Part shown: positions 1 through 32,849 of the stretch, piece after piece | Layout: each line of letters begins with the position of its first letter | How positions within the stretch are numbered: the stretch's first letter is position 1 | Made by a program: the position numbers and the translations under genes | Assembly (NCBI GenBank): GCA_035480635.1 | Contig: DATIHN010000006.1 | Span: 1 to 32,849 of the forward strand | Source: Candidatus Saccharimonadales bacterium | GTDB lineage: Bacteria > Patescibacteriota > Saccharimonadia > UBA4664 > DATIHN01 | DNA: 32,849 nt | Direction of reading: 5' to 3' | Notes under the pieces: model-generated | The model's input: only the letters and a program-made list of their open reading frames with translations | Databases searched by the model: none | Told to the model about the DNA's origin: nothing

Positions 1-834
1 CACATTGCGGCTCTGGCACCCTCCGACCAACCACCACTGCTCAAGCTAGCCCTGCTGGGCCGTCCCAATGTTGGTAAATCCAGCATTCTAAACGCTCTCT
101 GTGGTCGGTCGGCTGCCATCGTATCCGAACAGGCGGGGACCACCCGAGATGTGCGGACTATCAGCCTGAAGGCGCATGGTCAAAACATCCATATTCTCGA
201 TACAGCTGGTTTGCGCCGGCGGGGCAAAATCGTACCCGGAACCGAAAAATTCAGTACTATTCGGACGGCTCAAGCCATTGCCAGTGCCGATATCTGCGCC
301 CTGATAATGGATGCCACTGAATTGGGCGTGGCCGGAGATCAGCATATTGCCGGTATGGTTAAAGAAGCCGGCAAGGGCTTAATTCTAGTGGTTAATAAAT
401 GGGATGCGGTGGAGAGAGATGATAAAACCCAAGCCCACCTGAGTCGGGCTCTAGCTCGTGATCTAGCCTTTGTCGGCTGGGCGCCGCTGGTCTTTACCTC
501 GGCCACCACCAATCTCCATATCCGCCAACTGCTTGAACTAGCCACTCAAATTCACACTCGCCGTAACCAAACTCTTGCCACCGGGCCGCTGAACCGCGTG
601 GTCGAAGACTTGGTCCGAGCGCACCCACCGGCTGGCCTCAAAGGCATTCGACCCAAAATCAATTATGCCACCCAAACCGGGACCAATCCGCCTGAAGTAA
701 CCTTCTTTACCAGCCACCCTCGCGCCATCCACTTTTCCTACTTGCGTTATCTGGAAAACGGCTTACGGTCGGCCTATGACTTTATCGGCACACCAATTAA
801 ACTGGAATTTAGATCTAAGCGAGACAAATTATGA
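1..834 (+). CDS. der: Ribosome-assembly GTPase Der (EngA), 5' truncated by the window edge
   Basis: Der is a tandem-GTPase protein that helps mature the 50S subunit. The reading frame is open from base 1, so the first G domain lies outside the window. What remains is the second G domain and the C-terminal KH-like domain. Visible motifs are the P-loop GRPNVGKS (bases 58-81), G3 DTAG near base 199, G4 NKWD near base 397 and a G5-like SAT near base 502. The last ~70 residues (RPKINYATQTG through FIGTPIKLEF) match the Der KH domain and its usual ending. An internal ATG at 151 falls after the P-loop and cannot be the start. The stop overlaps the pth start as ATGA (831-834), suggesting translational coupling. 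Confidence 0.95.
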   Translation, partial: HIAALAPSDQPPLLKLALLGRPNVGKSSILNALCGRSAAIVSEQAGTTRDVRTISLKAHGQNIHILDTAGLRRRGKIVPGTEKFSTIRTAQAIASADICALIMDATELGVAGDQHIAGMVKEAGKGLILVVNKWDAVERDDKTQAHLSRALARDLAFVGWAPLVFTSATTNLHIRQLLELATQIHTRRNQTLATGPLNRVVEDLVRAHPPAGLKGIRPKINYATQTGTNPPEVTFFTSHPRAIHFSYLRYLENGLRSAYDFIGTPIKLEFRSKRDKL

Positions 835-1394
835 AATTAATTGTTGGATTGGGTAATGTTGGAGCCGGTCATGATCACAATCGCCACAACCTGGGGTTTA
901 TGGTGGTTAATGAGCTAGCTCAGCGAATGGAAGCTGAGTTTGCGGCCAAACCAAATTGGCGGATGGATCTAGCCGAGGTCGGGGAGGGGGCCGACAAGCA
1001 AATACTGGCTAAACCGACTACGATGATGAATCTGAGTGGGCAGGCTATCGGCAAAGTCATGCAGTTTTATAAACTAGAGCCGTCTGAGGTTTGGGTCATC
1101 CATGATGAGTTGGATTTGCAGTTTGGACAATTGCGGGTCCGCGAGGGCGGGGGCGATGCTGGCCACAACGGCGTTAAATCAGTTATTAGTTCGATCGGCC
1201 CTCATTGCATCCGTTGGCGCATTGGTATCGGCCGGCCCCCGGAGCACATGGATTCGGCTGATTTTGTGCTGCAAAACTTTAGCCCCCAAGAAGTGGGGCA
1301 GTTGCCGATGGTTATAAAAGGCGCGGCTGACGCCATTGAACAGGCCCTGGACCACGGCCATGAGGACACAACTCATAAGTTGCTCGAGTCTTAA
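831..1394 (+). CDS. pth: Peptidyl-tRNA hydrolase
   Basis: Pth cleaves the ester bond of peptidyl-tRNAs dropped by ribosomes. The 187 residues match the family length. The catalytic RHN motif is at residues 17-19 (His18), followed by KPTTMMNLSG near residue 60, HDELDL near 90 and GGGDAGHNG near 105. These correspond to the conserved Asn, Asp and Asn that line the active site. The N-terminal loop is unusual: most bacteria have GxxNPGxxY, but here it reads GLGNVGAGH, so the Pro and Tyr are replaced by Val and His. The ATG overlaps the der stop by 4 bases. A long non-coding stretch follows. Confidence 0.96.
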   Translation: MKLIVGLGNVGAGHDHNRHNLGFMVVNELAQRMEAEFAAKPNWRMDLAEVGEGADKQILAKPTTMMNLSGQAIGKVMQFYKLEPSEVWVIHDELDLQFGQLRVREGGGDAGHNGVKSVISSIGPHCIRWRIGIGRPPEHMDSADFVLQNFSPQEVGQLPMVIKGAADAIEQALDHGHEDTTHKLLES

Positions 1395-1411
1395 ACAAGA
1401 GACATTTATCT

Positions 1412-1493
1412 CCCCACCAATTTTTTGTGTAAGCTCTTACTTCTTACTCCTGTAATACTTTGTATGGCTGTCGATACAAAAAAATTGGTGGGG
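1412..1493. repeat. Hairpin A (left outer)
   Basis: The arm CCCCACCAATTTTTTGT (1412-1428) pairs with ACAAAAAAATTGGTGGGG (1476-1493). The loop begins GTGTAAGCT and ends GTCGATAC. The T6 side is next to GTGTAAGCT and the A7 side is next to GTCGATAC. The same asymmetry appears in hairpin D when it is read on the other strand. Confidence 0.9.
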
Positions 1494-1518
1494 TCTGTTT
1501 CTTTTCTGGATCATCTAG

Positions 1519-1569
1519 AGCAGATTGCTCATGGGTATACTCCCACTATCTAATCCTTCGCAATCTGCT
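1519..1569. repeat. Hairpin B (left inner)
   Basis: AGCAGATTGC (1519-1528) pairs perfectly with GCAATCTGCT (1560-1569) around a 31-nt loop containing CTCCCAC. It corresponds to hairpin C in reverse complement, with two compensated stem pairs. Confidence 0.9.
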
Positions 1570-1622
1570 GAATGGGGTTAATAAATACACCCTGCTGGAT
1601 GAAAACCTGAATTAGTCAATTT

Positions 1623-1674
1623 AGCAGGTTGTGAGGGGTTTGGTGGTGGGAGGAAGTAAAACGAACAACCTGCT
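1623..1674. repeat. Hairpin C (right inner)
   Basis: AGCAGGTTGT (1623-1632) pairs perfectly with ACAACCTGCT (1665-1674) around a 32-nt loop. Relative to hairpin B an A-T pair has become G-C and a C-G pair has become T-A. The reverse complement of its loop shares CTCCCAC and most of the following 13 bases with the loop of B. Confidence 0.9.
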
Positions 1675-1697
1675 CCTATTGATCCAAAAGATAAACT

Positions 1698-1781
1698 CCC
1701 CAGCCCATTTTTTTGTATCGACTAAGTTAGTAGTCGTAATGGGAGTATGAAGAGTCAGCTTACACAAAAAATGGGCTGGGG
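1698..1781. repeat. Hairpin D (right outer)
   Basis: CCCCAGCCCATTTTTTTGT (1698-1716) pairs with ACAAAAAATGGGCTGGGG (1764-1781); the pairing can extend one or two bases with a small bulge. Read on the minus strand its loop starts GTGTAAGCT and ends GTCGATAC, exactly as hairpin A does, and it is the same 51 nt long. Confidence 0.9.
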
Positions 1782-1803
1782 GGAGAAGTTGGACCACATC
1801 CGC

Positions 1804-1884
1804 AGGAGATCCTTCGTCCGCCAGCTGGCGGATCGATCAGGATGACATTTCGGGATATTGCCGCGCTTCGCTCGCAATGACGAT
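1804..1884. repeat. Dispersed palindromic repeat of the CERSAAIS type
   Basis: The segment contains the perfect 16-bp palindrome TCCGCCAGCTGGCGGA (1817-1832), then CAGGATGACA, then GCTTCGCTCGCAATGACG (1865-1882). Strings of this kind recur as intergenic repeats in many bacterial genomes. They are often mistranslated as NRHCERSAAIS, which is the frame seen here on the minus strand. Recognition is from memory of the pattern; copy number in this genome cannot be seen. Confidence 0.65.
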
Positions 1885-1915
1885 TGTAAATTGATACTTC
1901 AAAATTGAAAACTGG

Positions 1916-2067
1916 AGCGGTTGAAGTGGGTCGATAGTTTATGGACTTTTTGGTAAAACAAAAGTCCAAGCAGGTGGTTACTTGGACTTTTGTCACACCC
2001 TTCAACGCCAGCACCCAAGGCGCGTTTGTCGGTCTCATTGTATATTAATAGACCGCGGGTTGAAGGG
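1916..2067. repeat. Structured segment with mutually exclusive pairings
   Basis: ACAAAAGTCCAAG (1958-1970) pairs perfectly with CTTGGACTTTTGT (1981-1993), 13 bp around a 10-nt loop. The same middle arm can also pair with TGGACTTTTT just upstream (from 1943). On the outside, GTTGAAG near 1919 can pair with CTTCAAC (2000-2006), which can instead pair with GTTGAAG near 2059. A further stem GGTCT/AGACC (2031-2035/2050-2054) lies between. Two three-way choices nested together resemble an attenuator or switch, but no gene follows directly. Confidence 0.6.
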
Positions 2068-2070
2068 ACT

Positions 2071-2125
2071 GATCCGCCAGCGGCTACCTAAAGGAGGGTG
2101 CATTTAGGGTTGCCTCGGGCGGATC
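2071..2125. repeat. Hairpin with GATCCGCC/GGCGGATC ends
   Basis: GATCCGCC (2071-2078) pairs with GGCGGATC (2118-2125). An inner stem CCTAAA (2087-2092) pairs with TTTAGG (2103-2108). The outer arm shares the GGCGGATC string with the palindrome at 1817-1832, so the two may belong to the same repeat family. Confidence 0.6.
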
Positions 2126-2161
2126 GGTGATATACATTGTTAAAAATACCAGTGTAAATAG

Positions 2162-2189
2162 GTATGAGCGCCATACTAACACAGTTAGT
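2162..2189. promoter_or_regulatory. Two overlapping inverted repeats before dprA
   Basis: GTATG-AGCGC-CATAC (2162-2176) and ACTAAC-ACA-GTTAGT (2175-2189) are both perfect and sit 20-48 bp before the chosen dprA start. They resemble operators. No convincing -35/-10 pair was found, so the regulatory role is a guess. Confidence 0.35.
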
Positions 2190-2209
2190 AACTATTGTCA
2201 ATACGACTT

Positions 2210-3058
2210 ATGCAAATTTCTGAAATTACCCCGATAGACTCAAATTACCCCGATAGTTTAAGGGAGATTCCGTCTGTCCCTAAAACTCTATATTTTTTGG
2301 GTGAATTGCCAAATCGGCCAACAGTAGCCATCGTTGGGGCCAGGCGCCCAACCGAATACGGCAAGCGGGTTACATATCAGCTAGCCAGCGAACTGGCCAG
2401 TGCCGGTATTGCCATCGTTAGCGGCTTGGCCTATGGCCTGGATAGCATTGCTCATACTGGAGCCCTGGATGCTGGCGGCCAGACCATTGCGGTCTTGGCC
2501 GGCGGGCTGCACAAAATTTATCCAGCCGGACATCGCAATCTGGCCATTAGAATTCTCCAATCCGGCGGCGGCATCGTTAGTGAATATCCCGAGGGCATGC
2601 CATCACTCAGACAATATTTCCCTGCCAGGAACCGCATCGTCTCCGGACTATCACTGGCCGTCATTATCCCAGAAGCGGAAGCTTCCAGCGGTTCGCTGAT
2701 CACGGCCAAGTTTGCCTTGAATCAAAACCGCCTAGTTATGGCCGTTCCTGGCAATATCACCAGCCCGACTAGCGCCGGCCCGAACAACTTAATCAGATCC
2801 GGAGCTATTCCGGTTACAAACTCCAGCGACGTTTTGGCGGCACTCGATCTAACTACGGCCGATGCTAAACCGACTGCCCAACCCAAAAGTAAGGAAGAGG
2901 CTCTGATATTGGAACTCTTAGAAAAAGGAATTAATTCCAGTGAGGATTTGATTCAAGCCAGTGAACTGGGAGCCAGTCAGTTTGCCAACGTTATAACGCT
3001 CATGGAAATCACCGGCAAAGTCCGCAACCTGGGGGCCGGCCAATGGGTGGCCAGGTAA
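2210..3058 (+). CDS. dprA: DNA-processing protein DprA (Smf)
   Basis: DprA binds incoming single-stranded DNA during natural transformation and loads RecA on it. The Rossmann-like core shows VGARRPTEYGK near residue 45, SGLAYGLDSIAHTGAL, AVLAGGLHKIYPAGH, FPARNRIVSGLS and SSGSLITAKFAL, all typical of the family. The C-terminal ~55 residues form a small winged-helix (DML1-like) domain. The N-terminal SAM domain seen in some DprA proteins is absent. A TTG at 2195 would add five residues; ATG 2210 is preferred because its product begins like relatives (QISEITPIDSNYP). There is no clear Shine-Dalgarno sequence. It stands alone between repeats and an orphan pair; competence is common in Saccharibacteria. 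Confidence 0.95.
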   Translation: MQISEITPIDSNYPDSLREIPSVPKTLYFLGELPNRPTVAIVGARRPTEYGKRVTYQLASELASAGIAIVSGLAYGLDSIAHTGALDAGGQTIAVLAGGLHKIYPAGHRNLAIRILQSGGGIVSEYPEGMPSLRQYFPARNRIVSGLSLAVIIPEAEASSGSLITAKFALNQNRLVMAVPGNITSPTSAGPNNLIRSGAIPVTNSSDVLAALDLTTADAKPTAQPKSKEEALILELLEKGINSSEDLIQASELGASQFANVITLMEITGKVRNLGAGQWVAR

Positions 3059-3062
3059 GTTA

Positions 3063-3091
3063 TTGACGTCCTAATACTTATATGGTAATAT
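3063..3091 (+). promoter_or_regulatory. Strong sigma70-type promoter for the 3128 gene
   Basis: TTGACG (3063-3068), a 17-bp spacer and TAATAT (3086-3091), with an extended -10 TGG directly before the hexamer. It starts five bases after the dprA stop. The ATGGTAATATA end is identical to that of the promoter at 8550. Confidence 0.75.
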
Positions 3092-3127
3092 AACAATAGT
3101 TCATTCCCAATCAAATCGGAGTCAGAG

Positions 3128-3463
3128 ATGCAACGACTAAAGTTGATCGGCCTCGGTGTTCTGGCGTTTGTATTGCACGGCGCAGTCCGCTTGAGATACC
3201 GGCGCGAGACCAAGCAGGAACGTGACATCAGAGAGACAAACAACCTGATCGAATGCGTCGAGTACGCGTTCGAAGAAGGCAGAGACCCCGAAGGGGAGCT
3301 GCTTGGGTTGGTTGCAACAGAACTCTGCGAGCAGCTGCAAAAGGGACTGCCACCGGAGCTGGCTGCCAGAGCCCACGAGGCGGGCTCCAAGGCAGTTGGT
3401 GAATCATTCCGACGCATGTCTGTTGCTCAGCGGGCCAAATCAAACTCCTACTCAAGCTCGTAA
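3128..3463 (+). CDS. Small membrane-anchored protein of unknown function
   Basis: The 111-residue product is not recognised. It begins with a short positive stretch and one hydrophobic segment (residues 5-21, LIGLGVLAFVLHGAV), followed by RLRYRRETK. That suggests a single N-terminal membrane anchor with a charged soluble part; the middle is acidic and helical (ECVEYAFEEGRDPEGELLG). GGAG about 8 bases before the ATG serves as ribosome-binding site. It has its own consensus promoter, and the next gene follows after 33 bp. Codon choice looks richer in G/C-ending codons than in dprA or topA (an impression, not counted). It may be an acquired or fast-evolving gene. Confidence 0.65.
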   Translation: MQRLKLIGLGVLAFVLHGAVRLRYRRETKQERDIRETNNLIECVEYAFEEGRDPEGELLGLVATELCEQLQKGLPPELAARAHEAGSKAVGESFRRMSVAQRAKSNSYSSS

Positions 3464-3483
3464 GTAGGCTTGGGAATTTCGAC

Positions 3484-3490
3484 AGGAAGG
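3484..3490 (+). promoter_or_regulatory. Shine-Dalgarno site that fixes the next start
   Basis: AGGAAGG lies 6 bases before GTG 3497. It lies inside the coding sequence if translation began at the upstream TTG 3470, so it argues for the GTG start. Confidence 0.7.
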
Positions 3491-3496
3491 CATACC

Positions 3497-3811
3497 GTGC
3501 GCACCCGATCCCAGACCTTGATCACGATCCTGATCCTGACCGGCATGGCGACGCTCTTCGGCATTATAAGGATGCGCGATAAGCGCATTGACTCCCGCGC
3601 TCAAGCGGAGGTAGACACAATCCTGCGTCTGTTTGATCTCTACCGGATCCACAGGCGGCTGACCCCAAGCGAACGCCAGCGGCTCGAAAGAGCCCTGCAA
3701 TCGCTTCAGGATCTCGAGGTAGAGCACGACCTGACTTACGGACGTTGGGTCTACGACATGGTCTTTGCAGCCCAATGGGTCCTAACCCTAGAGACTCGTC
3801 GAGCGGCCTGA
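3497..3811 (+). CDS. Small membrane-anchored protein of unknown function
   Basis: The GTG start is chosen over the longer TTG 3470 because of the AGGAAGG site 6 bases upstream. The 104-residue product opens RTRSQT, then one hydrophobic segment LITILILTGMATLFGII (about residues 7-23), then the basic RMRDKR. The remainder is helical, with LTPSERQRLERALQSLQDLEVEHDL. The build matches that of the gene 33 bp upstream: one anchor, a basic flank and a charged helical tail. The two are probably co-transcribed and may act together, though they share no clear sequence similarity. Tandem hairpins and a T-rich run follow. No family is recognised. Confidence 0.65.
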   Translation: MRTRSQTLITILILTGMATLFGIIRMRDKRIDSRAQAEVDTILRLFDLYRIHRRLTPSERQRLERALQSLQDLEVEHDLTYGRWVYDMVFAAQWVLTLETRRAA

Positions 3812-3824
3812 TCAACGAAGACTC

Positions 3825-3883
3825 GGCGGGTGGTAACACGGCCACCCGCCAACGCCCAAGCGCAAGTTTGGGCGCTTTCTTTA
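3825..3883 (+). terminator. Tandem hairpins ending in a rho-independent terminator
   Basis: The first stem is GGCGGGTGG (3825-3833) with CCACCCGCC (3842-3850). The second is CGCCCAA (3853-3859) with TTGGGCG (3868-3874), followed at once by CTTTCTTTAT. It lies 13 bp after the stop of the orphan pair and insulates topA. Confidence 0.8.
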
Positions 3884-3931
3884 TATATAGAAATTTTTTA
3901 CGCAACCATACATATTCGAATAAAAATCAGC

Positions 3932-3959
3932 TTGCATTCAAAAATTAAATCGCTACGAT
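3932..3959 (+). promoter_or_regulatory. topA promoter, probably giving a leaderless mRNA
   Basis: TTGCAT (3932-3937), a 16-bp spacer and TACGAT (3954-3959). The hexamer ends 9 bases before the ATG at 3969, so transcription should begin within about 3 bases of the start codon. No Shine-Dalgarno is present. Confidence 0.5.
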
Positions 3960-3968
3960 AAAGTTCGT

Positions 3969-5990
3969 ATGAGTAAAAATGTTGTAGTTGTAGAAAGCCC
4001 CGCCAAGGCCAATACTATCGAGAAATTCCTGGGCAAAGGCTATAGCGTGCTGGCCAGCTATGGCCATGTTCGCGATCTGCCGAAGAGCAAATTGGGCATT
4101 GATGTGGAGCATAATTTTGAGCCGGAATACATTATTCCACGCGGTTCGGGCAAGACCGTTAAAGCCCTTAAAACTGCGCTAGCCGCGGCTGATACGATTT
4201 ATCTGGCCACCGACTACGACCGCGAAGGCGAGGCCATTGCCTGGCACATTTTGCAGGCCATTCCGCCCACGGGCAAACAAAAGGTCAACCGCATAACCTT
4301 CACCGAAATTACCGAACCAGCCATCAAAGCCGCTATCACCAACCCGCGTGATATCGATCAAGATCTGGTGGATGCTCAACAGGCCCGGCGGGTACTGGAT
4401 CGCTTGGTCGGCTATTCACTCAGCCCGGTCTTATGGAAGAAAGTCCGCAGTGGTCTCTCGGCCGGTCGCGTCCAATCAGTCGCCCTCAAACTAATCGTTG
4501 ATCGCGAACGTGAGATCGAAGCCTTTAAACCGGCTGAATACTGGAGCCTTATAGCTGAGCTGGAAACAACCAAGGGCGAACGTTTGAACGCTGAGCTGAC
4601 CAAGGTGGGTGGTAAAAAGCCCGAAGTCACATCGGAAAAAGCCGCAAAAGAGCTAGAGTCGAAACTAAAGGAGGCAAATTTCGTAGTTGAGAGCATCGAT
4701 TCAAAAGAGGTTAAGCGCTCACCAGCCCCGCCCTTTATTACTAGCTCTTTGCAGCAAGAAGCCAGCCGCAAATTAAGTTTTAGTTCGCGTAAAACCATGA
4801 TGGTGGCCCAACAGCTCTACGAGGGCATCAACCTGGCCGGCCAACACGTCGGTTTGATTAGCTACATGCGCACCGATAGTTTTAATTTGAGCACAGAAGC
4901 CACGACTCAAGCCAAACAATTGATCGAGAAGCTCTATGGCAAACCCTACGCCACTCAGGCACCGCGGGCTTATAAAAAGAAAGTCCGGGGAGCTCAGGAA
5001 GCTCACGAAGCCATCAGGCCAACTGATTTGAGTCGCCAGCCGGGTGACCTGGCCCAGCATTTAACCAAAGATCAACTGCGACTCTACCAACTAATCTGGC
5101 AGCGCACTATGGCCAGTCAAATCAGCGATGCTAAGTATTTGCAAAAGGGCGCCAACATCGCGGCCGCTGATTGCATCCTGCGGGCCAAAGGCCGCGAAAC
5201 TCTCTTTGATGGTTTTACGCGCGTCTACACCGAGAGTCGCGATGACGGCGAAGACGAAAACGATGCCGCGCTATCAGAGCTAACTAAAGACGAGAAGTTG
5301 AAGTTGGTTGAACTATTGCCAGAGCAGCACTTTACCAGCCCGCCGCCGCGCTACACCGAAGCCAGCCTGATTAAAGTTTTGGAGGAAAACGGCATTGGTC
5401 GGCCATCGACCTATGCCCCAACCATGGGTACGATTATTAATCGTGGTTACGTGCGCTTAGAAAACCGCCAGTTCCACCCCCAAGACGTTGGCTATTTGGT
5501 GACCGATCTATTAACCAAGCATTTTCCCTTTGTGGTTAACGAGCAATTTACGGCCGATGTCGAAGACAAGCTTGACGACATTGCCGAAGGGCAAAAGGAG
5601 TGGAAACCATTTATTAAGGACTTTTATGGTCCGATGCGGGAGCTAATTGATACCGAGACCGATAAGATTCCGCGGATGAAGATCCCGGAAATTCCAACCG
5701 ATGAAAAGTGCGAGGTCTGTGGCAAGCCCATGGTCATTAAATCTGGTCGTTTTGGCCAATTTATGGCTTGCACCGGCTTCCCGGAATGTAAAAATACCAA
5801 GCCCTATCACCAGCCAACCGGTATTATTTGTCCGGAGGATGGTGGGGACGTCATCGAACGCAAGACCAAACGCGGCCGAACGTTCTGGGGCTGCGCCAAT
5901 TACCCCGAATGCAAGTTTGCCAGCTGGACCAAGCCGGGCGCCACTAGCGAACCAGCCGAGGCTGCCAAAACAGCCGACACCACTACTTAA
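3969..5990 (+). CDS. topA: DNA topoisomerase I
   Basis: This type IA enzyme relaxes negative supercoils by cutting one strand. The Toprim domain (about residues 1-115) carries VVVESPAKA with Glu9 and the metal site D82-x-D84-x-E86 (TDYDREGE). The nucleophile is Tyr299 in GLISYMRTDS. The central region keeps SAGRVQSVAL and GIGRPSTYAP. Two C-terminal zinc-ribbon repeats follow: the first has four Cys (581, 584, 601, 607); the second has only three (621, 642, 648), with Asp at the fourth position. The end is a low-complexity Ala/Thr tail. At 673 residues it is shorter than the E. coli enzyme (865). A weak hairpin (6056-6075) may end the transcript. Confidence 0.97.
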   Translation: MSKNVVVVESPAKANTIEKFLGKGYSVLASYGHVRDLPKSKLGIDVEHNFEPEYIIPRGSGKTVKALKTALAAADTIYLATDYDREGEAIAWHILQAIPPTGKQKVNRITFTEITEPAIKAAITNPRDIDQDLVDAQQARRVLDRLVGYSLSPVLWKKVRSGLSAGRVQSVALKLIVDREREIEAFKPAEYWSLIAELETTKGERLNAELTKVGGKKPEVTSEKAAKELESKLKEANFVVESIDSKEVKRSPAPPFITSSLQQEASRKLSFSSRKTMMVAQQLYEGINLAGQHVGLISYMRTDSFNLSTEATTQAKQLIEKLYGKPYATQAPRAYKKKVRGAQEAHEAIRPTDLSRQPGDLAQHLTKDQLRLYQLIWQRTMASQISDAKYLQKGANIAAADCILRAKGRETLFDGFTRVYTESRDDGEDENDAALSELTKDEKLKLVELLPEQHFTSPPPRYTEASLIKVLEENGIGRPSTYAPTMGTIINRGYVRLENRQFHPQDVGYLVTDLLTKHFPFVVNEQFTADVEDKLDDIAEGQKEWKPFIKDFYGPMRELIDTETDKIPRMKIPEIPTDEKCEVCGKPMVIKSGRFGQFMACTGFPECKNTKPYHQPTGIICPEDGGDVIERKTKRGRTFWGCANYPECKFASWTKPGATSEPAEAAKTADTTT

Positions 5991-6123
5991 GCCCCGGCTA
6001 GAATTAGCGTTGTGCTATCTGCTAAAGGCCTGTATAGTAATTTGTAACTTTTAACGATTAGGCCTACCTCTAATCATTGATTTTGCTAACTATTTGATCT
6101 AGTAAAGTCTAAGTCCTTGGGCC

Positions 6124-6129
6124 TATGCT
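6124..6129 (+). promoter_or_regulatory. -10 hexamer directly before the PBP gene
   Basis: TATGCT lies exactly 6 bases before the ATG at 6136, placing the start of transcription at the start codon. A competing reading is TTGATT (6077-6082), 17 bp, TAGTAA (6100-6105), giving a ~25-nt leader without a Shine-Dalgarno site. Confidence 0.4.
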
Positions 6130-6135
6130 TTAACT

Positions 6136-8553
6136 ATGGCTAACAAAAAACCAACCAAGAAAACAGAGTTTTTTGAGATGGCAGCGACGCAGATGAAGCC
6201 GCTGAAGTCAGACTTTATCACCCTCGATCAGGCCTTTAGCCAAACTTTCAATCGAGCTACTAAAAACCTTAGGCATTTTGCCCAAACCGTCCGAAAGGGA
6301 GCCAATCTATCGGCTCAACAATTGACTGATTGGTCGAGTTCACTTAGGCCCGTCATTAAACCAGTGTTATCGACAACTATAGGCGTGGCTCGGGCAGGCA
6401 CGACCGATGTACTCTCCGGTGCCGCATGGACCCTCAAACACACCTTTGGCCGCCGAGCGGTGCGGACTTACATCAAGCTCTTCTTCCTTGGAGTTGTCGT
6501 TGTCGGCGCAGTCATGGCGGCCATCGGCACCCAAACGCTCGCAACTTACGCTGGTGACCTAAGTAACCCCGCTACCATTATTAATAATAAGAACACTGGT
6601 ACTACCATTTTGGATCGAAACGGGCAGGTGCTCTACAAAGTCTACGGCGCCGCCAACCGAGTGCCCTTAGTTCTTAGTCAAACCAATAGCACCCTAAAAG
6701 ATGCCACTCTGGCAGCTGAGGATCCAAATTTTTATTCTCACCCCGGGTTCTCTTGGAAGAGCACCGCTAGAGCCGTCTACGTCGATGCTATGAATCGGGG
6801 ATCGGTCGAAGGGGGTTCGACTATTTCCCAGCAATTGATTAAATCGAGCTTGCTAACACCCCAAAAGAGCATTATGCGTAAATACCGCGAAATCTTACTG
6901 TCAGTGGCTCTCGAGCGGCGCTATAGCAAGGACAAAGTGCTGGAAATGTACCTCAACCAGATTTACTACGGGCAGGGGGCTAACGGAGCCGCCACCGCCG
7001 CTCAAGTCTATTTCCATAAAGACGTTAACCATTTGAGCATCGGCGAAGCCGCCATGATCGCCGGCCTGCCGCTCGGGCCCAGCCGCTTTGATCCAACCTT
7101 TGATCATCAGGCAGCGCTGGAACGACGCGATTATGTGATTGGCCAAATGGCTGATCACGCCATGATTTCACCAGCCCAGGCCGCCGCTGCCAAAGCCGAG
7201 CCGCTCGTGGCCTACCAGCAAAACACTCAAATTAACGCACCCCACTTTGTCTTCTATGTACTCGATCAGCTGCGCCAGCAGTACGGCGATGATGCGGTCG
7301 AAAACGGCGGCATCACCGTCTACACCACGCTCGATTTAAAGAAGGAGCAACTGGCTGAATCAATTGCTCAAGCTCAAATTAATAAATTGGCCGCTAACCA
7401 CGTCACCAACGCCGCTCTAATTTCGATTGATCCTAAAACCGGCGAAATCCTAACCATGATGGGTAGCGTCGACTACGATCAACCCAACTGGGGCAACGTC
7501 AATGCGACTTTAAGCGATTTACAGCCGGGGTCGAGTTTTAAACCAATTGCCTACGTGACGGCCTTTGCCAAAGGTTGGAATGGGGCCACCACCGTCGAGG
7601 ACAAGCCGCTGAATCTGCCCAACGGCGATGGTACTTTTTATAAACCGGTCAACTATGATGGCAAATTCCGAGGCACCGTGACGCTTCGGCGAGCGCTAGC
7701 TAATTCGCTCAACATCCCAGCCGTGCAAGTGCTGCAATATGCCGGCCTCGATAATACTTTGAGCATGGCTCACGCTTTAGGCATCACCACCCTAAACGAT
7801 CGATCGCGTTACGGTTTGAGTCTCGTTTTGGGAGGTGGAGAAGTCCGGCCGCTCGATATGGCGACGGTTTATGGCACTTTTGCGGCTAGCGGGGTTAAAC
7901 ATGAACCCAAAAGCATCATCAAAGTGCTCGATCGCCAGGGCAAAGATATGACCAAAAAACCGACCGAGCCAGCTAACCCCCAGGTTCTAGACCCACGTTT
8001 GGCCTACATGATTACTAATATTTTGAGTGATAACCCGGCCCGTAGCGAAGAATTCGGCCCCAATTCACCACTAAAGCTGAATCGACCGGCGGCCGCTAAA
8101 ACCGGTACCACCAACGACTTTCGCGATAACTGGACGGTCGGCTATACTCCTAGCCTAGTCACGGCCGTCTGGGTTGGTAACAACGACCACAGCGCCATGA
8201 ATGGCATTAACGGCATCACTGGCGCCGCTCCAATTTGGCATGATTATATGGAGCAGGCTCTGGCCGGCACCACGCCGGAGAACTTTGTTCAACCAGTCGG
8301 CATCGTCACCGCTAAAGTTTGCGCCCACGACGGTGGCCTGGCTAACCCGTGGGACTCGGGCTATCAAGAGATTTTCCTAACCGAGCACCAGCAAACCAAG
8401 CATTGCGCCTCCGAGGCACCAAAGCCCCCGGACCAACCGCAACCGGTTGATCAAGTTCCGGCCAACCAGGGGCAGGGGAATGGCAACGATGGTGCTCTGC
8501 CACCAGGTCAACCCAACCCGAACAAACACGGCCAGCCACTGACTCAGAATTGA
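6136..8553 (+). CDS. mrcA: Class A penicillin-binding protein (PBP1A type)
   Basis: This bifunctional enzyme polymerises lipid II and crosslinks peptides on the outer face of the membrane. An unusually long cytoplasmic N-terminus (~110 residues) precedes one membrane segment (about 112-132). The GT51 glycosyltransferase domain has the catalytic Glu195 in AAEDPNFYSHPG, GGSTISQQL, and RKYREILLSVALE/MYLNQIYYG. The transpeptidase domain shows SxxK (Ser466-Lys469, GSSFKP), SxN (Ser524-Asn526) and KTG (655-657). The last ~60 residues are rich in Pro, Gln and Gly. It stands alone between topA and an orphan gene. It complements FtsW/FtsI from the dcw cluster. Confidence 0.96.
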   Translation: MANKKPTKKTEFFEMAATQMKPLKSDFITLDQAFSQTFNRATKNLRHFAQTVRKGANLSAQQLTDWSSSLRPVIKPVLSTTIGVARAGTTDVLSGAAWTLKHTFGRRAVRTYIKLFFLGVVVVGAVMAAIGTQTLATYAGDLSNPATIINNKNTGTTILDRNGQVLYKVYGAANRVPLVLSQTNSTLKDATLAAEDPNFYSHPGFSWKSTARAVYVDAMNRGSVEGGSTISQQLIKSSLLTPQKSIMRKYREILLSVALERRYSKDKVLEMYLNQIYYGQGANGAATAAQVYFHKDVNHLSIGEAAMIAGLPLGPSRFDPTFDHQAALERRDYVIGQMADHAMISPAQAAAAKAEPLVAYQQNTQINAPHFVFYVLDQLRQQYGDDAVENGGITVYTTLDLKKEQLAESIAQAQINKLAANHVTNAALISIDPKTGEILTMMGSVDYDQPNWGNVNATLSDLQPGSSFKPIAYVTAFAKGWNGATTVEDKPLNLPNGDGTFYKPVNYDGKFRGTVTLRRALANSLNIPAVQVLQYAGLDNTLSMAHALGITTLNDRSRYGLSLVLGGGEVRPLDMATVYGTFAASGVKHEPKSIIKVLDRQGKDMTKKPTEPANPQVLDPRLAYMITNILSDNPARSEEFGPNSPLKLNRPAAAKTGTTNDFRDNWTVGYTPSLVTAVWVGNNDHSAMNGINGITGAAPIWHDYMEQALAGTTPENFVQPVGIVTAKVCAHDGGLANPWDSGYQEIFLTEHQQTKHCASEAPKPPDQPQPVDQVPANQGQGNGNDGALPPGQPNPNKHGQPLTQN

Positions 8554-8578
8554 CATGATTTCTAATACATGGTAATAT
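8550..8578 (+). promoter_or_regulatory. Strong sigma70-type promoter for the 8636 gene
   Basis: TTGACA (8550-8555), a 17-bp spacer and TAATAT (8573-8578) with an extended -10 TGG. The -35 overlaps the stop of the PBP gene. The leader has a small hairpin GGCGTT-GCCA-AACGCC (8601-8616) just before the AGGAG site. Confidence 0.8.
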
Positions 8579-8635
8579 ATCGCAGATCGTTCAACTTGTT
8601 GGCGTTGCCAAACGCCCAGAGCAGGAGACAGTACA

Positions 8636-9118
8636 TTGACCGACAACGAAACTCTCGGCATCGAAACCACCGACGACGAGATCAGGCAGTGGATCGGGCA
8701 CCTCTATCTAAATATGGTGTCCTACCTCGAGGCCAACCAGTTCGCGACGCCAGGGGCTGTTATGAAGCGCGTAATCAAGGACTGGCTGGAAGATCTCCAG
8801 CTTGAGCTTTTTACCCTCGTAGTCAAACTCTGGTTACCGATCATCGACAATCCGGACGATGTCTTCGTAGAGACCCAGGTGACTTACGACGCCAAGAGCC
8901 AGACGTCCACCGTCATACGGAGGCTTGTGCGCGATGTGGCCCTGCAAAGAGCCCTCCGCACCGATGTCTACGTGGGATCCTTCTTCGGTGTCCTCTTCGA
9001 GAGTGAGCTGGGCATTAGCCTGAACCAATACCGGGTGCTCGAAGATCTGATGAGCGATCAAGGTCGGACTCAGGAAAGCCCGGCCGTGATCGAAAAGGTC
9101 GCAGTCCTCACCGACTAG
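8636..9118 (+). CDS. Orphan soluble protein of unknown function
   Basis: A TTG start is supported by AGGAG 8 bases upstream (8623-8627). The 160-residue product has no signal peptide or membrane segment, is acidic at both ends, and looks mainly helical (RQWIGHLYLNMVSYLEANQF, VIKDWLEDLQLELF). No motif or family is recognised. It forms a one-gene unit with its own consensus promoter and a strong hairpin after the stop. It resembles the genes at 3128, 3497 and 32085 in this packaging and in its apparent preference for G/C-ending codons. A recent acquisition or a lineage-specific gene are both possible. Confidence 0.7.
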   Translation: MTDNETLGIETTDDEIRQWIGHLYLNMVSYLEANQFATPGAVMKRVIKDWLEDLQLELFTLVVKLWLPIIDNPDDVFVETQVTYDAKSQTSTVIRRLVRDVALQRALRTDVYVGSFFGVLFESELGISLNQYRVLEDLMSDQGRTQESPAVIEKVAVLTD

Positions 9119-9138
9119 GGCCGGCCCTGAACGTTCGT

Positions 9139-9176
9139 GGCCCCCGGAAACCTCTAACAAGAGGCAACCGGGGGCC
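9139..9176. terminator. Strong GC hairpin after the 8636 gene
   Basis: The outer stem is GGCCCCCGG (9139-9147) with CCGGGGGCC (9168-9176). The inner stem is CCTCT (9151-9155) with AGAGG (9160-9164). No T-run follows on the plus strand (AAAACACTTT), so it may stabilise or block rather than act as a classic intrinsic terminator. Confidence 0.55.
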
Positions 9177-9197
9177 AAAACACTTTCAATAAAGTTG

Positions 9198-9226
9198 TTG
9201 ACACTATAAAACCCTTATTATATAAT
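9198..9226 (+). promoter_or_regulatory. Perfect-consensus sigma70 promoter
   Basis: TTGACA (9198-9203), a 17-bp spacer and TATAAT (9221-9226) match the consensus at every position. The leader is about 14 nt and contains GGAAG (9237-9241), 5 bases before the ATG at 9247. Confidence 0.9.
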
Positions 9227-9246
9227 TTCGCTATTAGGAAGTTTAT

Positions 9247-10275
9247 ATGGCAGAAAGTAAAACCGTAACCAGCTTAGATTACCAGGCAGCTGCTAACGCT
9301 GCACTCAAGCACTTGCGACGCGATCGAGATCGCCAAATTATCGCCAAGCGCTTTGGTTTTGGCTTGGCCAAAAAGCAAACTTTAGAGCGTATCGGCCGCG
9401 ATTTTAATATTACCCGCGAACGCGTCCGACAGATTGAAAAGGCCGCATTAATTAAATTGCGCACAGTCGCTAAAGCCGATGTGGCCGAGGCCAACGCTCA
9501 GTTAGTTAAGTATTTGGATACTCAAGGTGGGCTAGCGCCGATCGTAAGTGTGGCTGAGGCCTTTGGGGCCAGCGACGAGGGCCAAGCCGCCTACATTGTC
9601 TTTTTAGCCCAATTAGCCGGCGATATCGAAGTCATCGACGGCAGCGATCAGTTGCACCCAGCTTTGGGGCTCCTGCCAGCCTATACTAATAAGAAAGTCA
9701 AAGATCTCTCGAACGAACTCGTTAAAGTTATTACCGAGGTGGCTAAACCGACTACTTTAAATAAAGTGGCTAATCGTTTGGGCCAAGAGCTCTCCAGCGA
9801 AACAGTTACCAATCTGGCTCGCATTACCAAGGCGCTGGCGCATTTGGATAACAAATGGGGTCTAATTTCCTGGCCGGAAGTTAACCCTAAAAGCATCCGC
9901 GACAAGACCTATTTGGTGCTGGTGCGCCAAAGCCGACCACTGCACTTTAGCGATATTGCCACTCGCATCCACGAATTAAAGCCCGGGCGCGAGGTAACGG
10001 TGCAGGCTGTGCACAACGAACTGATCAAGGATCAGCGCTTTGTCTTGATTGGCCGCGGCATTTATGCCCTGGCTGAATGGGGTTATTCACCCGGCACAGT
10101 GGCCGATATTATTGCCGAGATTTTGCGCGAAGAGTCGCCGCTACACAAAGATGAAATTGTGCGACGCGTATTAACCAAGCGGCAGGTCAAAACGACTACG
10201 ATTGTATTGAACTTACAGGAGAAGGATCAGTTTCAGCGGGTGGCTAAAGCGACCTACGTACTGAGGGAGGTTTAA
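9247..10275 (+). CDS. Sigma-region-4/HARE-HTH transcription regulator
   Basis: Residues ~22-75 are a sigma70 region 4 helix-turn-helix (RDRQIIAKRFGF, TLERIGRDFNITRERVRQIEKAALIKLR), the part that reads the -35 box. Sigma region 2, needed to bind -10 DNA and core polymerase, is absent. A linker of helices follows. Residues ~213-283 look like a HARE-HTH winged helix (RPLHFSDIATRIHELKPGREVTVQAVHNELIKD..FVLIGRGIYAL), the fold found in the RNA polymerase delta subunit. A second winged helix closes the protein. It is therefore probably an accessory polymerase factor or regulator rather than a complete sigma. A perfect-consensus promoter drives it. Its stop overlaps the next start as TAATG. Confidence 0.8.
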   Translation: MAESKTVTSLDYQAAANAALKHLRRDRDRQIIAKRFGFGLAKKQTLERIGRDFNITRERVRQIEKAALIKLRTVAKADVAEANAQLVKYLDTQGGLAPIVSVAEAFGASDEGQAAYIVFLAQLAGDIEVIDGSDQLHPALGLLPAYTNKKVKDLSNELVKVITEVAKPTTLNKVANRLGQELSSETVTNLARITKALAHLDNKWGLISWPEVNPKSIRDKTYLVLVRQSRPLHFSDIATRIHELKPGREVTVQAVHNELIKDQRFVLIGRGIYALAEWGYSPGTVADIIAEILREESPLHKDEIVRRVLTKRQVKTTTIVLNLQEKDQFQRVAKATYVLREV

Positions 10276-12980
10276 TGCTCGAGGCCATAGTTGCCATGCT
10301 GCAACTAATCGGCACAATTATGTTCCAATACTACGGCTGGGTGCTGGTGGTAGCTTTTTTGGGTTATTTGATCTGGCAGAATCGCCGTAAGACCCGCTGG
10401 GTTGAAGCCAGCGAACACATTTTATTGCAAATTGAGGTGCCCAAGGAAAACGAAAAAAAGGAGCTCTCGGCTGAGCAGATGTTTGCTAGCCTCCATGGCA
10501 TCTTGCGCTCCAAAGCCGAGCTAAAGCGCGAAGGCAGCTTGCAAGAACACTTGAGCTTCGAGATCGCAGCCATCGATGAACAAATTCGCTTCTACGTTTG
10601 GGTGCCCAAGCACCTAAAAGACTTCGTTGAAGGCCAAATTTATGCCCAATATCCAAGTGTACACATCGTTGAAGGCACGGCTGATTATACCGCTCGCGAT
10701 CTCGGAGATCGACAGGTTTACGGCACCGAACTGGCTCTAACCAAGAGTGAGGTCTTGCCAATTAAGACTTTCCCGAGCTTTGAGGTTGACCCTCTGGCCG
10801 GCATCACGGCAGTGTTATCTAAATTAGATCAGGGTGGGGAAGAGATGTGGGCCCAAGTGCTGGTGCGGCCAGTTGATGACGTTTGGCAGCAAAAGGGCTT
10901 TGATTATATAGATCAGATTAAAAACGGCAAGAGCGTGACATTCGTGCGCCAGTTGGGTAAGGGCCTGCTGGATATTCCCATCCACGTCGGCTCCCATTTA
11001 TTGTCCGGGTTATCTGGACCCTCTGAACCGCCTGAAAAGAAGGACGAAAAAAAGGAGCTCTCAACCGGGCAGCAAGCCATTGTTAAAGCCATCGAAGAAA
11101 AGGTTACCAAGCTGGGCTTCGAGGTTAAAATCCGGATTGTCTATGTTGGCCGCGATGATTTGTTAGCCAAACAGCGGATGCAGGCGGTGGTGGGCGGCTT
11201 TAAACAGTTCAACACCACCAATCTTAATGGCTTTACCACGGCCAAAACCGGGGCGGGGGAGAGTCTGTTGCAAGATTACCGAGCCCGACTGTTTTTGGAC
11301 AGCGGCTACATTTTAAACATCGAGGAAGTTGCCAGCCTCTACCATTTGCCCCACAAGAGTGTTGAGACTCCCAATATGGTTTGGGTTTCGTCGAAGACGG
11401 CGGAGCCACCGGCCAATTTACCAACGCCTACGGATGATGAGGTGGCCGATATTAGTTTGTTTGGCCTGACCAACTTCCGCGGGCAACGTTTGAAATTCGG
11501 GATGAAGCGAGCTGATCGCGGCCGACATCTCTATATTGTGGGGCAGACGGGAACTGGTAAATCGCAATTGTTGCAACTGCTGGCTCTATCGGACCTCTAC
11601 CACAACGAGGGGCTAGCCATTATTGACCCTCACGGCGATCTGGCCATTGAAGTCATGCAATATATCCCAGAGCATCGAATAAATGATGTGGTCTACTTTA
11701 ACCCGACGGATCGTGATTTTCCGATAGCGTTTAACCCCATGGAGGTTAGCGACCCCTCGCTCAAGCACGATACGGCCTCCGAGCTCGTCGGCGTCATGAA
11801 GCGCATGTTCGAATCCTGGGGTCCCAGACTCGAGCACATTTTGCGCTTTACCATCCTAGCCTTACTCGATCATCCCGATGCCACTATGCTCGATATTACC
11901 CGGATGCTAACCGAAAAAGAGTTCCGCAAGCGGGTAGTGCGCGATATTGATGACCCGGTGGTCAAGGCCTTTTGGGTCAACGAATTTGCCAGTTGGAACG
12001 ATAAGTTCGCAAACGAAGCCGTGGCCCCGGTTCTAAACAAAGTTGGTGCTTTCATCGCTAATCCATTAATTAGAAACGTCATCGGTCAACCCAAGAGCAC
12101 TATCAACTTGCGTAAACTGATGGACGAGGGCAAAATCTTGATTGTAAACCTCTCGCACGGCCAAATCGGTGAGGTCAACGCTGGCATTTTGGGGGCCCTA
12201 GTGGTGACTTCGATCCAAATCGCGGCCATGAGCCGGGCCAATGTGCCTAAAGATGAGCGCCGGCCGTTCTACCTCTACGTCGACGAGTTCCAAAACTTTG
12301 CCACCGATTCATTCGCGGTCATTTTAAGCGAGGCCCGTAAGTATAACCTCTGTCTGACTGTGGCCAACCAATTCATCGCTCAAATGCCTGAAACCGTCCG
12401 TGAGGCCGTCTTTGGTAACGTTGGTTCCATGATTACCTTTAGGGTCGGAGCTGGGGATTCGGCCTTTCTGGCCAAATACTTTGAGCCGACTTTTGAAGGC
12501 GGGGATTTGGTGCGCCTAAATAACCGCGAGATGTTTATTACCATGAGTATTGATGGGGAAAAGGCCCAGCCCTTCTCAGGCCGGACCCTGAGCATGCCAG
12601 CCCCAGGCCAGGATCTATCTGAGCAGATCATCGCTGGTTCACGTCAGCGCTACGCCACCAACCGCGAGGAGGTCGAGGATAAGATCCGTCGGGCCACTCT
12701 GGGCGGGGAAGAGCCGACATCTGGTGGTGACCAAGATCACCAGATCCGCACCCCTGATGAACAAAAACCGAACACTTTTCTGTCCGGCCTCAAGAATCCA
12801 TCTGGGCACTCCAGCGGACCCAGGCGTCATTCCAACCAGGGGCGACAGGAGAGTGGGCGCCGCCGGCCCCAAACTAGTCAGTCTGGCAATCGAACAGGTG
12901 GTTTATCGGAGCGGCAACTGGGGATCCGCCCAGAAACCGAAACTGAGACGGCTAGCGTCGGCCAAGAGCACAGAGACTAG
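10275..12980 (+). CDS. VirD4/TraG-like membrane ATPase (type IV secretion family)
   Basis: The 901-residue product has one N-terminal membrane segment (about 17-34), then a ~370-residue region typical of CPR relatives. A RecA-like motor follows, with Walker A GQTGTGKS (423-430), IIDPHGD (449-455), and Walker B YLYVDEF (666-672) with a downstream ANQF sensor. Such hexameric ATPases pump DNA or couple substrates to type IV secretion channels or pili. No other secretion genes are in the window, so the substrate is unknown. The last ~130 residues are charged and repetitive, probably disordered. The start overlaps the stop of the sigma4-HARE gene by one base, so the two form one operon. Confidence 0.85.
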   Translation: MLEAIVAMLQLIGTIMFQYYGWVLVVAFLGYLIWQNRRKTRWVEASEHILLQIEVPKENEKKELSAEQMFASLHGILRSKAELKREGSLQEHLSFEIAAIDEQIRFYVWVPKHLKDFVEGQIYAQYPSVHIVEGTADYTARDLGDRQVYGTELALTKSEVLPIKTFPSFEVDPLAGITAVLSKLDQGGEEMWAQVLVRPVDDVWQQKGFDYIDQIKNGKSVTFVRQLGKGLLDIPIHVGSHLLSGLSGPSEPPEKKDEKKELSTGQQAIVKAIEEKVTKLGFEVKIRIVYVGRDDLLAKQRMQAVVGGFKQFNTTNLNGFTTAKTGAGESLLQDYRARLFLDSGYILNIEEVASLYHLPHKSVETPNMVWVSSKTAEPPANLPTPTDDEVADISLFGLTNFRGQRLKFGMKRADRGRHLYIVGQTGTGKSQLLQLLALSDLYHNEGLAIIDPHGDLAIEVMQYIPEHRINDVVYFNPTDRDFPIAFNPMEVSDPSLKHDTASELVGVMKRMFESWGPRLEHILRFTILALLDHPDATMLDITRMLTEKEFRKRVVRDIDDPVVKAFWVNEFASWNDKFANEAVAPVLNKVGAFIANPLIRNVIGQPKSTINLRKLMDEGKILIVNLSHGQIGEVNAGILGALVVTSIQIAAMSRANVPKDERRPFYLYVDEFQNFATDSFAVILSEARKYNLCLTVANQFIAQMPETVREAVFGNVGSMITFRVGAGDSAFLAKYFEPTFEGGDLVRLNNREMFITMSIDGEKAQPFSGRTLSMPAPGQDLSEQIIAGSRQRYATNREEVEDKIRRATLGGEEPTSGGDQDHQIRTPDEQKPNTFLSGLKNPSGHSSGPRRHSNQGRQESGRRRPQTSQSGNRTGGLSERQLGIRPETETETASVGQEHRD

Positions 12981-13401
12981 GCACAGTAGAGCGGCAGCCA
13001 TAGTTAGTGCACCAATACGACGGTGGCAAAGTTGTTTAATGTAATGATGTGAATGTCACAACCGTGTCGTACAATGTGTATTTTGCGACATAGCTTAATC
13101 TAAGCTGAAGTTGATGTCCAATACCTTAATTTTAGCTCTCTAAAGCCGTAAAGTCCCTATGCAAACCGTTTCAACTAATAATGTCCCCCTAGTTTTTGGT
13201 CTCTGTATTGATATATTACGACTTAGGTTCGAATCTGGATCTAAGCTAATTTAGATCGATATCATTTTAACTAGATTAATGAAAAAGAGCACGTGAGAGA
13301 GTTCGAGGCAGCGGATGAATTCGGGGGAACTTTATAAAATCCAAAATTTCGGTCTCTCCCCGACCCTGCTGAAACTGAACAAAACCCGAACTTAACTTGT
13401 C
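12981..13401. other. 421-bp gap between convergent genes, possible structured RNA
   Basis: No ORF was found. Local structures include GACAT with ATGTC enclosing AGCTTA-ATC-TAAGCT (13087-13118), the stem GATCTAA-GCTAAT-TTAGATC (13238-13257), and CGGGGGA (13322-13328) facing TCTCCCCG (13355-13362). A tRNA T-loop-like string GGTTCGAATC is at 13226-13235 but has no surrounding tRNA. A TACAAT (13070-13075) could be a -10, with a poor -35. Any RNA gene here is unproven. The gap also carries the ends of the 10275 and ftsQ transcripts. Confidence 0.4.
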
Positions 13402-14211
13402 TTACTTGTAATAAGCTTTGTCTTCGATCCTTAGATCAATATATTCGCTGGGCTTCTTGTTTTGGCTCTTCAACAGGTTCAAAACCTTCGCTAAGTCCCC
13501 CACTTCAGCTTGGGCACTACGCGTAGTATCAAATTTGACATAATAGCCCTGGTTGGTCCCAGCATAGACCTCGGTGGTGGTGGCTGGGACCTTCAGATTG
13601 GTAACCTGGAGACCCTGCTTCGGCAACAGATTGATTAGTTCAAGGGTAAAGGCTATGAAACGCGCTGGTACGACTTGAGCGCCGAGTTTAACTGGTAGAT
13701 TGGTGGTGTCTTCCACCACCGGCAAACTCAGATCGCCTCCCCCGGCCTGGGCCGCCACTATCCCCTCGCCTGAGAGTAAATAGGTTTGACCACCGCTCTG
13801 CCAAGCTAAGTTCGGTTGACGTTCGGTCACCTTCAGGTTAACTCCAGATGGCCAACGTCGGCTAATGGCCACATCGCTGAGCTGTGGCTGTGAGGCCAAA
13901 ATGGCTTTCTGTAACCTCCTGGTATCGAGCAAGGTTAGATTATGCCACCACCAGTGTTTATGTAGTTGATCTGAAACCGCGTCACTAACCAGTTGGGCCT
14001 GATAATACCGGCTACCTTCCACTACCACCTTTTTTATTGCTAGGGTCCTCCACCACCCCCAGATTAAAGCTAGGGTTAAAACAACCGCAATTAAAGATCT
14101 AAGGTTGATTTTAAGTTCGGTTTTTGTTCGCTTCGGCCGATAGGACGTCGGACGATCAAAGCCCCCCGGCCGCGAAACCTTTTGAACCCGCCGATTGCTA
14201 TAGCGCGCCAT
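13402..14211 (-). CDS. ftsQ: Divisome protein FtsQ/DivIB
   Basis: FtsQ is a bitopic scaffold that recruits FtsL/FtsB and the FtsWI synthase to the septum. A basic cytoplasmic N-terminus (~36 residues) is followed by one membrane segment (about 37-55, LRSLIAVVLTLALIWGWWR). The POTRA domain begins IKKVVVEGSRYYQ near residue 58, and the beta domain follows. The 269-residue length fits the family. The start lies 14 bp inside the murG 3' end, indicating coupled translation. It is the last gene of the dcw unit here; ftsA and ftsZ do not follow. Confidence 0.9.
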   Translation of the reverse strand: MARYSNRRVQKVSRPGGFDRPTSYRPKRTKTELKINLRSLIAVVLTLALIWGWWRTLAIKKVVVEGSRYYQAQLVSDAVSDQLHKHWWWHNLTLLDTRRLQKAILASQPQLSDVAISRRWPSGVNLKVTERQPNLAWQSGGQTYLLSGEGIVAAQAGGGDLSLPVVEDTTNLPVKLGAQVVPARFIAFTLELINLLPKQGLQVTNLKVPATTTEVYAGTNQGYYVKFDTTRSAQAEVGDLAKVLNLLKSQNKKPSEYIDLRIEDKAYYK

Positions 14212-15343
14212 GAGCCACCGTCATAATTTCTTCGGCCAGGCGACGATCGGCATCTGGCACGGCAAATTGGCGCAGGTGCTGGCGGAGATAGTCCTGCTCT
14301 TGCTTGGACCCGGTGATGGTAGCCAGCTCGCGCTCGAGGACCGCTGGCGAGAGTTGATCTTCGCTAATCACGCGAGCCGCCCCAGCCCGAGCCAGCATGC
14401 GAGCGTTATCGACTTGGTGGCCGGCCATAGTTTGGTTCGGGATTAATACCGTCGGTTTTTCGAGCAGGGCCAGCTCGGCAATGGTGTTGGCGCCGGCTCG
14501 GCTAACCACCACGTCGGCGGCCGCTAGAGCCTGGCCCATGTCGCTAGTTAAGAAGGCATGGGCTTGATAGTGTTCAGGATGAGACAGGCTCAAGCGCCGA
14601 ACTTGGAATTGAACGCTCTCGATTTCGTGTTCGCCGGTTAAATGAATAATTTGATATTGTTTGATTAATTTGGGTAAGGCTTCAACGACTAATTCATTAA
14701 TTTCCCTAGCCCCTTGGCTGCCGCCCGTAATTAAAATCACTGGCAACTCAGCCGACAGCCCAAAATGACGCTTGGCTTTAGCCGGATCGATATCTAATAA
14801 CTCCCGTCGCACTGGGTTGCCGGTATAGACCAAATGATTGCCGGGTAAATCATGGTACTTATCGACCGGAAAACCAACTGCCACCGCTGCTGCCCGTTTA
14901 GCCAGCATCCGATTAGCTAGCCCCGGCACCAGATCAGATTCGTGAATAATGTAAGGTACTTTCAAGAGCCCAGCCGCAATCCCCAGAGGCAGACCGACGT
15001 AGCCACCTTTGATAAAAATTAGGTCTGGTTTGAAGCGACGAATCACCCCCATTGATTGATAAATACCCGAAACCACCCGCAAACTATCGCGGGCATTCAA
15101 GCCAATGGTAGTGGGATCAAAAATCTTTTTGATAATATGGCGAGAATGAACTCGCCTAAATTTACCGGCCCGGATGGCGGCAAAGTTAATATCGTGGGCA
15201 GCCACAATTCTGGCCTCCATACCGCCGGCCTGCCCCACCCAAAGGACATCTAAATCACTGACGCGTGAATTGAGGACTTCGAGCACGGCCAGAACCGGGG
15301 TAATGTGCCCAGCCGTTCCGCCGCCGCTGACGATTAGTCTCAT
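14198..15343 (-). CDS. murG: UDP-GlcNAc:lipid I N-acetylglucosaminyltransferase MurG
   Basis: MurG converts lipid I to lipid II on the inner membrane face. The product begins with the glycine-rich loop GGGTAGHI (residues 7-14, His13 conserved). It also shows GGYVGLP, HESDLVPGLANR, TGGSQGAREIN, and the C-terminal donor site SRAGANTIAELALLEKPTVLIPN with AGHQ. The ATG start is certain because the GGGTxGH motif must lie at the extreme N-terminus. GAGGTG precedes it. The first 89 bp are also read, in another frame, as the end of ftsW. Confidence 0.97.
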   Translation of the reverse strand: MRLIVSGGGTAGHITPVLAVLEVLNSRVSDLDVLWVGQAGGMEARIVAAHDINFAAIRAGKFRRVHSRHIIKKIFDPTTIGLNARDSLRVVSGIYQSMGVIRRFKPDLIFIKGGYVGLPLGIAAGLLKVPYIIHESDLVPGLANRMLAKRAAAVAVGFPVDKYHDLPGNHLVYTGNPVRRELLDIDPAKAKRHFGLSAELPVILITGGSQGAREINELVVEALPKLIKQYQIIHLTGEHEIESVQFQVRRLSLSHPEHYQAHAFLTSDMGQALAAADVVVSRAGANTIAELALLEKPTVLIPNQTMAGHQVDNARMLARAGAARVISEDQLSPAVLERELATITGSKQEQDYLRQHLRQFAVPDADRRLAEEIMTVAHGAL

Positions 15344-16469
15344 CTAGCACCTCATATTGTGTGTATTTAGAAATATTAAGCAGAATCCCGGCCCCAATCA
15401 GTGAAAAGAGCATGCTCGAGCCACCATAGCTGACAAAGGGCAAAGGGACTCCAGTTAATGGGATTAGTGAGAGCATGGCTGCTACATTGACCAAGGATTG
15501 GACGAACAGCCAGACCGAAATCCCGGTGGCCAGCAACCGCGAAAAGGTATCGGGGGCGGCTCTGGCGATGCGAAAGCCGCGCACAATTAGTACTGCAAAC
15601 AACCCCAAAACGATGAGAGCTCCAATCAGACCAAATTCCTCGCTGATGATGGCAAAAATTGAGTCGTTGGCAACTTCCGGCAGATAGCCGTGGACCTGAA
15701 TACTTTTGCCTAGACCAAGGCCAAAAATGCCGCCTGAACCAACCGCGATTAGAGCTTGCGAGATGTGGTAGCCGGTAGCAGTATTTTTGGTTGGGTTTAA
15801 GAAGGTGCTAAGTCTGGCCAACCGGTGCGGCGCCATCACGATGGTAGCCCAAACTAACACGCCGGCTCCGGCCAGCAAGGCTGCTAGGTGCCGCCAAGAA
15901 ATTCCGGCTACAAAGTACATGGTCATAGCCGCTAGCGCCAGCACCATCATAGTTGAGAGATTGCGCTGGAAGATGACGACCGCTAGGCCGCTGATAAACA
16001 TGATAACTGCAAACGGGATTAGACCATCCGTGAAGCTGCGGATTTGATCCCCCCGCCGCTCAAACCAAGCGGCCAGATACACAATCAAAGCCAACTTTAG
16101 CAGCTCGGAAGGTTGGAAGGTAAAGGGTCCTAACGCCAACCATCTGGTGGCGCCATTTTTGGTGCTAGCAAGCCCCGGCACCATTAAGGCGAGCAAAGCA
16201 GCCGCTGCCAAAACCAATAGCCCCGGCGCCCAGCGCTTCCAGTAACGATAATCGATGGTGGTTGCGGCAATCCAGCCGGCTACACCCACCACGATGCCGA
16301 AAAGATGATTATAAAAATAGTAATTTTTACCAGCAGAGCCCGAGACTTTGAAGCTTAGTACCGGGCTAATCGAATACATCATAACTAACCCGATAGCTAG
16401 CAAAATAAAGATTACCAGCGCCAAAATGTAGTCGGGTTGATGCGCCCGACGCGGCTGCTCTTTGGTCAT
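15255..16469 (-). CDS. ftsW: Septal peptidoglycan polymerase FtsW
   Basis: FtsW is a SEDS-family glycosyltransferase that works with FtsI at the septum. The 404-residue product has about ten membrane segments and the family motifs GATRWLALGPFTFQPSELLKLALIVYLA and FGLIGALIVLGLF, with PLPFVSYGGSS near the end. The start at 16469 (MTKEQPRRAHQPDY) is chosen because it gives an ATGA overlap with the mraY stop; the longer frame adds 22 implausible residues inside mraY. The C-terminal ~29 residues (polar, Arg-rich) lie entirely within the 5' end of murG. Confidence 0.95.
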   Translation of the reverse strand: MTKEQPRRAHQPDYILALVIFILLAIGLVMMYSISPVLSFKVSGSAGKNYYFYNHLFGIVVGVAGWIAATTIDYRYWKRWAPGLLVLAAAALLALMVPGLASTKNGATRWLALGPFTFQPSELLKLALIVYLAAWFERRGDQIRSFTDGLIPFAVIMFISGLAVVIFQRNLSTMMVLALAAMTMYFVAGISWRHLAALLAGAGVLVWATIVMAPHRLARLSTFLNPTKNTATGYHISQALIAVGSGGIFGLGLGKSIQVHGYLPEVANDSIFAIISEEFGLIGALIVLGLFAVLIVRGFRIARAAPDTFSRLLATGISVWLFVQSLVNVAAMLSLIPLTGVPLPFVSYGGSSMLFSLIGAGILLNISKYTQYEVLDETNRQRRRNGWAHYPGSGRARSPQFTRQ

Positions 16470-17500
16470 CGCAGATGATTCCCGAGCAAGCCCAGGACCA
16501 AGCCAATGGCGGCGGCAATTTGACCAACCACCCACAACCGCATTGTGACTTTGGTTTCCGGCCAGCCGATGGCTTCCAGGTGATGATGCAACGGGGCCGA
16601 TAGAAAAATCTTGCGCTTAAAGACTTTCTTGGAAGTGATTTGGATTAAGCTGGAGCCGGCTTCGATCACAAAGACGGCCCCGATGATTGGTAATACAAAT
16701 ACGGCGTTAGTCAGCATAGCTACAGCCCCTAGTGTGGCTCCTAGTGCTGTTGAGCCGGTTTGGCCCATAAAGAAGCGGGCCGGAAAAATATTGAACCAGG
16801 TGAAAGCCATAATGGCACCGACCAAAGCCGCACAAAAGCCCGCGATGCCGTAGCTGCCCTGGAAGTAAGCAATCACACCGTAGGCGCCAAACACCACTGA
16901 GAGCAACCCCCCAGCTAGGCCATCTAGACCGTCGGTGATGGAAATTGATTTGGCGCAGGACACTACCACCAGCACGAATAATGGGATGTAGAGCCAGCCG
17001 ATACTGAAATCCCCTACCGCTGGCACATGGATCAGGTTGTAACCTAGCTTAAAATAAAACCAACTGGCCCCTATGATGGCAAGCCCAATTAGAGCGAGCA
17101 ATTGGGTTTTGACACTCAAGCCTCCCCTTTTATCACTAAAGAAGAGGTTGCTAATATCATCTACTAAGCCCAAGGCTCCAAAAATGACCAGCATGGCTAA
17201 TGGTAGCCAGGTTTGATTACGATCCAGATTGAGTACCACTGTTACTAAAGCTACAGCCACAATCATTATGATGCCGGCCATGGTTGGGATGTTGCGTTTG
17301 TGTTTGCCAGCGTGCAGCGATTGATAAACCGGTGCCGCTTCCCCGGTGACGGCGTTTTCGCGGGGACGACGCCACCATTTATAGCGATAGGCCAAATCGG
17401 TGTAGAGTGGCGTTAAAATCATGGCCACCGCAAAGGTCAGGATGAACATAATAAAGATGTGTGACAGCGGAACAATTTCGGTGTTGTGGAGGAAAGTCAT
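16466..17500 (-). CDS. mraY: Phospho-MurNAc-pentapeptide translocase MraY
   Basis: MraY makes lipid I from UDP-MurNAc-pentapeptide and undecaprenyl phosphate in the membrane. The 344-residue protein has about ten membrane segments and the acidic motifs LVDDISN and ITDGLDGLAGG, NIFPARFFMGQTGS and the His motif APLHHHLEAIGWPE. The ATG at 17500 fits the family N-terminus; a longer frame would run into ftsI. AAGG lies 4 bases upstream. TAAAAT (17508-17513) lies 7 bases before the ATG, with TGG in front of it, so an internal start of transcription is possible. Confidence 0.96.
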   Translation of the reverse strand: MTFLHNTEIVPLSHIFIMFILTFAVAMILTPLYTDLAYRYKWWRRPRENAVTGEAAPVYQSLHAGKHKRNIPTMAGIIMIVAVALVTVVLNLDRNQTWLPLAMLVIFGALGLVDDISNLFFSDKRGGLSVKTQLLALIGLAIIGASWFYFKLGYNLIHVPAVGDFSIGWLYIPLFVLVVVSCAKSISITDGLDGLAGGLLSVVFGAYGVIAYFQGSYGIAGFCAALVGAIMAFTWFNIFPARFFMGQTGSTALGATLGAVAMLTNAVFVLPIIGAVFVIEAGSSLIQITSKKVFKRKIFLSAPLHHHLEAIGWPETKVTMRLWVVGQIAAAIGLVLGLLGNHLR

Positions 17501-17507
17501 TAGCCTT

Positions 17508-17513
17508 ATTTTA
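17508..17513 (-). promoter_or_regulatory. Possible internal -10 for mraY
   Basis: On the minus strand TGG-TAAAAT stands 7 bases before the mraY ATG, an extended -10 arrangement like that of the genes at 29796 and 29837. It could yield a leaderless mraY mRNA inside the dcw operon. Confidence 0.3.
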
Positions 17514-17532
17514 CCATATTTACAGGTTAGCC

Positions 17533-19275
17533 TTAAGAACTCGGCGGTACTGCTAGATAGCGCAGCAGCCAAGTTGCAATGTTGCCAAAAACCGGTACGG
17601 TGGTGGATTCGGCGAAGCCCGGAGTTTTGGGTTCGTTGATACGGACCATCATTACAAATTTGGGATCGCCAACCGGTGCAAAGCCCGTAAAGGAGCCAAT
17701 GTTTTTGGTTGGATCGTAACCAGAGCCATCACTTTTTGGCACCTGAGCCGTACCAGTTTTACCAGCGATTTTATAGCCGGCGATTTTGGTAGCTCGACCG
17801 GTGCCACTATCAACCACCGCCTCAAGCATCGGGGCCAGCTGAGCCGCTGTAGCGGCCGAGATGACGTGGTCTTTAATCACCCTCGGTTGGGTTTTACTCA
17901 CACTGCCATCGGGGTGGATCACCTGGTCGATCAAATAGGGCTGATACATGGTCCCGCCATTTGCCACCGGGACGTAAGCTTGAACCATCTGCATCATGGT
18001 AATGGAAAGCCCCTGCCCGAAAGTCATATTGGCATAATTAACGTCCGAGGCTTTGGGTGAATTGACGCGCCCAGCACTTTCCCCGGCTTGCTCTATCCCC
18101 GTCTTAACCCCAAAGGCAAAATGGTTAGTTAGGTAATCATAGAGCACTTGCTTGCCCTCTTTGGTGATCTTATTGGGATCTGTGCCTAGGCTGCGCAGTA
18201 CAAACATGACACCAGTGTTTAGGGACCGCAGTATAACTTGACTCATGGTTTCTGAGCCGTAAACCCGGTTTTCAGAGTTTTTAATGGTGTAGCCGTTGAC
18301 CTCAAAAGAGCCGGTATCGTTGTAGGTTGTGGACGGAGTAACTTTGCCGGTATCAAGCCCGGTCGCCATGGTGAAAGTTTTAAAGCCCGAGCCAGGCTCA
18401 AAAGCGTTGCTCGTAACCGAGTTACTAAACAGGCTGAAGTCGCTAACGTGGCTGTAATCACTAGGATCATAGGTCGGATAATTGGCCATGGCTTTTACGG
18501 CCCCGCTGGTGGGATCGATCACCACCACACTACCCGAGGCCGCACCAACCGCTTGGACTCCGGCGGCTAAATACTTTTCGGCTTGGGCTTGAATGTTGCG
18601 GTCGATAGTCAGGACATAACTGTTTCCATCAACCGGTGGCTTGCTTAAGTTATTGGCTGTGGCAATTGGGATCCCGTTGATATCGGTAGTGGCATTGAGT
18701 TGACCGGGGGTACCAGCCAAATCCTTGTCCAAATAGGCTTCCAAGCCATATTGACCCTTGCCCTCACTGTTAACAAAACCGAGCAGTTGGCTAGCCAGCG
18801 AACCCTCGGGGTAGAGCCGGTAGTTTTCGTCTTGGCTGCCAATGCCCGATAACTTTAGGGCCGCAATTTTATCATTTTGATCATCGGAGACCTTACGAGC
18901 CAGCACCACATAATCGCCGGGGGCCGCCATGGCCTGCTCATAACTTGCGCTGCTGGCGCCGGTGATGGCGCTAATCGCTTGGGCGGTTTTGACTTTGTCG
19001 CTGACAAAACGTGGGTCGGCATAAATAGTGTGCAAAGTTTGGTTTAGCACCAACGGCGATTTTTGGTCACCGTCTAAGACATAAATTTGGCCGCGTTTGG
19101 CCGGCACCTCATATTTGTGCGATTGCGATGATTTGGCCAAGGCTAAGTAGTGTCCATGGTCAAAAATCTGGAGTTGAACTAATCTGGCACCGATGGCACA
19201 AATTACAACAATTGACCCAGCTAGGAGCAGCCCTAGGCGCCTGCGGGCCAATCGGGTTTCGGAAAAAGTTGTCAT
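17533..19275 (-). CDS. ftsI: Septal transpeptidase FtsI (class B PBP)
   Basis: FtsI crosslinks septal peptidoglycan alongside FtsW. One membrane segment (about 13-31) is followed by the PBP dimerisation domain (RGQIYVLDG.., YPEGSLASQLLGFV, GQYGLEAYLD). The transpeptidase domain has SxxK Ser296-Lys299 (GSGFK), SxN Ser351-Asn353 and KTG 506-508. The 580 residues match the family length. The ATG lies 18 bp after the ftsL stop, with weak ribosome-binding signal but TAGAAT 7 bases upstream. It ends ~30 bp before mraY. In many bacteria murE follows ftsI; here no mur ligase is present. Confidence 0.96.
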   Translation of the reverse strand: MTTFSETRLARRRLGLLLAGSIVVICAIGARLVQLQIFDHGHYLALAKSSQSHKYEVPAKRGQIYVLDGDQKSPLVLNQTLHTIYADPRFVSDKVKTAQAISAITGASSASYEQAMAAPGDYVVLARKVSDDQNDKIAALKLSGIGSQDENYRLYPEGSLASQLLGFVNSEGKGQYGLEAYLDKDLAGTPGQLNATTDINGIPIATANNLSKPPVDGNSYVLTIDRNIQAQAEKYLAAGVQAVGAASGSVVVIDPTSGAVKAMANYPTYDPSDYSHVSDFSLFSNSVTSNAFEPGSGFKTFTMATGLDTGKVTPSTTYNDTGSFEVNGYTIKNSENRVYGSETMSQVILRSLNTGVMFVLRSLGTDPNKITKEGKQVLYDYLTNHFAFGVKTGIEQAGESAGRVNSPKASDVNYANMTFGQGLSITMMQMVQAYVPVANGGTMYQPYLIDQVIHPDGSVSKTQPRVIKDHVISAATAAQLAPMLEAVVDSGTGRATKIAGYKIAGKTGTAQVPKSDGSGYDPTKNIGSFTGFAPVGDPKFVMMVRINEPKTPGFAESTTVPVFGNIATWLLRYLAVPPSS

Positions 19276-19282
19276 AGCCGCT

Positions 19283-19288
19283 ATTCTA
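19283..19288 (-). promoter_or_regulatory. Possible internal -10 for ftsI
   Basis: TAGAAT on the minus strand ends 7 bases before the ftsI ATG (19275). There is no clear -35 and no TGn. It fits the leaderless pattern of other genes in the window but may be chance. Confidence 0.25.
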
Positions 19289-19293
19289 CCCTA

Positions 19294-19617
19294 TTAGTGG
19301 GTGTAGGTAACCTGACTCTCTGGCACCATTTGGGCCACAACTTGGCTCTTAGATACCTCCTGAATTGATTGTAGGCGAGCCGCCTCAACTTCGAGGTCTT
19401 GCTTGTTTGATTGCAGCTGGCTGCTTTTTTTCTGCAGTTCAGTAATATGCAGGCCAAAGACGTTGGTTTTAGTAATTTGATTTAGATACAACAGGGCCAA
19501 AATTGAGACCGCCGCAATCACTACAAAGGTACCCGAAATCGGTCCAAGCCTCATAGTGGTCGTTTGTTTGGTTAAATTTTGGTTGCGTCTAACAGCGTAA
19601 TAAGTTGCGGTACTCAC
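19294..19617 (-). CDS. ftsL: FtsL-like divisome protein
   Basis: FtsL forms a coiled-coil complex with FtsB/FtsQ that activates FtsWI. The 107-residue product has a basic N-terminus, one membrane segment (about 28-47, ISGTFVVIAAVSILALLYLNQ) and a predicted coiled coil (ITELQKKSSQLQSNKQDLEVEAARLQ). These features and its place between rsmH and ftsI support the call; sequence alone is weak, as usual for FtsL. A GTG start (19617) is preceded by AGGAG with 5-base spacing, inside a 19-nt leader that is repeated before the short ORF upstream. Confidence 0.8.
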   Translation of the reverse strand: MSTATYYAVRRNQNLTKQTTTMRLGPISGTFVVIAAVSILALLYLNQITKTNVFGLHITELQKKSSQLQSNKQDLEVEAARLQSIQEVSKSQVVAQMVPESQVTYTH

Positions 19618-19622
19618 ATTTT

Positions 19623-19641
19623 CTCCTTTTGGTTTTGGTTT
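19623..19641 (-). promoter_or_regulatory. Repeated translation leader, copy 2 (before ftsL)
   Basis: Minus-strand AAACCAAAACCAAAAGGAG, identical over 19 nt to the copy at 19755-19773. It carries the ftsL Shine-Dalgarno. The A-rich part should be unstructured and open to ribosomes. Confidence 0.7.
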
Positions 19642-19650
19642 TTTGCTGGA

Positions 19651-19672
19651 GGGAGCAGCCGAAGCCGCTCCC
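19651..19672 (-). promoter_or_regulatory. UUCG-capped hairpin between the short ORF and ftsL
   Basis: On the transcribed strand GGGAGCGGC-UUCG-GCUGCUCCC forms a 9-bp stem with a C(UUCG)G tetraloop, a very stable type. No T-run follows, so it is not a classic terminator. It may protect or pace the mRNA between rsmH and ftsL. Confidence 0.65.
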
Positions 19673-19686
19673 CCATCTCAAAGTCT

Positions 19687-19749
19687 CTATTTCAAGCGCA
19701 CGCGAATGGCGACGGTTCGTCTGGATAAATTCTTGATTGGTACTCTCAT
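19687..19749 (-). CDS. 20-codon ORF coupled to rsmH
   Basis: The product would be MRVPIKNLSRRTVAIRVRLK, strongly basic (eight Arg/Lys) and without a membrane segment. Its ATG overlaps the rsmH stop as ATGA, and AGGAGGG stands 5 bases before it, a strong site. The same 19-nt leader precedes ftsL. It could be a real small protein (perhaps RNA- or membrane-binding by charge), a leader that couples translation of ftsL to rsmH, or a relic of a duplication of the ftsL start. Unknown function; the existence of translation is inferred from the ribosome-binding site alone. Confidence 0.45.
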   Translation of the reverse strand: MRVPIKNLSRRTVAIRVRLK

Positions 19750-20666
19750 GTGCCCTCCTTTTGGTTTTGGTTTAATTTAGCTGCGGCTCGCAGTTTGGCA
19801 CTGCGGGCGCGCGGATTATGACTATCATTTGCCCCACTGAGCGGCTTTTTGGTCAGTTTGGCTAGCGTCGCATTGTGGCTGCAGGTGCAGATCGGCAGTT
19901 TGGGTTGGCAGATGCAACCTTGGCTTTCGCGCTCGAACCATTGTTTGACGATCCGATCTTCGAGCGAATGAAAGCTAATCACGGCAATGCGGCCACCGGG
20001 CGCCAGTTGTTTAGTTAGAATCGGTAGAGCCGCTTCTAACTCGCTTAACTCGGCGTTAACCTCCATTCGAATGGCCTGGAAGGTTCTGGTCGCTGGATCA
20101 ATCCGGCCGCTGCGACCAACCACCCGGCGAATGACTTCGGCCAGCTGATTGGTGGTGGTAATCGGTCGGGCCGCCACAATGGCGCGGGCCACCGTTTTAG
20201 CTCTATGCTCTTCGCCGTAGCGACCAATGATTGTAGCCAATCGCGCTTCGGAGTAAGTGTTTATGACTTCTCCGGCGCTCAGGGCCGAGCTTTGGTCCAT
20301 ACGCATGTCAAGGGGACCTTGGTGCTTGAACGAGAATCCACGCTCTGGGGTGTCTAGTTGCGGACTGGAGACGCCTAGATCTAGTAGTATCATCTGAGGC
20401 GTTAGGTTTTCGCGCTCGAGCCTCCTAGCCGCCTGGCTCATCGCCAGTTGCCAGATCTCGGCCTTCTCGCCGAATCGCTCTCGCAAAGCGGCCACCGCCG
20501 CTGCGTCCTGGTCGGATAAAACCATCCGGCCCAGTTTTTGGCGCTTGGCAATAACGGCGGCGTGTCCGCCGTAGCCGGCGGTTGGCTCAAAGTAAACCTC
20601 ACCTGGATGTGGATCCAATAGTTCGATTACTTCGCGCTCTAGAACGGGTATGTGCGTTGATTCCAT
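19746..20666 (-). CDS. rsmH: 16S rRNA C1402 N4-methyltransferase RsmH (MraW)
   Basis: RsmH methylates the P-site base C1402 of 16S rRNA with SAM. The 306-residue protein shows HIPVLEREVIELL at the N-terminus, a variant SAM loop EPTAGYGGHA (usually DGTLGGGGH), LLDLGVSSPQLD, RGFSFKHQGPLDMRMD and ISFHSLEDRIVKQWF, all diagnostic. Near the C-terminus is the usual CICQPKLPICTC cysteine cluster. The Shine-Dalgarno AGGTGA lies 8-9 bases before the ATG. The last codons (NQNQKEGT) are encoded by the repeated A-rich leader. It follows mraZ after a 270-bp leader with hairpins, the usual order of dcw clusters. Confidence 0.97.
   Translation of the reverse strand: MESTHIPVLEREVIELLDPHPGEVYFEPTAGYGGHAAVIAKRQKLGRMVLSDQDAAAVAALRERFGEKAEIWQLAMSQAARRLERENLTPQMILLDLGVSSPQLDTPERGFSFKHQGPLDMRMDQSSALSAGEVINTYSEARLATIIGRYGEEHRAKTVARAIVAARPITTTNQLAEVIRRVVGRSGRIDPATRTFQAIRMEVNAELSELEAALPILTKQLAPGGRIAVISFHSLEDRIVKQWFERESQGCICQPKLPICTCSHNATLAKLTKKPLSGANDSHNPRARSAKLRAAAKLNQNQKEGT
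19755..19773 (-). promoter_or_regulatory. Repeated translation leader, copy 1 (end of rsmH)
   Basis: AAACCAAAACCAAAAGGAG on the minus strand, identical to 19623-19641. Here it is also the coding sequence for the end of RsmH and provides the AGGAGGG site of the 20-codon ORF. Confidence 0.7.
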
Positions 20667-20936
20667 TTCAAGGTCACCTACTCAGCAGCCAGCTGTTGAT
20701 TTTGGGGTTTTTGTTTTTCGCCGATGGATACCATCGACTTAAATTGTGTGTGGAGTTTTTTGTGGCAAGGAATTTTGGTTTATAAAATTCCTTAAACGTT
20801 TGTGTGAGGTGGAGTTTTGTTGCATGGAGGTACGAAGGCCCTTAGCGGGGGCCTTGGCGCCGCTTGCTGACTGCCAAATAGCTGCCTTGGAATTTTTGTC
20901 TTTGTTTTTGTAAAGTTGCTTGTTCTTACTTAGGAG
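20667..20936 (-). other. Structured mraZ-rsmH spacer
   Basis: This 270-bp stretch is transcribed toward rsmH and has three clean hairpins: AAGGCCC/GGGCCTT (20835-20841/20849-20855), AAGGAATTTT/AAAATTCCTT (20767-20776/20784-20793) and CGATGG/CCATCG (20722-20727/20731-20736). Two near-copies of AAACTCCAC..CACACAA flank the middle hairpin. No T-run marks a terminator. An 18-codon ORF at the end is listed separately. It could control read-through from mraZ. Confidence 0.5.
20678..20734 (-). CDS. Possible 18-codon leader ORF before rsmH
   Basis: The ATG opens inside the CGATGG hairpin and the frame gives MVSIGEKQKPQNQQLAAE. Its TAG stop lies in the rsmH ribosome-binding site, so a ribosome ending here could expose or block rsmH. 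There is no Shine-Dalgarno in front of it. It may be chance. Confidence 0.15.
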   Translation of the reverse strand: MVSIGEKQKPQNQQLAAE

Positions 20937-21329
20937 TTAGCGCCTTGGTCGTTTGAGCCGCCAGTAGCCACCGGGCATCCTGGTTGCGGCAACCTCACCT
21001 CCGCCATTCAAGCCGGCGTATTCGAGCATATCTTGCTCAATGGTAATTCGCCCTTGCTTGCTATCTAGCGTTGCCTCAACCATGCCTTCTAGCAGTTGGT
21101 CGGCTAAATCAGCCAGTTCTTGGTTAATAACGGCGGGCTTTGTGCCCTCCCCTAACCAATCACCGGCCAGCGCTCTTGCTACCTCCCCGTCCCAAACACT
21201 TTTGGGGTACAGGTGGAGGTATTTCTCAAATCCAGGGGTTATAACGACGCCGCCTTCAAACTCGGCCCGGATTTCGGCCGGGACGGTCAGACGGTTTTTG
21301 TCATCGAGTTTGCGTTTGAAGTATTGCAT
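20937..21329 (-). CDS. mraZ: Transcriptional regulator MraZ
   Basis: MraZ is a ring-forming AbrB-fold DNA-binding protein that controls the dcw operon. The 130-residue product has both half-domains: MQYFKRKLDDKNRLTVPAEIR (the DxxxR motif) and LDSKQGRITIEQDMLEYAGL. The ATG at 21329 gives the family N-terminus; a TTG-initiated frame from 21380 would add 17 residues starting upstream of the likely mRNA. Two AGGAGGG-like sites precede it, the nearer 14 bases from the ATG, which is long. TGGGT repeats in its promoter are the known MraZ target, so it probably regulates itself and the genes after it. Confidence 0.95.
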   Translation of the reverse strand: MQYFKRKLDDKNRLTVPAEIRAEFEGGVVITPGFEKYLHLYPKSVWDGEVARALAGDWLGEGTKPAVINQELADLADQLLEGMVEATLDSKQGRITIEQDMLEYAGLNGGGEVAATRMPGGYWRLKRPRR

Positions 21330-21380
21330 CGTCTTGTTCTCAACCCTCCTGGTGCACCCTCCTTGGATGAACCACTGCAA

Positions 21381-21412
21381 CCATATTACTACCCACTACT
21401 ACCCACCGTCAA
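21381..21412 (-). promoter_or_regulatory. dcw promoter with MraZ boxes between -35 and -10
   Basis: On the minus strand TTGACG (21407-21412) and TAATAT (21383-21388) are separated by 18 bp. Within the spacer TGGGT occurs at 21401-21405 and 21391-21395, exactly 10 bp apart, and a degenerate TATGG follows at 21381-21385, one further period. TGGGN repeats at 10-bp steps are the operator described for MraZ. Bound MraZ would sit over the core promoter. Confidence 0.85.
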
Positions 21413-21496
21413 GTCTTTTTTATGTATAAAAATAATCCCCTCACCCACCTTATCTGTTGGAGAGATTAGTTTAGCTATAAATTAGTTGGAAACTAT

Positions 21497-22090
21497 TTAT
21501 AAAAGCCGATCAATTACCTCTGGCCAGTCGCAAACCCGAGTGACATTGGCTGGGAGTAGGTCCGACTGGTTCCAGGAGTAGTCACCAAACAATAAGGCTT
21601 CGATGCCAATTTCGGCCGCCCCCAAGCAATGGCGCAATGAGTCGTCGATCAAGATCTTTGTACCCATTTTGGCAAGCACTGGCGCTTTATCGGCCGTTGG
21701 AGTTCCCCAACTGACGCCGCCCACAAAATCCACGTTATTAAATGCTTTAGGAAAGTGATAGTGCACCCAGGCCTCGGTCCGGTCTTTGATTAGGGTCGGC
21801 CGGGCCGTTGCAATAACTAGATGATATTGATGCTTTAAGAGTTCAATTGCCTCCAAAGCGCCAGGCATCGGATCGTTATAGAATGCATCACTAATAATAA
21901 AGTTATCAATGCTCCTAACAATGCCATCCAAATCAGTGCCAGTCTGAGCCATCAGGGTTTCCAGATTACGTATTTCCATAATGGAGAGATCGACGTCAAA
22001 CGACTTATTGATATGGGCCTGCAGTAAATCATAATGCGGCGATAGTACGTCATCGATGTCGATGGCGACAACCGGTTTCTGGTTAGACAT
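21497..22090 (-). CDS. HAD-family 5'-nucleotidase-like phosphatase
   Basis: The 197-residue protein has HAD motif I DIDDVL (residues 11-16), motif II in TARP near 98, a Lys at the motif III position and motif IV IDDS near 150. The layout and the small helical cap resemble the 5'(3')-deoxyribonucleotidase (NT5C) group, which removes phosphate from nucleoside monophosphates. The substrate cannot be told from sequence. Its start overlaps the glyS stop by one base (TAATG), so it is the last gene of the minus-strand operon. No clear terminator follows before the mraZ promoter. Confidence 0.8.
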   Translation of the reverse strand: MSNQKPVVAIDIDDVLSPHYDLLQAHINKSFDVDLSIMEIRNLETLMAQTGTDLDGIVRSIDNFIISDAFYNDPMPGALEAIELLKHQYHLVIATARPTLIKDRTEAWVHYHFPKAFNNVDFVGGVSWGTPTADKAPVLAKMGTKILIDDSLRHCLGAAEIGIEALLFGDYSWNQSDLLPANVTRVCDWPEVIDRLL

Positions 22091-23466
22091 TAGAAATCCA
22101 TGAGCTGCTTCTCGATTGCCTTGCGCAGGTCTTTAATTTTGACTCGCTCCTGCTTCATGGTGTCGCGGTGGCGGATAGTCACGGCCTTATCTTCAAGCGA
22201 ATCAAAGTCGACTGTGACACACAAAGGTGTACCGATTTCATCTTGGCGACGGTAGCGGCGGCCGATTGATTGGGTCTCGTCGTACTCCACGCTCAACTCG
22301 CCGCGGATAGCGTCAAAGACCTCATGGGCCAATGGTGTTAGTTTTTCGTTTTTCGAAAGCGGCAGTACTGCTACTTTGATGGGGGCAAGCTCGGGTTTAA
22401 GTTTAAGCACCACCCTCTTCTCTCCCCCAACCTCTTCTTCTTCGTAACCGGCGCTCATTACGGCTAAGATGTGGCGATCTAGGCCAAAGGTTGGTTCCAA
22501 AACGTGCGGGATGAATTTATCGTTCGTAGTGGGATCGGTATAGCTCAGATCAACCCCACTGTGTTCGGTGTGATTCTTCAGATCGAAATCTGTTCGGTAG
22601 GCCAGAGCCGCAATCTCTTTTTGACCAATGCCTTCGAATTTGTATTCAAAATCAACGGTCCGTTTTGAATAATGGGCCCGATCAGCCTCCGGTACTTCTA
22701 GCTCACGGATGTCGGATTTAGCTAAACCGATCCGCTCAAACCAATCATAACTAGCCTTTTGCCAAGCTTTAAACTGCTCTTCCCAAGTCTCGGCTTTGAT
22801 AAAATATTCCAGCTCCATAATCTCAAATTCACGCACCCGAAACAAAAAGTCGCGCGGAGTTATTTCGTTACGAAAGGTCTTGCCAGACTGGGCCAGACCG
22901 AACGGTAGTCGAGGGTGCATGCTATCAAGCACGTTTTTGAAATTAACGAACATACCCTGGGCCGTCTCGGGCCGCAAGTAAGCTTTACTAGCTGTATCTT
23001 CCACTGGGCCAATGTTAGTGGCAAACATTAAGTTGAATTGTCGCAAGGGACTAAGTTCATTACCGTCTGGGCTCTTAAGTTTCAGCTCTTTGATTTTTGC
23101 TTGGAGTTGATCAAAGTCTAGTTCGCTTACGTTATCAACGCCGCTTTCTTCCAGCAAATGATCGGCGCGATAACGTTTGTGAGTTTTTAAATCCTCCACC
23201 AACGCATCTACAAACCCGGCACCGGTGTGGCCGCTGGCTTCCCAAACCTTGGCGTTCATCAAAATCGCCGTATCCAGGCCGTAAACGTCGCTGCGCTCGG
23301 TTACAAAATGGCGCCACCACAACTCACGCAAGTTGTTTTTGAGCAGAACACCTAGCGGCCCGTAGTCATAGGTGCCAGCCAGCCCGCCATAGAGCTCAGA
23401 ACCCTGAAACACAAAACCTCGGCGCTTGGCCAAGGAAACGAGTTGCTCTAAAGATAGTTTGGTCAT
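22090..23466 (-). CDS. glyS: Glycyl-tRNA synthetase, homodimeric type
   Basis: This class II synthetase charges tRNA-Gly. The 458-residue product has the N-terminal LVSLAKRRGFVFQGSELYGG, motif 2 FRNEITPRDFLFRVREFEIMELEYF, the RPETAQGMFVNFKNV strand, and motif 3 in LEPTFGLDRHILAVM; the anticodon-binding domain follows (KVAVLPLSKNEK..., VDFDSLEDKAVTIRHRD). It is the alpha2 type found in Gram-positives, archaea and CPR, not the alpha2beta2 type. ATGA overlap with the unknown gene upstream and a TAATG overlap with the nucleotidase downstream place it in a continuous operon. Confidence 0.97.
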   Translation of the reverse strand: MTKLSLEQLVSLAKRRGFVFQGSELYGGLAGTYDYGPLGVLLKNNLRELWWRHFVTERSDVYGLDTAILMNAKVWEASGHTGAGFVDALVEDLKTHKRYRADHLLEESGVDNVSELDFDQLQAKIKELKLKSPDGNELSPLRQFNLMFATNIGPVEDTASKAYLRPETAQGMFVNFKNVLDSMHPRLPFGLAQSGKTFRNEITPRDFLFRVREFEIMELEYFIKAETWEEQFKAWQKASYDWFERIGLAKSDIRELEVPEADRAHYSKRTVDFEYKFEGIGQKEIAALAYRTDFDLKNHTEHSGVDLSYTDPTTNDKFIPHVLEPTFGLDRHILAVMSAGYEEEEVGGEKRVVLKLKPELAPIKVAVLPLSKNEKLTPLAHEVFDAIRGELSVEYDETQSIGRRYRRQDEIGTPLCVTVDFDSLEDKAVTIRHRDTMKQERVKIKDLRKAIEKQLMDF

Positions 23467-23765
23467 AAGTTGAATTCTTCGCTAGATGTAATCTCATTAT
23501 ACTCATCTGCATCAATTTTGCCCAACTCAAGCAAACAATCGAGGTCAGCCAAAAAAGTCGTCCGGATTTCTTCGAAGCGCTCTGAGCCGCGATCCAACAT
23601 AATTAGCATGGTGGCCACACAGTCGCGAATAAAATCATCGACTTCCGCGAGCGTCATTAATTCCCCCTCGCAAGCTTTGGGGTTGGCTAGAATTCTCTCG
23701 GGTGGTTCCTCGCCAGCCCGCTCATAATCGCTCAGCCGCCAGGCCAGTTCTGATTTTGGATTCAC
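23463..23765 (-). CDS. Unknown acidic 100-residue protein
   Basis: The product is strongly acidic and looks helical, with one Cys, and has no signal peptide or membrane segment. No family is recognised. Reality is supported by its neighbours: it starts 9 bp after recO ends and its stop overlaps the glyS ATG (ATGA). SD-like AAGGAGC lies just before the ATG (bases 23766-23773). It may be a small partner of GlyRS or RecO, but nothing shows that directly. Confidence 0.7.
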   Translation of the reverse strand: MNPKSELAWRLSDYERAGEEPPERILANPKACEGELMTLAEVDDFIRDCVATMLIMLDRGSERFEEIRTTFLADLDCLLELGKIDADEYNEITSSEEFNL

Positions 23766-23774
23766 GCTTGCTCC

Positions 23775-24479
23775 TTAGGCCGCCGGGAAACTGCGGCCAA
23801 AAATGTATGCGTAGAATGTATCACAAACACCCAAGGTTTCAACTGCCAAAATTTCATCACTACTAATGAGCGCATTAAGGTCAGAATCGCAAATCCGGCG
23901 CCACAATCCCAATTGGTTGGCATTAACCCTAAAATCCTCCGGCCCAGCGCAACTGCTATCAACCGCCCCACCATGCTCGGGGCTCAGGTAGGCCTGCTCA
24001 AGTGCGCCACCGCAGAGGCTGCAAATGTCGAGCTGCGGCCGATAGCCCATTTGAACTAAAAACTGTAATTTAAAAAACAGTTCCAGGCGCTGGCTAGCTC
24101 CCGCTTGGTCTAAGTAATTCAAGCTATCGGCCAGCAACTGATAGAGGCCAGGTTGGGCATTGTGGTCGCTGGTCAAGCGCTCCACAATTCGAGTCATTAA
24201 AAAAGCTAGTTGCAAGCGATCATAATCACTGGTTAGCTGCTGGGGGTAGTGCTCTAATCTGGCCGAAGTCACAATATCCAGATTTTTACCCACCGCCAGC
24301 ATCAAGTTAGACTGGCAAAACAGCTCGACGTGGCCGGCTTGGCGACTCAAAGGCTTGCGCACACCACGAGCCACCGCCCGCAATTTGCCCCGATCTGGGG
24401 TGAAGAACACGATGATGCGATCGGCCTCGCCTAAGTTGTGCCGCCCCAGGACTATACCGCTGGTTTTATACGTCGCCAC
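23775..24479 (-). CDS. recO: DNA repair protein RecO
   Basis: RecO helps RecR load RecA on SSB-coated DNA. The OB-fold N-terminus (YKTSGIVLGRHNLGEADRIIVFFTPDRGKLRAVARGVRK) is diagnostic. The C-terminal helical domain has a zinc-site remnant: CSLC near residue 157, then SSC where a second CxxC is usual, so only three Cys are left. The 234 residues fit the family. It starts one base after the response regulator ends. With dprA and xseAB it gives this window several single-strand DNA processing genes. Confidence 0.92.
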   Translation of the reverse strand: MATYKTSGIVLGRHNLGEADRIIVFFTPDRGKLRAVARGVRKPLSRQAGHVELFCQSNLMLAVGKNLDIVTSARLEHYPQQLTSDYDRLQLAFLMTRIVERLTSDHNAQPGLYQLLADSLNYLDQAGASQRLELFFKLQFLVQMGYRPQLDICSLCGGALEQAYLSPEHGGAVDSSCAGPEDFRVNANQLGLWRRICDSDLNALISSDEILAVETLGVCDTFYAYIFGRSFPAA

Positions 24480-24480
24480 A

Positions 24481-24858
24481 TTAGCTGGCCAGCGTGCGCA
24501 TGACCTTTTCCACCACCTCGTCTGGGGTGTGGTGAGATTTGATCAAATAATCATTAACGCCCAGGGCCCCGGCCAACTCTTGGTTCATATCAACTTCGGC
24601 TTCACCCAGATTGGTTAACAAAATGACCGGAATGTTGCGCAAGTTGGAGCGTTTTTTAATTTCCTTTAAGACATGGAAGCCGTTTAGTTTGGGCATCAAA
24701 ATATCGAGTAGGATTAGGTGGGGCAGATAATTTTCCAACAGTTTCAAGCATTCCTCCCCGTTGGTTGCGACCATAATCTCGTGGCCCTCCAGCTCGAACT
24801 TGGCCTGATACATCTCCACCAAAATGGCGTCGTCTTCGACTAACATTATCTTTGCCAT
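24481..24858 (-). CDS. Single-domain response regulator (CheY-like)
   Basis: A 125-residue receiver domain without output domain. The acidic pair is ED (residues 8-9, then D10), the phospho-acceptor is in LLDILMPK (Asp near 56), Thr in LLTN near 86, and Lys in LIKS near 108. Position right after the histidine kinase makes it the likely target. It may act by protein contact or pass phosphate on. TATAAT lies 9 bases before the ATG, so it may also have a promoter of its own. Confidence 0.92.
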   Translation of the reverse strand: MAKIMLVEDDAILVEMYQAKFELEGHEIMVATNGEECLKLLENYLPHLILLDILMPKLNGFHVLKEIKKRSNLRNIPVILLTNLGEAEVDMNQELAGALGVNDYLIKSHHTPDEVVEKVMRTLAS

Positions 24859-24867
24859 ATATCCCCC

Positions 24868-24873
24868 ATTATA
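24868..24873 (-). promoter_or_regulatory. Possible internal -10 before the response regulator
   Basis: A perfect TATAAT on the minus strand, 9 bases before the ATG and overlapping the end of the kinase gene. No -35 or TGn is clear. Confidence 0.3.
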
Positions 24874-24875
24874 CC

Positions 24876-26837
24876 CTATGACTTCAGCAGCGGCAGCTGT
24901 TTTGCGATTGGCAATGAAAAACTAAACTTCGATCCCTTACCCTCACGGCTGGTTACCCAAATCCGGCCGCCATGCGATTCCACTAAGTTTTTAACAATAA
25001 ATAAGCCCAAACCGGTGCCGCCAGCCTTGACGCTCAACGGATTGTAAACCCGGCCAAATTTCTGGAATAAGCGATCAACTTGGGCGGCTGAGACCCCTAC
25101 CCCACTATCGGCCACGCTGGTGATCAGCTCATCACCCTGGACCTTGAAATCAATAATGACCTCACTTTTGGGCATGGAATATTTGATCGCATTATCAACT
25201 AGATTGACCAGGATTTGGCGCAAGCGATTTTCATCGGCCAGCACTAGGGGCAAGCGATTACGCCTGGTAACTCTAAGCATAATCTGGCGCTCAAAGCCTT
25301 TACTGGCGAGTTCGGTCACAACTTCGCTAATAATAGCTTCGATCGAAATTGGCCTGGGGCTTAAAATAATTTTGCCACTTTCGATGTAGCTGGCATCCAA
25401 GAGGTCTTCAACCAAGTTAATCATCCGCTGGTTACTTTGATAGACCCGGTTCAAAAAGTGAAACTGTTTGTCGTTCAGATCACCAAAGTCTTTTTTCAGC
25501 AACATACTTAGGAACCCCTTGATGGCCGACAGCGGCGTGCGCAGTTCATGCGACACAATCGAAATAAAATCGCTCTTGATTTCTTCGATCTCGCGGTCTC
25601 TTTGGGCATTCCGAATAATGGCGACTCCACCGGTCACCCGGCCAGCCGCATCAAAAACCGGCGAAAAACTAATTTCGGTCCAGACGTTCTCCCCGACCTT
25701 AGTTTTGATCAGATGCTCACTTTTAGTGATAGTTTTGCCATCGCTTAAGACTTGGGACATTGGAATAGTCACATAGCTAGACTGCCCGCCGTCAACCGAA
25801 ACGGCTCGAATAATACGATCAAAAGACTGGCCAACCGATTCATTGACGCTAAAACCGGTTAGTTCTGAAGCCGCTGGGTTAAATCCAACGATCCGAGAGG
25901 CCGCATCAAAAATCACAATACCCTCATCAGTAAAGGTAAAGACGGCTTCCCAACGTTCACGCCGCGAGTTAACGTCGTTATATAAGTTGGCGTTTTCGGT
26001 TAGCACGGCCAAGCGGCTGGCCACCAATTTAAGCAGGCGTGAATCATGCGAGCCATAGGGGTTTGAGCGACCACTAACGATAATTACTCCTAGAACCTTC
26101 GAATGATATTGAACCGGCACCACGATCTGGGGCGGCTCCTTGGCTAGCACGACTTCGCTTTTGACGAAGGCTTGAGCGATCGGATGAATATCGCTCAGAC
26201 GCAAGCTGGCCGGATGCCCCATGCTTTGATCAAGTGTAGCAATCCGAGCCAGCAGCTGCTGATCGGGCTGGTAGCTATAAATACTAACCATGGGTGAATC
26301 GAGCAGGACCCGGATCTTGCTTAAATACAGCGGGTACGACTGGTCCATCGAGAGCCCAACCACCGGACTCAGGTCTGAGAGTTCCGTCAATTCCCGCAGG
26401 TGGCGCTGGGCCTTAGTAGCCATGGCATTGGCCTCAACAGTTTTTTCGATTAATGGCGTGATGTCGCGGGCCACACAGAAGATGCCGAGGTAGGCACCAC
26501 CCCTAATAATTGGGTTGAGCGAAATCTGAATGTGGTGCTGGCCGTCAGCGGTATCGGCATAGAGCAAAGGGCTGGCACCTTGGTGCAGTTTAATAAAAGT
26601 CTCTCTGGGCTCGCGATCAAAGACCAAACCGCCAGCTGTTACCATGACGGTATTAGCCGCCTGTCCTCGTTCGCGGCCATCAAATTCAAACAGGTCTTGC
26701 CACAGTTGGTTGAAGTCAACGATCTTGCCATGATCGTCGATAACCATGAAACTTTCGCTGACATACTCTTTGATAACCTGCTCAAGCTTAAGGGCAGGCG
26801 GTGCTGAGGTGCGGCCAGTTTTTGCACTCTTTGGCAT
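24876..26837 (-). CDS. Soluble PAS-GAF-PAS histidine kinase
   Basis: The 653-residue sensor has no membrane segment, so it should detect an internal signal. In order: PAS (about 20-130), GAF (about 150-285), PAS (about 292-415), HisKA with phospho-acceptor His430 (SHELRTP), and HATPase with N box NLVDNAIKYS (545-554), G1 DSGVG (577-581) and G2 GGTGLGL (606-612). The ligand is unknown. It stands between a methyltransferase and its partner response regulator in a chain that also has xseA, xseB and recO. A 69-bp gap in front is the largest in the operon. A complete two-component pair is notable in a genome of this reduced type. Confidence 0.93.
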   Translation of the reverse strand: MPKSAKTGRTSAPPALKLEQVIKEYVSESFMVIDDHGKIVDFNQLWQDLFEFDGRERGQAANTVMVTAGGLVFDREPRETFIKLHQGASPLLYADTADGQHHIQISLNPIIRGGAYLGIFCVARDITPLIEKTVEANAMATKAQRHLRELTELSDLSPVVGLSMDQSYPLYLSKIRVLLDSPMVSIYSYQPDQQLLARIATLDQSMGHPASLRLSDIHPIAQAFVKSEVVLAKEPPQIVVPVQYHSKVLGVIIVSGRSNPYGSHDSRLLKLVASRLAVLTENANLYNDVNSRRERWEAVFTFTDEGIVIFDAASRIVGFNPAASELTGFSVNESVGQSFDRIIRAVSVDGGQSSYVTIPMSQVLSDGKTITKSEHLIKTKVGENVWTEISFSPVFDAAGRVTGGVAIIRNAQRDREIEEIKSDFISIVSHELRTPLSAIKGFLSMLLKKDFGDLNDKQFHFLNRVYQSNQRMINLVEDLLDASYIESGKIILSPRPISIEAIISEVVTELASKGFERQIMLRVTRRNRLPLVLADENRLRQILVNLVDNAIKYSMPKSEVIIDFKVQGDELITSVADSGVGVSAAQVDRLFQKFGRVYNPLSVKAGGTGLGLFIVKNLVESHGGRIWVTSREGKGSKFSFSLPIAKQLPLLKS

Positions 26838-26906
26838 GCAGCTAAACCTTTACTAAGCCCACCTTAGCATGCAGGTTAGGGCCGTCTCAAGCGTAAGCGC
26901 CAGCGC

Positions 26907-27389
26907 TTAATTCAATTCATAATAGTAGATACCGCGGGCCACCTTGGCCGCTTTGAGTCCTGGAATTTCAAAGGTATACGATAAGACTTTTAGTGGTCGT
27001 TCGGCCTCATCTAGAGTTCGAGCGAAACGCTCCATCTGGTGCCCGATTAGAAATATGTAAATGCAATCAACCTTCGGCCAGGCTCCGTGCCAGTAGTTCC
27101 CCCACTTGATGCGAGCCCGACCCCGGTAAGGCCTAAGCCTCAGCCAAGCTACCAACCAAAGCAAGGGATTTATTTCAATGCCAGTCGCATTTATGCCCCG
27201 CTTGGCGGCGGCTAGTAACAGTTCGCCACTGCCCGCCCCCAGGTCCAGTAAACTATCGCCTGGCTGGAGTTGGGCTAAATCCAGGGCTGCCCGGGCCGTC
27301 GGCTTAAGGGTTGGCAAATACGGTGCGCCCATAATGCCCCCAATCGCAAACATGATCGCAACCACCAAAAGGCCAGCCAAAACTAGCAT
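26907..27389 (-). CDS. Membrane-anchored SAM-dependent methyltransferase
   Basis: The 160-residue protein starts with one hydrophobic segment (about 2-20, LVLAGLLVVAIMFAIGGIMG), then a Rossmann methyltransferase core: LLDLGAGSGELLLAAAKRG (motif I), ATGIEINP (acidic motif), and WGNYWHG with a poor motif IV. It resembles small anchored methyltransferases of unknown substrate, possibly lipid or quinone-like. The ATG directly abuts the xseB stop. A palindrome TAAGCGC-CA-GCGCTTA overlaps its own stop codon (26894-26909). Confidence 0.8.
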   Translation of the reverse strand: MLVLAGLLVVAIMFAIGGIMGAPYLPTLKPTARAALDLAQLQPGDSLLDLGAGSGELLLAAAKRGINATGIEINPLLWLVAWLRLRPYRGRARIKWGNYWHGAWPKVDCIYIFLIGHQMERFARTLDEAERPLKVLSYTFEIPGLKAAKVARGIYYYELN

Positions 27390-27644
27390 CTAAAATAGTT
27401 TGGAGTCGGCGGAGTTAGTTGGTTCTTCGTCAGGTTGCGGTGCATCATACTTGGCCTTGATTTTTTCGACCCGATTTTCGACCTGATCCAAATGAGTCCG
27501 CAGTTTTTCGGCTAGCTCCATGCCCCGTTCAAATTTCTTGAGGCCTTCATCTAAATCCACTTGCTCACTCTCAAACCAAGTCGTAATGGCCTCGAGTTCC
27601 GTGAGTCCTGCCCCAAAATCAAAGTTGTCGGATGGTTTAGTCAA
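27390..27644 (-). CDS. xseB: Exodeoxyribonuclease VII small subunit
   Basis: XseB binds XseA to form ExoVII, which degrades single-stranded DNA. The 84-residue product has the family core FGAGLTELEAITTWFESEQVDLDEGLKKFERGMELAEKLRTHLDQVENRVEKI. The start overlaps the xseA end by 8 bp, which keeps the two subunits coupled. The acidic tail is short. Confidence 0.94.
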   Translation of the reverse strand: MTKPSDNFDFGAGLTELEAITTWFESEQVDLDEGLKKFERGMELAEKLRTHLDQVENRVEKIKAKYDAPQPDEEPTNSADSKLF

Positions 27645-28800
27645 CTTTTGCCCCCAAGCTACCTTTGGCCAATTGTATCATGAGCGGATCTCCAGCCTTC
27701 AGACCAGCTGGTCCTTTGATGATGCGCTGACCATGACGAACTATTGCATAGCCGCGAGCCAGCGTGGCCGTCGGGTTATAGCCAGTTAATAAGCGACTCA
27801 GTGCATCGACATTTTGCCGCTGCTCTCGCATATGATTTTGAGCCGTTTGCAAGCCGCGGCCCAGCTGATTAACTAAACCAGTTAGTAACTGCCGTGGCCG
27901 ATCGATAAAACGCTCCAAGCGTAATTGCGATCGGTCTAAGAGCTGAATCATGGCTTCGAGATGTTGATTAAAATGCAGGCGGTTGGCTTGATTCAAATGA
28001 TTAATTTTCGCTAAAATCTCCCGCCGATCGGGCACAACTAGCCTAGCCGCGTCGGTCGGTGTGGCGGCCCGCAGATCAGCCGCTAGATCAGCAAGGCCCA
28101 CGTCGACTTCGTGCCCCACACCCACAATGGTTGGCGTGCGGCTAGCAGCGACGGCCCGTACCACCGGCTCAGTACTAAAGGCCGCTAGATCCTCCAAGCT
28201 GCCGCCCCCGCGAATGACCACAATCACATCGAGCGGGTCTGAGAGTTGGTTTAAGTGGGTCAAAGCCGCCACCACACTATCTGGAGCCGACTTGCCCTGC
28301 ACCGTAACATCGGCTAAGACTATGTCTAACCCACCCCAACGGGCCCCCAGCACTTTAATAAAATCAGCGTAGGCTGCTGACCCAGCTGAGGTCACTAGCC
28401 CAATTCGCTTGGGAAAGTTTGGCAAGGGCCGTTTGCGAGCTGGTTCAAACAGCCCTTCAGCCTCTAACTTGGCTTTGAGTAATTCGAGAGCGCGCTTGAG
28501 CTCGCCTTCACCGGCCAGCTCAACCTCTTTGACTGTGAAGCTAAATTTACCCCAATTTAGCAGCTTCGGGCTGCCTGTCACCCTAATACTCATACCATCT
28601 TCAATTGGCACTTTAAGGCTAAAAACCGGGGTAAAACAGGGCAAAGTCGCCGTCTCGTCCTTTAGATCAAAGAAGGCCCATTTGCCCTGATTGACCTTGT
28701 AACCAGAGACTTCGCCCTCGATCGTCACCGCAGGATATGCAAACCCAAGGGTCTCATTTAGGATAGCAATAAAGGCGCTGACTGAGATACTTACTTCCAT
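27637..28800 (-). CDS. xseA: Exodeoxyribonuclease VII large subunit
   Basis: XseA carries the nuclease site. An OB-fold (about 1-95, VSGYKVNQGKWAFFDLKDE) is followed by the catalytic domain (RIGLVTSAGSAAYADFIKVL, VVIRGGGSLEDLAAFSTEPVVRAV, VGHEVDVGLADLAADLRAATPTDAA), and then a helical region and the final beta motif LARGYAIV. At 387 residues it is shorter than E. coli XseA (456), with a reduced coiled-coil part. The ATG directly follows the stop of the flippase-like gene. Confidence 0.96.
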   Translation of the reverse strand: MEVSISVSAFIAILNETLGFAYPAVTIEGEVSGYKVNQGKWAFFDLKDETATLPCFTPVFSLKVPIEDGMSIRVTGSPKLLNWGKFSFTVKEVELAGEGELKRALELLKAKLEAEGLFEPARKRPLPNFPKRIGLVTSAGSAAYADFIKVLGARWGGLDIVLADVTVQGKSAPDSVVAALTHLNQLSDPLDVIVVIRGGGSLEDLAAFSTEPVVRAVAASRTPTIVGVGHEVDVGLADLAADLRAATPTDAARLVVPDRREILAKINHLNQANRLHFNQHLEAMIQLLDRSQLRLERFIDRPRQLLTGLVNQLGRGLQTAQNHMREQRQNVDALSRLLTGYNPTATLARGYAIVRHGQRIIKGPAGLKAGDPLMIQLAKGSLGAKVD

Positions 28801-29796
28801 CTATAGAGTCTTCCGATAATAGTAATACCCAACCGGCAGGAAAATGATGGCATTTAGGACCCGATAGACCAAAACTCCTGCAAAACTAACATCAAAGGGC
28901 ACCCCCAGGGCCACTAATGACCCAATCATGGTGGCTTCATAAACCCCGGCCCCACCAGTAATTGGCGAAATTAGGCTAACGATGTTGGCTAGCGTGTAGG
29001 CTGTTACCATGACGCCCGGGTTTAGGGCCTGGCCGAAGGCCAAAAAAACCACATAAACGGTGGCTACTTCGGCCACGTTTGCACCCAAGCTATACAAAAA
29101 CGGCAGGCGCCAATGACCGCGCTGTTCTCCCAACACTTCATAACCATGATAAAACTCATCGAAGAAATGTTCGCTTTGAGCTTCACTGATGACGCTGCCA
29201 CGGTGGCGAAAGACGGCTCTAGCGGTCCGATTAATGAAGCCAACGATGGCCCGGCCCACCCGCTCAACTTTTTTGCGATCAGCAATTATAACGATAATGA
29301 CCAGACTAAAAATCAGAATTCCCAGGACCAGCAGCATCATGAAGCGAACTGAACCTTGATCGAGCTGGCCGGTCAAAAAGAGCAGGAGGAAGCCTAAGGC
29401 TAGCACCACCAGAAATGATCCGACGGTAAAGCCGTAGCTGAGCAATTGTGATAGCGTTGTTTTCCCAGGTGGGACTTGATCGCTAAGGCTATTAGATAGA
29501 TACGATGCCCCTACAATCCCACCGGAGGGAAAGGCCTGGTTCACAAAGTTTAAGGCCATGGCTCGCTCTAGTAACGGTCGAGTAGCCAAATAATAACCAA
29601 AGATCGCAAAAAAGCTTTGATAGTATTTAGCATTAAACCAATAGCTCAGTACTTGCATCGGTATAAGCAGTAACAAAATATACCAATTAGCCCCGCGTAA
29701 TAGATGCGGCACCTGGCCGATCTTGGCTCGACTCAAAAATATTAAGCTGGCTAAGGCAAGTAATCCAACCCACTGCAGGATGCGTCGAAAGGTCAT
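28801..29796 (-). CDS. Flippase-like membrane protein (LPG synthase TM / UPF0104 family)
   Basis: The 331-residue protein has about eight membrane segments and the family signature NQAFPSGGIVGASYLS, plus SPITGGAGVYEATMIGSLVALGV near the C-terminus. This family is the membrane half of MprF-like lysylphosphatidylglycerol synthases, and stand-alone members are thought to move lipids across the membrane. No synthase domain is attached, so the substrate is unknown. It is the first gene of the long minus-strand operon. TATAAT with TGG sits 6 bases before the ATG. Confidence 0.85.
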   Translation of the reverse strand: MTFRRILQWVGLLALASLIFLSRAKIGQVPHLLRGANWYILLLLIPMQVLSYWFNAKYYQSFFAIFGYYLATRPLLERAMALNFVNQAFPSGGIVGASYLSNSLSDQVPPGKTTLSQLLSYGFTVGSFLVVLALGFLLLFLTGQLDQGSVRFMMLLVLGILIFSLVIIVIIADRKKVERVGRAIVGFINRTARAVFRHRGSVISEAQSEHFFDEFYHGYEVLGEQRGHWRLPFLYSLGANVAEVATVYVVFLAFGQALNPGVMVTAYTLANIVSLISPITGGAGVYEATMIGSLVALGVPFDVSFAGVLVYRVLNAIIFLPVGYYYYRKTL

Positions 29797-29802
29797 GCAC
29801 AG

Positions 29803-29808
29803 ATTATA
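29803..29808 (-). promoter_or_regulatory. Extended -10 promoter giving a leaderless mRNA (operon head)
   Basis: Minus-strand TGG-TATAAT, 6 bases before the ATG of the flippase-like gene (29796). The expected transcription start is the A of the ATG. It faces a second such promoter inside a 40-bp gap. Confidence 0.7.
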
Positions 29809-29824
29809 CCAAAAGCGGATTTGA

Positions 29825-29830
29825 TATGAT
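29825..29830 (+). promoter_or_regulatory. Extended -10 promoter for the 29837 gene
   Basis: Plus-strand TGA-TATGAT, 6 bases before the ATG at 29837. No -35 is recognised; the extended TGn may replace it. Confidence 0.6.
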
Positions 29831-29836
29831 TAACCA

Positions 29837-30064
29837 ATGAAGGTTGTAAATAATATTGCAATGGCAGTCTTTGGGCTAGTCCTGACTTTAATCAGCGTCC
29901 TAACCTTTGCATCTGCCAGTAGCCTGGTTGAGGCCAGCCGTGGTTGGGGGGCCTTGTTCGGGCTAAACTTCTTTGTGGTTGCTCTAATCGGTTTTGTTAT
30001 CTTACTTGATATTATGTATCTGGCCGTACTAATGCACATTTTGGCTGCTAGAAGAGTCAAATAG
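29837..30064 (+). CDS. Small two-segment membrane protein, unknown
   Basis: A 75-residue protein with two hydrophobic segments (about 8-30 and 43-68) joined by a short loop SLVEASRGWGALFG. It ends with a basic ARRVK. No family is recognised. It is headed by an extended -10 promoter and stops one base before the Trm11-like gene, so the pair is co-transcribed. It is divergent from the flippase-like gene. Confidence 0.7.
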   Translation: MKVVNNIAMAVFGLVLTLISVLTFASASSLVEASRGWGALFGLNFFVVALIGFVILLDIMYLAVLMHILAARRVK

Positions 30065-30065
30065 C

Positions 30066-31208
30066 ATGCGTTATCTGGCAATCTTAGGTCGACAACCCGC
30101 CATTAGTCTAGCTGAGCTTGAATCGGCCTTGGGCGCAGAATCGGTTGAACCGTTCGGTGGGCAGGCTCTGCTGGCTAAACTACCCAATATCAACCGGCTG
30201 GGCGGCACCATCAAACTAGCGGAAGTGATTTATGAAACTAAAAGCTCTAACTCCGATTTGGTGGCCTTTCTTGCAACCAACCTAAAACTACCAGCCAGCG
30301 GCAAAGTCACCATTGGCTTGAGCTTCTATGGCCAGATCAGAACCCAACCGACCAAATTCGGGATGGAGCTCAAACGACACCTCAAAACCTCAGACCGCTC
30401 GATTCGCTTACTCTTGCCCAAGCCCAGGCAGAGCGATTTGAGCGCCGCCCAGCTGAAGTTCAATTCTATTGGTATAAATGGCATCGAACTCATTATTGTT
30501 CGGGCTGGGCAAAAAGTTGTCCTAGCTCAAACTGTGCAATATCAGGATATCGATGCCTACAGCGCCCGCGATTATGGCCGGCCTGGCCGCAACCCCAAGG
30601 TCGGCATGCTGCCACCTAAACTGGCCCAAATTATGATTAATTTGAGCGGCCTAAAAACCGGGACCATTCTCGATCCTTTCTGTGGCACTGGCGTGATATT
30701 GCAGGAGGCCCGGTTAATGGGGTTTAAGGCCATTGGTAGTGATATCAATCCTGAAATGGTTGCCGCTGCCAAGGCTAATCAGAACTGGCTAAGCCAGCAG
30801 TTCAAGGACTTGCCGGCTTGGGAAGCCTCAACCGGCGATGCCAGAACAATAACAATCAAACCAGATTCAGTTATTGTGAGCGAAAACTATCTTGGACCGA
30901 TGTTTGATCACAGCCCAACCGAGGACCAACTCCGGCTGGCGGATACCGAAGTCTCAACCACTACTCGCCAATTTCTACAACGAATCCACGCTCAAATCCC
31001 TACTAACATCCGAATCGTCCTCTGTTTACCCGCCTGGCAGACTAGCTCTGGCCAACGCTTGCCTAGAGTCGTTGACGAAATTCCCAGATTAGGCTATACT
31101 TTGACGAAGTTTCGCCACGCTAGTGCCGACCAATTAGTCTATCTCAGACCAGGGCAGCACGTGGGCCGAAAAATACTAGTAATTACAAAGAGCCATGTCA
31201 AAGACTAA
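30066..31208 (+). CDS. Trm11-like RNA methyltransferase
   Basis: The N-terminal ~180 residues resemble the THUMP-type RNA-binding region of Trm11/TrmN proteins. The C-terminal Rossmann domain has [13 protein letters not shown] (203-215), GSDINPEMV for SAM binding, and a catalytic motif SENYLGP (272-278) in place of the usual (D/N)PPYG. That variant still provides an aromatic after an Asn and points to methylation of an exocyclic amino group, most likely guanine N2 in tRNA. The exact target is not provable. Its last 14 bp overlap rpmA. Confidence 0.8.
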
Positions 31209-31467
31209 AGCCGGTGGATCAACTAAATTAGGGCGCGATAGCGCTGGCCAGCGCCTAGGCGTCAAACGCTACGGCGGCCAGAGCGTAGAAGCTGGTGCCA
31301 TTTTGGTCCGCCAGCGCGGTACTCGCATCAAGGCCGGCACGGGTACGGCCGTTGGTCGCGACCAAACCATTTATGCTACCAAAGCCGGTCTAGTGACTTT
31401 TGCTCACAAAAATAAAGCCCACTTTACTGGCACTCGCCAGCCCGCCACCATTGTTAGCGTCGAATAA
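31195..31467 (+). CDS. rpmA: Ribosomal protein bL27
   Basis: bL27 reaches the peptidyl-transferase centre through its N-terminal tail. The product has the family start [28 protein letters not shown] and the [24 protein letters not shown]-like core. It lacks the cleaved N-terminal extension of Firmicutes. It normally follows rplU, but here it follows and overlaps a methyltransferase gene by 14 bp. Its stop touches the stop of the opposite-strand response regulator with no base between. A stem AAGCGGCC/GGCCGCTT (31470-31477/31506-31513) follows inside that gene. Confidence 0.97.
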
Positions 31468-31881
31468 TTAAGCGGCCGGTGGAGCTGGAGGCGCTGGCGG
31501 CGTCGGGCCGCTTAGGCCTAGGCGGAATTTGATGCGGTCAACTACATCGGATATGACGGCTTGGGATTTGACCAAATAGTCATCGACGCCCAACTGCTTA
31601 GCTTTTTGCTGATCAGCTGGTTGAGACAGAGCGGTCAGAATAATAATTTTGATTTTGGCCGTCTCCGGCGTGTTACGCAAAATGTCTAGCACATCAAAGC
31701 CGCTGATTTTGGGCATCATGACATCTAACAATATCAAATCCGGTTTAAAGGCCATGGCCTGAGAGAGCGCGTCTTCGCCATTGGCGCAGTGGGCCACTTC
31801 AAAATTTTCGGCTTCCAAGCGGGTTTTATAAACTTGGGCCAAACCCTCATCGTCTTCGACTAGTAAAATCTTAGGTTTCAT
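31468..31881 (-). CDS. Stand-alone response regulator with Pro/Ala tail
   Basis: A 137-residue single receiver domain (KPKILLVEDDEGL, phospho-Asp in LLDVMMPK, Thr in ILTA, Lys in LVKS). No DNA-binding output is present; the C-terminus is a short PTPPAPPAPPAA tail. The second ATG (31881) is chosen because GGAGG stands at a normal distance from it; the first ATG (31884) is too close. No kinase lies beside it. It resembles the regulator at 24481, so one kinase may serve both. It ends tail-to-tail with rpmA with no gap. Confidence 0.9.
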   Translation of the reverse strand: MKPKILLVEDDEGLAQVYKTRLEAENFEVAHCANGEDALSQAMAFKPDLILLDVMMPKISGFDVLDILRNTPETAKIKIIILTALSQPADQQKAKQLGVDDYLVKSQAVISDVVDRIKFRLGLSGPTPPAPPAPPAA

Positions 31882-31914
31882 CATTCCTCCGCGGCTAACT
31901 AGCTTGTCTGGCTT

Positions 31915-31944
31915 ATCTTACCCTAGGCCGGGGCAATCGAGCAA
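31915..31944 (-). promoter_or_regulatory. Possible promoter of the stand-alone response regulator
   Basis: On the minus strand TTGCTC (31939-31944), an 18-bp spacer and TAAGAT (31915-31920). Modest match. Confidence 0.35.
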
Positions 31945-32004
31945 GTCGATTCACTTAATTAAGAGTTAAGATACAAACCTGGCATCTTATGTTTACTGAA
32001 CCTT

Positions 32005-32063
32005 AAAGAAAAATATAACGCCCCTAGGACACATCGCATAGTTAGCGATGCATACCTAAGGGC
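32005..32063 (-). terminator. Rho-independent terminator of the 32085 gene
   Basis: On the minus strand a long hairpin with GCCCTTAGG facing CCTAGGGGC, and an inner GCATCGC/GCGATGT-like part (ATCGC 32033-32037, GCGAT 32045-32049). It is followed by GTTATATTTTTC. It lies ~22 bp after the stop. Confidence 0.75.
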
Positions 32064-32084
32064 ATAATACGGTCTTTCAACCCC

Positions 32085-32630
32085 CTATCCGAGGTAGTCA
32101 TCTGGAAGGTCACCCTCTCCAGGCATGATTAATCCGTCTCCGGACGATGGACTCCAATTGATATGCTGACCTTCGCTGAGCTTGGCCAGCACTCGCTCGA
32201 GATCGAAGTCCATGTAAGTCCGAGCGTTGGTAACTGTTTTGTAGATGCTCTCATAGCGAAGCCATGCCAGCATTCCAACCCGAACGGTCTCTATAGAACC
32301 CAGCCGCCTGTCGATTGCTACGAGGGAAACACAATGTTGGATAATGACCAGCCTGGGTTCGTCTGTAGTCAGATCGTCGTCGATCTTTTCAAACAGGTGG
32401 ACAACGATCAAGAAATCGCCAAGTGTGAAGTACTTCGGCAGGCCTATGTCAGCCGAAAGAGGTTCGCAAACCTCATTTAACGAGCGAGCGATGTCCGCCA
32501 GAGTCTGGTTGACAATCTCGATTCGACGCACTTTTCGCGCACTTGCAGCACGCTCTTCTTGGACCTGGGCTTCGGTCTCAGCCATGAGCTGAGCATCCCG
32601 ATCATCTGCGATCTTCTTGCTAAGGGACAC
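32085..32630 (-). CDS. Orphan soluble protein of unknown function
   Basis: A GTG start (32630) gives 181 residues. The N-terminal ~45 residues are charged and helical (ETEAQVQEERAASARKVRRIE), then a mixed region with HLFEKIDDDLTTDEPRLVIIQHCVSLVAIDRRLG, and an acidic Gly/Pro end. No signal peptide, membrane segment or known family. No strong Shine-Dalgarno was seen at the GTG. It is a one-gene unit with its own promoter (32674-32701) and terminator (32005-32063), like the orphan at 8636. The opposite-strand and shifted frames here are longer but have no such support. Confidence 0.65.
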   Translation of the reverse strand: MSLSKKIADDRDAQLMAETEAQVQEERAASARKVRRIEIVNQTLADIARSLNEVCEPLSADIGLPKYFTLGDFLIVVHLFEKIDDDLTTDEPRLVIIQHCVSLVAIDRRLGSIETVRVGMLAWLRYESIYKTVTNARTYMDFDLERVLAKLSEGQHINWSPSSGDGLIMPGEGDLPDDYLG

Positions 32631-32673
32631 AGGGGCTCGCTTTCGAATTGGAGGAATTTCAAAGAATAGTTAT

Positions 32674-32701
32674 AAGATAGCATAAATTTCTGTTTAGTCA
32701 A
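32674..32701 (-). promoter_or_regulatory. Promoter of the 32085 gene
   Basis: On the minus strand TTGACT (32696-32701), a 16-bp spacer and TATCTT (32674-32679) with an extended TGC. It lies directly after the stop of the ctpA-like gene. Confidence 0.6.
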
Positions 32702-32705
32702 TATT

Positions 32706-32849
32706 TTAACCTTGGAGGGCCTTGATGGCTGCATCCAGTTGGGGATCGCGTCCGGCATCACTATCGGCTGTGGTTTTTAGTATCACCACATCGGGTTTAA
32801 TGCCCTCTTGGGAAATGTTGCGCCCGCCCGGTGTATACCAGTGAGCCAC
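32706..32849 (-). CDS. C-terminal end of a CtpA-type (S41) protease, truncated by the window edge
   Basis: The last 47 codons are open to the window end. The sequence ...HWYTPGGRNISQEGIKPDVV (through residue 21 of the fragment) and AGRDPQLDAAIKAL is the typical ending of carboxyl-terminal processing proteases, in which a GIxPDV motif is followed by a D-x-QLDKA helix. These secreted or membrane-bound proteases process cell-envelope proteins. The catalytic Ser/Lys lies outside the window. Confidence 0.85.
   Translation of the reverse strand: MAHWYTPGGRNISQEGIKPDVVILKTTADSDAGRDPQLDAAIKALQG

Follow-up and report, generated by a model that had tools for sequence, protein, structure and literature searches.

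Small interspersed repeats of bacteria

Several families of small bacterial repeats offer points of comparison for the element described here. BOX elements of Streptococcus are modular (boxA-boxB-boxC), multi-copy and intergenic, fold when transcribed and often lie at gene 3' ends (PMC3049150). Correia/NEMIS, RUP and ERIC repeats are short, carry no autonomous gene, end in terminal inverted repeats, are AT-rich relative to their hosts and have a palindromic fold (PMC2229807, PMC3049150). RUP and BOX produce target duplications, and the ends of RUP are common to an IS630. REPINs, which are inverted REP doublets, place a conserved unit in inverted pairing, show compensatory changes and form hairpins as ssDNA or RNA (PMC3116915). 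The CIR repeats of Caulobacter are intergenic, with a two-armed fold and a linker (PMC2229807).

The window, meaning the whole 32,849-nucleotide stretch of DNA that we analysed, contains a mirror-image element between pth and dprA. Our best reading places it among the small interspersed repeats of the BOX/Correia/RUP/REPIN kind. It differs from BOX in having no tandem boxB-like array and in having a mirror form, as well as in its host, its lower copy number and the lack of a visible target duplication. Target duplication, found in both RUP and BOX, was not found here, nor was a partner IS. Correia, RUP and ERIC fold as one end-to-end hairpin, whereas this element has three separate hairpins. 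Relative to REPINs its units are larger, singles predominate and no Y1/RAYT gene was found, while CIR repeats are about 110 bp with GANTC loops and no mirror composites. The earlier note, made from the sequence of the window, knew of no named family with the mirror layout; the exact family is indeed unnamed in the sources searched, but comparable modular and palindromic small repeats are known.

Anatomy of the mirror form

The features of the locus, with the evidence for each, are as follows.

831..1394, + strand: pth (peptidyl-tRNA hydrolase), the upstream gene (Pfam PF01195)
1404..1792, + strand: whole mirror-form repeat element (own-genome BLASTN; boundaries from comparison of copies)
1411..1569, + strand: arm A, outer hairpin type A plus inner hairpin (covariance model 177.2 bits, E 3.6e-39)
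1412..1493, + strand: outer hairpin A, stem CCCCACCAATTTTTT / AAAAAATTGGTGGGG (repeat search and alignment fold)
1519..1569, + strand: inner hairpin A, AGCAGATTGC / GCAATCTGCT (sequence and alignment fold)
1570..1622, + strand: 53-nt core of the mirror form (comparison of copies)
1623..1781, - strand: arm B, outer hairpin type B plus inner hairpin, inverted (covariance model 165.5 bits, E 2.0e-36)
1623..1674, - strand: inner hairpin B, with two compensated pairs relative to A (sequence and alignment fold)
1698..1781, - strand: outer hairpin B, stem CCCCAGCCCATTTTTT / AAAAAATGGGCTGGGG (repeat search and alignment fold)
1775..1792, - strand: right terminal inverted repeat CCAACTTCTCCCCCCAGC; family consensus CTAAYTTCTCTCCCCACC (genome pattern search)
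2195..3058, + strand: dprA, the downstream gene (Pfam PF02481)

The element begins about 10 nt past the pth stop. As the earlier note had described, two oppositely oriented arms of about 160 bp, 1411-1569 (+) and 1623-1781 (-), surround a core of exactly 53 nt, and the halves have 67% reverse-complement identity across about 390 nt. The outer stems differ yet are each 100% matched, over 15 bp in A (1412-1426/1479-1493) and 16 bp in B (1698-1713/1766-1781). Their loops, given in the note as exactly 51 nt, are of equal length, but 52 nt lie between the stem halves in both. Between the inner stems, AGCAGATTGC/GCAATCTGCT and AGCAGGTTGT/ACAACCTGCT, two pairs are different and each change is compensated, again as claimed. 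A small palindrome, GAGCAgatTGCTC, sits within the 5' side of inner hairpin A in the window copy.

The window element folds strongly as RNA (z = -12 against shuffles). The four-hairpin anatomy of the note is present, but at minimum energy the entire mirror form folds into a single long hairpin, with arm A paired to arm B. Four hairpins are thus one alternative structure, which local folding would have to favour. The element contains no credible ORF, in agreement with the note; a 92-aa ORF at 1760-2038 (-) matches nothing in Pfam. Intrinsic terminators and promoters within the element show no excess over shuffles. A tRNA or tmRNA identity was also considered, and none was detected.

Copies in the own genome

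We searched the genome to which the window belongs (788 kb, 27 contigs, 97% complete). BLASTN gave 39 matches at 18 loci, the window locus included. Full-length arms number 21 (158-162 nt, E < 1e-33), and a covariance model built from them recovered exactly the same 21 at the 18 loci; below these came a gap, then just weak reverse-strand self-matches. Dispersed, full-length arms with common ends are thus observed directly, as are mirror copies at three unrelated sites: the window, C16:117856-118238 (386 nt, 90% identity to the window copy by BLASTN) and C23:20742-21132 (82% identity by BLASTN over an alignment of about 390 nt). The mirror layout is therefore a minority form (3 of 18 loci). The remaining 15 loci are one-armed; 12 carry single forms with third hairpin and tail, and three carry arms alone. 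The single form continues beyond the arm with a third hairpin, GTCGTTCGGCC...GGCCGAACGAC, and then a purine-rich tail, making a standard unit of ~340 nt (terminal repeat, outer, inner and third hairpin, tail). The 53-nt core of the mirror form occupies the position of this third hairpin.

On the opposite strand the tail resembles the left end of the element, i.e., it is a decayed inverted terminal repeat. The tail at L022 (C19:38201) keeps a near-exact copy of the element end, GTAAGAAGAGTGAGCTTACACAAAAAATTGGTGGGG, and in L020b and the C22/C21 copy it terminates in TCTCTCCCCACCC. The consensus CTAAYTTCTCTCCCCACC is found at both ends of the mirror form; its right-end version is recognisable in L020b and L015/C22 and decayed in most single copies. 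A genome pattern search placed it in family copies only, bar one chance match with 3 mismatches. Truncated relics are nearly absent, being limited to half-hairpin pieces at L011, L019 and L022; an old mobile family should have left more, and this counts against mobility. Extra left outer-hairpin halves lie just outside the L011 (around 2028-2055) and L019 (around 492-522) copies, set off by a common CATCAGTAGGYTRCATTCTA segment, and because of these we describe the element ends as ragged. The right end is degenerate in most single copies.

The end of contig C22 overlaps the start of C21 (C21:1-141) exactly over 141 nt inside one copy (L015, L039), indicating that the repeat broke the assembly. 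C22:12207-12349, which had looked like an armless third hairpin, was rejected as such, since this overlap makes it part of the L015 copy. Further copies at contig ends may be hidden from the count.

Probable mobility

The copies are short (160-390 nt), multi-copy, dispersed over 18 loci and non-coding, have terminal inverted repeats (CTAAYTTCTCTCCCCACC), are AT-rich relative to the host (GC 41-45% against 51% for the window) and are strongly base-paired. On these traits we call the element MITE-like. In our judgement it is probably a modular, non-coding repeat restricted to one lineage, with the behaviour of a MITE-like non-autonomous mobile element. The suggestion of a non-autonomous element in the earlier note is supported by the occurrence at 18 loci in unrelated gene contexts, with a 386-nt mirror unit at three of them. 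No target-site duplication was found in six copies (direct repeats averaged 4.2 nt in own flanks against 3.5 nt in swapped flanks), and an end-motif search of the own genome found no autonomous IS sharing the element ends. The transposase families searched, Y1_Tnp, DDE_Tnp_1 and rve (PF01797, PF01609, PF00665), are absent from the 97%-complete genome.

The missing Y1 transposase bears on whether these are REPIN/RAYT-type elements, in which an IS200-like Y1 enzyme mobilises inverted pairs in the form of folded ssDNA. Single and inverted-pair forms, conserved ends and compensating spacers do resemble REP singlets and REPINs (PMC3116915). However, PF01797 gave 0 matches in the genome, in a search whose control was positive in 5 of 14 known genomes; singles outnumber pairs (inverted pairs at 3 of 18 loci); and the units are 160-340 nt against 20-40 nt for REP palindromes. 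We find this origin very improbable.

For the MITE-like element, the window form would have arisen when one arm was joined to a second, oppositely oriented arm that replaced the third hairpin. The 390-nt mirror product would then have dispersed to at least three loci, presumably moved by a trans-acting enzyme. Mosaics would come from ectopic recombination or from gene conversion among the copies, and stem matching might be kept through fold-dependent mobility or through template-switch repair of hairpins.

Distribution outside the genome

The earlier note had proposed a covariance-model search and allowed that, if related genomes had no other copy or homologous fold and no transcript existed, the element might be a chance or one-off duplication. 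For the own genome this refutation fails, since the 17 other loci and the strong fold place the element far from chance; elsewhere no copy was found. BLASTN of 98 relatives, none from the family of the host, gave no copy. The covariance model, so productive in the own genome, returned nothing from 392 genomes of the class and nothing beyond one chance-level match from 379 genomes of the phylum; in these searches of about 770 genomes together, the own genome is the sole member of its family. The phylum match (G731; E 0.006 with 380 genomes searched) covers 69 nt of the 159-position model and was judged chance. Exact gapped patterns, which are blind to diverged copies, found none in GTDB contigs or IMG/VR, and phages and plasmids gave no related sequence; the collections searched may omit records very close to the genome of the window. 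Rfam had no match at the gathering threshold. At relaxed thresholds there were sub-threshold matches only, nearly all to animal miRNA-type long-hairpin models, and these were set aside. Lineage restriction is our best reading of the family. On that reading, a small self-contained repeat of one lineage takes up some 0.8% of a genome streamlined to 0.8 Mb.

Stem pairing and module reassortment

Across the 21 arms, 98.0% of stem cells are paired. Both sides are changed in 7 pairs, where shuffles give 3.8 and slid controls 0-1; the covariation score reaches 0.139, compared with 0.061. The shuffles leave relatedness uncontrolled. A second test therefore used recombination. Module distances among the 12 single-form copies show the outer-stem halves to be correlated (Mantel r 0.45, p 0.0045), whereas the outer-hairpin loop gives r 0.15 and -0.03 with the stem halves and other module distances (loop, hp2, hp3) are uncorrelated between copies. 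Inter-site linkage falls with distance from a mean r2 of 0.37 to 0.07, with 22 four-gamete intervals. At a distance of 72-80 columns, for which the mean r2 is 0.12, paired stem positions still show 0.67-0.68. Single loop sites can be linked to the stem at an intermediate level (up to 0.65), and the contrast, though clear, is therefore not absolute. Hairpin hp3 adds two compensated pairs (G-C to A-T and T-A to C-G, both in L020b and L024), and others lie at columns 18/73 (L017, L024) and at columns 4/86 (L020a). Both the reassortment and the maintained pairing can be read directly from the copies, and since the outer-stem halves stay correlated across a largely reassorting loop and modules, pairing is actively maintained. 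A composite of exchangeable modules is also what characterises BOX, and the exchange seen here is most like that of BOX elements.

In L015 and L023 the outer stem combines a type-B left half with a type-A right half and pairs incompletely, while L016 has a loop identical to that of L015 but a matched A stem. Halves are thus exchanged singly, and mismatched stems persist for a while at least. Template switching in replication can yield multi-base compensatory changes and matched stems without selection (PMC8794818). The data fit selection on a fold and also fit a process that copies one stem half onto its partner. The earlier note took the co-varying stems to mean that the fold was under selection; the co-variation is statistically real, but the hybrids and template switching weaken the step to selection.

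Structure might have arisen free of selection altogether, with the stems of quasi-palindromes matched through replication template switching or through gene conversion of hairpins, and with spread by recombination instead of transposition. The change between types A and B shifts several stem positions at once, as expected of template switching (PMC8794818), and the one-sided intermediates L015 and L023, the module reassortment and the ragged ends without duplication are all in keeping with it. If this were true, the co-variation would be uninformative about function. It leaves unexplained, however, the arrival of 390-nt units at unrelated loci and the loop blocks GTAAGCT, GTCGATAC and GAGCAGATTGCTCA, which are invariant in all 21 arms, and we hold it to be quite unlikely. 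Most likely the element is a mobile passenger: its parts are shuffled from copy to copy, yet its hairpins stay matched. The 21 arms and the known intermediates make a clean data set, all from one genome, for telling selection on a fold from template-switch maintenance of hairpins.

We also considered a tuned long-range pairing of the tail with the hp1 loop (-30.7 against -24.3 kcal/mol for a shuffled tail). It was rejected because the tail shows no preference for its own loop (p 0.29), and the pairing reflects the common ancestry of the terminal repeat.

Gene context and probable transcription

Most identified neighbours of the copies are housekeeping genes by Pfam of the flanking ORFs. Besides pth and dprA they include EF-G, PGK, TpiA, GroEL-like, DnaJ, TruB, TsaD, Mur ligase and histidine kinases, and in another flanking pair a peptide release factor is followed by an ABC ATPase. 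They have no pathway in common. Pfam recognised no transposase beside any copy, although it assigned nothing to several of the flanking ORFs. Among 13 identifiable cases, 10 have the left (5') end behind the stop of a co-oriented gene; the right (3') side gives 2 of 7, and the bias is non-significant (one-sided Fisher p 0.052). This placement of left ends behind co-oriented stops is suggestive only. Many copies begin right after such a stop codon, which makes their transcription within a 3' UTR or an intercistronic RNA probable; once transcribed, they may secondarily influence transcript ends.

Such a position raises the question of a functional structured RNA family, 3'-UTR or intercistronic elements kept by selection on the fold and the invariant loops, which might stabilise the transcript, mark a site of processing or protein binding, or act as a weak terminator. 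Loop columns without variation and stems that covary among copies about 80% identical, full-length arms with almost no fragments, and the 5' bias would all suit it. That bias is short of significance, though, the neighbours share no pathway, hybrid stems are tolerated in L015 and L023, and neither Rfam nor any relative searched holds a trace. Moreover, G-U and A-C departures in the stems are about equally frequent, so we see no strand preference and no sign of RNA rather than DNA. A structured RNA of this sort seems rather unlikely. The proposal may also be framed as an unnamed multi-copy RNA that sits behind core genes of this bacterium, CPR-like according to the earlier note and its genome size. 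Selection would keep the stems complementary, and constant ectopic recombination would swap loops and modules among ~18 loci. So framed, it is in our view unlikely.

Around the window copy, a second, distinct palindromic segment follows the element at 1800-1890 (CCGCCAGCTGGCGG at 1818; CGCTTCGCTCGCAATGACG at 1864), and motifs of the CATTGCGA type also lie near L019 and L021. Two consecutive short ORFs between dprA and topA (3128-3463 and 3470-3811; 111 and 113 aa) have a hydrophobic start and no Pfam match. A perfect 13-bp hairpin, ACAAAAGTCCAAG/CTTGGACTTTTGT, lies at 1958-1993 between the element and dprA. At L020, two oppositely oriented copies, C16:124928-125085 (+) and C16:126111-126268 (-), flank the triosephosphate isomerase gene in a composite-like arrangement, with PGK beyond one of the two.
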